Shown in pieces: positions 1-61,374 of a stretch of DNA of 61,374 bases. Source of the stretch: an uncultured Cytophagaceae bacterium. Lineage in GTDB: Bacteria > Bacteroidota > Bacteroidia > Cytophagales > Spirosomataceae. The translations under genes were made by a program, and so were the position numbers. The notes below the pieces were generated by a model, which was given only the letters and a program-made list of their open reading frames with translations, ran no database searches and was not told the DNA's origin. The number at the start of each line of letters is the position of its first letter. Within the stretch, counting starts at the first letter, position 1. The stretch is taken from NCBI GenBank assembly GCA_903907745.1, contig CAIVPF010000100.1:1-61374 (forward strand), written 5' to 3'.

Positions 1-23
1 AGACCCGGTTTTTTTTGTGGGGT

Positions 24-237
24 AATCGACGCATGAATGCGTCTCAAACTTTGGCAAACCTTGTCTTAACCTTTGGCAAACCTTGTCTCAACCTTTGGCA
101 TACCTTGAAGGTTTGACAAAGTTACTCCCGGTACTTCCCCAATCTCAGAGGTAGGACTTAGAACCAGCAAGTAAAAGGTTTTAAATCGACGCATGAATGC
201 GTCTCAAACTTTGGCAAACCTTGAAGGTTTGCCAAAG
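24..237. repeat. Intergenic palindromic repeat element, two copies with tandem units
   Basis: A 40-bp unit occurs at 24-63 and again at 184-223. Each copy begins with a 7-bp inverted repeat (GACGCAT, GA spacer, ATGCGTC; 28-43 in the first copy). In the first copy a 22-bp unit starting CTTTGGCAAACCTTG is repeated in tandem about three times (49-70, 71-92, 93-114). Each copy ends in a palindrome; the second (209-222 against 224-237) is a perfect 14-bp stem around one base, and the first (93-121) is imperfect. There is no plausible gene here. It resembles REP-type intergenic repeats; no transposase gene is visible nearby. Confidence 0.8.
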
Positions 238-240
238 GAA

Positions 241-275
241 AAAAAAAGGCTGCCCTTTCGAGCAGCCTTTTTTTT
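241..275 (-). terminator. Rho-independent terminator, probably bidirectional
   Basis: AAAAAGGCTGC and GCAGCCTTTTT form a stem of about 11 bp around a short loop, with an A-tract on one side and a T-tract on the other. It lies 16 bases beyond the stop codon of the minus-strand TonB receptor gene and so most likely ends that transcript. Confidence 0.85.
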
Positions 276-290
276 CGGAATCGAAATATC

Positions 291-3200
291 TTAGTTGAAG
301 ATATAACGAACTCCAAATTGTGCTTGCCAACGAGAACCCAAACCAAAGCTTCTTTGGAAAGAATCACCTAGCGGCGTAGTACCTGAACGGTAAGGGAACT
401 GGAATACAGGTTTTCCTGTAGCCGCATCATTACCTGTATAACTAATTAAACCTGCACGAAGTGTTGATTGATTTAATCCCCACTGTGGAGTCACATAGTT
501 ACCAAAGTTAAATACATCTAAAGTAAACTGTAACGTGTTTTTATGACCACCTACCTTGATGTAGAAATCTTGAATTACTTTAAAGTCAAAGTTAGCCGAC
601 CAAGGTAATTCTGCACCGTTACGCTCAGCATATTGTCCACGACGAGAATTCAAATATGAATCTTGAGTGATGTATTTATCCAAATCAGTCCATTGTTGGG
701 CCGCAGTATAAGTACCTAAATCCTTCAACATAATATCAGCCTGACTACGAGGAATAAAAATCAAATCATTAGCTGTTTGATTATCTCCATTCATATCACC
801 TGAGTATGTATAAGAAAAACGTCCAGCCGGAGCTGCAGAATAAGTAAATCCAAAAGTAGTACTCGCCTTCTCATTCAAATAGTTTAAACGATATGATCCA
901 TATGCGTTAAAACGATGTGTTTGAATGTAAGATGAATACGAAGCCACATTCTCATTTGGATCACCTGATACCACACGATCTCTCCATTGAGATTGAGCAA
1001 TCGATCCTCCATCATTCACTGAACGAGAATCTGAATTCGTGTATGCTAAAGATGCAAAAAGTCCATTTTCAAAAGATTTTGAAACAGTAGCTGTAAATGC
1101 ATACGAGTAACCTAAGTCTGTATTCTTGATAACGATCGCATCCGAAATATTAGGACTAGATACTGTGTTATTTCCAACTGCTGGAGCATTTACGCCTTTT
1201 ACGTTACCATAAATTGCGAAATTCTTAACTGAACTAGGAAGTCCATTAGCCCCTAATGTGTAGAAAATTACACGATTATCAGCACCTACAGCTTTAACTG
1301 AAGAATTAGGTAAATTCACGTTCTCTAAATATACCGCATTGATATCCTTTGTATAAATACCCTCTAAACCTAAAATCCAACCGTTACCTAAGTTTTTATC
1401 CAACGCTAAGTTAGATCTGAATACTTGAGAAAACTTAAAGTTAGGATCCGTCACAGCCAAGTTATAAGCTGTAGGAGTCAAAGGCAACGTAATAGCCGGA
1501 CGGTATGCATTTACGTCTGGATTGAATGGACGGTTTGTTGGGTTAGCCAAATTTTCTGAACCAAACAATACACCATTATTAGACAACTGATTCGATAACC
1601 AAACGTAAGGCACACGACCCGAGAATACACCTAAACCTCCACGAATTTGAGTTTGCTTGTCATCCTTCACATCCCAGTTGAAACCAAAACGAGGAGACCA
1701 TAAAACAGTTGTTTCAGGGAATTTATTTGTCGTCAATTTAACTCCATCACGGAAAGTTAAACTTGGAACATATGTATTCGTATACTTAGGCTCATCAAAT
1801 GATGGGAATGAAGTAGCATCCGCACGTAGACCGAAAGTTAATTTCAAGCCTTTAGCAGCTGTAATTTCATCTTGTCCATATAAACTAAATGTATTACCCT
1901 TCATTTCAGCAAAAGGGAAAGTGCTGTAGTTTGACCATTGTTGTTGGTAACGCGCAGGAATTACTTTCGTATCTCCATTAGCTGAATTAATGAAATCATC
2001 AATTGATTTAAATTGATATCCTCCATAATAGTTAGGAGCAAAACCATTCATAAATGAATTTGTCTCATAAGCAAAACCAAACGTATACACATTCTTTCCT
2101 TTATAGATCGTTAAGTTATCCGCAATTTGAAAAATATCCGAATTCAAGATATTGTTCGCTGAGAATGGCTCATATCCAAAAGTAGTTAACTCATTTAAAT
2201 CATTATTTCCGATATCGACAGTCGGGAATGGATTATCATTCACAGGAGATTGGCGATAATCACGCATGGCCGTATAACCTACAGTCAAGTTATTTGCTAC
2301 CGAGCTAGAAAAAGTTGAGTTTAATTCAGCAATGTAAGAATCTAAATTATTATTGATTCGATACAATGAACCCTGAAAAGGCAACACCGTAGCAGAAGCA
2401 GCACGTCCACCAGATAAAGAACCAGATGAAGATGGATTGATATCTGCATAAGAACGTAAGTAATTATATTTAACGTTGAATTTATGCTTATCAGAAATAT
2501 TCCAATCCAAACGTAAATTTACTTTTTGAGAATATTTTTCTTTATTCCAATTCTCGTAAGCACCTGGGTTATACTTAAATTTAGTCATTAAAAAATCCTT
2601 CAAACGATCTAAATCGGCAGCTTTCGCGATCGATTTATTTGGCTCTGAACCTGTTCGAGTAGCTACAAAGTTTGAACCTGGATCCGTTTGTGTCTCCTGC
2701 TCAAATGAACCAAAAACAAATAATTTATTTTTAATCAAAGCGCCACCGATACGAGCCCCAATTTGCCCACGAGCAAAAGTACCATATTGGTTAACCACAT
2801 CACCAATTTTATTTCCAACCAAACCTTGGTCTGTTCCAAAATAATAACCTGATCCAGTCCAATTGTTCGTACCCGACTTAGTTACTACGTTGATATTAGC
2901 TCCTGTCGCCATTCCTTGACGAACGTCATAAGGTGCGATCAAAACTTGGAACTGGTCAATCGCATCCACTGAAATCGGAGATGCACCTGACTGTCCACCA
3001 ATCGTACTAGATAAGGCAAATGCATTGTTAAAAAACGCACCGTCAACCGTAATGTTATTATACAATGCATTACGACCCGCAAAGTTCAAACCATTTGCAC
3101 GTGGATCTAAACGAGCAAAATCACCTAATGAACGATTCAAGGTAGGTAAAGTTGTAATTTGATTGTTTCCAACCGTTGTAGCCGCACCGGTACGTCCCGA

Positions 3201-3614
3201 GTTGATAATCGAACTACGAGAAGCTACCACACGAACTTCTTCCAATTGTGCTTGATTTACTTCTAATTTGAAGTTTTGACTAAGCTCCTGCGCTAAGGTT
3301 AACACAACTCCCGTTTGAACTGCATCTTTAAAACCTACGAAGGAAACAGTCACTTTGTAAGGACCACCCACACGCATGTTTACAATGTTGTAACGGCCAT
3401 CTGCACGAGTAGAACCACCATAGCGAGAACCTGTCGGCTCATGAATCGCAATGACCGTAGCACCTGGCAGTCCCTCTCCTTTTTCATCAACTACAGTACC
3501 TGCTAGGGCAGCAGTCGTAGAACCTTGAGCAAATACCTGCCCAATTGGCAATGCCATCAACAGCGCAAAAAACGCCCCCAAAAGCACCGAATTAGTAATA
3601 AATCTTCTTTGCAT
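291..3614 (-). CDS. TonB-dependent receptor, Oar/SusC-like with carboxypeptidase-regulatory-like domain
   Basis: The 1107-residue product is an outer-membrane transporter. A signal peptide (residues 1-30, cleavage after VFAQ) is followed by a carboxypeptidase-regulatory-like beta-sandwich (about 36-125, with GTVVDEKGEGLPGATV and a DGRYNI motif), a TonB plug (about 140-260) and a long 22-strand-type barrel rich in aromatic strands. It ends in an aromatic-rich strand with terminal Phe-Asn, as expected for Bam-inserted barrels. The substrate cannot be told from sequence; no SusD partner is adjacent, which fits the Oar-like subgroup better than canonical SusC. The gene is monocistronic in this window, with a terminator just downstream. 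Confidence 0.9.
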   Translation of the reverse strand: MQRRFITNSVLLGAFFALLMALPIGQVFAQGSTTAALAGTVVDEKGEGLPGATVIAIHEPTGSRYGGSTRADGRYNIVNMRVGGPYKVTVSFVGFKDAVQTGVVLTLAQELSQNFKLEVNQAQLEEVRVVASRSSIINSGRTGAATTVGNNQITTLPTLNRSLGDFARLDPRANGLNFAGRNALYNNITVDGAFFNNAFALSSTIGGQSGASPISVDAIDQFQVLIAPYDVRQGMATGANINVVTKSGTNNWTGSGYYFGTDQGLVGNKIGDVVNQYGTFARGQIGARIGGALIKNKLFVFGSFEQETQTDPGSNFVATRTGSEPNKSIAKAADLDRLKDFLMTKFKYNPGAYENWNKEKYSQKVNLRLDWNISDKHKFNVKYNYLRSYADINPSSSGSLSGGRAASATVLPFQGSLYRINNNLDSYIAELNSTFSSSVANNLTVGYTAMRDYRQSPVNDNPFPTVDIGNNDLNELTTFGYEPFSANNILNSDIFQIADNLTIYKGKNVYTFGFAYETNSFMNGFAPNYYGGYQFKSIDDFINSANGDTKVIPARYQQQWSNYSTFPFAEMKGNTFSLYGQDEITAAKGLKLTFGLRADATSFPSFDEPKYTNTYVPSLTFRDGVKLTTNKFPETTVLWSPRFGFNWDVKDDKQTQIRGGLGVFSGRVPYVWLSNQLSNNGVLFGSENLANPTNRPFNPDVNAYRPAITLPLTPTAYNLAVTDPNFKFSQVFRSNLALDKNLGNGWILGLEGIYTKDINAVYLENVNLPNSSVKAVGADNRVIFYTLGANGLPSSVKNFAIYGNVKGVNAPAVGNNTVSSPNISDAIVIKNTDLGYSYAFTATVSKSFENGLFASLAYTNSDSRSVNDGGSIAQSQWRDRVVSGDPNENVASYSSYIQTHRFNAYGSYRLNYLNEKASTTFGFTYSAAPAGRFSYTYSGDMNGDNQTANDLIFIPRSQADIMLKDLGTYTAAQQWTDLDKYITQDSYLNSRRGQYAERNGAELPWSANFDFKVIQDFYIKVGGHKNTLQFTLDVFNFGNYVTPQWGLNQSTLRAGLISYTGNDAATGKPVFQFPYRSGTTPLGDSFQRSFGLGSRWQAQFGVRYIFN

Positions 3615-3844
3615 AAATTTGGAATTTAGTTATAAGTTAATTTGTAGAATGTTTCCACAAAATAAACCTAAAAAATCAAATACTCCAATTATTTCAGAAA
3701 ACTCTTTTCCTCTTTTTTCTATTAAATAGCTGATTTTTAGCACTAAAACCTTATTTAATTTGATATAAACGATTTTCAGAACCTAGATAAATCCTAAAAA
3801 CACCGAATATTTAACAGAATGATAATTTTTAATTATTTAAAGAA

Positions 3845-3852
3845 TATTTTTG
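3845..3852 (+). promoter_or_regulatory. Bacteroidota -7 promoter element for selD
   Basis: TATTTTTG matches TAnnTTTG exactly. It ends 7 bases before the selD ATG, so the transcript would start at or within a few bases of the start codon. No clear -33 TTTG was found. Confidence 0.6.
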
Positions 3853-3859
3853 TAGTCAA

Positions 3860-4915
3860 ATGAAGAAAAACATGCCAGAAGCTGAATCCATACAATTAAC
3901 CTCTTTTTCCCACGGCGCAGGCTGTGGTTGTAAAATATCTCCTCAAATTTTAGATACCATTCTGAAATCAGATACACCCAAAAAGAATTATCCTTTCTTA
4001 TTGGTTGGAAATGAAAGTCGGGACGATGCCGCCGTGTTCGATTGGCAAAATGGCGAGGCGGTCATTTCAACCACCGACTTTTTCATGCCCATCGTCGACG
4101 ACCCCTTCGATTTCGGAAAAATTGCCGCTACGAACGCCATCTCCGACATCTATGCCATGGGTGGAACCCCATTAATGGCCATCGCGATTCTAGGATGGCC
4201 CATCGATAAACTCGCGCCCGAAATCGCTGCCCAGGTATTAGAAGGCGGTCGGGCTGCCTGCGCCGAAGCCGGCATTCCTTTAGCGGGGGGACATTCCATC
4301 GATTCCCCAGAACCTATTTTTGGTCTAGCCGTAACCGGTAAGGTAAAAAAAGAACATTTGAAACAAAATGATCAGGCCAATGAAAATTGCCTCCTATACT
4401 TAACCAAACCCTTAGGCGTCGGCATCCTAAGCACCGCTCAAAAACGCGGTATCCTGAGCCCTGAAGATTTAGCCATTTCCGTCAAACAAATGAGTACGCT
4501 GAATGCCTTCGGAGAAAAATTAGGACCTTTGACTTACGTAAAATCCCTGACCGACGTGACCGGATTCGGCCTCATGGGCCATTTGGTAGAAATGTGTGAT
4601 GGCTCAGGCGTAAGCGCCCGCATTGATTTTGATGCATTACCTATACTGGGAAATCTAAGTACCTATTTAGACCAAAAATGTTTCCCTGGGGGCACACAGC
4701 GCAACTGGGCCAGTTATGGTCACCGTGTTCAAGAGGGAATTTCTGAAAACCAACGACTCATCGGCGCCGACCCACAAACCTCCGGCGGCTTATTAATTGC
4801 CATCGAAAAAGAACATCAATCTGAATTTGAAATTTTTGCTCATGGACATGGCTTCGACCTAAAGCCCATCGGTTTCACGATGACCCAGCAAGAAAAAGCC
4901 ATATACCTTTCCTAA
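3860..4915 (+). CDS. Selenide, water dikinase (selenophosphate synthetase)
   Basis: Makes selenophosphate from selenide and ATP, the selenium donor for selenocysteine or 2-selenouridine in tRNA. The N-terminus carries the family motif HGAGCGCK; Cys22 and Lys25 correspond to the catalytic pair (E. coli Cys17/Lys20), and both cysteines are ordinary TGT codons, so this is the cysteine form. PurM-like N- and C-terminal ATP-binding domains follow, with DDAAVFDW and the glycine-rich [10 protein letters not shown]. At 351 residues it is full length. It opens a tight plus-strand run; the next ATG abuts its stop codon. No selenium user (selA, selB, mnmH) is visible in this window. Confidence 0.95.
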
Positions 4916-5677
4916 ATGAAATTATTCTACAGAGCCATCGGAGAAAAAGGACCCGCCATGATCATTCTACATGGCATTTTCGGGACTTCAGATAATTGGG
5001 TAGGCATCGGCAAAGCCATGGCCGAAAATCATCGGGTGTTTTTGCTAGACCAAAGAAACCACGGCCAATCCCCTTGGGACGATGCATTTGATTATCAAGT
5101 CATGTCGGAAGACCTTTTCGAATTCATTCAAGATCATGCCCTAGACTCCCCTATTTTAATCGGGCATTCGATGGGGGGAAAAGTGGTGATGCAATTTGAC
5201 CTCAATCACCCCGGATTGGCAAAAAAAATCATCATCGTGGATATTGCCCCCAAATATTATCCCGTGCATCATACGGCGATTTTGGAGGGATTAAATAGTT
5301 TGAATTTAAAGACTTTAGAAAGTAGACAGGCGGCTAATGATCATTTGAAACGATTTGAAGAAAAAGAAGGCGTTCGACTTTTTCTCCTTAAAAATCTCTA
5401 TCGGAATGCGGAACAGGAATTCGCCTGGCGGATTAATTTGAAGGTAATTACCCAACATATCGATGTCGTAGGCCACGAATTATGGGTCAAAAATCCTTCT
5501 CAAACCGAAACAATTTTCATCAAAGGCGCAGATTCCCATTACATTCAACCCGAAGATCATCGCTACATCGCAGAAATTTTTCCTAATTTCGAACTCATTG
5601 AAATTCCACAAGCGGGACATTGGGTGCAAGCAGATCAGCCTGAAGCATTCCTAGCCGCATTGAACCAGGTTATATGA
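4916..5677 (+). CDS. Alpha/beta-fold hydrolase (YbfF-like esterase)
   Basis: A 253-residue cytoplasmic alpha/beta hydrolase. The oxyanion-hole region is LHGIFGTSDNW, the nucleophile elbow is GHSMGGK (near residue 85), and the C-terminal catalytic histidine is in AGHWVQ; an acid lies in the GADSHYI region. The pattern matches the YbfF/esterase subfamily, which hydrolyses short acyl esters or thioesters; the true substrate is unknown. The ATG directly follows the selD stop codon and the 3' end overlaps the next gene by 4 bases, indicating translational coupling in one operon. Confidence 0.85.
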   Translation: MKLFYRAIGEKGPAMIILHGIFGTSDNWVGIGKAMAENHRVFLLDQRNHGQSPWDDAFDYQVMSEDLFEFIQDHALDSPILIGHSMGGKVVMQFDLNHPGLAKKIIIVDIAPKYYPVHHTAILEGLNSLNLKTLESRQAANDHLKRFEEKEGVRLFLLKNLYRNAEQEFAWRINLKVITQHIDVVGHELWVKNPSQTETIFIKGADSHYIQPEDHRYIAEIFPNFELIEIPQAGHWVQADQPEAFLAALNQVI

Positions 5678-6372
5678 AAGTTGTGTTAATCCCCTGCCCC
5701 ATCGCCGAACAAACGGCGGCACAAGTCCTTCCTGAGGAGGTGCGTCAACACATCCTTGCCTGCCGCCATTTCCTAGTTGAAAATATTCGCACCGCACGGC
5801 GCTTCATTTCCGAACTTAAATTAGGCATCGAAATCGAAAGCCTTCAATTCGAAATTTTAGATAAAGACAGCCAACGAGCACATATTAAGGACTATTTCAA
5901 AAAACATGCGCAGGCAGAAATGATCGGGGTGATGTCGGAGGCTGGTTGCCCCGGCGTGGCAGATCCCGGTGCATTGGCGGTGTCCATCGCGCAGGAACAA
6001 GGAATCGAAGTGATTCCTTTGGTCGGCCCCTCATCGATTTTATTGGCCCTCATGGGTTCTGGTTTTTCGGGCCAAAGTTTCTGTTTCCACGGCTATTTAC
6101 CCATCGATAAGGTGGATCGCGCCAAACGCATCGAACACTTAGCCCGCGAGGTAGAAAAATCAGGACAAACCCAACTATTCATTGAGACACCCTTTCGAAA
6201 CGACAGTCTTTTGGAACATTTACTTCAGACCCTATCCCCCGAATCACTCATTTGCATCGCCTGTGAACTGACAAGCCCACTAGGTTTCGTCCAAACGAAA
6301 ACCGGTAAACAATGGGCACAAAACCTGCCTTCACTTCATAAAAAGCCTTGTATTTTCCTTTTGGGCAAATAA
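5674..6372 (+). CDS. SAM-dependent methyltransferase, short RsmI-like tetrapyrrole-methylase family
   Basis: A 232-residue member of the tetrapyrrole (corrin/porphyrin) methylase fold. It starts with VVLIPCPIAE in place of the usual LYLVPTPIGN of RsmI, then has GVMSEAGCPGVADPGA (the SAM-site loop) and LVGPSSILLALMGSGF. RsmI methylates the 2'-O of C1402 of 16S rRNA, but this protein is shorter and its N-terminus diverges, so it is probably the Bacteroidota paralogue of unproven target. The start overlaps the upstream hydrolase stop by 4 bases. Confidence 0.8.
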   Translation: MKVVLIPCPIAEQTAAQVLPEEVRQHILACRHFLVENIRTARRFISELKLGIEIESLQFEILDKDSQRAHIKDYFKKHAQAEMIGVMSEAGCPGVADPGALAVSIAQEQGIEVIPLVGPSSILLALMGSGFSGQSFCFHGYLPIDKVDRAKRIEHLAREVEKSGQTQLFIETPFRNDSLLEHLLQTLSPESLICIACELTSPLGFVQTKTGKQWAQNLPSLHKKPCIFLLGK

Positions 6373-6398
6373 ATGTAATTTGCATAAATTTTAGCATC

Positions 6399-7040
6399 GT
6401 GATCCACTTAAAAACCTTCACATTCAATCCCTTTCAAGAAAACACCTACGTGGTTTACGACGATGCGGGCGAAGGAATCGTGATTGACCCCGGTTGTTAT
6501 ACCTACGAAGAACGCCAAGAATTCAAGAAATTTATCACCGAAAATGGCATTCAATTAAAAGCTATTTTTAATACCCATGCGCACATCGACCATGTTTTAG
6601 GTATCGATTTTGTGAAAAATGAATACAAAATACCGCTGCATTTACACCCGAAGGAAGAACCCGTTTTACTGGATTCCAAAAAGCGAGCAGACGTATATGG
6701 CTTTCCGCATTATCAGCCGGCCGACGTGGATCTTTGGTTTACAAATGATGAAATCCTTTCGGTAGGCGCCTTGCAAATCAAGGTATTATTTGTGCCCGGT
6801 CACGCACCTGGTCATGTGGCTTTTTATTTTGAGAAAGAAAAATTCGTGATCGGAGGGGATGTACTATTCCGCCGAAGTGTAGGACGCACGGATTTCCCAT
6901 TATGCAATCACGAGGACCTAATGAATAGCATTAAAACGCAATTGTATGTGTTACCTGACGAGGTGAGCGTTTACCCTGGACATGGCGGCAAAACAACGAT
7001 CGGGGAAGAAAAAATATCAAATCCATACGTAAAAGCCTAA
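6399..7040 (+). CDS. MBL-fold metallo-hydrolase (glyoxalase II-like)
   Basis: A 213-residue metallo-beta-lactamase-fold hydrolase. The metal motif THAHIDH is followed by the conserved His of PGHAPGHV, the bridging Asp of IGGDVLF and the final His of PGHGG. The family acts on thioesters or related small substrates (hydroxyacylglutathione hydrolase-like, YcbL-like). I chose the GTG at 6399 because the family begins at about LKTFTFNPFQENTYV; an ATG at 6348 would add 17 atypical residues and overlap the previous gene. It lies 26 bases after the methylase and 5 bases before pssA, so is probably in the same operon. Confidence 0.85.
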   Translation: MIHLKTFTFNPFQENTYVVYDDAGEGIVIDPGCYTYEERQEFKKFITENGIQLKAIFNTHAHIDHVLGIDFVKNEYKIPLHLHPKEEPVLLDSKKRADVYGFPHYQPADVDLWFTNDEILSVGALQIKVLFVPGHAPGHVAFYFEKEKFVIGGDVLFRRSVGRTDFPLCNHEDLMNSIKTQLYVLPDEVSVYPGHGGKTTIGEEKISNPYVKA

Positions 7041-7045
7041 GCTAT

Positions 7046-7753
7046 ATGAAAAAGGAAATTCCAAATATATTGACCTTGGGAAATTTATTGGCGGGCTGTT
7101 TAGGCTTGTACTTTATCCAACAAGGTCAAGTCTTGAATGCTTCTTACATGATTTTCATTTCCTTGATTTGTGATTTTTTGGATGGATTTTTAGCGCGCTT
7201 ATTGCATGCCTATTCGGAAATTGGCAAGGAATTGGATTCCTTGGCAGACATGGTTTCCTTTGGGGTATTGCCAAGTTTCATTTTATTATATTTAGTGGAA
7301 TCGAGCTGCGGAGATGCATGCTTAGTGGGAATAGGTGGATTTTACAAACCTTTTTTGGTGTTTTCTTTGGCGCTGATGTCGGCCTATCGATTAGCGAAAT
7401 TTAATGTGGATACACGCCAAAGCGATCAATTCATTGGCGTTCCTACACCTGCCAATGGCCTATTGGTCGCCTCTTTGCCGCTGATTACTCATTTTCAACC
7501 TGAATACGCTCCTTATATTTTAAACGCGCAGGGTTTACTGATATATAGTATCCTGATGAGTTATTTATTAGTCTGCGAATTACCTCTAATGGCTTTCAAA
7601 TTCAAGACTTGGGGCTGGCAAGAAAATAAATTGAAATTCATTTTCCTGATTTTTTGTATTGCTGCCTTGCTTATGCTTAAATTTGTGGCAATTCCCATTT
7701 TAGTGATCGCCTATATTTTGCTTTCAGGAATTCAAACTCTTAAAAAACAATAA
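7046..7753 (+). CDS. CDP-diacylglycerol--serine O-phosphatidyltransferase
   Basis: An integral-membrane enzyme that makes phosphatidylserine, the precursor of phosphatidylethanolamine. The complete CDP-alcohol phosphotransferase signature is present: Asp43, Asp46-Gly47, Ala50-Arg51, Gly60, Asp64 and Asp68. Several hydrophobic segments surround it, including two at the C-terminus, and the 235-residue length is normal for the PssA type II family. It is one base from purS and 5 bases after the metallo-hydrolase gene. Confidence 0.92.
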   Translation: MKKEIPNILTLGNLLAGCLGLYFIQQGQVLNASYMIFISLICDFLDGFLARLLHAYSEIGKELDSLADMVSFGVLPSFILLYLVESSCGDACLVGIGGFYKPFLVFSLALMSAYRLAKFNVDTRQSDQFIGVPTPANGLLVASLPLITHFQPEYAPYILNAQGLLIYSILMSYLLVCELPLMAFKFKTWGWQENKLKFIFLIFCIAALLMLKFVAIPILVIAYILLSGIQTLKKQ

Positions 7754-7754
7754 A

Positions 7755-8006
7755 ATGAAATTTTTAGCTGAGATTAACGTAATGCCCCAAAAAGAAATTT
7801 TGGATCCTCAAGGAAAAGCAGTTCGCATCGGATTGCAGAATTTGGGTATCAACCAAGTGGCAGACGTTCGGATCGGAAAACACATTACTTTGAGTTTGGA
7901 GGCCGCTTCTGAGGCTGAAGCGAATGAAATTGTGACCAATGCTTGTAAAAAATTATTGGCCAATTTAATCATGGAAGAATTCGAATTTAGCTTAACAGTA
8001 GTCTAG
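7755..8006 (+). CDS. Phosphoribosylformylglycinamidine synthase, PurS subunit
   Basis: A small (83-residue) structural subunit that bridges PurQ and PurL in the FGAM synthase step of purine synthesis. Recognised by KFLAEINVMPQKEILDPQGKA, the phasing of VADVRIGKHITL and the C-terminal NLIMEEFEF. purS usually sits with purQ, purL or purC; here it is the last gene of a run with pssA, so its partners must lie elsewhere. The 3' end overlaps the stop of the convergent CoA-binding gene by 4 bases. Confidence 0.9.
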   Translation: MKFLAEINVMPQKEILDPQGKAVRIGLQNLGINQVADVRIGKHITLSLEAASEAEANEIVTNACKKLLANLIMEEFEFSLTVV

Positions 8007-8362
8007 TCAAATTGGCCTGTATGCAATAAAACCAAGGTACAAGCTTCCTCCACCCGTATTCCCGCATTTTCTAATGGCCCATACAGACTCGGATTTTCCG
8101 TGCCTGGATTGAAAATAATTCGTTTCGGCTTAATTTTTAACGCATAGGCCAATAAATCTCCCTGATTTTGAGGGCCCACATAAAGCGTCATCGTATCTAT
8201 TCCTTTGAGTTCAGGTTGACCATGTAAAATCGGTAATCCGCTCACTTCACCTGTTTTATGCCCCACCAAGACAAGCTCATGTTTGTGGGCGAGCAACAAC
8301 TCAGTCGCCTTGTACGCGTAGCGCTCCGGATTCGTGGAAGCACCATAGACCATGACCATCAT
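8003..8362 (-). CDS. CoA-binding domain protein (YccU-like)
   Basis: A 119-residue single-domain protein of the CoA-binding_2 (Rossmann) family. It shows the N-terminal VYGASTNPERYAYKA loop, GLPILHGQPEL and the conserved NPGTENPSL motif, ending shortly after EEACTLVLL, where the family normally has a conserved cysteine, present here. The usual role is nucleotide or CoA binding with no fixed enzymatic activity. Other ATGs follow the first one closely, so the exact start is uncertain by a few codons. It converges on purS. Confidence 0.85.
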   Translation of the reverse strand: MMVMVYGASTNPERYAYKATELLLAHKHELVLVGHKTGEVSGLPILHGQPELKGIDTMTLYVGPQNQGDLLAYALKIKPKRIIFNPGTENPSLYGPLENAGIRVEEACTLVLLHTGQFD

Positions 8363-8420
8363 CGATTATCAGTTTATTGATACAATATTACAAATATTTG
8401 CCCCGTTTTGGATAGGAAAT

Positions 8421-8428
8421 TAGATTTG
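8421..8428 (+). promoter_or_regulatory. -7 promoter element for the NUMOD4/HNH gene
   Basis: TAGATTTG fits TAnnTTTG and lies 23 bases before the ATG at 8452, so this gene appears to have its own promoter with a short leader. Confidence 0.5.
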
Positions 8429-8451
8429 AATCATTCAAAATTTACCTACCC

Positions 8452-9024
8452 ATGACAAAATCCCTACCCATTAAAAACTATTGGAAAGAACAATGGAAGC
8501 GTTTGTATTTTTCCATACCTGATCTTTCATTTCATTATGAAATTTCGAATTACGGACGTATCAAAAGTTTCCAAAACAAACGAGAAGGCGCGCTCATCCA
8601 AGGTTCAAGCATCCAAGGCTATCCGACCCTCAATATCCGAACGCCCCAAAAGGCGATTAATCAATACATTCATAAATTAGTCGCCCATTATTTTATTCCC
8701 AAAAAAGATATCCAAGCTAGCTTTGTAGCACATTTGGATTTCGATAAAAGCAATAACCGAGCAGAAAATTTACGCTGGATGACCCGCGCAGAACTCACGG
8801 AACACAACAAGAAAAATCCATTTATTTTATACCGCAACAAACCCTCGCGAACTAAGAATTACAAGCTAACTGAAAGTAAAGTAATGATTATCAAACAATT
8901 GATAAAATCTGACAAGAGCCGGCATAAAATGATAGCCAAACAATTCGGAATCACGCATACCCAATTAAACCGCATTAAAACGGGGGTCAATTGGAAGCAC
9001 GTGAAATTAGCCGAAGGAACCTAA
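8452..9024 (+). CDS. Stand-alone NUMOD4/HNH homing-endonuclease-like protein
   Basis: A 190-residue protein of free-standing homing-endonuclease type. Residues about 9-45 form a NUMOD4 motif (WKEQWKRLYF, then YEISNYGRIKSF). An HNH_3-type domain follows, with His74 in HKLVAHYFIP, His94, Asn101-Asn102 and the ENLRW tail. The C-terminus (about 137-184) is a helix-turn-helix-like DNA-binding repeat: YKLTESKV, IAKQFGI, then NRIKTGVNWKHV. No host intron or intein is visible. It has its own promoter and its stop overlaps the end of the convergent metF by 4 bases. It could also be a domesticated nuclease or regulator. Confidence 0.8.
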   Translation: MTKSLPIKNYWKEQWKRLYFSIPDLSFHYEISNYGRIKSFQNKREGALIQGSSIQGYPTLNIRTPQKAINQYIHKLVAHYFIPKKDIQASFVAHLDFDKSNNRAENLRWMTRAELTEHNKKNPFILYRNKPSRTKNYKLTESKVMIIKQLIKSDKSRHKMIAKQFGITHTQLNRIKTGVNWKHVKLAEGT

Positions 9025-9974
9025 AATAATTTTTCAGCAATGGCGCGAACGCTATCCGACTTGCTCATCGTATAAAAATGTAGTGCGGGGACTTGGGCTT
9101 GGATTAATTCCTTGCCTTGTTGGATCGCCCATTCGATCCCCACCTGCTTAATCGCGGCGTTATTCGTACAAGCGCGTACCTCTTTGGCGAGGATTTCAGG
9201 GATTTCTAAATGAAAAATTTCGGGTAAAATCTCGAGTTGACGCGCCGTAGCCAATGGCTTTAAGCCGGGAATAATCGGCACATGAATATCCATTTCACGG
9301 CATTTAGCCACGAAATCGAAGTATTTTTGATTATCAAAAAACATTTGTGTCACGATGTAATCCGCACCCGCATCCACTTTTTGTTTCAAGTAGCGCAGGT
9401 CTTCTTCCATGGAAACCGCCTCAAAATGTTTTTCCGGATAGGCCGCAACCCCGATACAGAAATTGGTAGGTAAGGATTCCGTTTCCTCATGCAATAAAAT
9501 TCCTTGGTTCATGGCTTTCACCTGCTCAACCAACTCATTCGCATATGCATGACCGCCCGGTTTCGGAATAAATTGATCCTCCCCTTTCTCCTGGTCGCCT
9601 CGTAAAATCAAGGCATTTTCAATCCCTAAATAATGAAGATCAATTAAAAAATCCTCCGTTTCTTCTTTGGTAAAACCCCCACAAATCACATGTGGAACGG
9701 CATCCACATGGAATTTTTGCATGATCGACGCACAAATTCCAAGCGTTCCTGGCCTTTTTCGAATCGGAATCCGTTTCGAAACGCCATCCACCACTTTCTC
9801 AATGTATTCTTCGCGGTGATAGGTCACCTCGATAAATGGAGGCTTAAACTCCATTAATGGCTCAATGTGTGACATCAAATCGCCCAAATGCTGGCCTTTC
9901 ATCGGAGGGATAATCTCGATGGAGAATAAAGTTTTTCCTTGGGAAGCCTCTAAATAGCTAGTGATCTTTGTCAT
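9021..9974 (-). CDS. 5,10-methylenetetrahydrofolate reductase
   Basis: A flavin-dependent TIM-barrel enzyme reducing methylene-THF to methyl-THF, the methyl donor for MetH. The family start FSIEIIPPMKGQ (catalytic Glu in the first strand), EVTYHRE, ALILRGD and the DYIVTQMFFDN segment are all present over 317 residues, normal for the bacterial enzyme. It lies 3 bases downstream of metH on the same strand, so the two genes are almost certainly co-transcribed and supply consecutive steps. Confidence 0.95.
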   Translation of the reverse strand: MTKITSYLEASQGKTLFSIEIIPPMKGQHLGDLMSHIEPLMEFKPPFIEVTYHREEYIEKVVDGVSKRIPIRKRPGTLGICASIMQKFHVDAVPHVICGGFTKEETEDFLIDLHYLGIENALILRGDQEKGEDQFIPKPGGHAYANELVEQVKAMNQGILLHEETESLPTNFCIGVAAYPEKHFEAVSMEEDLRYLKQKVDAGADYIVTQMFFDNQKYFDFVAKCREMDIHVPIIPGLKPLATARQLEILPEIFHLEIPEILAKEVRACTNNAAIKQVGIEWAIQQGKELIQAQVPALHFYTMSKSDSVRAIAEKLF

Positions 9975-9977
9975 AAT

Positions 9978-12900
9978 TTATTCATCGTAATTTAACACGG
10001 GACTTAACCATCGTTCCACCTCTTTCAAATCCATCCCCTTGCGTTCGGCATAATCCACCACTTGATCCTTCGCTATTTTACCCAAGGCAAAATAGGTGCT
10101 CTCCGGATGCGAGAAATAAAATCCTGAAACTGCTGAGGCTGGATACATCGCATAACTTTCCGTCAATTGAATCCCTATCTGCTTCTCGGCATCCAATAAT
10201 TCGAACAAACGCTTCTTTTCCGTATGGTCTGGACAAGCAGGATAACCCGGCGCTGGACGAATTCCATGATATTTTTCAGCGATCAATTCCTCATTCGATA
10301 AACTTTCCTCAGCCGCATATCCCCAATACTCCCGTCGCACCCGCTCATGCATGACTTCTGCAAAAGCTTCCGCCAAACGATCCGCCAAAGCCTTCACCAT
10401 GATCGAATTATAATCATCATGCTGCTTTTCATATTTTTCCAATAAAGCTTCAATCCCAATTCCAGTCGTTACGGCAAATGCGCCTATGAAATCGGTCTCG
10501 CCTGATGACAAAGGTGCCACAAAATCACTTAAACACCGATTCGGTAGATTCGCGGCCTTTTGACCTTGTTGGCGCAAATGATGCAACCAAGCCGAATGAT
10601 CCGAATATTCATCCTTTTTCTCAATCACATAGTTTACATGGCTATGTGAACCATGTTTTTCACAAGGAACTTCCTGCTTATCCGCTTGGAAATCATGCAA
10701 AATAATATCATCTCCGAATGAATTGGCCGGAAAAAATCCAAGGGCCGCCTTGGCAGTCAAGGATTTATTCGCAACAATTTCTTTTAATAAAGCCTGGGCA
10801 TCATCAAATAATTTTTTGGCTTCGTGACCCACCACCTCATTGTCAAAAATCTTCGGATATTTTCCGGATAATTGCCAAGTCGAAAAGAATGGTGTCCAAT
10901 CGATGTATTTGGCGATTTCTTCTAAGGAATAATCCTCGAAATATTTAACTCCTAAAAAACTGGGTTGAACTGATTTAAATCCAGTCCAATCTATCCCCGT
11001 CGATTTAGCACGCGCCTGGGCGATCGGTAAATAATTTTTATCCTTTTGACGAGCTGCATGGGAAATACGTAAATCCGCATATTCCTGCTTGATTTCATTG
11101 AAAATCTCTTGAGAAGATAACTCGCTTTGCAACAAACGTCCCGCCACCGGTACCGAACGCGAAGCGTCCAACACATGAATCACCGGCCCATGATAATGCG
11201 GATCAATTTTGACCGCCGTGTGAATCCGCGAGGTCGTCGCCCCACCGATCAACAAGGGAATCGTAAAGCCCAATCGCTCCATTTCCTTCGCCACATACAC
11301 CATCTCATCCAAGGAAGGCGTTATCAAACCCGATAGACCAATAATATCCACCTGATGCTCCTTCGCCGCCGCCAAAATCTTCTCACAAGAAACCATCACG
11401 CCGATATCAATCACCTCATAATTATTACAAGCCAACACCACTCCCACAATATTTTTCCCAATATCATGCACATCACCCTTCACCGTAGCCATCAATATTT
11501 TACCCGCAGACGAACTTTCGCCCACCTGTTTTTCAGCTTCAATATAAGGCAATAAATAAGCCACCGCCTTTTTCATCACTCGCGCAGATTTTACCACCTG
11601 CGGTAAAAACATTTTTCCTTCACCAAACAAATCCCCCACTACATTCATACCATCCATCAAAGGACCTTCAATCACCTCAATCGGGCGATTCACCAAATGC
11701 CGCGCCTCTTCCACATCCTCATCAATAAACTCAGTCAAACCCCGAATTAAGGCATGTTCCAAACGCTTATTTACATGCTGGTGACGCCACGCATCATCCA
11801 CCACTAATTCTTTCCCCGCCGACTTAACCGTTTCCGCAAACGTAATTAATTTCTCCGTCGCGTCTGGATTACGGTTTAACAACACATCTTCACATAAATC
11901 ACGAAGTGGCTGTGCAATCTCATCGTATACGCCTAATTGGCTCGCATTCACAATTCCCATGTCCATCCCAGCCTTAATCGCATGGTATAAAAACACGGTG
12001 TGCATCGCTTCACGAACTAATTCATTGCCACGAAACGAAAAGGAAATATTTGAAACCCCACCTGACACTTTGGCTAATGGCAAATTTGCCTTGATCCATT
12101 TCGTCGCTTTGATGAAATCATTGGCATAATTATTATGCTCATCCATCCCGGTGGCTACCGTCAAAATATTCGGATCAAAAATGATGTCCTGTGCCGGAAA
12201 CCCAACTACATCCACCAAAATCCGATAAGCCCGCTCACAAATTTCGATCCGACGCTCATACGAATCCGCCTGTCCCGCTTCATCAAAGGCCATAACGACC
12301 ACAGATGCCCCATAACGCTTCACTTTTTGAGCGGATTCAATAAATTTCTCCTCCCCTTCTTTCAGGGAAATCGAATTCACGACCGATTTTCCTTGCACAC
12401 ATTTCAAACCGGCTTCAATCACCTCCCATTTCGAAGAATCGATCATAATCGGCAAACGCGCGATATCCGGCTCCGACATTAATAAATTTAAAAATTGTGG
12501 CATCATTTTTACCCCATCGATCATCCCCTCATCCATATTGATGTCCAAAATCTGCGCTCCATTATCCACCTGTTCCCTCGCCACCGCAATCGCCTCTTCG
12601 AAATTTTCCTCCCGAATTAAACGGGCAAATTTCTTTGAACCGGTTACATTACAGCGTTCTCCCACGTTCACGAAATTGGTTAATTCCGTGATTTCCAAGG
12701 GCTCCAATCCTGACAATTTCTGATGATTCGAAAGCGCTGGAATTACATGTGGTTTGTATAGGCTCGCTTTTTCAGCGATGGCTTTAATGTGGGCGGGTGT
12801 GGTACCACAACAGCCCCCGATGATATTGACAAAGCCATGTTGGAGAAAATCTTCAATCACCTCCGCCATTTGTTCTGGCGATTCATCATATTCCCCCATT

Positions 12901-13739
12901 TCATTTGGCAAACCCGCATTCGGATGCGCGGATACAAAAAAGGGCGATTTATCATGCAAAGTCTTCACATAAGGCCGCATCAAATCTGCACCTAAAGCAC
13001 AATTTAATCCCACCGAAAGCAATGGCATGTGCGAAATAGAAGTCAAAAAAGCCTCCGTCGTTTGACCCGACAAAGTTCTCCCCGAAGCATCCGTGATCGT
13101 ACCCGAAACCATCACCGGCAAATATGGCTTGTCGGAATGTTGTTTAAAATATTGGTCTATGGCGAATAAAGCCGCCTTCGCATTCAAGGTATCAAAAACC
13201 GTTTCTACCAATAGTAAATCGGCTCCTCCATCCACCAAACCCCGAACTTGCTCCTGATAGGCTTCCAACAACTCATCAAATGTCACCGCACGAAAGCCAG
13301 GATCATTCACATCCGGCGATAAAGAAAGTGTTCGGTTCGTAGGCCCGATAGACCCAGCCACATAACGCGGCTTATTCGGATCTTTGGCCGTAAACTCATC
13401 TGCGACCTCTCGAGCGATTTTCGCTGACTCAAAATTTAATTCATATACCAAATCTTCCAAGTAATAATCCGCCATCGCAATGGAGGTTCCTGAAAAAGTA
13501 TTGGTCTCGGCGATATCCGCGCCAGCTTCAAAATATTTGGCATGAATCTCCTTGATGACATCGGGACGGGTGATCGACAATAAATCGTTATTACCTTTTA
13601 ATTCATGCGGAAAGTCTTTAAATCGGGTTCCGCGATAATCGGCATCAGATAAGTGATATTGTTGAATTAAGGAACCCATCGCACCGTCGAGAACTAAAAT
13701 ACGATCGAGCAATAAGGTTTGAATCTGGGGTCTCTGCAT
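9978..13739 (-). CDS. Cobalamin-dependent methionine synthase
   Basis: A 1253-residue full-length MetH that moves a methyl group from methyl-THF via B12 to homocysteine. The homocysteine/zinc module has GLNCALG and [10 protein letters not shown] cysteines; the pterin-binding module starts at [11 protein letters not shown]; the B12 module has the DVHDIGKN cobalamin-ligand motif; the C-terminal activation module has [13 protein letters not shown] place the start at the ATG at 13739: a TTG three codons upstream overlaps the -7 promoter element at 13746-13753. metF follows at once. The enzyme makes the cell dependent on cobalamin here; no B12 riboswitch fits in the 24-base upstream gap. Confidence 0.97.
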
Positions 13740-13745
13740 AATCTG

Positions 13746-13753
13746 CAAAGATA
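13746..13753 (-). promoter_or_regulatory. -7 promoter element for metH-metF
   Basis: On the minus strand TATCTTTG fits TAnnTTTG and ends 6 bases before the metH ATG. It sits in the 24-base gap after kdsB, so metH-metF can be transcribed independently, with almost no leader. Confidence 0.6.
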
Positions 13754-13763
13754 GGGCATTAGC

Positions 13764-14516
13764 CTATAAAAACCCTAATTTTTTGATTTTTTCTAGGTCT
13801 TCTGGGCTGTCAATTCCGATGGTTTCGAATTGGGTTTCGACGGTTTGGATTTGAAATCCGTGCTGCAGCCAGCGTAATTGTTCCAGCGATTCGGCACGCT
13901 CCAAATCAGAACTGGGCAATTGATTTAATTTAGGTAAAATATCTGCCCGGTAGGCATATAAACCAATGTGTTTAAAATAGCGATGGTGACTCAACCAATC
14001 CTCCTGCGGCAAACCTCGCATGTAGGGAATCGCATGGCGAGAAAAATACAAAGCTTGCTTTTGGGCATCCAAAACTACTTTCGGACTATTGGGATTAAAC
14101 AGGGTATCGATTGTGGTGATTTGTTTGACCAAGGTATAGATTGGCGCATTCGTATGGATGGCTTGGGTGATTTCGAGGAGTTGGTCTGGCTCGATAAATG
14201 GCTCATCCCCTTGAATATTCACGATATAATCTACCTCCTGGCCTAGTTTTTGTAAAACCTCAGCACAACGGTCCGTTCCTGAAACATGATCTTCCGAAGT
14301 CATCATAGCTTCGGCACCAAAAGCCACAGCTACATCGAAGATGCGAATATCGTCCGTGGCGACGATAATGCGGTCCCAACCAGCGACAGAGGCGACACGT
14401 TCGTAGGTCCGCTGGATCATCGGCTTACCCCCTAAATCCACTAAGGGTTTACCGGGGTAGCGACTCGAGGCAAATCGAGCAGGAATAACGGCTACAACTT
14501 TTTTACCATGCATCAT
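13764..14516 (-). CDS. 3-deoxy-manno-octulosonate cytidylyltransferase
   Basis: Activates KDO as CMP-KDO for lipopolysaccharide inner-core synthesis. The nucleotide-binding start VVAVIPARFASSRYPGKPL, the IVATDD loop, SEDHVSGTDRCAEV, NIQGDEPF and YFKHIGLYAYR are diagnostic for KdsB, and 250 residues is the normal length. It supports a Gram-negative LPS-containing envelope. The product begins with two consecutive methionines; either could be used. It is divergent from the gene at 14578 across 61 bases. Confidence 0.95.
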   Translation of the reverse strand: MMHGKKVVAVIPARFASSRYPGKPLVDLGGKPMIQRTYERVASVAGWDRIIVATDDIRIFDVAVAFGAEAMMTSEDHVSGTDRCAEVLQKLGQEVDYIVNIQGDEPFIEPDQLLEITQAIHTNAPIYTLVKQITTIDTLFNPNSPKVVLDAQKQALYFSRHAIPYMRGLPQEDWLSHHRYFKHIGLYAYRADILPKLNQLPSSDLERAESLEQLRWLQHGFQIQTVETQFETIGIDSPEDLEKIKKLGFL

Positions 14517-14577
14517 AAAATTCGACGTTTATTCAGCGAAATTTAACAAATTTGCACATAATTTTTGTGAAACACAT

Positions 14578-15339
14578 ATGCCCCTACAAAAAATCCTGAG
14601 CCATTCCTTTGACACCAATATTTGGTCCATCGGCTATTGGGGTAGCATAGATAAACCTAAATTATGGATTGAAACCAAAGACCAAACTAAGCACGCGTGG
14701 TTTGGGATGGATTTATCCAGGGATGCTCAAAAGCCATTTGATATTCCCAACCCGACTCAAAAAAATCTGGTTTGGCTATGTGGCCTGGAGGAAATTGGTG
14801 TGTTTTTACGTCTGCAATCGGGCAAAAATCCGGGCATCGAAGCCGTCGAGGCTTATTCATTATCCGGTGGTCAACGGCTATATGAGATTCTAATCCAACA
14901 AAGGCATCAGCAACAAAATGAATATCTGCTAGTCAACTTGGACGTGAATACGAAAGTCTGGATAGATCTAAGGGATGGAAAATTCGTTGACGCCCCCAAA
15001 GCCTCTTCTCATTCCATTTTAGAGGCGCAAGCCAGCCAACATTTTGAGGAAAGCCAACCGGGTTTCAAGGAATTTCAGCTCTTTTTCGACCTGCATTTTT
15101 CCAAAAAAATTGTAAAAGGACTTGATTATTGGGAGGGAGCGGATAAGCTAATTTTTTCTTATTATCTTTACGACTCTGGTTTGAAAAACATAATAAGCGT
15201 AACGGATAAGGCCTTTAACATCCTCCATGAAGATGTATTAGCGGAGGGTGATGGAATGGGTTACCAAACCTTTCAAGTGTTTCAAAACCAATTAATTTAC
15301 ATCAAACACAAGCATCAACTCGAACGATATGTCATTTAA
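14578..15339 (+). CDS. Uncharacterised Bacteroidota protein (possibly DUF4905)
   Basis: A 253-residue protein with no signal peptide or membrane segment. The many short beta-strands with tryptophans (NIWSIGYWG, KLWIETKDQ, KNLVWLCGLEE, KVWIDLRDGKF) suggest a beta-propeller-like or beta-sandwich fold. The layout recalls the Cytophagales family DUF4905, but that is from memory and unverified. It is followed with an 11-base overlap by the LysM protein gene and is probably co-transcribed with it, which hints at an envelope-related role without proving one. Confidence 0.6.
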   Translation: MPLQKILSHSFDTNIWSIGYWGSIDKPKLWIETKDQTKHAWFGMDLSRDAQKPFDIPNPTQKNLVWLCGLEEIGVFLRLQSGKNPGIEAVEAYSLSGGQRLYEILIQQRHQQQNEYLLVNLDVNTKVWIDLRDGKFVDAPKASSHSILEAQASQHFEESQPGFKEFQLFFDLHFSKKIVKGLDYWEGADKLIFSYYLYDSGLKNIISVTDKAFNILHEDVLAEGDGMGYQTFQVFQNQLIYIKHKHQLERYVI

Positions 15340-16207
15340 AAAAATACTTCTTTTCTGTTTATTAAGTCTAAGCCAAATGGCGCATGCCAACATCCTGGAT
15401 TCCTTAGGACTTAAAAAAGAAAGTTCCAAAACCTACATTGTATACAAAATGGGTACAAGACAACCCATTATCACCGTTTTAAAGCGATATAATTTATCCT
15501 TAGCTGAATTCAAACAAGTAAATCCAGAAACTGAAATCCCCGTAAAATCAGGTGAAATCGTTTTTATCCCTTTGCATTATTTGGATGAAAGTACGGCTGT
15601 ATTAAATCAAAGCCCTAAACCCGCCACCAGCCTGCCAGCGGCCGCACCTGCGGAGAAGAAATCAGAAGAAAAGAAAGTTGAAAATGAAGGTATTCACATC
15701 GTGACGGCCAAACAAAGTTTATTAAATGTCGCGAATCTGTACAAAGTAACGATGGCGGAAATTCGCAAATGGAATAATTTGACCTCTGATGTGTTAAAAG
15801 AGGGCCAACGTATTTGGGTTTCAGCTCCCAAAACGACCGTAATCGATAAGTCGACTTTATTACCCAGTAAAAATCCGACAGAAGAAAGTAAGTCTACAGA
15901 ACTTGCTGCGCCCAAAGAGGGAACAAATCCAGAAGGCTTGAAAAAGACCCTTGAAACAGGAATCGCGGAACTCATTGATGTTCCAGATAATTCGGGTAAA
16001 TACTTAGCACTTCATAAATCGGCACCCATTGGCACCTTGATACTCGTTAAAAATTTAGCCAATAACCAAAGCATTTGGGTCAAAGTAATTGGTCGATTAC
16101 CAAATTCAGATGCTAAATTAATTATCAAATTATCCCCGAAAGCATTTGAACGCTTAAATGCGGTTGACAAGCGTATCCGGGCAGAAATCAGTTATTTAGT
16201 TCAATAA
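15329..16207 (+). CDS. LysM-domain protein with RlpA-like double-psi barrel end
   Basis: A 292-residue exported protein. A signal peptide (about residues 1-20, ending AHA) is followed by a first LysM-like domain (about 35-95, TYIVYKMGTRQPIITVLKRYNLS, here split by the family's spacing), a charged low-complexity linker rich in Pro, Ala, Lys and Glu, a second LysM (about 120-170, HIVTAKQSLLNVANLYKV), another linker and a C-terminal RlpA/DPBB-like domain (about 210-290, with GTLILVKNLANN). Such proteins bind peptidoglycan and can act as lytic or structural factors in the periplasm. The start overlaps the previous gene by 11 bases. Confidence 0.85.
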   Translation: MSFKKILLFCLLSLSQMAHANILDSLGLKKESSKTYIVYKMGTRQPIITVLKRYNLSLAEFKQVNPETEIPVKSGEIVFIPLHYLDESTAVLNQSPKPATSLPAAAPAEKKSEEKKVENEGIHIVTAKQSLLNVANLYKVTMAEIRKWNNLTSDVLKEGQRIWVSAPKTTVIDKSTLLPSKNPTEESKSTELAAPKEGTNPEGLKKTLETGIAELIDVPDNSGKYLALHKSAPIGTLILVKNLANNQSIWVKVIGRLPNSDAKLIIKLSPKAFERLNAVDKRIRAEISYLVQ

Positions 16208-16209
16208 GA

Positions 16210-16373
16210 TGCCAAGAAAAAAACGTCCGATTACCGTGGGCCAAGTGGCTTTTGAGGTGTTTTTCATCTTATCCTATCCATTTTTGGCTGTTTTCTCGGC
16301 TGCTGTGACCGTGTTGGTCTGGGTATTTTCCATACCTTCCCGAATTATCGCGTTTTTTAGCTCTAATAAATAA
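16210..16373 (+). pseudogene. Small membrane-protein ORF split by an apparent frameshift
   Basis: From the ATG at 16210 the reading begins MPRKKRPITVGQVAFEVF and soon hits TGA. One base out of frame, from about 16264, an open stretch continues FILSYPFLAVFSAAVTVLV and so on, a clear hydrophobic segment, to TAA at 16371-16373. Adding one T in the TTTT run at 16261-16264 would join them into a single 54-residue one-pass membrane protein with a basic N-terminus. This could be a pseudogene, a sequencing error in a homopolymer, or programmed frameshifting. It fills the gap between the LysM and TIGR02757 genes. Confidence 0.4.
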
Positions 16374-16378
16374 GATCG

Positions 16379-17161
16379 ATGACCTCTGAAATCGCGGATC
16401 TTCTCGAACGAAAATACGCCTTCTTTAATCATCCACGCTTCATCGAGCATGACCCCATTCAAATCCCGCATTTATTTTCGAAACCCGCTGACCAAGAAAT
16501 CATGGGGTTTTGGGTCGCCATGTTAGCTTGGGGCCAACGAAAAACTATTCTCCAAAATGCCCACACGCTCATTGAACTCATGGACGGGGCACCGCATGAA
16601 TTTATCTTAGGCCATCAGGAAAAAGATTTGGCACGTTTCGCATCCTTTAAACACCGTACCTTTCAATACACCGATACCCTTTATTTTTTACGATTTTTTA
16701 AAAGGCATTACACGCAGTTTAATAGTCTAGAATCCGCCTTTACACAAAATTGGACAGGTATGGAAAGCGATGTCGAAGCTGCGATCAATGGATTTTACGA
16801 TTATTTTTTTGCGGATGAATGGGCACCCCAAAGAACTCAAAAGCATGTATCCGCACCAAAAAAAAAATCAGCTTGTAAAAGAATTTGCATGTTTCTTCGT
16901 TGGATGGTAAGAAAAGATTCCGCCGGTGTGGATTTTGGGATTTGGCATTCGATTCAGCCGAGCCAATTGATTTGTCCACTCGATGTTCATGCCGTGCGTA
17001 CATCAGAACAACTAGGCCTTTTAAACGCAGGAAGTGCTGTTAATTGGCATTTAGCCGTGAGTTTAACCCAAGAATTAAAAAAAATGGATCCCCACGATCC
17101 CGTCAAATACGATTTTGCTCTTTATGGAATGGGCATCGAAAATAAAACGATATGGAATTAG
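16379..17161 (+). CDS. TIGR02757/DUF2400 family protein
   Basis: A 260-residue cytoplasmic protein matching a family common in Bacteroidota and some other bacteria. Signature segments are DPIQIPHLFSKPADQEIMGF, AMLAWGQRKTI, RWMVRKDSAGVDFGIW, CPLDVHAVRTSEQLGLL and YDFALYGMG. The helical layout with an L-D-x-H-A-x-R segment recalls HhH-type DNA glycosylases, but there is no proven function and I assign none. It overlaps the next gene by 10 bases, so it is co-translated with the aldose epimerase. Confidence 0.8.
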   Translation: MTSEIADLLERKYAFFNHPRFIEHDPIQIPHLFSKPADQEIMGFWVAMLAWGQRKTILQNAHTLIELMDGAPHEFILGHQEKDLARFASFKHRTFQYTDTLYFLRFFKRHYTQFNSLESAFTQNWTGMESDVEAAINGFYDYFFADEWAPQRTQKHVSAPKKKSACKRICMFLRWMVRKDSAGVDFGIWHSIQPSQLICPLDVHAVRTSEQLGLLNAGSAVNWHLAVSLTQELKKMDPHDPVKYDFALYGMGIENKTIWN

Positions 17162-18069
17162 TCATTAATGAATTTCAGAGCCCGAATGGCCTCATCATCG
17201 AATTAATAAATACACAAAGCGGTGAAAAAGCACACATTTTACCCGAATGTGGTGGCACCTTATGCCAATTGTTTGAGCACATCAGCCTTCCTGGTTCAGG
17301 CCCCATCCATCAAAACGCCCTTCATCCCAGCGCTTTATTGGCTCCCTGGGTGAATCGTGTGCGCAATGGAAATTATTCTTTCCAAGGTCGAAATTACCAA
17401 TTGCCCATCACGGAACCCGCCCTCGGAAATGCAATTCACGGCTTTTTGGCCCGAAAAGCTTTCCAAGTTATCGAAAAAGAAATTCTTCCTGATCGGGCTA
17501 TTTTGGTTTTACAACATGTATATGCTGGGGATTACCCAGGATTTCCTTTTCCTTTTGTATTTCAATTAACGTATGAATTACATTCGAATGGTCATTTTTT
17601 CCTACGCTTTGAGATAGCAAATACGGGCGAAAATCAGATGCCCTTTGCGATTGGTTGGCACCCCTATTTCTCCTTTCCAGATACGGATCTGAGCGATTTA
17701 GAAATCAGCTTTTCCCCATGCAGTAAATTTATATCAGATGCTCAAATGATTCCTTTGCGGGAAGAACCTGTGGAATATGCGGAACCCGTTGATTTAGCCA
17801 AAGAAAGCCTGGACAATGTATTCCGCTTGCAAGCGTCTGAATTTCATACGACCACGTTGACCAATAAACGCACAAAATCCAGCCTTTTCATCCAACAGAA
17901 AATTGACGATTTTCCATTTCTGGTCGTATATGCCCCAGAAAACGAAGCATGCGTAGCGATCGAACCTATGACGGCCAATACGGATGCATTTAATACCTTG
18001 GACGGACTAAAAACACTTGCCCCTGAAGGCAAATTTTTAAGTACGGTGGAGATTTGGCTTAAGCGATAA
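17152..18069 (+). CDS. Aldose 1-epimerase (galactose mutarotase family)
   Basis: A 305-residue beta-sandwich enzyme that interconverts sugar anomers. It keeps the family's residues: APWVNRVRNG (Arg), NAIHGFL (His), the IGWHPYFSFP catalytic His and the C-terminal catalytic Glu in CVAIEPMT followed by NTDAFN. No signal peptide is seen, so it should act in the cytoplasm. The substrate is not clear; it belongs to the divergent Bacteroidota mutarotase group. It overlaps the upstream gene by 10 bases. Confidence 0.88.
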   Translation: MELVINEFQSPNGLIIELINTQSGEKAHILPECGGTLCQLFEHISLPGSGPIHQNALHPSALLAPWVNRVRNGNYSFQGRNYQLPITEPALGNAIHGFLARKAFQVIEKEILPDRAILVLQHVYAGDYPGFPFPFVFQLTYELHSNGHFFLRFEIANTGENQMPFAIGWHPYFSFPDTDLSDLEISFSPCSKFISDAQMIPLREEPVEYAEPVDLAKESLDNVFRLQASEFHTTTLTNKRTKSSLFIQQKIDDFPFLVVYAPENEACVAIEPMTANTDAFNTLDGLKTLAPEGKFLSTVEIWLKR

Positions 18070-18096
18070 AAAACGTTTTTAATATATTGAATTTTG

Positions 18097-18104
18097 TACC
18101 TTTG
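18097..18104 (+). promoter_or_regulatory. -7 promoter element for the DUF3078 gene
   Basis: TACCTTTG fits TAnnTTTG and ends only 4 bases before the ATG at 18109, implying a leaderless or nearly leaderless transcript. It also rules out the upstream ATG at 18094, which would lie inside the promoter. Confidence 0.65.
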
Positions 18105-18108
18105 CCAC

Positions 18109-18999
18109 ATGAAATTATTAACCTGTTTCTTTTTTATCATCACGATTCAAACCTGCTGGGCCGAAAAAAGCCCCGTAGCCGATTCTGTGCGAGTGAAATG
18201 GAAAACGGAATTTTCAACGGGCGTTAACCTGAACCAATCGAGCTTTAGCGATAACTGGAAAGGCGGGGGTTCAAACACCTTTGCGACAGGTTGGTATTTA
18301 AATCATAATGCAACTGTCAACAACAAATCTTGGCGTTTAATCAGTGATTTAAGTATGCAAGTCGGTTTTCTTCAAAACAAAACCCAAAGTTTACGGAAAA
18401 ATATCGACCGTATTTTTTATGAATTTAAAGCGGGTTATCGGATTAGCCCGCAGATGGATTTTTATGGATCCACCAACTTTCAGACCCAATTCTTTCAAGG
18501 TTTCGAATACGGCAAAAAGAATAAATTAGGAATTCCTGTGGATTCTGTCGTTTCTAGTCTTTTTGCACCAGCTTATTTGACCACGTCACTCGGCCTTGAA
18601 TATCATCCCAATAAAGAATACTACACGCGTGTAGGAATTGGAAGTTTACGTCAAACCTTTGTCTTTGATGAACGTTTCTCAAGGGCCGGATTATTTGGTT
18701 TGGAACGTCCTGGGGATAATATTCGAAATCAATTTGTCTTGCAATTGCTCTTTAATGTGGAACGCGATATTTTCGAAAACGTGAACATGAAAGCGCGCTA
18801 TACTTCCCTCATTGATTATTTCAGAATGGGGAATCCGAATAGTATCGTGCACCGCTTTGATGCCAATTTTACCATGAAAGTGAATAAATATTTAAGTACA
18901 AATCTGCAAGCTGTTTTATATAAAGACCCCGATCAGGATCCCAATTGGCAATTTTCCCAAATCCTCTCCATGGGTTTGGTGTATCGAATCATCAAATAA
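18109..18999 (+). CDS. DUF3078 outer-membrane-type protein
   Basis: A 296-residue protein starting with a signal peptide (MKLLTCFFFIITIQTCWA). The mature part has the DUF3078 pattern: KTEFSTGVNLNQSSFSDNW, KGGG, LNHNATV, then repeated amphipathic strands with aromatic ends and a final strand MGLVYRIIK, so it is probably a small outer-membrane beta-barrel. The role of the family is unknown. The start at 18109 is favoured over an ATG 15 bases upstream because of the -7 element at 18097-18104. It is convergent with ppx, with no gap. Confidence 0.8.
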   Translation: MKLLTCFFFIITIQTCWAEKSPVADSVRVKWKTEFSTGVNLNQSSFSDNWKGGGSNTFATGWYLNHNATVNNKSWRLISDLSMQVGFLQNKTQSLRKNIDRIFYEFKAGYRISPQMDFYGSTNFQTQFFQGFEYGKKNKLGIPVDSVVSSLFAPAYLTTSLGLEYHPNKEYYTRVGIGSLRQTFVFDERFSRAGLFGLERPGDNIRNQFVLQLLFNVERDIFENVNMKARYTSLIDYFRMGNPNSIVHRFDANFTMKVNKYLSTNLQAVLYKDPDQDPNWQFSQILSMGLVYRIIK

Positions 19000-19899
19000 T
19001 CAATTCGTTGATTTTTTCCGAACCAGATACCGATCGTACAACATCTGTATAATCCCATCCTTCAAACCTAAATCCGGCACAAAAATACTTGGACAATTCG
19101 CGCATTCCATGGCAGCCAAATAAATCGATGCGGCAGGAACGATAACATCTGCTCGGTCCGTATTTAAACGCAATTTATGGACTCTTTCTTCAAAGCTAAA
19201 GGAACTAACATAGGCGGAAACCTTACGTAATTCAGCAATTTCCATCGTCTTCGTCTCATCCACTTGGCCTGAAATATTGTATAATTTGGAGATATTTCCA
19301 CCGGTTCCAACCGCATAGATCGGTCCTGAAATCGAAGCGAGTTGAGCACTAATCCATCGATTCATCTTCTCCCAATCTCCTTCCCGCTCCTTCCCTTCTA
19401 ATAGACGAACAGATCCTATTTTAAATGATTTGGAAGCTAATTTTTCCCGATTTTGGTAGACGTTTAATTCCGTACTACCCCCACCTACGTCGATGTGCAA
19501 ATAATTCTTCTTGGGATGTAGCGATTGAACGACCACGTCATTGATTAATTCTGCTTCGCGGGCTCCATCGATGATATTAATTTTCATATCCAAAATCTTC
19601 TGAATCCGCGTCACGATTTCCTGCGAATTCGAAGCCTCCCGCATGGCAGAAGTGGCACAAATGGAATAATCTTTGACCTCATGCAATTCCATGAGTAATT
19701 TATAGGCATTCAATAATTTAAATATACGCACCTCGGATTCAGGAGAAATTTCGCCATCAATAAACACATCATGGCCTAAACGAAGCGCAAAACGCACATA
19801 TTCGATTCGTTTAAAACTCATCACCCCATCGTTATCCAATACACTGGAAATTTGTAATCGAGCGGCATTGGAGCCAATGTCAATAGCAGCAAATTTCAT
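19000..19899 (-). CDS. Ppx/GppA-family phosphatase (exopolyphosphatase-like)
   Basis: A 299-residue protein of the ASKHA fold, with the phosphate loops FAAIDIGSNAARLQI near the N-terminus and HIDVGGGSTELNVY, plus ICATSAMREASN between them. It corresponds to the two-domain catalytic core only, lacking the C-terminal HD-like domain of E. coli Ppx, as is usual in this phylum. It should hydrolyse polyphosphate or (p)ppGpp. The start overlaps the stop of the HesB/IscA-like gene by 4 bases, so the two are coupled. Confidence 0.88.
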   Translation of the reverse strand: MKFAAIDIGSNAARLQISSVLDNDGVMSFKRIEYVRFALRLGHDVFIDGEISPESEVRIFKLLNAYKLLMELHEVKDYSICATSAMREASNSQEIVTRIQKILDMKINIIDGAREAELINDVVVQSLHPKKNYLHIDVGGGSTELNVYQNREKLASKSFKIGSVRLLEGKEREGDWEKMNRWISAQLASISGPIYAVGTGGNISKLYNISGQVDETKTMEIAELRKVSAYVSSFSFEERVHKLRLNTDRADVIVPAASIYLAAMECANCPSIFVPDLGLKDGIIQMLYDRYLVRKKSTN

Positions 19900-20189
19900 G
19901 ATTTTGGGGGTTTGTGTAAATAAAATCCATTGGCACGCGCTTCAAAATCAATTTCAGTGCCTACTACAAATAACAATTCCCTGCGATCAATCAGGACTGG
20001 AATCCCTTCGATCATATAGCTTTCATCATGTTCGGTCGCCGAATCAAAGCCCAAAACAAAATTTCCACCACAGGCGCCACCTCGCATCCCGACCCGCACA
20101 AATGGCTCAGGCATCGTCGCGCTTTCCACATAATGCATCAAAGTCGCATGGGCTTCAGGAGTAAATCGAACAGGAAACTGATTTGACAT
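19896..20189 (-). CDS. HesB/IscA-like protein lacking the C-terminal CxC motif
   Basis: A 97-residue member of the Fe-S biogenesis (HesB/IscA/SufA) fold: FTPEAHATLMHYV, VRVGMRGGACGGNFVLGF, then GIPVLIDRRELLFVVGTEIDF. The first cluster cysteine (Cys40) is kept, but the C-terminal C-x-C that completes the metal site in IscA/SufA is absent; the protein ends shortly after GFYLHKPP. It may therefore not be a classical cluster carrier. I chose ATG 20189 over 20207, since a -7-like TATACTTG sits at 20205-20212. It is translationally coupled to ppx. Confidence 0.8.
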   Translation of the reverse strand: MSNQFPVRFTPEAHATLMHYVESATMPEPFVRVGMRGGACGGNFVLGFDSATEHDESYMIEGIPVLIDRRELLFVVGTEIDFEARANGFYLHKPPKS

Positions 20190-20319
20190 AAGAACATATA
20201 AATACAAGTATAAAAATAACTAAATTTATGTTGCCTTACGTGGATGCGTTATAACAAAAATTAATTTATTAAAATCACAATATTTTTCTTCGAATTAAGT
20301 TAGAGAAAAAACATATCAT

Positions 20320-21885
20320 ATGACATATAAAATTCTTTGGGCAGATGATGAAATAGACCTATTGACACCCTATATTATATTTTTAGAGGGCAAAGGCTAT
20401 GAGGTAACAGCGGTAAATTCGGGTGCGGACGCCATGGAATTAGTGATCAAACAAAAGTTCGATGTCTTATTTTTGGATGAAAACATGCCTGGCATGTCGG
20501 GTTTGGAGGTTTTAATTGCCATTAAGCAAATTCGTCCTAACCTACCAGTCATCATGATTACGAAATCGGAGGAAGAGGAATTGATGGAGGATGCCATCGG
20601 ATCGAAAATCGCAGATTACCTCATTAAACCTCTGAATCCGAATCAATTACTACTTTCTGTGAAACGGATTTTCGACAAAAAACGTTTGGAAGAGGAAAAG
20701 ACAAATTTAAGTTATCAACAAGAATTCAGGGAACTTTCCATCCGCTACCAAGACCATTTAAATGCAGAAGAATGGGCGGATATTTATAAGAAATTAACCT
20801 ATTGGGAATTAGAAATCGACAATACGGAAAACAAATCCATGGCGGAGGTTTTGACGAATCAAAAGTCGGAGGCCAATGTGCATTTTGGGAAATTCATCGA
20901 AAAAAATTACGAAAATTGGCTTCAAAAACCAGATTCAAATACACCCATTTTATCGCATTTGATGATGCGAAAATTTGCTTTTCCACTAATTAACGACAAA
21001 AGCCCCTTATTTTTTATCCTCATCGATAATTTACGCTATGACCAATGGAAAATCTTGGAACCATTCATTCAAGAATACTTCCAAATTGAAAGCGAAAAAA
21101 CTTATTTTTCCATTTTACCTACCACAACGGCCTATGCTCGCAATTCGATATTCGCCGGGATGATGCCCACTGAAATTCAGAAAAATTTTGGTGATAAATG
21201 GGTCAATGACCTCGGCGATTCAGAGGACGAAGAAGGTTTTAATCAGCACGAAGAATTCTACCTGCAAGAACAGGTCAAGCGTTTGAAAATCAATGCCAAA
21301 ACTTCTTACCATAAAATCATTCATCAGTTTCAAGGAAAACAATTAGTTGATAATTTCAACAAATTACTGACCAATGACCTCAATGTCATCGTCTATAATT
21401 TTGTGGATATGCTTTCGCATGCGCGGACGGATATGGCGATGATTAAGGAATTAGCGCCAGATGAATCGGCCTATCGGTCGTTAACGGCCAGTTGGTTCCA
21501 GCATTCCCCCTTATTCGACCTATTAAAGCGTATTGCTTCCAAAAAAGGCCGGGTCATTATCACCACGGACCATGGGATGATTCGCGTTCAAAACCCGATT
21601 AAAATCGTCGGAGATCGCCAAACGAATACGAATTTGCGATACAAACAAGGTAAAAATCTAAATTGGGATGCTTCGAACAAAATGATGGTCGTTCGTAAAC
21701 CGGAAAACATTTACTTACCAAAACCCAACGTTTCCACGGCCTATGTTTTTGCTAAAGAAGATGGCATGTTTGCCTATCCGAACAATTACAACCATTACGT
21801 GAATCATTATCGGAATACCTTCCAGCACGGGGGAATTTCCCTTGAGGAATGTATCATTCCGGTCGTGTATTTAACAGGGAAATAA
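20320..21885 (+). CDS. PorX: response regulator with PglZ phosphatase/phosphodiesterase domain
   Basis: A 521-residue regulator linked to the type IX secretion system. Residues 1-120 are a CheY-like receiver (DDE acidic pocket; Asp53 in LFLDENMPGMSG is the phospho-acceptor; Lys in YLIKPLNP). A helical bundle follows, then an alkaline-phosphatase-superfamily PglZ domain with DNLRYDQW, the TTT candidate nucleophile threonines (268-270) in TTTAYARNSIFAG, TTDHGMIR and the C-terminal HGGISLEECIIPVVYL. In P. gingivalis PorX acts with sensor PorY and hydrolyses oligonucleotides. No porY or other T9SS gene is in the window. It is convergent with ftsE. Confidence 0.93.
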   Translation: MTYKILWADDEIDLLTPYIIFLEGKGYEVTAVNSGADAMELVIKQKFDVLFLDENMPGMSGLEVLIAIKQIRPNLPVIMITKSEEEELMEDAIGSKIADYLIKPLNPNQLLLSVKRIFDKKRLEEEKTNLSYQQEFRELSIRYQDHLNAEEWADIYKKLTYWELEIDNTENKSMAEVLTNQKSEANVHFGKFIEKNYENWLQKPDSNTPILSHLMMRKFAFPLINDKSPLFFILIDNLRYDQWKILEPFIQEYFQIESEKTYFSILPTTTAYARNSIFAGMMPTEIQKNFGDKWVNDLGDSEDEEGFNQHEEFYLQEQVKRLKINAKTSYHKIIHQFQGKQLVDNFNKLLTNDLNVIVYNFVDMLSHARTDMAMIKELAPDESAYRSLTASWFQHSPLFDLLKRIASKKGRVIITTDHGMIRVQNPIKIVGDRQTNTNLRYKQGKNLNWDASNKMMVVRKPENIYLPKPNVSTAYVFAKEDGMFAYPNNYNHYVNHYRNTFQHGGISLEECIIPVVYLTGK

Positions 21886-22557
21886 TTAGAGCGAGTCGAC
21901 CGGAAAAATAGAACCCCCTTCACATTTATATATGGTTCCAGGCACTTGGCGCATGGTATTATAATCGTGGCTGGCCATGATGATGGCGGTACCTTGTTGG
22001 TTCAATTGCTTAAACAACTGCATAATTTCCAAAGAAACCTCTGGATCTAGGTGACCGGTGGGCTCATCGGCCAATAACAAGACCGGATTATTTAAAATCG
22101 CACGAGCGATACAAATTCGTTGTTGTTCCCCACCTGACAAACGGTGAACACGCTTGTGTATGGCATTCGACATGCCCACTTGAGCTAAAACAGCTTCGAT
22201 GCGGGATTTGATTTCCGCTTGATCGGTATGACCCGTAGCCTCTAATACAAAAGCTAAATTCTTTTCGACATCCCGATCAGTAAGTAATTGGAAATCTTGG
22301 AAAACAAAACCTAATTTTCTGCGTAAATAAGGAATGTCAGCTGACTTTAATTGATTCAAGGAATATCCAGCTACGGAGGCTTGGCCAGCATCAATTGGCA
22401 ATTCCGCGTAAATTGATTGGAAAAAAGTACTTTTCCCACTACCTGTTTTACCGATCAAATACACAAAATCACCCGCCTTAAGAAGCATGGAAATATCCTG
22501 GAGCGTTGGAAGTCCGTCTTGGGAGACGTGTACATGTTCAAAGGATAAAACAGACAT
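21886..22557 (-). CDS. Cell-division ABC ATP-binding protein FtsE
   Basis: A 223-residue ABC ATPase; Walker A is GKTGSGKS (36-43), followed by the Q-loop in VFQDFQLLTDRDV (typical of FtsE), signature LSGGEQQR and Walker B VLLLADEPTGHLDP. FtsE with FtsX drives peptidoglycan hydrolase activation at the septum. FtsX is not in the window, as is common in this phylum. I use the ATG at 22557, since an earlier one at 22590 would overlap the transaldolase coding end. The gene meets the porX stop with no gap. Confidence 0.88.
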   Translation of the reverse strand: MSVLSFEHVHVSQDGLPTLQDISMLLKAGDFVYLIGKTGSGKSTFFQSIYAELPIDAGQASVAGYSLNQLKSADIPYLRRKLGFVFQDFQLLTDRDVEKNLAFVLEATGHTDQAEIKSRIEAVLAQVGMSNAIHKRVHRLSGGEQQRICIARAILNNPVLLLADEPTGHLDPEVSLEIMQLFKQLNQQGTAIIMASHDYNTMRQVPGTIYKCEGGSIFPVDSL

Positions 22558-22567
22558 AGCGCTTGAA

Positions 22568-23227
22568 TTAATTTTGAGTCCCTTTGGCATGATCAGCTAA
22601 AAAGGTAGCTAATCCTGAATCTGTCAACGGATGTTTTAATAAGGCCAATATCGCGGATAAAGGTCCTGTCATGACATCAGAACCTGCCTCGGCACATTTG
22701 ATGATGTGCATCGAGTGGCGAACTGAAGCCGCTAAAATTTGCGTTTCAAAATCGTAATTATCATAAATCAAGCGAATTTGCTCGATTAATTCGATGCCAT
22801 CAAAGGAGATATCATCTAAACGACCTACGAATGGAGATACATAAGTTGCCCCAGCCTTCGCCGCTAATAATGCTTGACCCGCTGAAAAAACCAAAGTACA
22901 ATTGGTCTTAATGCCCCGATCTGAAAAATATTTCAAAGCCTTAATCCCGTCTTTGATCATCGGAATTTTAACCACAATCTTCTCGTCTAATTCAGCTAAT
23001 TCCTCACCTTCGCGTATCATTCCTGCCAAGTCGGTCGCAATAACTTCCGCTGAGACATCCCCATCCACAATGTCACAAATAGCTTTGTAATGACGTAAGA
23101 CTTGATCTTTCCCGAATATACCTTCTTTGGCCATCAAGGATGGATTGGTCGTAACTCCATCCAAAATACCTAAATCCTGAGCTTCCCGAATGTGTTCTAA
23201 ATTCGCTGTGTCGATAAAAAATTTCAT
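22568..23227 (-). CDS. Small transaldolase (TalC/fructose-6-phosphate aldolase type)
   Basis: A 219-residue class I aldolase of the pentose phosphate pathway. The family start [16 protein letters not shown] is followed by GVTTNPSL, the Schiff-base Lys87 in VVKIPM and SPFVGRLDD. Whether it acts as transaldolase or fructose-6-phosphate aldolase cannot be told from sequence alone. The reading frame stays open 81 codons further upstream, but that extension has no family similarity, so the start is 23227. It lies 10 bases ahead of ftsE on the same strand. Confidence 0.93.
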
Positions 23228-23413
23228 ATGATTCGAATGTTTATATGCAAAAAAAAATGGCAAATTCACCGCTACGACCAACCTACCCTTGCTTTGATCA
23301 AAATCTGGGGGATTCAGCGGGAGCTGGTAATTTGCCGCAACAAATGTCGACAAAAACCTGCTTTTTTCAAAATAAATATGGATAATTTGCTGATCGATTA
23401 ATACCTTTATACC

Positions 23414-24127
23414 ATGCAAGTAATCAAGAAAATTTTCACCTTTGGACTTTTCGCGCTTCTCACCTGGCAATGCTCAAATTCCGCAGATGCGTGGTTAGAA
23501 CAGGCCAAAGAACGGCTAAAAAAGGGGGAATTAGTCAGCGCAAAGGAAGCCATCGAAAAGGCCATCGAAAAGAATCCGGGGTATGCCGAAGCCTATAACC
23601 TCCGCGGGGTGATTGCATTTCAAGAAAAGAAATTAGTCGAGGCAGAACAGGATTATACCAAAGCCGTAGACCTAAAACCTTCTTTGTATCCGGCCCAATT
23701 AAATTTAGCCGCCGTGCACATGGAAAATTTAGCTTGGCAAAAGGCTCTCCAGCCGCTCGAAAAGGCAGTTCAATTACAACCTGATTCGAGTGCGGCCTAT
23801 CTCCAACGAGGAATTGTGTTTGCCGCCTTACAAAAACCCGATCTGGCAAAATCAGATTTCAGTACTTGCATTCGCTTAAATCCCAATGAAATAAATGCCT
23901 TATATAACCGCGGAAATTTGTATTTTCAGGAAGCCAAATTAGATTCAGCCACCTTGGATTTCGAAAAATCAATCGCGATCAATTCTAATTTTGGCAAGGC
24001 CTATTATGCTATCGGCCTCTGTTATTACAAGAAAAATGAAACAGAAAAAGCTTGTTTAGCCTTTAATCAAGCAAATAAATTACACTACCCAGGGGCAAAA
24101 GATGCCCTAAAAAACCTTTGTCCTTAA
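23414..24127 (+). CDS. TPR-repeat lipoprotein
   Basis: A 237-residue protein with a lipoprotein signal (LLTWQC, lipidated Cys20) followed by about six TPR units (residues about 25-230), such as [20 protein letters not shown] and [20 protein letters not shown]. Such proteins act as periplasm- or surface-side scaffolds; no enzymatic site is seen. A near-consensus -7 element (TACCTTTA) sits at 23402-23409, just upstream of the start. Its neighbours on the same strand are a TMEM220-like and a sugar-isomerase-like gene, with no obvious functional link. Confidence 0.85.
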
Positions 24128-24137
24128 ACCAAAAGCT

Positions 24138-24494
24138 ATGAAAAAGTTACAAAGCATTGCCGGAATTTTGTTTACAATCGTGTTCATCCTGTTCACCTAT
24201 TGGCAATTTAATGACCCCGATCCTATCCTCTGGGTACCGATTTATGCGACGGCAAGCTATGTCGCCTTCCAAGCCTACCGCGATCAATTAAATCAGGAAT
24301 TATTAATCGTACTTTTCATTTTAACGACGACAGCGGGTATTCAAATTTGGTCCGAAATGACGGCTTGGGAAGGATTTATTACGGATGGCCTTAGTATGAA
24401 AACGATGAATCAGGAATTAGCCCGGGAGGCAGTAGGCCTTTGGATTGTTTCGGTTGCCTTTGCGCTTTTTTATATCACCAAACGCGCGCGATAA
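24138..24494 (+). CDS. TMEM220-like membrane protein
   Basis: A 118-residue protein with four predicted hydrophobic helices: one at the N-terminus ending FTYWQFNDPDP, then WVPIYATASYVAFQAY, LLIVLFILTTTAGIQIW and GLWIVSVAFALFYI. The W-Q-x-N-D-P-D-P motif after helix 1 is characteristic of the TMEM220 family found in bacteria and vertebrates, whose function is unknown. The ATG lies 10 bases after the TPR lipoprotein stop and one base separates its stop from the next gene, so the three form an operon. Confidence 0.8.
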   Translation: MKKLQSIAGILFTIVFILFTYWQFNDPDPILWVPIYATASYVAFQAYRDQLNQELLIVLFILTTTAGIQIWSEMTAWEGFITDGLSMKTMNQELAREAVGLWIVSVAFALFYITKRAR

Positions 24495-24495
24495 A

Positions 24496-25416
24496 ATGTT
24501 AGATTTAGGTTTCGTTTCAGCCATTTTACCCAATAAAACCTTAGATGAGGTTTTGGATTTTGCTCAAAAAGAGCAATTTGCTTGTGTTGAAATCATGTGT
24601 TGGCCTTCTACCAATCAGGATACACGACGCTATGCAGGTGTTTCGCATATCGCCGTAGATACGCTACATTCTGACGAAATAAGCCAATTAAGAGCCAAGC
24701 TTGAGGCTCATCCCACGAAAATTTCTGCACTCGGCTATTACCCAAATCCCATGGATCCAGATGAAAGCCAAGCCTCTTTTTATCGCGATCACATTAAAAA
24801 AGTGATTCGCGCGGCGGCGGTCCTGGGGATACAAACGGTAAATACTTTTATTGGTCGAGATTACACGAAAAACGTAGCCTATAACATCGCTAAATTTAAA
24901 GAGGTGTGGCCTGAAATAATTGAATTAGCTGATTCTTTGAACATTAAAATTGGCATCGAAAATTGTCCCATGTTTTTTACCGACGATGAATGGCCCGGCG
25001 GAAAAAATTTAATGACTACCCCGAAAATTTGGGATCAGTTATTTGATATCATCCCTTCCCCGAACTTTGGGCTGAATTACGATCCTTCTCACATGGTATT
25101 TCAAATGATGGATTACCTCTACCCCATTTACGCCTACAAAGAAAAATTACATCACATTCATTTGAAGGATGTGAAGGTGTATCCGGAAAAATTAAATCGA
25201 GTGGGAATTCTAGCGAATCCGCTGGAGTACCATTCCCCTAAAATTCCAGGGCAGGGCGATATTCATTGGGGAAAATTCATTTCCGCGCTTAATGACGTGC
25301 GCTACCGCGGTCCTATCGTCATCGAAGTAGAAGATAAGGCCTATGAAGGTTCTGAGGAAGATGTGGAAAAAGCTATTTTATCCGCAAGAAATCACATCAA
25401 GCAATTTTTACCTTAA
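24496..25416 (+). CDS. Sugar phosphate isomerase/epimerase-like TIM barrel
   Basis: A 306-residue protein of the xylose-isomerase-like TIM-barrel superfamily. Metal-site segments are visible: CVEIMCWPS (Glu), GIENCPMFF (Glu), NYDPSHMVF (Asp-His), HHIHLKDVK (His-x-His) and VIEVEDKAYEG (Glu). No signal peptide. The family isomerises or hydrates sugars in oxidative sugar pathways; this member's substrate is unknown. The start at 24496 is chosen because the preceding stop codon is at 24492-24494; an ATG at 24445 would overlap the TMEM220 gene by 50 bases. Confidence 0.85.
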   Translation: MLDLGFVSAILPNKTLDEVLDFAQKEQFACVEIMCWPSTNQDTRRYAGVSHIAVDTLHSDEISQLRAKLEAHPTKISALGYYPNPMDPDESQASFYRDHIKKVIRAAAVLGIQTVNTFIGRDYTKNVAYNIAKFKEVWPEIIELADSLNIKIGIENCPMFFTDDEWPGGKNLMTTPKIWDQLFDIIPSPNFGLNYDPSHMVFQMMDYLYPIYAYKEKLHHIHLKDVKVYPEKLNRVGILANPLEYHSPKIPGQGDIHWGKFISALNDVRYRGPIVIEVEDKAYEGSEEDVEKAILSARNHIKQFLP

Positions 25417-25871
25417 GGAATAGGGGTCATTTTAACCGTCGCTTGAACCGACGTATTCTTGTAGGTTCGTGAGCCTCCAAAGGTAAATTCGGTTTTGGAA
25501 ACGGTTATCACATCCCCTTCACCGTCCAATAAATAATTATTCGTATTGCTGATAATTAGCTTCGTGTCTGAATTGGATAATTTCCAATTACCCGTGGTAG
25601 TACTATTGCCCGTATTGTCTATCGCAATACAAGTCCCGTCAGATTTGAATGTCAATCGAACTTTGGACACATCATACTGCGAACCCTCTGGCGTTCTTCC
25701 TCGTAAATATACCTGTCCACTTAAATACCCGCTGGCATTTACCTCTTGCACTTGCCAGGTATAATTCAACAATATTTCCGTTTTCGTCTTCGGATCAAAT
25801 TCAGTCTGACTCTTACATCCTATAAGAGAAATCAAAAAACTAAAAGCAATAAGGTATTTTTGGATTCGCAT
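25413..25871 (-). CDS. Small lipocalin-like lipoprotein
   Basis: A 152-residue lipoprotein: signal MRIQKYLIAFSFLISLIGC with lipobox LIGC, then a beta-rich domain (LNYTWQVQEVNASG, VRLTFKSDGTCIAIDN, GNWKLSNSDTKLIIS) that looks like the lipocalin-like (lipocalin_4/5) fold common in this phylum. The function is unknown. The start at 25871 is supported by a perfect -7 element at 25876-25883 right next to it. It converges on the isomerase-like gene with a 4-base overlap. Confidence 0.75.
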   Translation of the reverse strand: MRIQKYLIAFSFLISLIGCKSQTEFDPKTKTEILLNYTWQVQEVNASGYLSGQVYLRGRTPEGSQYDVSKVRLTFKSDGTCIAIDNTGNSTTTGNWKLSNSDTKLIISNTNNYLLDGEGDVITVSKTEFTFGGSRTYKNTSVQATVKMTPIP

Positions 25872-25875
25872 GCTG

Positions 25876-25883
25876 CAAAGGTA
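25876..25883 (-). promoter_or_regulatory. -7 promoter element for the 25413-25871 lipoprotein gene
   Basis: TACCTTTG on the minus strand fits TAnnTTTG and ends 4 bases before the ATG, again implying an almost leaderless transcript. It lies between this gene and the terminator hairpin of the upstream minus-strand gene. Confidence 0.65.
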
Positions 25884-25900
25884 AAAAATAATCAAAGATT

Positions 25901-25928
25901 AAAGAAAGGGCTTTATGGCCCTTTCTTT
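25901..25928 (-). terminator. Rho-independent terminator after the 25948-26682 gene
   Basis: AAAGAAAGGGC (25901-25911) and GCCCTTTCTTT (25918-25928) make a perfect 11-bp stem with a 6-base loop, ending in a T-rich arm on the minus strand. It separates the LolA-like gene from the lipoprotein gene. Confidence 0.75.
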
Positions 25929-25947
25929 AAAATATGTTATAATTCAT

Positions 25948-26682
25948 TTATTTTTTGGGCTTCGCGAATAAAGAAGCATCCAAATTTGGGTTGATTTCAA
26001 TCGAAGTGGTTTCAACCGCCATCGTTCCTCCGCCCATCGGGCTTGGGGACTCCACCGTATGTGGAAAAAATAAGCCATCAATCGCCTTGTAATTCGAATA
26101 ACTTACCTCAGCATCAATCGATTGCCCTTGCACATTCATTTTAGCAATGGTCTTCACAACGAATCCCGTTGAAGCCGAAACAAATACTTGCACATCCTCT
26201 CCGTTAGCTTTAGTCACTTTCAATAAATAGGCATCCGCCCCATTCACCTTTTCCTTACTCACTAATTCGATTTTAGCACCTTCTTTATAAGCGATCAACA
26301 AAGGAGATCCAATGTTCTTCTGAGAAATTGCCATTTTAACCTGCTCACGCGGCATATCTTCAGGCTCGCCAGTTCCACCCATCATCGCAGGACGATTCAT
26401 CCAACCACCTTCGCCATCTACGACCGTCACGATTTTATTGCCCATTACCTCGATTTCCGTACGAAAAGATTTTCCGACTAATACCGATGTTTTACTTTCA
26501 ATATCCATCCCCTGAACATTGAATTTATTTTTTGTCACCATCGACTTCACGGCCGCCCATTTTTCAGGACTTCCCATCGCAGCTTGATGTTTGGCAATAA
26601 TCTCATCCGTAGATTGTGCCTTAACAGCGATTGTAGTTACCATAAGCAATACCATCGCAAAAAACTTGACATGATTTTTCAT
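25948..26682 (-). CDS. LolA-like outer-membrane lipoprotein-sorting family protein
   Basis: A 244-residue exported protein: signal peptide (residues 1-22, cleaved after VKA) then a LolA/LolB-like half-barrel with KHQAAMGSPEKWAAVKSMV, KNKFNVQGMD, a Met/Gly-rich loop and KLNVQG-like strands, ending IDGLFFPHTVES, which resembles the DUF4292/outer-membrane lipoprotein-sorting family. A periplasmic lipid or lipoprotein carrier is the usual assumption; unproven here. It is flanked by a terminator on one side and an unrelated transporter on the other. Confidence 0.75.
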   Translation of the reverse strand: MKNHVKFFAMVLLMVTTIAVKAQSTDEIIAKHQAAMGSPEKWAAVKSMVTKNKFNVQGMDIESKTSVLVGKSFRTEIEVMGNKIVTVVDGEGGWMNRPAMMGGTGEPEDMPREQVKMAISQKNIGSPLLIAYKEGAKIELVSKEKVNGADAYLLKVTKANGEDVQVFVSASTGFVVKTIAKMNVQGQSIDAEVSYSNYKAIDGLFFPHTVESPSPMGGGTMAVETTSIEINPNLDASLFAKPKK

Positions 26683-26757
26683 ATTGTTTGTTTAAAATTT
26701 GACGAATGTAAAGGATGAAAAGCAGATTCCATAAACCGCTCATCACAAAATCTATTT

Positions 26758-27969
26758 TTAAGCATGTTTTCGGAGAGATTTTACCACAAAAGCCCAACCG
26801 ATAAAAACTAATATTCCCGCCGCCAAAAATGCCGCCCCAGGAAAATACACAAATGACGTTCCTGACGTAAAATGAGCAAATAAATTCGATGCGACCAAAG
26901 GACCTAAAATCGTCGTAACCGATTGTAAACTAGTTAAACCTCCCTGTAATTCACCTTGTTCATTCGCACCCACCTGCTGACTTATCAAACTCTGCAAGGC
27001 CGGCCCCGCAATCCCCCCCAATCCAAATGGCACCATAAATGCATACATCATCCAGGAAGAGGTCGCAAAAGCAAACAAGAAAAAGCCGAGACCATATAAC
27101 AATAATCCATAGGAAACCGCGCGATTCTCCCCTATTTTGGGAATCAGCACCCGATTCAATCCTCCTTGAACCCCCGCCACAATCAATCCCACAAAGGCCA
27201 ATGAATAACCTACCTCAGTCGGGGTCCACGAAAATACCTTCATCGTAAAATAAGACCACGTACTCGGATGCGCCTGTCCGGCCAATTGCAAACAAAAGAA
27301 CCCAACCACCAATCCCGCAATCACCGGATATTTCGTCAAATGCTTCAATGAACCCATCGGATTTGCCCGAGACCAATCAAACGATCGTCTATTTTCTTTC
27401 GCCAAGGATTCAGGTAAGATAAAATACCCATAAATTCCATTTAAAAGCGTCAACAAGGCCGACACATAAAAGGGCAAGCGAACCCCATATCCACCTAAAA
27501 AGCCTCCTATCGCAGGACCAATAATAAATCCAATTCCAAACGCTGCCCCGACCATACCAAAATTTTTGGCACGTTCCTCGGGTTTTGAGATATCTGCAAT
27601 GTAAGCCTGGGCCGTGGTAAAACTAGCCCCGGTGATCCCGGCGAGGAGTCGGCCGACAAACAACCAAGTAATATCCGGCGCATTCGCCAAAATCAAATAG
27701 TCAATCGAAAAACCAAAAAGCGAAGCCAAAATAATCGGTCGGCGGCCGTATTTATCCGACAATCCCCCTAAAATAGGCGAAAAGAAAAATTGCATAATGG
27801 CATAAGATGCCATGAGCCAACCGGAATATTGAGACGCCACACTTAAATCCCCTCCCGTAAATCCACGAATCAAGGTCGGCATCAAGGGCACAATCAGCCC
27901 AATACCCAACACATCGATCACCATGGTAATGAATATAAATCCGATCGCCGGATTTCGCTTATTTGCCAT
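26758..27969 (-). CDS. MFS transporter, TetA-like drug/proton antiporter family
   Basis: A 403-residue protein with 12 hydrophobic helices. Motif A (GGLSDKYGRRPIIL) lies in the helix 2-3 loop, motif C-like GIGFIIGPAIGG in helix 5, and VIDVLGIGLIVPLMP near the start, the layout of the Tet(A)/TCR group of major facilitator antiporters. Similarity to tetracycline pumps does not show resistance; most chromosomal relatives have no known substrate. It follows the gene at 27975 with a 5-base gap, so the two are co-transcribed, perhaps with the GDPD-like gene upstream. Confidence 0.88.
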   Translation of the reverse strand: MANKRNPAIGFIFITMVIDVLGIGLIVPLMPTLIRGFTGGDLSVASQYSGWLMASYAIMQFFFSPILGGLSDKYGRRPIILASLFGFSIDYLILANAPDITWLFVGRLLAGITGASFTTAQAYIADISKPEERAKNFGMVGAAFGIGFIIGPAIGGFLGGYGVRLPFYVSALLTLLNGIYGYFILPESLAKENRRSFDWSRANPMGSLKHLTKYPVIAGLVVGFFCLQLAGQAHPSTWSYFTMKVFSWTPTEVGYSLAFVGLIVAGVQGGLNRVLIPKIGENRAVSYGLLLYGLGFFLFAFATSSWMMYAFMVPFGLGGIAGPALQSLISQQVGANEQGELQGGLTSLQSVTTILGPLVASNLFAHFTSGTSFVYFPGAAFLAAGILVFIGWAFVVKSLRKHA

Positions 27970-27974
27970 ATATT

Positions 27975-28874
27975 TTAATAAAACGTATAACCTACCTTGG
28001 AACTCAAAAAGCTTTTACTGATTTCACCACATTCTTTTGGAGTCCGACTTTTATCAGGCACCGAATCTAATTCAACAATAGCCCAACCACTAAATTTAAT
28101 CTTTTCCATATTCTTAAACACCTCCTCCAAATTCACTTTTCCTTGGCCTAATTCCACAAATTTATAGGATTTAGGATTTGATTCCTGCCCTTTAATCGGC
28201 GCCTCCACATCTTTGATGTGAAAAGAATGAATCACATCCTTATATTTCAAAACGGCCTCCGCTGGATTGCCTCCGCCTTGGAAATAATGCGCCACATCTA
28301 ATAACAAGCGCGCATAAGCCGGATTCATGTTTTTGACCAAGATATCTACCTCTTCTGGCGTCTCTCCAAATTGGCTCATATGATTATGATAGGTCGTCTG
28401 AATACCAATTTCTTTCGTTCTTTTTCCAATTTCATTCATTACTTCCGCCAAGCGAACCAATTGCGCCTCCGTAGGTAATTCACCTTTTTTACGAAGACTA
28501 TTCGTCAATTGTATCGTCGTGCCGCCCAATGCCTTAACGAATTTGGCATGGTTCACATGCTGTTCGATCGTAGCCGCCTCTTTCGCCGGATCAATCTCCA
28601 CATTTCCACTAGAAAACATAACCAAATTTAACTTGGCTGCATCTATTTTTTCTTTTAAAACAGCCGGATTATCCTTGTACACAGGATAACAATTAGCACG
28701 TAATTGAATTCCCTTAAAGCCCAAATTCGCAATATCTTGAATAGCCTGTTCGTCATTACCATTCCAGGTAATGGCCGAATAACCCATTTTATATCGCTTT
28801 GAGGCAGAAAAAGGTAAGGTGGCCGCGAGGGCCAACAAAGAGGATTGTTGGATAAATGATCGTCTAGTTGTCAT
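27975..28874 (-). CDS. Exported sugar phosphate isomerase/epimerase-like protein
   Basis: A 299-residue protein beginning TTRRSFIQQSSLLALAA, a twin-arginine-type signal, followed by a xylose-isomerase-like TIM barrel: GFKGIQLRANCYPVY, GIQTTYHNHMSQFGE, LDVAHYFQGGGNPAEA, HSFHIKDVE and AIVELDSVPDKS (metal ligands His, Glu and Asp). Exported members act on sugars outside the cytoplasm, often with Gfo/Idh oxidoreductases and DUF1080 hydrolases. Its substrate is unknown. It lies between the GDPD-like and the MFS genes on the same strand, with short gaps (5 and 13 bases). Confidence 0.85.
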   Translation of the reverse strand: MTTRRSFIQQSSLLALAATLPFSASKRYKMGYSAITWNGNDEQAIQDIANLGFKGIQLRANCYPVYKDNPAVLKEKIDAAKLNLVMFSSGNVEIDPAKEAATIEQHVNHAKFVKALGGTTIQLTNSLRKKGELPTEAQLVRLAEVMNEIGKRTKEIGIQTTYHNHMSQFGETPEEVDILVKNMNPAYARLLLDVAHYFQGGGNPAEAVLKYKDVIHSFHIKDVEAPIKGQESNPKSYKFVELGQGKVNLEEVFKNMEKIKFSGWAIVELDSVPDKSRTPKECGEISKSFLSSKVGYTFY

Positions 28875-28887
28875 AGGTTTTTTTTAT

Positions 28888-29634
28888 TTATTTCGCCGCT
28901 AATTTCAAAAAATCAGCTAATTCACTCAAATTGTCCGTACCAATGTAATCCACACCCAAATCCCATAAAGCCTGATAAGCCATCAAGGTATTTGGCGTAG
29001 CCCAAAGGCGTAATTTCCGTCCCGATCCATGTACGCGTTCTACATAAGCTTTCAACTTATCTTTCATCGCCTGGGGCATCGGCACTTGTCCACTCCACAT
29101 GCCAAATTTATACATGGATTCACTTTCTAAGACCACATAATTCCCTAATCCCGCCGGATAGGTCTCCGTAGACCGACCATCAAAGGTAATCCAGCTCGGG
29201 AAGTTGATATAGTCTTTAATCGCCGGGCGATTCCCCGAAATCACAATCCGCAAGCCCGATTTCACAAATAAATCCTTATGCGGCGAGAGCGCTTGAATCA
29301 ATAAAGGCAGCGTCGAATCCGCATTCGTCTTAAAATCAATCAAAAACTGATGGAAATTTCCTTGTTTTTTTGCTTTTAAGACAGCCACAATCGGGTCGAC
29401 GTACAAGGACTTCAAGGTTCGATCCGCTTTTAAATCTCCAATTTCATGGCCGACTAACAATTCCCCTTTCACCGCATATACATCCGCCTCGATCGAACCA
29501 AAACCTAATTTATAAGCCTCAAAAAAGGGTTTCGCATGCTCATAATCATTGTGCGCATGCGCCTTGCTTACATTTTCTTGCGCGATGGCGGGTAAACATA
29601 CACACCAACAGGCAAGAATAAATAGATTTTTCAT
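28888..29634 (-). CDS. GDPD/PI-PLC-like phosphodiesterase family protein (AIM6-like)
   Basis: A 248-residue exported protein: signal peptide (residues 1-18), then the start KAHAHNDYEHAKPFF with the conserved HAHNDY motif, FGSIEADVYAVKGELLVGHE (catalytic Glu-x-Asp), LIDFKTNAD and a TIM-barrel end with YIGTDNLSEL. This variant is the AIM6-type group of the GDPD/phosphatidylinositol phospholipase superfamily, found in many Bacteroidota; its substrate is not established. It heads a probable three-gene minus-strand operon with the isomerase-like and MFS genes. Confidence 0.78.
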   Translation of the reverse strand: MKNLFILACWCVCLPAIAQENVSKAHAHNDYEHAKPFFEAYKLGFGSIEADVYAVKGELLVGHEIGDLKADRTLKSLYVDPIVAVLKAKKQGNFHQFLIDFKTNADSTLPLLIQALSPHKDLFVKSGLRIVISGNRPAIKDYINFPSWITFDGRSTETYPAGLGNYVVLESESMYKFGMWSGQVPMPQAMKDKLKAYVERVHGSGRKLRLWATPNTLMAYQALWDLGVDYIGTDNLSELADFLKLAAK

Positions 29635-29678
29635 AGGTTTTTTTAATGGTTCAATGAGTAAAGTTCCTTCCAGTCAGG

Positions 29679-32600
29679 TTATCGTTTCAAATAATCGCCC
29701 GATGAAATGTAGGTTTGCGCATCCACGGGACGGTTATACACATAGGCATAACTTGCAAATGACTCGCCTTTCATATCCACGCTCACTTGCTTACGCACAA
29801 AAAGACTCTTGGCTTCATCCGTAGGGTCATATTCTTCATATTCGTCTAAAACGTTCAACAATTTAATGGTATTTGACAACAAATACAATTCACCCACCAC
29901 CACGTCTGAACTTGATTCAGAAGCCACAATGCCAGGATAATCCGCTACTTGATACATTTTGCCTTGGTAGGTCGCCATCCCGATATAATCTGAATTTCGG
30001 GCGATTAAGCGATGTAAATCATTGCCACAATCCCGACGCAAGGTCCCATACACAAATAAATATTCTGCCACATCCGGCTCAGGTAATTTAGCCTCCTCTA
30101 AGGTCAATACCAAATCTTCCTGCTCCACCACCGTTCCCTCATTCAATACCACATTCCCCACAATTCCCTCAAATGGCGCCGACACAATCGATTCCATTTT
30201 CATTGCCTCAATCACATATAAAGGCGCATTTTTCTTTACCTCATCCCCTGGCTTTACCAATATCCGACTTAATCGGCCTTGTAATGGCGCTCCTATGTCT
30301 CCTTTGCCATTTGCCTTCGCATGTTGCGCACGCTCCACTTTGATATTTCTATCCAAAATTTTAATCCGACGAGCCTGTCCATTCAAATCAAAGGTCACAT
30401 TCCGCAAGCCTGATTCATCCGGATCCGACATATACAAGAACTTCACAATAATCGTCTTGCCCGGATCGATCGTAATCATGATTTCCTCATCCTGCTTCAA
30501 GCCATAGAAAAATGCCGGCGTAGGCAAGGCCGATAATTCACCAAACAGCGTCGCATTTTTGTAGAAATCTTCGTAGACCTTCGGATACATTTTATAAGAC
30601 AAATAGTCGAAGAATCCATCTAGGTTATCCGGGAATTTCGTTTGAAATTCTTTGTAATCGGCATCGAAATCGATTGGCACCAAATGATCATTCGGGCGAC
30701 CTTCTATCGCATGTTCACCTTTTAAAATAATCTCTTGTAATTGTTTCGGAAATCCTTGATAGGGCTGGCCTAAACCTCCTTTGAAGAAATCCTTCACCGA
30801 TTCAGGGAACGAAAGCGTGCTTCCTTTGGCATACACATCCTCCGCGCTTAAGGAATTCGCCGTCATGAAAATGGCCATATCGCCGACTACCTTCGAAGAA
30901 GGGGTTACTTTGACAATATCCCCAAACAACTTATTCGCCTCCGCATAATTATCTTTCAATAATTCAAATTTATCCCCCACGCCTAACGCAATCGCCTGGC
31001 CACGTAAATTCGTATATTGTCCACCCGGAATCTCATTGTTATATACTTCTGCCGTACCTGCCTTTAATTCTGATTCAAAAGGCGCATACATGATACGAAC
31101 CGCTTCCCAATAATTCGAATATTCATTCAATAAATCTAAATCCAAATCACTGGCATTCGGCTGACCTTGCATCATCGCGACTAAGCTATTCAGGTTGGGT
31201 TGGGACGTTAAGCCCGACATCGCCCCTAATGCACCATCCACAATATCCACCCCCGCCTCAATCGCCTTCAAATAAGTCGCCGATTGTACCGAAGCCGTAT
31301 CATGCGTGTGCAAATGGATTGGAATAGAAACTGCTTGCTTTAATTCGGTGACTAATTTTGCCGCTTGGAAGGGGCGCAAAAGCCCGGCCATATCTTTTAT
31401 GCAGAGCATATGGGCACCGACATCTTCCAGTTGACGCGCCATGTCCACATAATACTGCATGTTATACTTCTCATTCGTAAACACATCGCCCGTATAACAA
31501 ATCGAAGCCTCTGCAATCCCCGGTGTACGTTCCCGAACGGCTTTGATGGACACTTTCATGGCGTCAATCCAATTGAGCGAATCAAAAATCCGGAACACAT
31601 CAATCCCCGCTTCGGAAGATTTCTCTACAAATTTCTCGATCAAATTATCCGGATAAGCTGAATATCCTACGGCATTCGAACCGCGGAATAACATTTGCAA
31701 AAGCATATTCGGCATAGCCTCTCTAAATTCCTGCAAGCGCTTCCAAGGAGATTCTTGCAAAAAGCGCATCGCGACGTCGAAGGTCGCGCCACCCCAAACT
31801 TCCATGGAGAATAAATTCGGGAAGGATTTCGCGAAGCCGCTGGCGACGGCCAACATATCCTGTGTCCGCACCCGTGTCGCCAATAAAGACTGATGTCCAT
31901 CGCGGAACGTCGTATCTGTGAAATAAATTTGCTTCGAATCCCGAATATGTTGGGCAAATTTCTCCGCGCCTAATTCGGTTAATAATTGCTTATTCCCTTT
32001 CGGATATTCCTTGGCGGGATCCACAAATGGGATAATGGGCGTGCGGAAAGCTAGCGTAGGTTTTACTTTCACGTCCGGATTGCCGTTGACAATCACCTCT
32101 CCTAAATAGCGAAGCGCTTTGGTGGAACGATCCCGCGTCTGCACAAATTTGAATAATTCTGGATGCGTATCAATGAATTGCACCGTGCATTGTCCATTTT
32201 GGAAAATCGGATGCGTAATCACGTTCCTCAAAAAGGGAATATTCGTTTTCACCCCCCGAATACGAAATTCTGTCAAAGCCCGGTTTAAGCGCTCAGATGC
32301 CCCGATTAAGGTCCGGCCTTTGGCACTTACTTTTACGAGCATCGAATCAAAATAAGGCGAAATTTTCACCCCAGGATAGGATGAACCTTCGTCCAAGCGA
32401 ATACCAAAACCTGCGGCATTTCGATAGGCGATGATCGTTCCAAAATCGGGCTTAAAGCCATTCGCTGGATCTTCGGTCGTAATCCGACACTGAATCGCAA
32501 AACCCTTTAACGGGATTTCAGCCTGACTTAAAATGTAAATACCCGGATCGGATAATTTATAATTTTGGGCAATCAAAATCTGCGTTCGCACGATATCGAT

Positions 32601-33539
32601 TCCTGTCACTTCTTCCGTAATGGTATGTTCCACCTGAATCCGTGGATTTACCTCGATGAAATAAATATTTTCGTCCCGGTCGACCAAAAACTCCACCGTT
32701 CCCGCATTGTAATAATTTACTGCTTTCCCGATCGCTAGGGCGTAGCCGTATAATTTTTGTTTCGTCTCTTCCTTTAAACCAAAGGAAGGAGCGATTTCGA
32801 CAACCTTTTGAAAACGTCTTTGCACAGAACAATCCCGTTCGTAGAGATGGACTAAATTTCCGTGTTGGTCACCGAGCAATTGCACCTCAATGTGTTTCGG
32901 CTCATCGATAAATTTTTCGATGAAAATCGTTTCATCACCAAAGGCATTTTTCGCCTCATTCCGCGCCTCTTGATACGCTTTTTCTAAATCTTCTTCCTTA
33001 CGTACCACCCGCATGCCTCGACCTCCCCCACCGGCTGCCGCTTTCACCATGACAGGAAACGTAATCCGGCGTGCTTCCGACAAAGCCAATTCATATACAC
33101 TTAAATCACCTTTGGAATCTTGAATCATGGGCACATTGGCCTTAAGCGCGGCCACTTTGGCAGCTACTTTATCGCCCAAGGCACTCATGGCTTCGGGAGA
33201 TGGACCTACGAAGACGATGCCTTCTTCTCGGCACCGACGAGCCAAATTGACATTTTCAGATAAAAATCCATAGCCCGGATGAATCGCATCGATTTTCTTT
33301 GATTTACATAAAGAAATCAAACCCTCAATATCCAAATAAGGCTTCAATGGTTCCGCATCCTTGCCTATCTGGTAGGCCTCATCTGCCTTATACCGGTGTA
33401 AGGAATATCGATCCTCAAAGGTGTAAACAGCTACGGTTCGGATTCCTAATTCTGAAGCCGCCCGCATGATACGAATGGCGATCTCCCCTCGATTGGCGAT
33501 GAGAAGACTCGAGATTTTCTTAACGTATGACTTTGGCAT
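29679..33539 (-). CDS. Pyruvate carboxylase fused to a gamma-glutamylcyclotransferase-like domain
   Basis: A 1286-residue multidomain enzyme that carboxylates pyruvate to oxaloacetate. The biotin-carboxylase domain starts SSLLIANRGEIAIRI and has the glycine-rich AAAGGGGRGMR loop; the carboxyltransferase starts at FTDTTFRDGHQSLLATR; the biotinyl site is Lys1114 in VIEAMKMES. Unusually, a further domain (about 1160-1284) follows a 12-residue linker in frame: YLFVYGTLRRD, LYLLSNTIKLLNVLDEYEEY (Glu1235/1236 near the expected catalytic position) and VRKQVSV, a gamma-glutamylcyclotransferase/AIG2-like fold. The start at 33539 is chosen over 33566, which overlaps promoter-like sequence. Confidence 0.93.
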   Translation of the reverse strand: MPKSYVKKISSLLIANRGEIAIRIMRAASELGIRTVAVYTFEDRYSLHRYKADEAYQIGKDAEPLKPYLDIEGLISLCKSKKIDAIHPGYGFLSENVNLARRCREEGIVFVGPSPEAMSALGDKVAAKVAALKANVPMIQDSKGDLSVYELALSEARRITFPVMVKAAAGGGGRGMRVVRKEEDLEKAYQEARNEAKNAFGDETIFIEKFIDEPKHIEVQLLGDQHGNLVHLYERDCSVQRRFQKVVEIAPSFGLKEETKQKLYGYALAIGKAVNYYNAGTVEFLVDRDENIYFIEVNPRIQVEHTITEEVTGIDIVRTQILIAQNYKLSDPGIYILSQAEIPLKGFAIQCRITTEDPANGFKPDFGTIIAYRNAAGFGIRLDEGSSYPGVKISPYFDSMLVKVSAKGRTLIGASERLNRALTEFRIRGVKTNIPFLRNVITHPIFQNGQCTVQFIDTHPELFKFVQTRDRSTKALRYLGEVIVNGNPDVKVKPTLAFRTPIIPFVDPAKEYPKGNKQLLTELGAEKFAQHIRDSKQIYFTDTTFRDGHQSLLATRVRTQDMLAVASGFAKSFPNLFSMEVWGGATFDVAMRFLQESPWKRLQEFREAMPNMLLQMLFRGSNAVGYSAYPDNLIEKFVEKSSEAGIDVFRIFDSLNWIDAMKVSIKAVRERTPGIAEASICYTGDVFTNEKYNMQYYVDMARQLEDVGAHMLCIKDMAGLLRPFQAAKLVTELKQAVSIPIHLHTHDTASVQSATYLKAIEAGVDIVDGALGAMSGLTSQPNLNSLVAMMQGQPNASDLDLDLLNEYSNYWEAVRIMYAPFESELKAGTAEVYNNEIPGGQYTNLRGQAIALGVGDKFELLKDNYAEANKLFGDIVKVTPSSKVVGDMAIFMTANSLSAEDVYAKGSTLSFPESVKDFFKGGLGQPYQGFPKQLQEIILKGEHAIEGRPNDHLVPIDFDADYKEFQTKFPDNLDGFFDYLSYKMYPKVYEDFYKNATLFGELSALPTPAFFYGLKQDEEIMITIDPGKTIIVKFLYMSDPDESGLRNVTFDLNGQARRIKILDRNIKVERAQHAKANGKGDIGAPLQGRLSRILVKPGDEVKKNAPLYVIEAMKMESIVSAPFEGIVGNVVLNEGTVVEQEDLVLTLEEAKLPEPDVAEYLFVYGTLRRDCGNDLHRLIARNSDYIGMATYQGKMYQVADYPGIVASESSSDVVVGELYLLSNTIKLLNVLDEYEEYDPTDEAKSLFVRKQVSVDMKGESFASYAYVYNRPVDAQTYISSGDYLKR

Positions 33540-33721
33540 TATACTATATTTAGTGCATCTTAACAAAAATGATAAATATATTGGGAAAATAATAACCTGA
33601 AATAGATTAATTTAAGGAAACTTGAAAAGTTACAATTTAACTTGGGTTCATTACAAAAATAATTCCGCATGCTTGTCTTGAAATTTAGTAACTTGCGAAC
33701 CCAAATACCTTTCTTTTATTC

Positions 33722-34732
33722 ATGAGCGCAACGAAACCATTGATTGGGATTACCTTAGGAGATTATAATGGCATCGGTCCGGAAGTTATTTTAAAGGCCT
33801 TAAGTAATTCCCGTTTATTAAATTGGTGTACACCCGTGGTGTATGGTTCGCAAAAGGTATTGAATTTTTATAAAAAGGACTTGGACATCAAAGATTGGTC
33901 CTTGAAGACGATTACGGATCTCCAACAAATCACAGAGTTTAATCAATCCTATCTGGTTTCCTGCTGGGATGACACTAACACAATCGTAGAACCCGGAAAA
34001 GAAACCCAGGAAGCTGGAAAAGCGGCATTTGCTTGCTTGGACCGTAGTGCGCAGGATTTGGATAAGGGATTGCTTTCGGCGCTGGTTACGGCACCGATCA
34101 ACAAGCATAACATTCAATCCGAAGAATTTTCATTTCCTGGCCATACCGAATATTTAACCGAACGATTTGAGGCGAAAGATTCCCTGATGATGCTTGTGTC
34201 GGAAGACATTCGCATGGGAGTGGCGACGGGCCATGTACCTTTATTGGAAGTAGCGAGTAAGCTTAATAAAGAACTCCTCCGTTCCAAAATAGATCTGTTT
34301 TTACAGAGTTTAAAGGAGGATTTCCTGATCGATAAACCCAAATTAGCCGTGTTAGGATTAAATCCCCATGCCGGTGATGGGGGATTATTAGGGCAGGAAG
34401 AAGTAGACATCATTCAACCCGTGGTGGATGAATATCGGGCCAAAGGAAAATTGGTTTTCGGGCCCTATCCCGCCGATGGATTTTTCGGAAAAGCACAATT
34501 CAAGGAATTTGACGGGGTTTTGGGTATGTATCATGACCAAGGTTTGATTCCTTTTAAATACATCGCCTTTGAAACAGGGGTGAATTTCACAGCTGGATTG
34601 CCGATCATTCGCACGTCTCCAGACCATGGTACAGCCTATGACATCGCAGGCAAAAACCAAGCGGATCCAAGTTCCTTTTTACATGCCTTTTTCTTGGCGA
34701 TCGATTTAGTAAAAAATAGAATGAACGCCTAA
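33722..34732 (+). CDS. 4-hydroxythreonine-4-phosphate dehydrogenase
   Basis: A 336-residue NAD-dependent enzyme in de novo pyridoxal phosphate synthesis. It starts IGITLGDYNGIGPEV, carries the metal-binding SFPGHTEYLTERF histidine, LNPHAGDGG, YHDQGLIPFK and the C-terminal RTSPDHGTAYDIAGK, all typical of PdxA. Its stop overlaps the ATG of the next gene by 1 base. It heads a plus-strand run with a 2-hydroxyacid dehydrogenase and mutS2, across a divergent 182-base gap from pyruvate carboxylase. Confidence 0.95.
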   Translation: MSATKPLIGITLGDYNGIGPEVILKALSNSRLLNWCTPVVYGSQKVLNFYKKDLDIKDWSLKTITDLQQITEFNQSYLVSCWDDTNTIVEPGKETQEAGKAAFACLDRSAQDLDKGLLSALVTAPINKHNIQSEEFSFPGHTEYLTERFEAKDSLMMLVSEDIRMGVATGHVPLLEVASKLNKELLRSKIDLFLQSLKEDFLIDKPKLAVLGLNPHAGDGGLLGQEEVDIIQPVVDEYRAKGKLVFGPYPADGFFGKAQFKEFDGVLGMYHDQGLIPFKYIAFETGVNFTAGLPIIRTSPDHGTAYDIAGKNQADPSSFLHAFFLAIDLVKNRMNA

Positions 34733-35661
34733 TGACCGCAGAGAAAGTACTCATCGTAGACGAGGTGCATACCTCCCTGGCTGAAGGACTGCGTGACCTA
34801 GGATATGAGGTAGATGAACGCTACGACCTAAGCGCCGCGGAGATTCCATGGCTATTACCTAGCTATCAAGGACTGATTATTCGAAGCAAAACGCCTTTGA
34901 CAGCGGAGCTCTTATCGCAGGCACCGGGTTTAGGTTTTATCGCTCGGGCCGGAGCGGGTTTAGATTTAATCGATTTAGAATATTGTGCATCTAAAAACAT
35001 AGCCGTTTTTTCTGCGAATGAAGGAAACAAAGATGCGGTGGCTGAACATGTGATGGGTCAATTATTGATATTAGCTCATAAACTAAACAAAGCTGACCAA
35101 GAGGTTCGAGAGGGGATTTGGCGAAGGGAAGCGAATCGAGGTTGGGAAATCCAAGGAAAAACCGTGGGGATTATTGGCTATGGAAATATGGGTCGGGCTC
35201 TTGCACAAAGGCTTCGGGGTTTTGATGTTCGAATTTTAGCCTATGACAAATACCGTCCGGCAGATGAATTTCAAGCCAGTTTACAAGATATTTTTGATCA
35301 AGCGGACATCGTGACTTTGCATGTTCCGCTGACGGAGGAAACAAATGGCATGGTGAATGCAGCCTTTATAGCCAGTTTCCATAAGCCCATTGTTCTCCTG
35401 AACAGTTCCCGTGGACCGATTAGTCCTTTGGCGCCTTTGGTCGATGGAATGAAATCTGGTCAAGTAAAAGGATTGGCGCTGGATGTATTGCCGAATGAAA
35501 AAATGTCTACGTGGACTTCGGAAGAAAAAGCCCTTTTTGATACGCTAAAATCATATCCGGCAACTGTTTTTAGTCCGCATGTAGCAGGCTGGACCACAGA
35601 GAGTTATGTCAAAATAAATCTAGTTTTATTGGAAAAAATCAAAGCCCATTTTAAGCGATGA
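34732..35661 (+). CDS. NAD-dependent 2-hydroxyacid dehydrogenase (phosphoglycerate dehydrogenase-like)
   Basis: A 309-residue D-2-hydroxyacid dehydrogenase. The Rossmann loop KTVGIIGYGNMGRALAQ, the catalytic Arg in LLNSSRG, LALDVLP (Glu) and His in FSPHVAGWT are all present. It could be 3-phosphoglycerate dehydrogenase (serine pathway) or, given its place after pdxA, an erythronate-4-phosphate-type dehydrogenase; without phylogeny I cannot choose. It overlaps pdxA by 1 base and mutS2 by 4 bases. Confidence 0.87.
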   Translation: MTAEKVLIVDEVHTSLAEGLRDLGYEVDERYDLSAAEIPWLLPSYQGLIIRSKTPLTAELLSQAPGLGFIARAGAGLDLIDLEYCASKNIAVFSANEGNKDAVAEHVMGQLLILAHKLNKADQEVREGIWRREANRGWEIQGKTVGIIGYGNMGRALAQRLRGFDVRILAYDKYRPADEFQASLQDIFDQADIVTLHVPLTEETNGMVNAAFIASFHKPIVLLNSSRGPISPLAPLVDGMKSGQVKGLALDVLPNEKMSTWTSEEKALFDTLKSYPATVFSPHVAGWTTESYVKINLVLLEKIKAHFKR

Positions 35662-38096
35662 ATTACCCGATCAACATCGCAGAAAAATTAGGATTCCATC
35701 AAATTCAGGAACAAATTAAATCCCTGTGTTTGAGCAGGATGGGTGCGGAATATGCGGACAAAATGAAGTTTTCGAACCGCTTTGCATTGGTCCAACAATG
35801 GGCTAATCAAGTCGCCGAAATGCAAGCTTTATTAGCCGAACATGGGGGCGAATGGCCACAGCAAGATTATTACGATTTACGAGAATGGTTTGCGCCTTTG
35901 AGCTTAGAAGGACATTATTTATCGGCGGATCAATGGCGCGATTGGCAACGAGGCCTCGATATTTTATACCAATGTGTTCGTTTTTTCCATACCATCGACG
36001 TAGCCTTATATCCTGAAATCCATAAGATTACCCAAGCCTTTAAGGAAAAGGGCGAATCGGATGAGCGGGGCGATTTTCGGCAGATTATTCCGGTACTACA
36101 GGATTTGGATCGGATATTCGATGTCAATGGACAGATTAAGGAAAGTGCTTCCCCGGCGCTGGGTGATTTACGTAGGAAACGCTTTAAGGAGGAACAAAAT
36201 CTGAGAAAAACCTTGGATAGTTTATTGAATCAAGCCTATAAAGAAGGATGGGTGAGCAAGGATTTTTCACTGACGTTACGGAATGGACGAATGGTGATTC
36301 CATTGGCGGCCGAGCACAAACGAAAAATCAAGGGTTTTGTCCAAGATGAGTCTGATACGGGGAAAACGGTATTTTTAGAACCGGCGGATGCTTTGGTGGC
36401 GAATAATGAAATCAAATCCTTGGAGTCGGCGGAAAAAAGGGAGATAATCCAGATTTTGAGTCGTTTGTCGGACCGGCTACGTCCCATGGTTCCGATGCTC
36501 AGTTCCTGGTTTCAATGGTTAGGACTGATCGATTTCATCCGATCGAAGGCCATGTGGGCGATAGAAAATAAAGCCGTTTTGCCAAAGATGGTGGAACAGC
36601 CCTTATTAGATTGGAAAGATGCTCGACATCCGATATTGGAACAATCCTTGGCCAAAATAGGAAAAAAAATAAAGCCATTAACGATTCGTTTGGCGGAAGA
36701 AAAACGCATCATGGTCGTTTCTGGACCGAATGCGGGAGGAAAATCGGTCACCTTGACTACGATTGGTTTATTGCAATATCTTTTTCAATCGGGTTGTTTA
36801 ATTCCGGTGGGTGAAGGCTCGTCGATCGGGATGTTCGATCAGATTTTCTTGGACATGGGCGATGAGCAAAATCTAGAAAATGAATTGAGTACCTATAGCT
36901 CGCATTTGAGCAATATGAATTATTTCTTGGGCCATGTGAATCCCAAAACGCTGATTTTGGTGGATGAATTTGGTACGGGTACGGAGCCGAGTTTAGGGGG
37001 TGCGATCGCTGAATCGATCTTAGAGCGGCTGGCGGAGAAAGGGAGTTATGGTGCGATTAATACGCACTTTGGTAATTTGAAGAGTTTGGCTGATCGTCAG
37101 AAAGGACTATTTAATGCCGCTATGCGCTATGATACGGCACATTTAGAACCCCAGTTCATCTTGGACATGGGGAAACCGGGGAGTTCGTTTGCGTTTGAGA
37201 TTGCCCAGAAAATCGGCTTACCGGAAAAAATCATTGCGAATGCGCGGAAGAAATTGGGGACGAAGCAGGTGGATTTCGATAAGATGTTGATGGAAACGGA
37301 AACGGAAAAACAGATTTGGGAATCCAAAAATGCGAGTTTGGGGATATTAAACCGGCAGGCGGAGGAAATTAAAGAGCAATATGCTCGATTAAAATCGCAT
37401 TTGGAGGAAGAGCAAAAACGAATGTTGAATCAGGCAAAGGCGGAAGCGAAAAACTTGATTGTGCAAGCGAATCAGAAAATTGAGCAAACCATTCGCGAAA
37501 TAAAGGAAAAGTCGGCCGCGAAAGAGGCGACGCAAGAGGCGCGTCAAGATTTACAAAAATTCACGGAAAAGGCATTAAAGATCGCGCCCGAGAAGGTTCA
37601 AAAAGCACCTGAACAAGCGAAAAATTTACATGGCCCGATCGAAGTGGGGCATTGGGTAGCGATCGAGAATGGACATTCGGAACCGACCATAGGCCAAGTC
37701 CTGGAATTCAAAGGAAAAGATGCCGTGGTGGCTTTGGGGGGAATTCGGACCACGGTGAAAATGAATCGATTGTTACGCGTCGGGGCACCGAAAAAGGAAA
37801 AATCAAGTCCGATGGCGATGCAGGGTATTGACCTAAATGACCGCATGGCGACTTTCACCTTAACATTGGATGTCCGAGGAAAAAGAGGCGAAGAGGTCTT
37901 TGTGTTATTGGATCAATTTTTAAATGATGCGTTGCTTTTGGGTGTTCCGGAGATACGCATTTTACATGGAAAAGGCGATGGGATTTTGCGTAATTTGGTC
38001 AAAGAACAATTAAAACGCTACAACCAAATCAAAAGCGCACAGGACGAACATGCTGATCGGGGTGGCGCTGGGATTACAATTGTATTATTTAAATGA
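35658..38096 (+). CDS. Endonuclease MutS2
   Basis: An 812-residue ABC-type ATPase of the MutS2 family, acting in recombination suppression or ribosome rescue. Walker A is SGPNAGGKSVTLTTIG, Walker B is LILVDEFGTGTEPSLGG, and a long charged coiled-coil (about 545-650) follows; the C-terminal Smr nuclease-like domain has LDVRGKRGEEV and ILHGKGDGILRNLV. There is no N-terminal mismatch-binding domain, as expected. It overlaps both neighbours by 4 bases and so belongs to the pdxA operon. Confidence 0.93.
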   Translation: MNYPINIAEKLGFHQIQEQIKSLCLSRMGAEYADKMKFSNRFALVQQWANQVAEMQALLAEHGGEWPQQDYYDLREWFAPLSLEGHYLSADQWRDWQRGLDILYQCVRFFHTIDVALYPEIHKITQAFKEKGESDERGDFRQIIPVLQDLDRIFDVNGQIKESASPALGDLRRKRFKEEQNLRKTLDSLLNQAYKEGWVSKDFSLTLRNGRMVIPLAAEHKRKIKGFVQDESDTGKTVFLEPADALVANNEIKSLESAEKREIIQILSRLSDRLRPMVPMLSSWFQWLGLIDFIRSKAMWAIENKAVLPKMVEQPLLDWKDARHPILEQSLAKIGKKIKPLTIRLAEEKRIMVVSGPNAGGKSVTLTTIGLLQYLFQSGCLIPVGEGSSIGMFDQIFLDMGDEQNLENELSTYSSHLSNMNYFLGHVNPKTLILVDEFGTGTEPSLGGAIAESILERLAEKGSYGAINTHFGNLKSLADRQKGLFNAAMRYDTAHLEPQFILDMGKPGSSFAFEIAQKIGLPEKIIANARKKLGTKQVDFDKMLMETETEKQIWESKNASLGILNRQAEEIKEQYARLKSHLEEEQKRMLNQAKAEAKNLIVQANQKIEQTIREIKEKSAAKEATQEARQDLQKFTEKALKIAPEKVQKAPEQAKNLHGPIEVGHWVAIENGHSEPTIGQVLEFKGKDAVVALGGIRTTVKMNRLLRVGAPKKEKSSPMAMQGIDLNDRMATFTLTLDVRGKRGEEVFVLLDQFLNDALLLGVPEIRILHGKGDGILRNLVKEQLKRYNQIKSAQDEHADRGGAGITIVLFK

Positions 38097-38590
38097 GAAC
38101 TTTAGCCTATTTTTTTTGTGTGTTATTTTTCAGTGGATGTATGCTGAATTATCATACAGGCATTCAAAAATTGAATGAAAATGATTTGGCAGCTGCTAAG
38201 GAAAATTTCACTTTAGCCTTGCAAAATGATCCTAAAAATCCGCAAATTTATTTTGCTCGTGCGATGAGTCGTGGCTTTTCTGATGAATTTTCTGGAGCCA
38301 TTGCAGATTTGAGTAGAGCGATTAAATTAGAGCCTAATCGGGCCGATTTTTATTTTTATCGCGGATATTTTAAATCCAAAATAGCGAATGAAAAAGGGGC
38401 AATTTTGGACTATAGTAAATCAATTCGTCTTAATCCTTATTTACGGGAGGCTTATTATAATCGGGGAATCAAATTATTGAATTCCGGTTTTTTATCGGAG
38501 GCATGCCAGGATTTCCAACAGGCGAAAGATCTAGGTGATACCCTTTCTTTACGCTTTTTACATGTCTATTGTCGGCGCGAATTACCTTAA
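38093..38590 (+). CDS. TPR lipoprotein
   Basis: A 165-residue protein with a lipoprotein signal peptide (lipobox FSGC, Cys16) and about four TPR units: GIQKLNENDLAAAKENFTLA, PQIYFARAMSRGFSDE, ADFYFYRGYFKSKIA and REAYYNRGIKLLNSG. No catalytic motifs. It overlaps the mutS2 stop by 4 bases, so is the last gene of the pdxA run. A membrane-anchored TPR scaffold is the natural reading; its partners are unknown. Confidence 0.78.
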   Translation: MRTLAYFFCVLFFSGCMLNYHTGIQKLNENDLAAAKENFTLALQNDPKNPQIYFARAMSRGFSDEFSGAIADLSRAIKLEPNRADFYFYRGYFKSKIANEKGAILDYSKSIRLNPYLREAYYNRGIKLLNSGFLSEACQDFQQAKDLGDTLSLRFLHVYCRRELP

Positions 38591-38627
38591 ACTGACAAGC
38601 ATCATAAATGGGGCAAGGAATGTGACC

Positions 38628-38635
38628 TAATTTTG
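38628..38635 (+). promoter_or_regulatory. -7 promoter element for the 594-residue unknown gene
   Basis: TAATTTTG fits TAnnTTTG and ends 20 bases before the ATG at 38656, consistent with a short leader and an independent transcript. Confidence 0.55.
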
Positions 38636-38655
38636 TACGGAATAAAACAACGTAC

Positions 38656-40440
38656 ATGAAAAATTCGCCTAATCATACCTTTCATATCCCGGTGATGGGA
38701 TTAGCTTTTACCATCGATAGTCCAATCAAAGTAGCCCGTTTTGGGATTTCATCAGTTATTTCCATTGCAGAAGATCGGCTAATCGAAATGATGCGCAAGC
38801 ATTATAGCCAGGAAGCGGGATTCGATTATGTGCCTATTGAAAGCCATGAGGCCGATTATCGCGCGCGAAGAATCGAGGCCTATTTGAATTTAGTAGGAAG
38901 TATCGTAGCGAAGCAAGTAGAAAAATTGCGTTTGGAGCCCTTTGGCCAAGGAAAGGAAATCGACCGATATTTTGAGATGTTGCCCGAAAAAAATCCAAGC
39001 CAAGCCCTTTACCTGCGTATGCTGGAAACAGAATATTTATGTGATAAAATTCATTTACAAGATGAATTAAGAAAAGCGATTGTACCTGGGAGCATCGATG
39101 TGAATATCATGACCAAATTAGACAAAAGCAATCCCAATTCAGCCGGGGAAATTTTGGATGAAAATTCGGATGCGGTGGCGGCCTTGCGGGGCTATTCAAA
39201 TTCCCGTTTGGCAGATTCAAGTATTGTGTTTTCAGCCGGTTTAAATCCACGCTTATTCGCTTATTTGGAACATTGTCCAGATTTTAAAGCGGACGAGACG
39301 GGGACGACTAAGAAAAAAATAATTATCAAGGTGACGGATTTTAGGTCGGCACTTATCCAAGGAAAATATGTAGCGAAAAAAGGTTTATGGGTCAGTGAGT
39401 TTCGGATTGAATCGGGCTTAAATTGTGGCGGCCATGCCTTCGCGACGGATGGTTATTTATTGGGGCCCGTTTTGGAAGAATTTAAGTTACGTCGGGCGGA
39501 ATTGTTTGAGGCTATTTCAACCTTAATGCCGGGCGACACCCCAATGCCCGCATTTAAGATTTCGGTTCAAGGGGGCATTGGTACGCATGAAGAAGATAAT
39601 TTTTTGCGGGAAAATTATGAGGTGGATTCGACGGGTTGGGGGACTCCCTTTCTCCTCGTTCCAGAAGCGACCACGGTGGATGAAGAAACGATGCAAGTAT
39701 TAGCGGCGGCGAAGGATGGTGATGTGATTTTGTCCAAAAGTTCACCCTTAGGCGTTCGATTTAATTATTTAAAAGGGACATCGGGGCATATTGAGCGGAA
39801 TCTGCGGATTTTATCGGGTAAATCGGGAAGTCCCTGTACAGAAAAACATTTGGCATTTAATACCGAATTTACGAAGGAACCGATATGCACGGCTTCGAAG
39901 AAATATCAAAAATTAAAATTGGCCGACCTGCAAAAGGCCGAACTATCTGAAACGGAAAGGCTTCAAGCGCGCGAGGATGTGTTAGCCAAAGAATGTTTAT
40001 GTGTCGGCCTTAGTAATTCAGCTGCCATTCGATATAAGGAATTATTTGTAAAAAAATTACATGCGGTGACGATGTGTCCGGGGCCTAATATTGTGAATTT
40101 TTCTAAAATCGTGTCCTTAAAAACGATGATTGATCATATTTATGGGCGTATTCAATCTTTGACAAAATCAAGCAGGCCACATATGTTCATTGCGGAATTG
40201 AATCTGTATGTGGATTATTTGAAGGAGAGTTTGTTGGAAGAAAGTACCCTGGCGGCCTTTGAGAAGCGTAAAAAGTATTTTGGTCAATTTTTCGAAAATT
40301 TATTTCAAGGTATCGCATATTACGGTACGATGGCAGATCAGGTAAGTCAATCAGCCCAAAAGCAATTCAAGATGGCCTTGCAGGAAGCGGAGCTAGAGTT
40401 AGGGCTTTTGAAGGAACAATATTTGTTGGTCACAGGCTAA
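38656..40440 (+). CDS. Cysteine-rich conserved protein of unknown function
   Basis: A 594-residue cytoplasmic protein with no signal peptide or membrane helix. I do not recognise a named family. Cysteines sit at residues 129, 207, 257 (in GLNCGGHAFATDGYLLGP), 394 (GSPCTEKHL), 411, 447 and 449 (KECLCVGLSN) and 474 (MCPGPNIVNFSK). The N-terminus FHIPVMGLAFTIDSPIKVAR and VTDFRSALIQGKYVAKKGLW recall flavin TIM barrels such as nitronate monooxygenases and DHODH-like enzymes; several Cys could bind an iron-sulphur cluster. That is inference. From memory, close relatives occur across Bacteroidota without a name. Its own -7 element is upstream, and a FKBP gene follows after 55 bases. Confidence 0.7.
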   Translation: MKNSPNHTFHIPVMGLAFTIDSPIKVARFGISSVISIAEDRLIEMMRKHYSQEAGFDYVPIESHEADYRARRIEAYLNLVGSIVAKQVEKLRLEPFGQGKEIDRYFEMLPEKNPSQALYLRMLETEYLCDKIHLQDELRKAIVPGSIDVNIMTKLDKSNPNSAGEILDENSDAVAALRGYSNSRLADSSIVFSAGLNPRLFAYLEHCPDFKADETGTTKKKIIIKVTDFRSALIQGKYVAKKGLWVSEFRIESGLNCGGHAFATDGYLLGPVLEEFKLRRAELFEAISTLMPGDTPMPAFKISVQGGIGTHEEDNFLRENYEVDSTGWGTPFLLVPEATTVDEETMQVLAAAKDGDVILSKSSPLGVRFNYLKGTSGHIERNLRILSGKSGSPCTEKHLAFNTEFTKEPICTASKKYQKLKLADLQKAELSETERLQAREDVLAKECLCVGLSNSAAIRYKELFVKKLHAVTMCPGPNIVNFSKIVSLKTMIDHIYGRIQSLTKSSRPHMFIAELNLYVDYLKESLLEESTLAAFEKRKKYFGQFFENLFQGIAYYGTMADQVSQSAQKQFKMALQEAELELGLLKEQYLLVTG

Positions 40441-40495
40441 CAATTCACACTTTAAATTCGTTAATTTGTAGTTTATATTCATTTAACTACATACA

Positions 40496-40927
40496 ATGTC
40501 GATTGCAAAAACTGGCGACAAGGTTGCCGTACATTACACAGGAAAACACAGCGATGGCTCTATTTTCGATTCTTCCGTAGGAAGCAATCCCCTTGAATTC
40601 CAATTGGGTTCAGGCATGGTGATCAAAGGATTTGATGATGGTGTGACTGGGATGGGGATTGGTGAGAAAAAAACGGTGATTATTCCGGCTGTTGAGGCCT
40701 ATGGCGAGCATTCTCCTGAGAATACCGTGACGATCGAGCGGACACAAATTCCGAGTCATATCGAATTAACCTTAGGATCTTCCTTGAATATGCACCAAGA
40801 GGGTGGACATGTGATCGAGGTCGTGATTACGGATGTGACAGAAACACATGTGACATTGGATGCGAATCATCCCTTGGCTGGCCGAGATTTAACCTTTGAA
40901 TTAGAACTAGTTAGTATTCAATCCTAA
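40496..40927 (+). CDS. FKBP-type peptidyl-prolyl isomerase, SlyD-like
   Basis: A 143-residue prolyl isomerase/chaperone. The FKBP core has [40 protein letters not shown] and [20 protein letters not shown], with the SlyD-type IF (insert-in-flap) domain between and the end [16 protein letters not shown]. The histidine-rich metal-binding tail of E. coli SlyD is absent. The stop codon overlaps the next ATG by one base (TAATG). Confidence 0.9.
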
Positions 40928-43356
40928 TGAAAATCAACCTGCGCACCTGGCTTCCCCACGGATTAGTAATTCTTGGGTTTATTGTGATGGCCTTTATTTA
41001 TTGTGGACCCCTGTTGCAAGGCAAGGTCTTGGTTCAGCACGATATCCAACAGGCGCAAGCAGCCGCGCAGGAAAGTATTCAGTTCAAAAAAGCCAGTGGC
41101 GAAGAAGCTTGGTGGACCAATTCGATGTTTGGAGGTATGCCAACTTACCAAATTTCCGGCTCCTATCCCTATAGTATTTCTAGTTATTTGGGCAGCTTTA
41201 TCACGAATTTATTCCCAAATCCCGCGAATTTATTGATTTTACAAATGCTGGGCATGTATTTGTTCCTTTGGGCCTTGGGGGCTTCTCCCCTGCTGGGTTT
41301 TGGCGGAGCCATCATGTATGCCTTTGCGACCTATAATATGGTGATTATTCCGGCTGGCCATACCTCCAAAGTCTTGGCACTAGCCTATGCACCCGTGGTA
41401 TTGGCAGGGATTCGGATTTGTTGGTCCCGAAATACTTGGCTCGGCGCTGCGATTTTTGCGCTCGGGATGGCCTTGGAATTATATGCCAATCACATTCAAA
41501 TTACCTATTACTTGTTTTTTATTATTGGGGCTTATAAGATCTATACACTCCTGCAAGCCATTCAATCCAAGGCCTTCGCCGATTGGTTCAAAAAGGGAAT
41601 GATGCTAGCCCTCGGTTTGATTTTAGCAGTTTCCACGCATTCCATGCGTTTATGGAATAATTACGAATATAGCAAAGAGACGACGCGTGGGGCATCGGAA
41701 TTGAGTGCGAATAAAAGTCGGGGCAATGGCCTCGATAAAAATTATGCCTTCGATTGGTCATACGGCATTTCGGAAACGGGAACTTTATTGATTCCTGATT
41801 TTAAAGGTGGGGCTTCGCAGGCTGATTTGGGCGGGAAGGAATCCAATACCTTCAAAACCATGGTGGGTGCTGGCTTGGCCGAGGAACAGGTATTGCCTTT
41901 CGTGGAAAAGGGGCCGGCGTATTGGGGGGAGCAATCCTTCACGGCGGGTCCGGCTTACGCGGGGGCTTTGGTGGTGTTTTTATTCTTGTTTGCAGCTTTT
42001 TATGTGAAGTCCAAAGAAAAATGGTGGATGCTGGGAATCACCCTTTTGTTTATCACTTTTTCCTGGGGCAAGAATTTTGGGCTTAATGGTGTTTTATTTG
42101 ACTATTTTCCGCTGTTCAATAAATTCCGCGCGATAACGATGGTGCTTTCCTTTGTCCAATTGGGCATGGTGGCTCTAGCAATTTTAGGCTTAATCGAATT
42201 CAGTAAATCGAATCCAACCTTTGCGGATATCAAAAAACCATGGCTTTATGCCTTCGGAATAAGTGGCGGATTGTGCTTGTTTTTCGGGCTATTGCCAGAT
42301 CTGTTTTTTGATTTCAAAGGCAGCCAAGATGGCGCCCAATTATTACAAGATGCGCAGATTAATTCGGCCATTTGGAATGCGATACGCTTAGATCGGATCG
42401 ATTTATTCCGGGCGGATGCCTTTCGCAGTTTTATTATTATTGCCTTAGGGGCGGGTTTATTGTATTTAGGAAGTATTCAAAAAATCAAAAAGGCCGCCTG
42501 GGTCATAGGCCTTGTTTTGATCAGTATTTTAGACGTGGCGCCGGTGGCGAAACGCTATTTTGGGAAGGATGCCTTTGTGTCGAAAAGTACGTTAGAAGAA
42601 CAGGTGCAGCCGACGGCGGCGGACCAACAAATGCTCGCTGACACCACGCAATTCCGTGTATTGAATTCTACCACCAATTTCATGAGCGATGCGGGTACTT
42701 CTTATTTCCATCATTCATTAGGTGGATATCATGGAGCCAAATTAAGACGTTATCAGGAATTGATCGAAAAGTATTTTGGTGGCAGTCCGGCGCAAATGAG
42801 CGTGTTGAATATGCTGAACACCAAATATGTGATCGGCGCGGATTCAGTGGGACAAGCCATCGCCCAAACCAATCCGAATGCCTTAGGAAACGCATGGTTT
42901 GTGAAAAATATCATGTGGGCGGCGCAGGCAGATGAAGCCTTAATGGACATCGAAAAATTCAATCCGGATAGCACAGCCATTATCGAAAAACAAGATCAGC
43001 TCTTATTGGCTGGATTTAAGCCAGCGGCGGATCAGGTAGGTGTGATCTATTTGCAGCACTATGAACCTAATCATTTGACTTATGGGTCCAATAGCAATCG
43101 GCCCGCGTTAGCTGTATTTTCTGAAATTTACTACCGTGGAAATCAGGATTGGAAGACCTATGTGGATGGCAAGGAAGTGAAACATGTGCGGGCAGATTAT
43201 GTCTTGCGCGCGATGGTGGTTCCGGCAGGAAAACATAAGATTGAATTTAAATTTAAGCCCTATTCGGTTGAAATGGGCACCAAATTGGATGCGGCAGGCT
43301 CGATTCTTTTATTGCTTTTTGTGGGAATTGGCTTTTTGATGGCATTTAAAAAATAA
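40927..43356 (+). CDS. YfhO-family membrane protein (large, GT-C-like)
   Basis: An 809-residue polytopic protein of the YfhO family. About 11-12 hydrophobic helices span residues about 12-550, beginning [13 protein letters not shown], and are followed by a soluble C-terminal domain (about 560-780) with [12 protein letters not shown] and a final helix. The layout and the acidic loop after helix 1 recall GT-C glycosyltransferases; the Bacillus relatives are linked to lipoteichoic-acid glycosylation. Substrate unknown here. It overlaps the FKBP gene by 1 base and is 3 bases before yicC. Confidence 0.82.
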
Positions 43357-43359
43357 GGA

Positions 43360-44253
43360 ATGATATATTCGATGACGGGCTTTGGGAAGTCCTTAAAAGA
43401 AACCCAAGACCTACAGATTCGTGTGGAAGTCAAAACGTTAAATTCTAAATTTACGGATATATTCTGCCGTTTACCGAAGTCATTATCGGTGCGGGAGATT
43501 GATATTCGAAACTATTTAAGCCAACAATTAGAGCGCGGCAAAATCGAATTAAACCTGTTCATTCAAAAGAACAACGACTCCAACACCACGGAATCTTTTT
43601 TACCGATCGCACAAATTCAGCAATATTACCAGGAATTAAGCCGCGTTGCGAAAACATTGGGCATCGAGCAATTCGATGAAACCAAAGTATTTTTGCAATC
43701 CTTGCAGATTCCAAGCTCCATGCAGAATGAACAAAACCAGGATTCAGAAGAGGAAATAGAGGCGCTTTGGCAATTGATCTTCGAAGGAATCCAAGAAGCT
43801 GTTCAAGAATGTAAGGCCTTTCGGGCGCGGGAGGGTAAAGTGGTGGAGGATAAATTCCGTGAATACATCGCTTCCATAAGTTCCGGTTTATCACAAGTCG
43901 CGGAACAAGATGTGTTGCGGATGCCTGGAATTCGGGAGCGAATGAAAAAGTCTTTGTTGGAACTCGGTTTAAACGAAGATTTTGACCAAAATCGTTTCGA
44001 ACAAGAAGTGGTTTATTACATTGAGAAATTTGATATTTCGGAGGAAAAGGTGCGTTTGGCAACGCATTTGGAATATTTCGTTGAAATTTTGGAGGAGGGT
44101 AATGGGAAGAAATTGAACTTTATGGCTCAGGAAATCGGTCGGGAAATCAATACCATCGGTTCCAAGGCAAATGACTCCGTTTTACAACGCCTCGTGGTGA
44201 ATATGAAAGATGAATTGGAGAAGATTAAGGAACAGACGGCGAATGTGCTTTAG
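43360..44253 (+). CDS. YicC-family endoribonuclease-like protein
   Basis: A 297-residue protein starting MIYSMTGFGKSLKE, with RVEVKTLNSKFTDIFCRLP, then the C-terminal domain EDFDQNRFEQEV, KVRLATHLEYFVEIL and LNFMAQEIGREINTIGSKAND, the YicC signature. The E. coli protein is a metal-dependent endoribonuclease and small-RNA decay factor. Full length. It is 3 bases after the YfhO gene; usually YicC sits next to guanylate kinase, which is not seen here. Confidence 0.9.
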   Translation: MIYSMTGFGKSLKETQDLQIRVEVKTLNSKFTDIFCRLPKSLSVREIDIRNYLSQQLERGKIELNLFIQKNNDSNTTESFLPIAQIQQYYQELSRVAKTLGIEQFDETKVFLQSLQIPSSMQNEQNQDSEEEIEALWQLIFEGIQEAVQECKAFRAREGKVVEDKFREYIASISSGLSQVAEQDVLRMPGIRERMKKSLLELGLNEDFDQNRFEQEVVYYIEKFDISEEKVRLATHLEYFVEILEEGNGKKLNFMAQEIGREINTIGSKANDSVLQRLVVNMKDELEKIKEQTANVL

Positions 44254-44364
44254 ATAGGTATTATAGGTAATAGGTATTAGGTAATAGGTAAGAGGTATTA
44301 GGTAATAGGTAATAGGTATTAGGTAATAAGTAATAGGTAAAAGGTAAGAGGTAATAGGTATTAG
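44254..44364. repeat. Heptamer tandem repeat array (consensus WTAGGTA)
   Basis: About 15 consecutive 7-bp units, mostly ATAGGTA, TTAGGTA or AGAGGTA, run from 44254 to 44360 with a 2-base slip near the start (TTATAGGTA). It fills the convergent junction between yicC and the EamA gene and holds no gene or hairpin. Similar heptad arrays (STRR type) are known in other bacteria. Confidence 0.85.
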
Positions 44365-44394
44365 AATTTTTTTAGGCGCGTGACGATCGCGGAT

Positions 44395-45264
44395 TTACAA
44401 ACCGTTCAACAGCGCAATCCCAACACAACCAATCGCCAAACCAATCCATTGGCGGTTCGTCAAGCGCTCCTTAAAAAAGACATAGGCCGTAAGTGCACTC
44501 AATAGAATAACGCTCAAATTATACATGGTCAAAACTATAGCGGCATTGTTTTGATAGGCATCTAAAGCTTTAAGAAGAAAATAAAAGGAAAAGAAATTAG
44601 GCAAACCTAAGGGAATCGCCGCCAATACAGAATTCCAATTCCATTGTAAGGTGCCATTCACGGAATTCCAAATTAACACAAGTGCGGAGCCCAGCATCGA
44701 CCCGATGAGCAGCATCATGATAAAGGGCAAGGTACCTCCGACGAAATAGGTCAGCGTGCTATTCAGATAACTAAACAAGGTATTCGTCAAGCCATAGGCA
44801 ATAAAGACAGCAATCAATAAGGAAACCACCGGTTTAACACCTTCCTTTGACGTCAAAGAAGGACTGCAAAAATAAATAGCCGCAAAGGACAAAATTAAGC
44901 CCAGCGCCACCAAAACCGTTAATTCACCGCCCGTCTTTAAAATAAATAAATTGATCAGAACAGGGATAACCAAGGAGATATTATTGGCCAAGGACGTCGG
45001 CGCCATCCCATTTTTTTGGGTAGAAAAACCTGATAATAAAAAGGTAATCACAAATCCCACCCCCATGAACATCAGCAAAAAAGTATCCCATGAGGAAGGC
45101 CAATGGAAAGGAATGGCCGATGGCTGATGAAAATAGGCGGTCAAAAAACAAACCGGATAATTTAATAAAATGGCGATTCGCGTATCCACTTGAAAACGTG
45201 CATGCGCCCGAAAATTAACGAGTAAAAGCACCGAAAAAACGACACTTAAAATCAAATACAGCAT
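44395..45264 (-). CDS. EamA-like drug/metabolite transporter
   Basis: A 289-residue protein with 10 predicted transmembrane helices in two EamA repeats (starting MLYLILSVVFSVLLLVNF; second-repeat end YVFFKERLTNRQWIGLAIG), ending VGIALLNGL. It resembles RhaT/DMT-type permeases; its substrate is not recognisable. It is separated by one base from hemH on the same strand, so the two are probably co-transcribed. Downstream lies the heptamer repeat. Confidence 0.82.
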   Translation of the reverse strand: MLYLILSVVFSVLLLVNFRAHARFQVDTRIAILLNYPVCFLTAYFHQPSAIPFHWPSSWDTFLLMFMGVGFVITFLLSGFSTQKNGMAPTSLANNISLVIPVLINLFILKTGGELTVLVALGLILSFAAIYFCSPSLTSKEGVKPVVSLLIAVFIAYGLTNTLFSYLNSTLTYFVGGTLPFIMMLLIGSMLGSALVLIWNSVNGTLQWNWNSVLAAIPLGLPNFFSFYFLLKALDAYQNNAAIVLTMYNLSVILLSALTAYVFFKERLTNRQWIGLAIGCVGIALLNGL

Positions 45265-45265
45265 C

Positions 45266-46276
45266 TTAAGATTTTTTAACGATATCCTCCAATAAGGAAA
45301 CCCATTCCGGAGAATTATTTAGACTTTCGACCAATTGCCAATGCTGACCACCTGCCTCTTCAAATATTTCTTTATACTCCTCCCCTACTTCGATCGTCGT
45401 TTCCAAGCAATCAGCCACAAATGCGGGTGAAAATGCTAATACTTTCATTTTTCCATCCGCAACTAATTTGGGGATAACCTCATCCGTATAGGGCTTAAGC
45501 CATGGATCGCGACCTAATCTACTTTGAAAGGATGTACTATAGGTACCTGGTTTTAAACCCATTTTACCGGCAATCAATCGGGTCGTTTCGTGGCATTGTG
45601 CGCGATAGCAACCATGATTTTTGTCGGTGATGGACTCACAACAAGTTCCAAAAACACAAGTCGTTTTCGTTAAATCTCCTTTACGAACATGTCGTTCCGG
45701 AATTCCGTGATAGGAGAATAAATAATAATCGAATTCCACATCCTTTTGATAATTAGCCGCTTTTGCTGAAAAATAGCTAGAGAATGTGGGATGATCATAA
45801 AAATAACTTGCGATAGAAAGCGAAGGCATGACCTGCCATTTGGACATTAATTGCATCACACGCTCAAACACAGAACCCGTTGAGGCTGAGGCATATTGAG
45901 GGAAAAATGGAATGACAATTAATTTTTTCAGGTTCTTGGCTTCCATATCCTTCATGGCTGAAGGCAAGTCAGGACTTTGGTAGCGCATCGCTAAGCGAAC
46001 ATAATAGGAATCGCCTAAGGTCGTTTGTAATTCACGAGCGACATCTACCCCATAAAATTTCAAAGGAGAACCCCGCTCTTCCCATAGCGCCTTGTAGATT
46101 TTAGCCGATTTAGGCGCTCGAAATGGAGCGATAATACCATTCACTAAAATGTAGCGGATCAAATAAGGAATGTCAATCACTCGACCATCCATTAAAAATT
46201 CACGCAAATACCGACGAACAGAAGGAGTACCCGGATCGTCTGGCGTACCTAAATTCACTAATAAAACACCTACCAT
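45266..46276 (-). CDS. Ferrochelatase
   Basis: A 336-residue enzyme inserting iron into protoporphyrin IX. It has VGVLLVNLGTPDDPGTP, the metal-proximal FSYHGIPERHVRKG histidine and SPAFVADCLETTIEV (catalytic Glu). A cluster of cysteines stands out: TTCVFGTCCESITDKNHGCY followed by RAQCHETT, five Cys in about 25 residues. Bacterial ferrochelatases with internal 2Fe-2S clusters have Cys in this part of the protein, so cluster binding is possible but unproven. The ATG at 46276 is the only sensible start. Confidence 0.95.
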   Translation of the reverse strand: MVGVLLVNLGTPDDPGTPSVRRYLREFLMDGRVIDIPYLIRYILVNGIIAPFRAPKSAKIYKALWEERGSPLKFYGVDVARELQTTLGDSYYVRLAMRYQSPDLPSAMKDMEAKNLKKLIVIPFFPQYASASTGSVFERVMQLMSKWQVMPSLSIASYFYDHPTFSSYFSAKAANYQKDVEFDYYLFSYHGIPERHVRKGDLTKTTCVFGTCCESITDKNHGCYRAQCHETTRLIAGKMGLKPGTYSTSFQSRLGRDPWLKPYTDEVIPKLVADGKMKVLAFSPAFVADCLETTIEVGEEYKEIFEEAGGQHWQLVESLNNSPEWVSLLEDIVKKS

Positions 46277-46310
46277 AGGAAAAATTCAAAGCACAAAGAT
46301 CATTCAAAAA

Positions 46311-47459
46311 TTATAAATTCCATCCTTCCGGCGTGATTTTTGTTCGATAAGTGGATTCTACACAAGGAACGCGATCTTGACAATTGACAGATCCCGGAGG
46401 ACAGGTATAAATCTCACCCGTCAAATAGGTGATTTGAGCCATCTCATCTTTAGGTGCAAGTTTTAATCGATCAATGTAATAAATCTTTTTACGCACTGAA
46501 AATACGTTAAATATGCCTAGCACCTTCTCTTTCGGATCCGTAATAGCTTTTACATTGATGCTAAAACGAGTTTCGGCAGGTACATCGAACAATGAACCGC
46601 TGGATTGTACCTGGGCGATTAATGATTGATAAAAATTGAAGGCATTTTTGGTAATGGACCGTTGCTCTAACCGTAAATAATAAGGAGAATACCCATCAAA
46701 AGGTAATCTGGCTACTTGTCTTCCTGCGATTCGTTGGCCATTCGTTAAAACATCTGAAAATACGTTCAAGTCGTTATTGGTCGAAATAGACCAACAATTT
46801 CCATCACACATGTAATTTAAAATATCCTCCGTTGGAACTCTTGGCGAAACGCAAACATTGGTTTTAAAATTCCATGTAGCTCCACCTTCGCAGGTCTCAC
46901 AAATAGAAATTTTTTCATAGTGCTTCCAATTCCACATATAAAATTCTCCTTCCTGCGGACTGTCTTTAAAGTCCACAAAAACTGAAAATCCATTTCTTCT
47001 CGCATCCACTTTGTCATATTGATCCCTGATTTCAAATTGGGTAACTATATTATCAATTTCAGGGGCTGGAATCATTTTTTCTTCTACGCTCTCATACTGT
47101 TTGCCGGTTAAGGTTTTAACAAACAACTTATACGTTGATCCCGTTTTCCCAACAAATCCCGCAGGAGGCAAATAAGTCCCCAAAACGGCACTTTCTTTAA
47201 AAATTGTCTTGTTTCCTGCTTGATCCGTCACATAGACCTCTGACTTGGTAACCGCTAATGGGTTTTGAGAAATAATTCTATTAGCAGAACTCGTGATACG
47301 TATTTTATTTAAGGCCGCATCATCAGAAATATCGGCTTCAATGGTCAAGTAGGAGGTAGAATCAATTTGCTTGAAATCCACAATAGGATTAATGCAAGCC
47401 CAAGAAATCAAACCAATCGCGATTAAATAAAATATAATTCGAAATAATTTCGTAGGCAT
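46311..47459 (-). CDS. DUF4249 lipoprotein
   Basis: A 382-residue surface-type lipoprotein: signal peptide with lipobox SWAC (Cys22), then the DUF4249 pattern of two beta-rich domains (SYLTIEADISDDAALNKIRI, VYVTDQAGNKTIF, LPPAGFVGKTGSTYKLFVKT). In Bacteroidota these proteins are coded directly downstream of a TonB receptor and probably form a ligand-binding lid or partner. It lies 2 bases after the receptor gene at 47462-49870, which fits that arrangement. A CETC-type cysteine pair occurs mid-protein. Confidence 0.88.
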   Translation of the reverse strand: MPTKLFRIIFYLIAIGLISWACINPIVDFKQIDSTSYLTIEADISDDAALNKIRITSSANRIISQNPLAVTKSEVYVTDQAGNKTIFKESAVLGTYLPPAGFVGKTGSTYKLFVKTLTGKQYESVEEKMIPAPEIDNIVTQFEIRDQYDKVDARRNGFSVFVDFKDSPQEGEFYMWNWKHYEKISICETCEGGATWNFKTNVCVSPRVPTEDILNYMCDGNCWSISTNNDLNVFSDVLTNGQRIAGRQVARLPFDGYSPYYLRLEQRSITKNAFNFYQSLIAQVQSSGSLFDVPAETRFSINVKAITDPKEKVLGIFNVFSVRKKIYYIDRLKLAPKDEMAQITYLTGEIYTCPPGSVNCQDRVPCVESTYRTKITPEGWNL

Positions 47460-47461
47460 CT

Positions 47462-49870
47462 CTATAAAAATTTAAAATTGTAAGTGAGAGAAATGAACGG
47501 AGCCGCAAACACACTTAATTCATATGCGCGAAGGCCCGTTTTGGTAGATTTAAAGAATACAGAATAGGGATTCTGTCTACCATAAATGTTGTAGACCGTG
47601 AAAACCCAACTTCCTTCCCATCGCTGCTTTTTCAACGTAGGATTCGTGATCGTCCATGAAAAATCTAAACGGTGGTAATCTCGAATTCGGTCATTATTTC
47701 GCTCTTGGAATACCGCAAATTTCTTACCCCCAATTTCATACATCCCAGAGGGTGACGAAAATGGGCGTCCAGTATTGTAGGCAAATGTGAAGGAGAAACT
47801 ATGATGGGTCGTCGGCTGAATGTTCAACATCATATTAAACGTATGCGGCTTATCATAATTCGTTGGAAACCATGAACCCTCATTAATCGACTGCACCTCC
47901 GGAAAATCCCCGATCATCTGATTAAAGGCCCTGGCATAGGTATAGGAAACCCAACCACTTACTTCACCCTTTTTCTTCTGAACCATCAATTCCATTCCAT
48001 AAGCCTTACTTTGGCCTGTGATCAACTGCGTTTCGATGTTAGGATTTAACTGCAAATTAGCCCCAGAAACAAAATCCAAGGTATTCCGTACATCTCGATA
48101 ATAGGTTTCCAAAGAAGCCTCATAAACGTTATCATTGTAGGTTTTAAATAATCCCAAAGAGACAAAATCACTTTGTTGGGGTTTAATATACCTGTCGGCG
48201 GTTTTCCAACGGGAAGTTGGCAACGGCGTCGTATTATTCGACAACAATTGGAAAAATTGCTGCATCCGATTATATCCAAATTTCATTGTCGTATTCTCGC
48301 CAATGGAATATTTCATCGTAATCCTTGGCTCAAAACCCCCATAACTAGCCATGACCTCGCCCGGCGCGTAGGTCTTCTTACTGATAACGGAATTCAGCGA
48401 AGGCATTTGACCCGGTGCATATTCATTCACTACCCCTGCTCCGATTCGCCAATATTGTGAATAACGTAAGCCATATTGAACCGTGAATTTTTCACTCATT
48501 TTAAATTCATCATCTGCATATATTGCGGCCTCCATCGATTGCTCATCTTGGATTTTCACCGTCGCTACACGCGAATTAGTAATTCCCACATTCAGGGAAC
48601 CTGGATCGATGTCATAGCGCGTTAAGGTCGCGCCAAAATTCATTTGATGCTTCGCGTTTGGCTGATAATCAAAGCTCGCCGACACATTCTTGTAAGCAAT
48701 AAAACTATTTAAATCAATTGTATTTACCGTATCCGGTGCATAGGTTTTCGTTTTATAATAGGTGCTCGTCGCACTTAACATCATGTTCAATTTCTCTGAA
48801 AAATAATGATTCCAATGTAAGGCTAGATTCGTATGTCCATAATCAAAGGATGTCCGTTTGGCAATCACGTTTTCGATGCTAAATAAGGAATCGACCCGGT
48901 AATAATCCTGACTCAAATAACTTGAGAACGAAATGGTATTTTTCGCATCAGGCCGGTAAAATATCTTGGTAGCTACGTCAGAAAAATTCGCGCGAATATT
49001 CTTCAAATAACTTGGCGCAAACCATTTGAACATAAAATCATTTAGGGATAAACGACCGGCTACAAGTACGGACAATTTTTCTTTGACGATCGGAATTTCC
49101 GCCATTAAGCGGTTTGACACCAAACCGATACCCCCCTGCATTTTGAATTTATCCGTATTGGGCTCGATCATTTTGATGTCTAACACCGAAGCCGAACGAC
49201 CACCAAAACGCGTAGGAATTCCTCCTTTATACAATTCCAAATCCCGAATCGCATCCGAAGCAAAAACGGAAAATAAACCAAACATGTGAGTAGGATTGAA
49301 AATTGGGGTATCGTCAATGTAAATCAAATTTTGATCGACATTACTACCCCGAATATTTAAACCATTCGCGCCTTCACCTACCGAAGAAACCCCGGGCAAA
49401 GTCTGAAGACTTCGGATCACATCGACCTCCCCCATCATGGTAGGCAGTTTTTTGATCCCTTTTAAACTTAACATGGTAACCCCTAGCGAGGGAGTTTGAA
49501 TATCCCGTTTGGCCGAAGCGCTGGAAACAATTACCTCTTCCAATTGCTTCGTAACATCGTTCAATTCGACATTAACCTCAACATCGGCTTTCACATAAAA
49601 TTTCGTCCGATATGGATTATAGCCCACATGACTAACTTTTAAGACATATTCACCATAGGGAACATAGAGCCGAAATTTACCTAATGAGTCAGTCGAAACA
49701 CCTGATTTCTTGAAATCTACTGAAATGTCCGCACCTCGAAGGGGTTCCCTGGTTTGAGCATCAATCACACGACCAAAAATAGAGGGAAGCGTGGTAGTTT
49801 GGGCAACAATCAGGTTCATTGACAAACAAAATAACCCAATCGTATAAATAATTCGTAAGCGTTTGAACAT
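47462..49870 (-). CDS. TonB-dependent receptor with carboxypeptidase-like N-domain
   Basis: An 802-residue outer-membrane receptor. Signal peptide (about 1-23), then a CarboxypepD-like domain (about 30-110: SIFGRVIDAQTREPLRGADI, DSLGKFRLYVPYGEYVLKVS), a plug domain with LPTMMGEVDVIRSLQTLPGV and NGLNIRGSNVDQNLIYIDDT, and a 22-strand-type barrel ending in ISLTYNFKFL. It is paired with the DUF4249 lipoprotein gene 2 bases downstream. The ligand is unknown; such pairs are often guessed to import metal chelates or peptides. Confidence 0.92.
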   Translation of the reverse strand: MFKRLRIIYTIGLFCLSMNLIVAQTTTLPSIFGRVIDAQTREPLRGADISVDFKKSGVSTDSLGKFRLYVPYGEYVLKVSHVGYNPYRTKFYVKADVEVNVELNDVTKQLEEVIVSSASAKRDIQTPSLGVTMLSLKGIKKLPTMMGEVDVIRSLQTLPGVSSVGEGANGLNIRGSNVDQNLIYIDDTPIFNPTHMFGLFSVFASDAIRDLELYKGGIPTRFGGRSASVLDIKMIEPNTDKFKMQGGIGLVSNRLMAEIPIVKEKLSVLVAGRLSLNDFMFKWFAPSYLKNIRANFSDVATKIFYRPDAKNTISFSSYLSQDYYRVDSLFSIENVIAKRTSFDYGHTNLALHWNHYFSEKLNMMLSATSTYYKTKTYAPDTVNTIDLNSFIAYKNVSASFDYQPNAKHQMNFGATLTRYDIDPGSLNVGITNSRVATVKIQDEQSMEAAIYADDEFKMSEKFTVQYGLRYSQYWRIGAGVVNEYAPGQMPSLNSVISKKTYAPGEVMASYGGFEPRITMKYSIGENTTMKFGYNRMQQFFQLLSNNTTPLPTSRWKTADRYIKPQQSDFVSLGLFKTYNDNVYEASLETYYRDVRNTLDFVSGANLQLNPNIETQLITGQSKAYGMELMVQKKKGEVSGWVSYTYARAFNQMIGDFPEVQSINEGSWFPTNYDKPHTFNMMLNIQPTTHHSFSFTFAYNTGRPFSSPSGMYEIGGKKFAVFQERNNDRIRDYHRLDFSWTITNPTLKKQRWEGSWVFTVYNIYGRQNPYSVFFKSTKTGLRAYELSVFAAPFISLTYNFKFL

Positions 49871-49919
49871 AGCTAGAGGTTAACGTAATCTCAATAATAC
49901 GATAATTCTTTGGAATAAT

Positions 49920-51005
49920 TTAATTTAAAAGCGACCAAACGGAGGATAATGCGACGAAAGCCAAGGCGATCGGCGTGAGAACTTTCCAAGATAAATACAT
50001 CAATTGGTCCACCCGCAAACGAGGCAGGGTCCAACGTACCCACATTTGCAAAGCGATTAATAAATAAGCCTTTAACATCAGCCAAAAAAATCCAAGCACC
50101 GTGGCCAAAATCGTCCCAGGGCTACCATTCGTCCAATCCGCCAAATGTAAAGAACCGATATTCGGGAAGGGTGAATACCATGCTCCCCAAAATAAAATAA
50201 CACCCAAAATACTGACCAAGAGCATGATGCCGTATTCCGACAAAAACAAAAGTGCCCAGCGCATTCCCGAATATTCCGTGTGAAAACCGCCGACTAATTC
50301 CGATTCCGCCTCTGGAATATCAAAGGGTGCACGATTCGCTTCCGCTAAACTAGCGATAAAAAAAACGATGAATAAGCCAAAAAATAAAGGCATCCGTACC
50401 ACATTCCAGGTAAAAATTCCACCGATCCCCCCGACTGAAATCCCCAAAGCCTTCATTCCAAATAAATATTGCTCGCCTCCGAAAATTCCTTGTTGGGCCG
50501 CAATATCCTGCAAATTCAAACTCGAAGACAAAATCACCACCGATAAAATCGACAAGCCTAAAGGAATTTCATAAGACACTAATTGGGCCGCTGAACGGAT
50601 CGCGCCCAGCAAAGAGTATTTATTGTTCGATGTCCAGCCGGCCAACAAAATCCCCAGCGTATCCAAGGACAAAATGCCCATAAATAGCATCAAGCCCATC
50701 TCCGTTTGACTCCCTTGTAGCCACATTCCCGAACTTAAAGGAACCACCGAGAAAGCACCAAAAATAGATAAAAAGATAATCCAAGGGGCTACTAAAAATA
50801 AACTGCGCTGTGCCAATGCCGGAACAATATCCTCCTTCTGCAAAAGCTTGATTAAATCCGCAAAGATCTGCAATAAACCCCATTTCCCTACTTCCATGGG
50901 CCCCAAACGATCCTGCATAAAAGCAGAAAGTTTACGTTCCACATAGACTCCGATCAAGACATTGACCAACAGCAATAGTAAACAAATGAGCAGGGCTATT
51001 CCCAT
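49920..51005 (-). CDS. NADH-quinone oxidoreductase subunit H
   Basis: A 361-residue membrane subunit at the complex I membrane-arm base, next to the quinone site. About eight transmembrane helices, with YVERKLSAFMQDRLGP, the NKYSLLGAIRSAAQLVSYEI segment, RAPFDIPEAESELVGGFHTEY (quinone-site loop) and WVRWTLPRLRVDQLM are diagnostic of NuoH/ND1. Other nuo genes are not adjacent: it abuts the transsulfuration gene, whose TAA directly precedes its ATG in the minus-strand order, so it is a detached subunit gene. Confidence 0.95.
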   Translation of the reverse strand: MGIALLICLLLLLVNVLIGVYVERKLSAFMQDRLGPMEVGKWGLLQIFADLIKLLQKEDIVPALAQRSLFLVAPWIIFLSIFGAFSVVPLSSGMWLQGSQTEMGLMLFMGILSLDTLGILLAGWTSNNKYSLLGAIRSAAQLVSYEIPLGLSILSVVILSSSLNLQDIAAQQGIFGGEQYLFGMKALGISVGGIGGIFTWNVVRMPLFFGLFIVFFIASLAEANRAPFDIPEAESELVGGFHTEYSGMRWALLFLSEYGIMLLVSILGVILFWGAWYSPFPNIGSLHLADWTNGSPGTILATVLGFFWLMLKAYLLIALQMWVRWTLPRLRVDQLMYLSWKVLTPIALAFVALSSVWSLLN

Positions 51006-52172
51006 TTAACGAATCGCGTCCAAAGCGTTTATCATATCAGCCTTTAAATCATCGATGTGTTCCAATCCCACCGCGATGCGCACTAAGCCCTCCGTAATTC
51101 CTACGGCGGCTTTATCTTCAGGAGATAATTTCGAATGCGTGGTAGATGCTGGATGCGTCATGATCGTCCGAGAATCACCTAAATTAGGCGAAATAGATAC
51201 AATTTTTAACAATTTGGAAAAGGTTTGCACCTTCGCAAATCCCCCTTTTATATCTATGGTTAAAATTCCACCCCCATATTTCATTTGTTTTTTAGCCAGT
51301 GCATATTGAGGATGCGAAGGCAAAAAAGGATATTTCACGGCATGCAAAGCGGAATGACCCTCCAAAGCTTCCGCTAAGGCTTGGGCATTACTGGAATGTT
51401 TCTCCATGCGCAAGTCCAAGAGCTCTAAGCTTTTCGATAATACCCAAGCATTAAACGGCGATAAGGACGGCCCCGTATGACGAGCAAAAAAACGTATTTC
51501 CTGAATAAATTCCTTCTTTCCACAAATGATGCCCCCTAAGACGCGGCCTTGACCATCAATGTATTTGGTCGCGGAATGAATCACCAGATCCGCTCCTAAA
51601 TCCATCGGTGTTTGCAAAATCGGCGTGGCAAAACAATTATCCACCGCCAAAACAATATTTTTCCCCTCCTTAAGTTTCGCTAATGCTTCCAAATCAATCA
51701 ACTCCAATCCCGGATTTGATGGACTTTCACAAAACATGAATTTGGTATTGGGCTTGATGGCTTTTTCCCAGGCCGACAAATCATGCCCCGGAACAAACGT
51801 ACATTCAATGCCCCATTTAGCCGTAATTTTCGTTAAAATCTGAATCGCTGAACCGAATAGGGCATTCGAGGCCACTACATGATCTCCAGATTTTAATAAG
51901 CCTGCCATGGAAGCAAAAATAGCTGCCATGCCGGTTGAAAAAGCAATTCCATCTTCCGCATTCTCCAGCATGCACATCTTCTCCACAAATTCATCCACGT
52001 TCGGATTCATGTAGCGAGAATAAATATTGCCTGCCTGCTCATCTGCGAAAATGGCGCGACCCTGCTCCGCATCCTCAAACGTAAAACTAGATGTTAAATA
52101 TAAAGGCACCGAATGCTCCCGGTTATGCGAACGATCGGCCTGAATGCGAATGGATTGGGTTTGTTTTTTCAT
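51006..52172 (-). CDS. Trans-sulfuration PLP enzyme (O-succinylhomoserine sulfhydrylase / cystathionine gamma-synthase type)
   Basis: A 388-residue PLP enzyme of the Cys/Met metabolism family. SRYMNPNVDEFVEKMCMLE, the substrate region STGMAAIFASMAGLL, the PLP Asp in VLAVDNCFATP and the Schiff-base Lys in HSATKYIDGQGRVLGG are seen; the GQGRVLGG end is typical of the MetZ (O-succinylhomoserine sulfhydrylase) branch. It would give homocysteine for MetH, found elsewhere in this window. The -7 element at 52191-52198 lies 18 bases upstream. Confidence 0.88.
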   Translation of the reverse strand: MKKQTQSIRIQADRSHNREHSVPLYLTSSFTFEDAEQGRAIFADEQAGNIYSRYMNPNVDEFVEKMCMLENAEDGIAFSTGMAAIFASMAGLLKSGDHVVASNALFGSAIQILTKITAKWGIECTFVPGHDLSAWEKAIKPNTKFMFCESPSNPGLELIDLEALAKLKEGKNIVLAVDNCFATPILQTPMDLGADLVIHSATKYIDGQGRVLGGIICGKKEFIQEIRFFARHTGPSLSPFNAWVLSKSLELLDLRMEKHSSNAQALAEALEGHSALHAVKYPFLPSHPQYALAKKQMKYGGGILTIDIKGGFAKVQTFSKLLKIVSISPNLGDSRTIMTHPASTTHSKLSPEDKAAVGITEGLVRIAVGLEHIDDLKADMINALDAIR

Positions 52173-52190
52173 GCTTTTTCAAATAATCTA

Positions 52191-52198
52191 CAAATTTA
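52191..52198 (-). promoter_or_regulatory. -7 promoter element for the transsulfuration gene
   Basis: TAAATTTG on the minus strand fits TAnnTTTG and ends 18 bases before the ATG at 52172; it would drive the metZ-like gene and nuoH behind it. Confidence 0.55.
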
Positions 52199-52312
52199 AT
52201 GGAATAGCTTAAATTAAATTCATTTTAAAAAAATCTATTTCATGATAATAATTTGAGTAAAAGAAGAATGATTATATCTTTATAAATAATTCAATGATAC
52301 CTTTAAATAATT

Positions 52313-53674
52313 ATGAAAAAAACAATTTACTCGTTGATCCTGGCTGCATTTTTGTTGCCATTGGTCGCACAAGCACAAAAATGGACGCCTTTATTTGATG
52401 GCAAGACCTTCAACGGCTGGAAGCAATTAAATGGCCAAGCCAAATACGAAATTAAAGATGGGGTGATTATCGGCACTACAGTGGCCAGCACACCGAATTC
52501 CTTCATGGCAACCGCCAAAGATTACGGCGATTTTATCCTAGAATTAGAATTAAAAGTGGACAACTCCATGAATTCAGGTATTCAAATCCGTAGTTTATCG
52601 AAACCAGAAGTCAATAATGGCCGCGTACATGGCTATCAAGTGGAAATCGACCCATCCGATCGCGGTTGGTCCGGTGGTATTTACGACGAAGCACGTCGGG
52701 GTTGGTTATTCCAAAACGAAATGAATCCTGCCGCTAAAAAGGCATTCAAACGCGAAGCTTGGAATAAATACCGTATTGAGGCAATTGGTAGCGTCATCCG
52801 TACATGGATCAACGATGTTCCCGTGGCAAATTTAATCGATGATTTAACTCCATCTGGATTCATCGCTTTGCAAGTTCATGCCATCGGAAAAGATGCAGAA
52901 CCTGGCAAACAAGTCATGTGGAAAAATATCCGCATTCAGACAGGTAAGGATATGCAACCTCGTCCAACGGACAAGGTTACTCCCGTTGAAAACTACACTT
53001 TAAATACACTTTCTGAGCAGGAAAAAGCATTGGGCTTTAAATTATTGTTCAACGGAAAAGATTTAACAGGTTTCCGCTCTGCATTTAAAACCTCTGCTCC
53101 TCCTTCTGTATGGACAGCTGAAGATGGTCAATTGCACGTAAATAGCTCCGGCGGCAAAGAATCTGGAAACGGTGGTGACATTTTGACAAATGAGAAATTT
53201 GGCGCATTTGAACTTGTTTTCGATTTTAAATTAACCGAAGGCGCAAATTCAGGCGTTAAGTATTTTGTGAATGAAACCTATAATTCTGGGGCATCTGCTA
53301 TCGGGTTGGAATATCAAGTATTAGATGACGAAAAACATCCAGATGCGAAATTAGGCACGGTTGGTAATCGGACATTAGCCAGTTTATATGACATCATTCC
53401 GTCGAATAAAAACGACAAACGTTTCCAAAAGAAAATTGGCGAATGGAATCAAGGTCGGATTATCGTTTATCCAAACAACATTGTTCAACATTGGTTAAAC
53501 GGCTTCAAAGTATTAGAATACGAGCGTAAAAGCAATATTTTCAAGGTATTGGTCGCACATAGCAAGCACGCGAAATGGGAAGGATATGGTAGCCAAGATG
53601 AAGGCGCAATCTTGTTCCAAGAGCACGGCGATTCGGTATTTTACAAAAACATCAAAATCAGAAAGATTAATTAA
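52313..53674 (+). CDS. Two-domain DUF1080 (3-keto-disaccharide hydrolase-like) protein
   Basis: A 453-residue exported protein: signal peptide (1-21) then two DUF1080 jelly-roll domains, about 25-210 (WTPLFDGKTFNGWKQLNG, MNSGIQIRSLSKP) and about 235-452 (GFKLLFNGKDLTGFRSAFK, GANSGVKYFVNETY). The known members (for example in Bacteroides thetaiotaomicron) hydrolyse 3-keto-glycosides made by Gfo/Idh-type oxidoreductases. The gene directly before one such oxidoreductase supports this. It is divergent from the metZ-like gene. Confidence 0.85.
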   Translation: MKKTIYSLILAAFLLPLVAQAQKWTPLFDGKTFNGWKQLNGQAKYEIKDGVIIGTTVASTPNSFMATAKDYGDFILELELKVDNSMNSGIQIRSLSKPEVNNGRVHGYQVEIDPSDRGWSGGIYDEARRGWLFQNEMNPAAKKAFKREAWNKYRIEAIGSVIRTWINDVPVANLIDDLTPSGFIALQVHAIGKDAEPGKQVMWKNIRIQTGKDMQPRPTDKVTPVENYTLNTLSEQEKALGFKLLFNGKDLTGFRSAFKTSAPPSVWTAEDGQLHVNSSGGKESGNGGDILTNEKFGAFELVFDFKLTEGANSGVKYFVNETYNSGASAIGLEYQVLDDEKHPDAKLGTVGNRTLASLYDIIPSNKNDKRFQKKIGEWNQGRIIVYPNNIVQHWLNGFKVLEYERKSNIFKVLVAHSKHAKWEGYGSQDEGAILFQEHGDSVFYKNIKIRKIN

Positions 53675-53695
53675 AATTTAAACCTATCAAATAAC

Positions 53696-55033
53696 ATGGA
53701 AAGAAGAGAATTTATCCAAAAAAGTGCGATTGCTTCCCTGGGAACTTTCGCATTTAGCCCAAAATCGTATAGTAAGATTTTAGGTGCCAATGACCGCGTT
53801 CGCGTGGCCGCTGTCGGTTTTTCAGACCGTCACCGTGCTTCCCACGTCGGCCCGTTTAAAACTTTATCGAAAGAGATGAATTTTGAGATGGTCGGACTTT
53901 CTGATCTTTGGAATCGCCGTAGAGAAGAGGGTGCTGCCTATTACGAAAGTCAATTAGGAAGCAAAGTGACGACCTATCGCAATAATGATGAATTATATGC
54001 GTCAAAAGGTATTGATGCTGTATTTATTTCAACAGCCGATTTCCAACATGCAACTCACTTAATCGAGGCCGTAAAAGCAGGTTGTGATGCCTATTGCGAG
54101 AAGCCTTTGGCTGAAACCATGGAAGATAACCGTGCGGTATTAAAGGCTGTGAAGGAATCCAATAAAATTGTACAAATCGGATCTCAACGTCGTTCAGGAA
54201 CCAATTATTTTGCAGCAGAAGATTTTATCAAGTCAGGTAAATTCGGTGATATCAAAATGGTGGAGTTGCTTTGGAATGTAAACCAACCAGGCCGTTGGAG
54301 ACGCCCAGCACTTACAAAAATCTTAAAAGAATCAGATATCGATTGGAATCGTTTCTTAATCAACCGTCCAAAAGACACTTTTGATCCTCGTAAATACTTA
54401 GAATATCGCTTATTCTGGCCTTATTCATCCGGTATTTCAGGTCAGTGGATGTCACATCAAATCGATACCGTACACTGGTTCTCCGGTTTAACGCATCCTC
54501 GTTCTGCCGTTTCTAACGGAGGTATTTACCAATGGAACGATGGTCGTGTAAACGCAGATACACAAACAACGGTATTTGATTACGGCCCATCCGACGACAA
54601 AACAAAAGGATTCCAAGTTCAATTTACGTCTCGCTTCTCGAACGGAGCCGGTGGAACGAAAGAAATCTATTACTCAAATGCAGGTGAATTAAACTTGGAC
54701 ACGAACACGATTTCACCAAACGGTGGACTTCGCGAGCGCGATGCCAAAGAAATGGGCATGCAAGCGAATTTATTACCCAACATGAAATTAGGTGAAGCCA
54801 TCGTGGTTGAAACCAGTGCAAATACAGGCGGAGACCAATTAACATTCAACCACATTAAAAACTGGATGGAATGTGTTCGTTCACGTAAAACTCCAAATGC
54901 TCCTATCGAGGCTGGATACCAACATTCCATTGCTACGATCATGTCGAATGCGGCATATCGCACAGGAATGCGCGTGACTTTCGATGAGAAAACCCAGGAA
55001 GTAATGGCTGGAAATAAAGTATTCAAATACTAA
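53696..55033 (+). CDS. Gfo/Idh/MocA-family oxidoreductase, exported
   Basis: A 445-residue NAD(P)-dependent oxidoreductase with a twin-arginine-like N-terminus (ERREFIQKSAIASLG). The Rossmann part starts DRVRVAAVGFSDRH and has the catalytic-site EKPLAETMEDNRA motif; the C-terminal sheet carries WPYSSGISGQWMSHQIDTVHW. It would oxidise a sugar C3-OH to a keto sugar for the DUF1080 protein 21 bases upstream. In Bacteroidota such pairs degrade glycosides outside the cytoplasm. Export is inferred from the N-terminus. Confidence 0.88.
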   Translation: MERREFIQKSAIASLGTFAFSPKSYSKILGANDRVRVAAVGFSDRHRASHVGPFKTLSKEMNFEMVGLSDLWNRRREEGAAYYESQLGSKVTTYRNNDELYASKGIDAVFISTADFQHATHLIEAVKAGCDAYCEKPLAETMEDNRAVLKAVKESNKIVQIGSQRRSGTNYFAAEDFIKSGKFGDIKMVELLWNVNQPGRWRRPALTKILKESDIDWNRFLINRPKDTFDPRKYLEYRLFWPYSSGISGQWMSHQIDTVHWFSGLTHPRSAVSNGGIYQWNDGRVNADTQTTVFDYGPSDDKTKGFQVQFTSRFSNGAGGTKEIYYSNAGELNLDTNTISPNGGLRERDAKEMGMQANLLPNMKLGEAIVVETSANTGGDQLTFNHIKNWMECVRSRKTPNAPIEAGYQHSIATIMSNAAYRTGMRVTFDEKTQEVMAGNKVFKY

Positions 55034-55050
55034 TTCTAGACTTTCTTTTT

Positions 55051-55131
55051 TCAGCAGTCCTTAGCCAGGAAATTTCCCTCATGAAAATGAGTGATGAAAT
55101 CCCCCCAGGCTATCGACTGCTGATTTTTTTT
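55051..55131 (+). terminator. Structured compound hairpin ending in a T-run
   Basis: TCAGCAGTC (55051-55059) pairs with GACTGCTGA (55115-55123) and TAGCC (55062-55066) with GGCTA (55108-55112). Inside, ATTTC (55072-55076) can pair with GAAAT (55096-55100), and CTCAT/ATGAG (55078-55091) closes a GAAA tetraloop. Eight T follow the outer stem. It lies between the Gfo/Idh and PASTA genes. It is longer and more structured than an ordinary terminator and could be the 3' end of a small RNA. Confidence 0.7.
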
Positions 55132-55163
55132 CCTATCTTGCATCAAATTAGAATTTGATCCTT

Positions 55164-55937
55164 ATGGCCATCATTCCTACTGAAACTAAGAAAGATCTCT
55201 ATACCCACATCGCCATTTTATTGGTGCTCTTTCTCGTCTTGTTTTTTGGCTTTTTCTTCGTTTATCTACCCTGGAGCACCCACCATGGTGAGTCCATTAA
55301 AGTACCCAACCTAAAAGGGATGAGCGTAGAAAAAATGGAAGAAATCATCGGCGCTAATGACCTCGAATACGAAGTGTCTGACTGTACTTTTACTGCTGAT
55401 AAGCCGCCTTTGACCATTTTGTCGCAATATCCACTGCCGAATTCCCTGGTTAAATCAGGTCGGAAAATCTATATTACCATTAATTCAGAAACACCGCCTA
55501 CGATCAAGTTACCTACGCTGGTTGGGCTTTCGGTACGAAGTGCGGAGCAACAATTATTCATCGCCGGACTACGGAAAGGAATTGTCCATGAAGTGAATGA
55601 CCCCCGCATCAAAGAAGTCATCGAAGTGCAGGCCCTCGGCCGTAAATTACAAGCCGGCGCCAGCATTCCAAAAGGAACAGCCGTGGATTTATACATCGGG
55701 AACGGAACGGCCAATGTAGAAATGGAATTACCCGACTTTACCGGTAAACCCATGGATGAAGTCAATATCATCCTCGCAGGCCTCAATTTAAAAGTGGGAA
55801 AAATAACTTATGAAGTCCAAGCGGATTTACCTGCGGGTACCGTATTTAAACAAAGTTGCGCTACCTGCACCGGAACGAGCATTCACCCGGGCGACATCAT
55901 CGACCTATGGGTCGTAGGTGGTGGCGAAAATCAATAA
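55164..55937 (+). CDS. PASTA-domain membrane protein
   Basis: A 257-residue protein with one N-terminal transmembrane helix (about 16-37) and three PASTA domains (about 46-110, 112-180 and 185-255: IKVPNLKGMSVEKMEEIIGA, IKLPTLVGLSVRSAEQQLF, MELPDFTGKPMDEVNIILAG). PASTA domains bind peptidoglycan or beta-lactams in serine/threonine kinases and penicillin-binding proteins; neither is fused here, so it is a stand-alone anchor protein of the type seen in Bacteroidota. The ATG at 55164 is preferred to a TTG nine bases upstream. A rhodanese gene follows within 5 bases. Confidence 0.85.
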   Translation: MAIIPTETKKDLYTHIAILLVLFLVLFFGFFFVYLPWSTHHGESIKVPNLKGMSVEKMEEIIGANDLEYEVSDCTFTADKPPLTILSQYPLPNSLVKSGRKIYITINSETPPTIKLPTLVGLSVRSAEQQLFIAGLRKGIVHEVNDPRIKEVIEVQALGRKLQAGASIPKGTAVDLYIGNGTANVEMELPDFTGKPMDEVNIILAGLNLKVGKITYEVQADLPAGTVFKQSCATCTGTSIHPGDIIDLWVVGGGENQ

Positions 55938-55941
55938 GCAC

Positions 55942-56244
55942 ATGGAAGACATTAGCATCGACGAATTAAAAGCACGTATGGACCAAGGGGAAGCCCTGCA
56001 CATCGTGGATGTTCGAGAAGAACATGAATTTGATGAATTTAACATCGGCGCACAATTAATTCCTTTGGGGGAATTAGCCGACCGATTGGACGAAATCGAA
56101 GACCTAAAAGAAACCGAACTCATCGTTCATTGCCGTTCGGGTGCACGTTCAGGGCGGGCGAAAGAATATTTGGAATCGGAAGGATTTAACAAAGTCCGCA
56201 ATTTAATCGGAGGCATGTTAGCCTGGCAAGCCGCGGGTTATTAA
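55942..56244 (+). CDS. Rhodanese-like sulfurtransferase
   Basis: A 100-residue single rhodanese domain. The active loop is HCRSGARSGRA with the catalytic cysteine near residue 69; IVDVREEHEFDEFNI and NLIGGMLAWQAAGY are family marks. A cytoplasmic persulfide carrier is the usual role. The ATG at 55942 lies 5 bases after the PASTA stop; an ATG at 55918 would overlap that gene. A second rhodanese gene follows 5 bases later. Confidence 0.9.
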   Translation: MEDISIDELKARMDQGEALHIVDVREEHEFDEFNIGAQLIPLGELADRLDEIEDLKETELIVHCRSGARSGRAKEYLESEGFNKVRNLIGGMLAWQAAGY

Positions 56245-56249
56245 AATCC

Positions 56250-56531
56250 ATGCAAGAAATTAGCGCCAAGGAATTTAAGGACCAGCTGGAAACCTTACAG
56301 CTCCTAGACATTCGGACTCAGCGAGAGCGGGACGATTTGGATCTAGGGGGAATTCACATTCCTTTGGATTATTTATTGGATCAATTAGCCGAATTAGATC
56401 CGAGCATTCCCTATACGATTATTTGTTACAACGGAACCCAAAGTGCCATCGCCTGTCGGCTTTTAGCTGCCAAAGGATTTACACATATCCAACATCTACA
56501 AGGGGGACTCGAGGCGTATTTAAGCCTGTAA
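56250..56531 (+). CDS. Second rhodanese-like protein with altered active loop
   Basis: A 93-residue rhodanese domain: LLDIRTQRERDDLDLGGIHI, then TIICYNGTQSAIACRLLAAKGF and LQGGLEAYL. The loop keeps the catalytic Cys but reads CYNGTQSA, not the CxxGxR pattern of its neighbour, so its activity may differ. It is tandem with the rhodanese at 55942 and probably arose by duplication. Its 3' end overlaps the convergent miaA by 12 bases. Confidence 0.8.
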   Translation: MQEISAKEFKDQLETLQLLDIRTQRERDDLDLGGIHIPLDYLLDQLAELDPSIPYTIICYNGTQSAIACRLLAAKGFTHIQHLQGGLEAYLSL

Positions 56532-57422
56532 TTGATCTAACATGATCTCCATCGCCTCATTTGGATGCAGCCATTTAAATTCAGCTTGGTGACGAAACCA
56601 GGTTAATTGTTTTTTGGCGTAATTCCGACTATTGCGTTTCAATAAGCGAATCATTTCCACCTCATCATATTCCCCAGCCAAAAATCCGTAAACCTCCTTA
56701 TAGCCTAAGGTTTTAAGCGCATAATTCGATTTGAATTCGGAATATTGCTTCGCCTCGTCAACTAATCCTTGGGCTAACATCGCATCCATCCGCGCATTGA
56801 TCCGAGCATACAATTCTTCCCGCGGCCGGTCCAAACAAAACATCAGCACCCGAAACGGGCGATTCGCCTTCTGCGCCTTTCGAAAATAGGTATAACTATT
56901 TCCCGTACTCAAACAAACTTCCAAGGCACGGACGATACGCTGTGGATTTTGCGGGTCTACTTGTTGAGCATAGTCCGGATCTAAGACGTATAATTCCTGA
57001 TAAAGCGCCTCTAAACCAGCGGGTTCCGTTAAACGAGCCATGAGTGATTCCCGCAAAGGCAAATCCACCTCCGGCATTTCATCCAAACCTTCCACCAAGG
57101 CCTTCAAATATAAACCCGAACCACCGGTGGCGAGAACTACGTCGTGTTTGATGAATAAGGTGTCCAAAAGCGCTAAGGCATCGCGCTCAAAATCACCCGG
57201 CGAAAAATAGTCGTGAATGGAATGTGAATCGATGAAATGGTGTTTGACACCATCTTGCTCATGCTCGGAAGGTTTGGCCGTACCGATGGCCAATTCCCGA
57301 TAGCATTGCCGAGAATCAAACGAAATGATTTCGGTTTGTAAAGTATGAGCCAATTGGACACATAAAGCTGTTTTCCCAACGGCCGTGGGCCCCGCGATCA
57401 CAACAAGCGTCTTCATGGTCAT
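56520..57422 (-). CDS. tRNA dimethylallyltransferase
   Basis: A 300-residue MiaA that attaches a dimethylallyl group to A37 of tRNAs reading UNN codons. It has the P-loop VIAGPTAVGKTALCVQLA, SFDSRQCYREL, GGSGLYLKALVEG, DPQNPQRIVRALEV and the C-terminal KKQLTWFRHQ. The product starts MTMKTL; a second ATG six bases later could equally be the start. It is 2 bases downstream of the DEAD-box helicase gene, on the same strand. Confidence 0.94.
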   Translation of the reverse strand: MTMKTLVVIAGPTAVGKTALCVQLAHTLQTEIISFDSRQCYRELAIGTAKPSEHEQDGVKHHFIDSHSIHDYFSPGDFERDALALLDTLFIKHDVVLATGGSGLYLKALVEGLDEMPEVDLPLRESLMARLTEPAGLEALYQELYVLDPDYAQQVDPQNPQRIVRALEVCLSTGNSYTYFRKAQKANRPFRVLMFCLDRPREELYARINARMDAMLAQGLVDEAKQYSEFKSNYALKTLGYKEVYGFLAGEYDEVEMIRLLKRNSRNYAKKQLTWFRHQAEFKWLHPNEAMEIMLDQLQA

Positions 57423-57424
57423 CT

Positions 57425-58702
57425 TTAATATTTATTCGTTTTACCGTACCATTTTTTACCGCCCTTTGCCTTATCAAAAGACCTCGCTGGGGCAGCGGGT
57501 GATTCGGAAGATCTGGCTTGTTGGCCCCTACCCTGCGGCTGTTTCGCCTTTTTCTCCACTTGTAATACCTTCATCGGGTATAATCTATTTTCTACGACTG
57601 GCACTTTTTTACCAATCAATTTTTCGATATCCCGCAAATATTCCTTTTCCTCAATGTCACAAAAAGAGATGGCGGTACCCTTCGCCCCTGCCCGGCCCGT
57701 ACGTCCAATCCGATGCACATAGGTTTCTGCGATATTCGATAATTCAAAATTAATCACATATTCTAATTCATCCACATCAATCCCCCGCGCCGCAATATCC
57801 GTGGCGACTAACACCCGCGTCGTTTGTGCTTTGAAATTTTTCAAGGCATTCTGACGTGCATTTTGTGATTTATTGCCGTGAATGGCTTCAGCTCTGATTT
57901 GTTTGGCTAATAAGACCTTAACCACTTTATCCGCGCCATGTTTGGTACGGGTAAAAACCAAGGCCGTTTTGATCTTCGAATCTTGAAGTAAATCGAGCAA
58001 TAAGGCATTTTTATTTCCCTTATCCACAAAATAGACACTTTGGTTAATGATATCCACCGTAGAAGATACCGGCGTCACAGAAACCTCCGAAGGATTTTGC
58101 AGAATGGTACTGGCCAATTTGACAATTTCAGGCGGCATCGTCGCCGAGAAAAACAAGGACTGGCGCTTGCGAGGCAAGACGGCCAATAATTTCTTCACGT
58201 CATGGATAAAACCCATGTCCAACATACGATCTGCTTCATCCAAGACGAAATATTCTACTTGTTGGAGCGAAAGATGTTTCTGATTCATTAAGTCCAATAA
58301 ACGACCCGGAGTCGCGATGACCACATCTACCCCACTGCGCAAGGCAGCAACCTGGGGGCTTTGACCCACGCCACCAAAAATAACAGTACATTTTAAGGGC
58401 GTATGACGGGCATAGGCCTGAAAACTTTCACCGATTTGGATGGCTAATTCACGCGTGGGCGTGACGATTAATCCCCGAATTTGTCGGCGAACCGAAGGCG
58501 CCTGAGACGCCATTAAACGCTGAATAATGGGCAACGTAAATGCCGCAGTTTTACCCGTTCCCGTTTGCGCACATCCTAATAAATCAGTTCCTTTCAGAAC
58601 GATGGGGATGGCTTGCGCTTGGATGGGAGTAGGATTGGTATAACCTTCTTCTTTGAGCGCACGTAAAATAGGCTCAATAAGATTTAATGATTCAAATGAC
58701 AT
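57425..58702 (-). CDS. DEAD-box RNA helicase, RhlE-like
   Basis: A 425-residue ATP-dependent RNA helicase. The motifs in order are TPIQAQAIP (Q motif), [11 protein letters not shown] (I), TPTRELAIQ (Ia), ATPGRLLD (Ib), VLDEADRML (II), FSATM (III), [23 protein letters not shown] (V) and [12 protein letters not shown] (VI), then a basic, low-complexity tail ending KWYGKTNKY. RhlE-type enzymes act in ribosome assembly. The start at 58702 fits MSFESLNL; the open frame runs further upstream but lacks family similarity. The -7 element at 58758-58765 is in its leader. Confidence 0.93.
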
Positions 58703-58757
58703 ATGTAATGTAAGAATGTGAGCTATGAGAAATAACAAACATCCTCATAAATAAAGA

Positions 58758-58765
58758 CAAAGATA
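58758..58765 (-). promoter_or_regulatory. -7 promoter element for the DEAD-box helicase-miaA pair
   Basis: TATCTTTG on the minus strand fits TAnnTTTG. It lies 55 bases before the ATG at 58702, giving a leader of about 50 bases, longer than at the other promoters in the window; cold-shock-type helicase genes often carry long leaders. Confidence 0.45.
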
Positions 58766-58814
58766 CGTCTTTAATCCCAGCTATTGGTTGGATTTCCGAA
58801 ATGAGGCAATTTGA

Positions 58815-59324
58815 TCAGGATTTTGGATGGGCAAAATTCCCTAATTCAGATAGGACCTGTTGGATTTCCGCTGACCTTTGAGAACCGATTAAAAGCTTGG
58901 ATCCGTCCTTATAAACTAATTGAAGTCCCTTGTTTCCGGATACGTTATAGACCTTTCCTGCTCCACCGAGGCCGTATTTAATTCCCCAGCCACCAAATTC
59001 TCCTATCGCGCTATATTGACGCACAAAACAATCCGATAATTCAGAAAATGGAATAAATTTCTCTTTGAAATGAAAAGGCACAAAACGCGCATAAATTCCT
59101 TCCGATGTGATCCGAGTGTGCAATTTCAAAGAATAAAACAAAGCCGGCATTAACAATGACATCAAAGCTAAGGTCAAGGTATCCGTCTGAAATAAAGTAC
59201 CCGATTCCAAATAGGCTTGATAGGTGGCATAAAACAAAGCACCTAATACCCCGTAAATGATTGTCCAAAGCCACCATTGGGAAAAGCCTTGTACCTCCGA
59301 GAAAAGTATTTTTGAGTCCGCCAT
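58815..59324 (-). CDS. Small membrane protein (possibly DUF6141)
   Basis: A 169-residue protein with two N-terminal hydrophobic helices (WWLWTIIYGVLGALFYATY and LALMSLLMPALFYSL) and a PH-like soluble C-terminal part containing the conserved-looking EFGGWGIKYGLGGAGKVYNV and NKGLQLVYKDGSKLLIGSQR. The arrangement recalls the uncharacterised family DUF6141, but I am not certain. It is preceded by the terminator of the symporter gene, so it probably has its own promoter, which I could not identify. Confidence 0.65.
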   Translation of the reverse strand: MADSKILFSEVQGFSQWWLWTIIYGVLGALFYATYQAYLESGTLFQTDTLTLALMSLLMPALFYSLKLHTRITSEGIYARFVPFHFKEKFIPFSELSDCFVRQYSAIGEFGGWGIKYGLGGAGKVYNVSGNKGLQLVYKDGSKLLIGSQRSAEIQQVLSELGNFAHPKS

Positions 59325-59362
59325 AAAAAATATGGCTTGCCTAACGCATGGTTAAGCAAGCC
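59325..59362 (-). terminator. Terminator of the sodium/solute symporter gene
   Basis: GGCTTGC (59334-59340) and GCAAGCC (59356-59362) pair, extended by TAAC/GTTA inside, with a short loop. On the minus strand the hairpin is followed by a run of six T just before the start of the next gene. It lies 14 bases beyond the symporter stop. Confidence 0.75.
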
Positions 59363-59376
59363 CATTGATTCATTTT

Positions 59377-61050
59377 TTACCAAAAATAGGTATACACCAT
59401 CGTTAAAAATAAACAAACAACCACCGAACCGAAGATAAAGGAAGGTGATAATTTGAACATCGCCGCATCGATTTCCAGACCTTGAGGATTCGATTTGCTT
59501 TCTGGATCAGATAAGGTAATAATCACCATCGAGCCTACGCAGAACAAGAAAACCCAACCCATCCGATCCATAAACGGAATCATCATCGTTCCCGTATCAT
59601 CCGGGAAAGCGGTATAAAACAAGGTATCATTCATGCCGGTCCAAGTAGGAATGTATTTCGACATAATCGAGAATGTAACTCCTCCCAATAACGCGAATAA
59701 AGCCGCCTTCGACGTCGTTCTTTTCCAAAAGAATCCCAAGGTAAACAAAGCGAAAATACCCGGAGATACGTATCCCGTATACTCTTGAATGAATTCAAAA
59801 CCACCTTTTTTATCGATTCCCATCATCGGCGCAATCACCACCGCAGCCACCATGGCAGCCACCACAGCGATACGTCCCACACGAACTAATTGAGTTTCGG
59901 TCGCCGTTTTATTGATGTATTTTTTATAAATATCGAGCGTAAAAATCGTCGAGATCGAATTCGCTTTTCCAGCCATCGAAGCCACCACGGCCGCAGTTAA
60001 GGCAGCAAAAGAAAGTCCTTTTAAGCCGGTAGGCAATAAATTCAATAACACAGGATAAGCCCGATCTTTGTTCAAGACGCCATCTTTCAACATTTCCATT
60101 TGGAACATCCCGTCTTTGTGTAATAAATACGCCGCAATACCTGGTAAAACCACAATTATCGGCATCATTAATTTCAAAAAGGACGCAAATAAAATACCAT
60201 TCCGAGCTGTCTTTAAATCAGCCCCTAAGGCACGTTGCGTGATGTATTGATTACATCCCCAATAGTTCAAATTGATAATCCACATACCCCCGATTAACAC
60301 CGCCAAACCTGGCAAACTCGGGTAATTTGGATTTCCCTTTTGCAAAATCATGTGAAAATGTTCCGGGGCTTTGGTCAATAAATGATTCATTCCATCCAAC
60401 ACACCATCGCCTCCAAAGCGATCTGTCACCATATTCAAGGCCAAATAAGAAGTGGCTAAACCACCCAATACCAAGAAAAATACCTGGATTACATCCGTAT
60501 AGCCAATCACCTTCATCCCACCCAGCGTAATTATGACCGCAAAAACCGACATCCCGATCATGCACAGCGTAACATCAATCCCTGAAATCGTATTCACCGC
60601 CAAGGCACCTAAGTATAAAATAGAAGTTAAATTCACGGCGATGTACAACATCAACCAGAAAATGGCCATTATCAAACTCACCGTAGGGCTATAACGCTGC
60701 TGTAAAAATTGAGGCATCGTGAAGATTTTGTTCTTCAGGTAAATGGGCATGAAGAATATCGCAACGATCAATAAAGTCGCCGCAGCCATCCACTCATAGG
60801 TGGCGATCGCCAATCCGAGGCGAAAACCATCGCCCGAAGTACCAATAAATTGCTCAGCTGAAATATTAGAGGCGATCAATGAGGCCCCGATTGCCCACCA
60901 GGTCAAAGAACCCTCGGCTAAAAAGAAATCATTGGAAGAAGCTAATTTGGATTGTTTTTGTCGGTATATCCAGTATCCGTAACCGGCAACTACAACAAAA
61001 TAAAAGAGGAAAACGAGGTAATCCAACGTTTGTAAACCTTGTGATTGCAT
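59377..61050 (-). CDS. Sodium/sugar symporter of the SSS family (SglT-like)
   Basis: A 557-residue sodium:solute symporter with about 14 helices. SNISAEQFIGTSGDGF matches the substrate/sodium region of Vibrio SGLT (Asn, Glu and Gln there), WGCNQYITQRALG matches its sugar-binding Asn/Tyr helix, and ASMAGKANSISTIFT matches the sodium-site serines. A sugar such as galactose or glucose is the likely cargo. It is monocistronic, bounded by a terminator downstream. Confidence 0.9.
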   Translation of the reverse strand: MQSQGLQTLDYLVFLFYFVVVAGYGYWIYRQKQSKLASSNDFFLAEGSLTWWAIGASLIASNISAEQFIGTSGDGFRLGLAIATYEWMAAATLLIVAIFFMPIYLKNKIFTMPQFLQQRYSPTVSLIMAIFWLMLYIAVNLTSILYLGALAVNTISGIDVTLCMIGMSVFAVIITLGGMKVIGYTDVIQVFFLVLGGLATSYLALNMVTDRFGGDGVLDGMNHLLTKAPEHFHMILQKGNPNYPSLPGLAVLIGGMWIINLNYWGCNQYITQRALGADLKTARNGILFASFLKLMMPIIVVLPGIAAYLLHKDGMFQMEMLKDGVLNKDRAYPVLLNLLPTGLKGLSFAALTAAVVASMAGKANSISTIFTLDIYKKYINKTATETQLVRVGRIAVVAAMVAAVVIAPMMGIDKKGGFEFIQEYTGYVSPGIFALFTLGFFWKRTTSKAALFALLGGVTFSIMSKYIPTWTGMNDTLFYTAFPDDTGTMMIPFMDRMGWVFLFCVGSMVIITLSDPESKSNPQGLEIDAAMFKLSPSFIFGSVVVCLFLTMVYTYFW

Positions 61051-61145
61051 AGAGTATTAGTTTTTTATGGGTCAATAGAATTACTAATTTAGGCGAAAGC
61101 ATCCTAAAATAAAAGTTTTGTGAATATTTGCAGAGAAAATGATAT

Positions 61146-61374
61146 TTAATCAATGAGCGCTGGGGCCACCAGGACTACGGATTCCTCTCGGTCTACGATA
61201 ACTTGACCTGCCAATAAATCCCGTGTTTTTCGCACATATTTTTTGGGGGTCACAATGACCGGACATAAGGTATCGTGTTGGCGTTTCGAAAAATAGGCAG
61301 CTACACCTGCGGCTTTTTCGATGACGTAATCGGGAACTTTTTGCTGGTTCGGGTTCCGAATAATCACATGGGAC
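61146..61374 (-). CDS. NFACT/RqcH-family protein (C-terminal fragment, runs off the window)
   Basis: The last 75 or so residues of a longer gene: SHVIIRNPNQQKVPD, IEKAAGVAAYFSKRQHD and CPVIVTPKKYVRK match the NFACT-R (DUF814) RNA-binding domain of the FbpA/RqcH/NEMF family. RqcH binds stalled 50S subunits and adds C-terminal alanine tails. The reading frame continues past position 61374, so the start lies outside the window. An in-frame GTG at 61367 is not the true start. Confidence 0.85.
   Translation of the reverse strand, partial: SHVIIRNPNQQKVPDYVIEKAAGVAAYFSKRQHDTLCPVIVTPKKYVRKTRDLLAGQVIVDREESVVLVAPALID

Follow-up and report, generated by a model that had tools for sequence, protein, structure and literature searches.

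Organization of the fusion locus

The window, by which we mean the whole 61,374-nt stretch of DNA analysed here, carries on its minus strand a gene (29679..33539; 1,286 codons plus stop) in which pyruvate carboxylase (PC, pyc) is followed in frame by a GGACT/AIG2-like domain (PF06094). The corresponding minus-strand open reading frame, 29679–33566 (-), is uninterrupted over 1,295 codons and begins with an in-frame TTG at 33566; the ATG at 33539 is the likely start codon, and residues are numbered from it below.

A complete PC architecture (biotin carboxylase, carboxyltransferase, PYC_OADA and biotinyl domains) was found in one chain by Pfam. The biotin carboxylase part (Biotin_carb_N, CPSase_L_D2 and Biotin_carb_C) occupies 32169..33515 (-), and the carboxyltransferase and PYC_OADA part, for which Foldseek also returned PC structures, occupies 30441..31484 (-); the HMGL-like match within the carboxyltransferase part spans positions 133–257 of the 260-position profile. 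The biotinyl carrier domain (Biotin_lipoyl) lies at 30099..30296 (-). Its biotin-site residue, Lys1114, is encoded at 30198–30200 (-), as read from the sequence, and sits in an AMKM motif, from which its biotinylation is predicted. The same chain matches the NCBIfam PC equivalogs TIGR01235 (residues 11–1147; 1623.9 bits against a cut-off of 1114.45) and NF009554 (residues 6–1147), both ranges being counted in a 1,285-aa query lacking the initial Met, so that one has to be added for ATG numbering.

Behind the carrier, the alignment of fused proteins delimits a linker of about 10 residues containing LPEP (residues 1149–1158; 30066..30095 (-)), which leads into the PF06094 domain (residues 1159–1286; 29682..30065 (-)) recognized by Pfam, alignment and structure modelling. 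The Pfam match, at residues 1161–1284, is nearly full length (profile positions 1–119 of 120; E 2.8e-20, 73.5 bits, cut-off 22.8). Alignment places a Tyr-Gly-Thr-Leu loop at residues 1164–1167 (30039–30050 (-)) and a catalytic-type glutamate, Glu1235 in LDEYE, at 29835–29837 (-). Sequence-level evidence confirms the product of the window gene as a predicted complete pyruvate carboxylase, a linker and a complete PF06094 domain. Lys1114, LFVYGTL at 1161 and LDEYEE at 1231 were all located where the initial annotation had put them, Glu1235 being the conserved glutamate of the last motif.

Distribution of the fusion

As a query against the 222 family genomes we used the C-terminal 208 residues of the fusion protein. 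Some match was returned by 221 of them, and in 55, belonging to eight genera, the carrier and the PF06094 domain shared one stop-free frame, so the fusion is neither a chance event nor a local frameshift. These genomes, together with Pfam and the alignment, bear out the central claim of the initial annotation that PC runs on into a complete GGACT-type domain with the catalytic glutamate in place. Fused genomes make up 37 of 38 in the window's genus (g1), 8 of 8 in g2 and 5 of 5 in g11, and the single genomes of g12, g14, g18, g24 and g31 are each fused. It had also been considered that the two parts might always be separate genes in relatives; instead, 54 of the 55 other genomes of the eight genera are fused, and the remaining one, G036 of g1 (89% complete), gave no match to the 208-residue query.

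An open frame of full length (at least 1,280 aa) was found in 48 of the 55 fused genomes. The shorter frames of G033, G003, G008, G035, G025 and G027 end at a contig end, judging from their coordinates, and in G045 (L088) two overlapping frames upstream of the fused end share the PC part between them, a pattern that a frameshift or an assembly error would produce. The split in G045 is the one feature that recalls an assembly or frame artefact, and nothing of the kind applies to the window. For the fusion as such an artefact is refuted, its probability being close to nil, by the occurrence in 55 genomes of eight genera, among them the single-contig genome G012 and two isolates with species names, Sandaracinomonas limnophila FSY-15 and Arcicella rosea, whose frames measure 1,286 and 1,285 aa.

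The other 28 genera of the family yielded no fused row among the matches listed. Outside the family, no row spanning both domains was present among the matches listed for 390 order, 395 class and 395 phylum genomes, these samples being overlapping sets in which a diverged fusion could split into two BLAST pieces. Among the matches listed, the order sample contained 12 rows spanning both domains, all within the family, and the class and phylum samples contained only the window's genome. Short peptide patterns, which reach close relatives only, were also run against species genomes and hit 11 loci, of which ten are fused and one is a free gene of an archaeon. Two odd rows, in G498 and G1050, cover the carrier's end and the domain but contain a stop; the one in G498 corresponds to a free gene.

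Copy number and origin of the fused domain

Each of the 55 fused genomes contains exactly one PF06094 match. The domain was found in 213 of the 222 family genomes, so its function is near-universal in the family; 27 of the 28 unfused genera also have a match, in short separate frames among the matches listed. The sole match could be placed at the fused locus, among the matches listed, in 42 of the 55 fused genomes, and in 11 of the remaining 13 the fused domain itself passes the PF06094 cut-off; in G007 and G011 the sole match is presumably the fused domain as well. A second copy was rejected because of the one match per genome. Release of a free domain from an internal start was also rejected: no ATG, GTG or TTG at residues 1116–1168 is common to all 50 fused genes compared, the commonest being TTG at 1145 (31/50) and GTG at 1157 (19/50). 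For this comparison, as for residue conservation and the domain tree, we used 50 of the 55 fused genomes with duplicate loci removed (G007, G011, G025, G026 and G027 are missing). Separately, the intact fused gene of G038 is followed downstream by a recently duplicated fragment of its 3′ end (L084, 4548–4757 (-)).

Trees built from the PC part only, omitting the extra domain (42 rows, 23 of them fused), placed the fused proteins on one side of one branch, with a support of 0.988 in FastTree, and with an SH-aLRT of 100 and one change of state in IQ-TREE. The trees indicate that the fusion arose once. In the FastTree tree the fused clade has as its sisters the PCs of G125 and G176. Both end at the carrier, as do all 19 aligned unfused PC relatives; in these two genomes the PF06094 match lies in frames of 158 and 135 aa, respectively. 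The fused domains likewise fall on one side of one branch, a long one with an SH-aLRT of 99, in a domain tree of 94 rows and few columns, which does not single out the free gene nearest to them. Because each fused genome has a single PF06094 match, the data favour derivation of the fused domain from the resident free gene.

The initial annotation had suggested a check for stand-alone genes behind pyc in relatives, and none is present in the 19 pyc loci without the fusion. Where one contig carries both genes, as in 11 unfused genomes, pyc and the free gene are separated by 0.57 Mb or more. These two results led us to reject an operon origin. Together with the single origin, the same results lend themselves to the idea that the domain is a neutral passenger, joined by chance and fixed as the free gene was lost, so that its placement on PC means nothing. 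Against it stand the invariant LPEP of the linker and the lack of any separation of the two parts in 55 genomes, and we consider it very unlikely. The free genes have surroundings of their own: a small MmcQ/YjbR-like gene precedes the free gene in 11 of the 19 loci compared (L113–L119, L121, L123, L124 and L126, representing four genera), and an ispG-like gene occurs further upstream in 10, both names having been assigned by eye.

Conservation and predicted structure of the domain

The Tyr-Gly-Thr-Leu loop and Glu1235 are kept in all 50 fused rows. Loop Tyr, Gly and Leu together with Glu1235, Arg1249 and Tyr1266 are identical in 50/50 fused and 44/44 free rows, and Gly1281 is kept in 49/50 fused rows, the remaining row stopping at a contig end, and in 44/44 free rows. 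Profile alignment to solved structures matches Glu1235 with the glutamate of mouse and human GGACT. A report on mouse GGACT lists Tyr7, Gly8, Thr9, Leu10, Ile50, Glu82, Tyr88, Tyr115 and Tyr143 in the catalytic site (PMC2954230), and PDB entry 3jud is titled as the E82Q mutant of human GGACT. The equivalent of Tyr88 (domain position 89, residue 1247) is Phe in 50/50 fused rows, as against Tyr in 42/44 and Phe in 2/44 free rows; thus, specificity or rate may have shifted. Domain position 106 (residue 1264) is Tyr in 45/50 fused rows and Trp in 41/44 free rows. Judged by alignment, Phe at 89 and Tyr at 106 form a signature of the fused clade.

The dN/dS ratio of the domain was 0–0.063 in 9 of 12 hand-picked pairs, dS being saturated in the other three, which indicates strong purifying selection. 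Over 23 rows, mean column entropy was 0.31 bits for PC residues 1–1070, 0.58 for the linker and 1.03 for the domain, so that the domain drifts faster than the carboxylase. LPEP is invariant and the length of the linker unchanged in 23 of 23 full-length fused proteins. The linker is more conserved than the domain, beyond what an idle tether would seem to require, and this favours a role related to PC.

An AlphaFold model of the lone domain was confident (pLDDT 94, pTM 0.88). Its top Foldseek matches were Pyrococcus PH0828, Bacillus YkqA and mouse and human GGACT, with allophanate hydrolase lower; the fold matches the GGACT structures 3jub, 3juc and 3jud (3jub: probability 1.00, TM 0.66 by query length). 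A model of residues 472–1286 reached a mean pLDDT of 83.7 and a pTM of 0.68. Its pLDDT falls below 50 at linker residues 1151–1155, and consequently no fixed pose of the domain against PC is predicted. The suggestion that the domain may be an inactive add-on is made unlikely by the retained catalytic residues (glutamate and loop in 50/50), the purifying selection, the confident fold and the sole PF06094 match in each fused genome.

Metabolic context and gene neighbourhood

The initial annotation had suggested that the fusion might couple carboxylation to 5-oxoproline/glutathione-type or acyl-amine chemistry. In a 5-oxoproline pathway both activities would feed one route, from gamma-glutamyl compounds through 5-oxoproline to glutamate, together with the oxaloacetate made by PC. 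The window's genome offers some material for it: homologues of PxpB, PxpC and PxpA are adjacent to one another (G000:C29, around 9781; L136), PxpB and PxpC scoring below the curated NCBIfam cut-offs, and two gamma-glutamyltransferase matches are present. No Hydantoinase_B and no GCS2-type ligase, the only ligase type sought, were found in this genome (93% complete). PxpA, however, occurs in 51 of the 222 family genomes, of which 19 are fused (19 of the 55 fused genomes, all within g1, where they are 19 of 38) and 32 unfused, and several of the fused genomes lacking it are 99% complete, others being less so. With PxpA this patchy, its route of 5-oxoproline disposal does not hold the fusion together, and a fixed pathway of this kind is not borne out. 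The genes downstream of the fused gene also differ between genera. We regard metabolic coupling as distinctly unlikely.

The downstream neighbour in the window (28888..29634 (-)) has no Pfam match at E ≤ 1e-8. It adjoins pyc in all seven loci compared from the window's genus and g31, but not in the other fused loci compared. Upstream, pdxA (33722..34732 (+)) is divergently oriented; of 23 fused loci compared, 18 have it no more than two genes away from pyc on that side, and two of the other five have no upstream sequence. We treat both neighbours as context only. The frequent retention of pdxA counts against the reading that we prefer below, yet it fits plain inheritance of the locus. Elsewhere in the window, 9978–13748 (-) encodes a full set of B12-dependent methionine synthase domains, and 38656–40440 (+) and 40927–43356 (+) encode proteins without a Pfam match at E ≤ 1e-8.

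Proposed role of the fused domain

Pyruvate carboxylase is the textbook swinging-carrier enzyme, and the lineage of eight genera described here retains a second, enzyme-like domain at that carrier's end, with no free copy detected. The account that we lean towards, and consider somewhat probable, is that a housekeeping enzyme of the gamma-glutamyl-amine cyclotransferase type was relocated onto the biotin carrier of PC, where it would still be active with its reaction not chemically coupled to that of PC. A single old fusion would have placed the only detected PF06094 protein in frame behind the biotinyl carrier domain. Through Glu1235, the domain would act on small gamma-glutamyl-amines, cyclising their glutamyl moiety to 5-oxoproline with release of the amine, while the PC part would go on carboxylating pyruvate. 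The link between the two would be mainly structural, a short conserved linker tying a domain of about 14 kDa to the mobile carrier; the domain would thus travel with the carrier, and its amount would be locked one-to-one to that of PC.

This account draws on what the sequences show: the fusion and its single origin, the lack of another PF06094 match, the conserved catalytic-type residues and the purifying selection. From these we infer that the domain is active, to which substrate class it belongs, that it moves with the carrier and that no chemistry links the two reactions. As to movement, a domain of this size on a linker of about 10 residues should have to follow the carrier. According to one report, the PC carrier can move between active sites by several productive paths, of which one is acted on by acetyl-CoA (PMC5895798).

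The main rival to an active, merely relocated cyclotransferase is regulation through the biotin carrier, in which binding of a gamma-glutamyl or glutamate-related metabolite to the domain alters carrier movement or docking, tuning carboxylation to nitrogen status. The conserved linker of fixed length by which the domain is tethered to the carrier speaks for it, as do Phe at position 89 in 50/50 and Tyr at 106 in 45/50 fused rows, unlike most free enzymes, and the reported action of acetyl-CoA on carrier movement in PC (PMC5895798). The invariance of the catalytic glutamate and loop and the lack of another PF06094 match in fused genomes suggest, however, that the enzymatic activity is probably still required; the model, in which the linker is of low confidence, shows no fixed contact with PC; and aspartate inhibition of PC is reported not to act through carrier movement (PMC5895798). 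We retain regulation as a doubtful but serious possibility, mainly because the linker is conserved although no fixed pose is predicted.

It is highly improbable that the domain instead serves the carrier itself, by clearing the carrier lysine, when unbiotinylated, of stray gamma-glutamyl groups or by acting on a carrier-held ligand. This idea overlaps with the relocated-cyclotransferase reading because both need an active domain; if it were true, PC would be an enzyme with its own repair tool on a swinging arm.

Whichever of these holds, the fusion is a natural test of the load that a PC carrier can bear and of whether such a load tunes carboxylation. It also provides a handle on the poorly understood AIG2/GGACT-like function of bacteria, because mutating the fused domain removes the only PF06094 protein detected in fused genomes.

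Comparison with known systems

The PC part shares its full BC-CT-carrier architecture, AMKM biotin site and equivalog match with the bacterial enzymes of Staphylococcus aureus, Lactococcus lactis and Rhizobium etli, to which it is 45–51% identical among the Foldseek matches listed. The fused protein differs from these enzymes by its additional 128-residue domain, whereas its own aligned unfused relatives stop at the carrier. Human and mouse GGACT (A2LD1; PDB 3jub, 3juc, 3jud and 1vkb) have in common with that domain the fold, the Tyr-Gly-Thr-Leu loop and the equivalents of Glu82 and Tyr115; they differ in identity (about 20%), in the Phe that replaces Tyr88 and in not being joined to PC. The fused domain is most likely a gamma-glutamyl-amine cyclotransferase-type enzyme, its substrate class being predicted. 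Free AIG2-like proteins, such as Bacillus YkqA, E. coli YtfP and those of the same taxonomic family, belong to the same protein family but are encoded by separate genes. The 44 free family rows resemble the fused domain in having the Glu1235 equivalent and loop Tyr, Gly and Leu; E. coli YtfP, unlike it, has no Glu at the LDxYE position in the profile alignment.

Foldseek also found the fold in the Kluyveromyces allophanate hydrolase/urea amidolyase (PDB 4ist and 4iss; 4ist_A, E 8.6e-4). In yeast, allophanate hydrolase shares one chain with the biotin-dependent urea carboxylase, and urea amidolyase is therefore a precedent for such a fold joined to a biotin carboxylase, although its domain order and reaction differ from those of the PC fusion. 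The window protein itself is not a urea amidolyase: it scores 493.3 bits for urea_carbox against a cut-off of 1303.85, and no amidase is among its Pfam matches.

Both parts of the protein belong to known families; judged from sequence, the combination amounts to a PC that has gained a further enzyme domain, one that is probably active. No publication on the PC-PF06094 combination was found in the open-access literature, which leaves out most subscription journals; the architecture may be visible in public databases, which hold named records of such proteins. Cyclotransferase-like matches in overlong frames were also noted in G917 and G913 (441 aa each), G1196 (285 aa), G880 (271 aa) and G135 (280 aa), and these are possibly other fusions.
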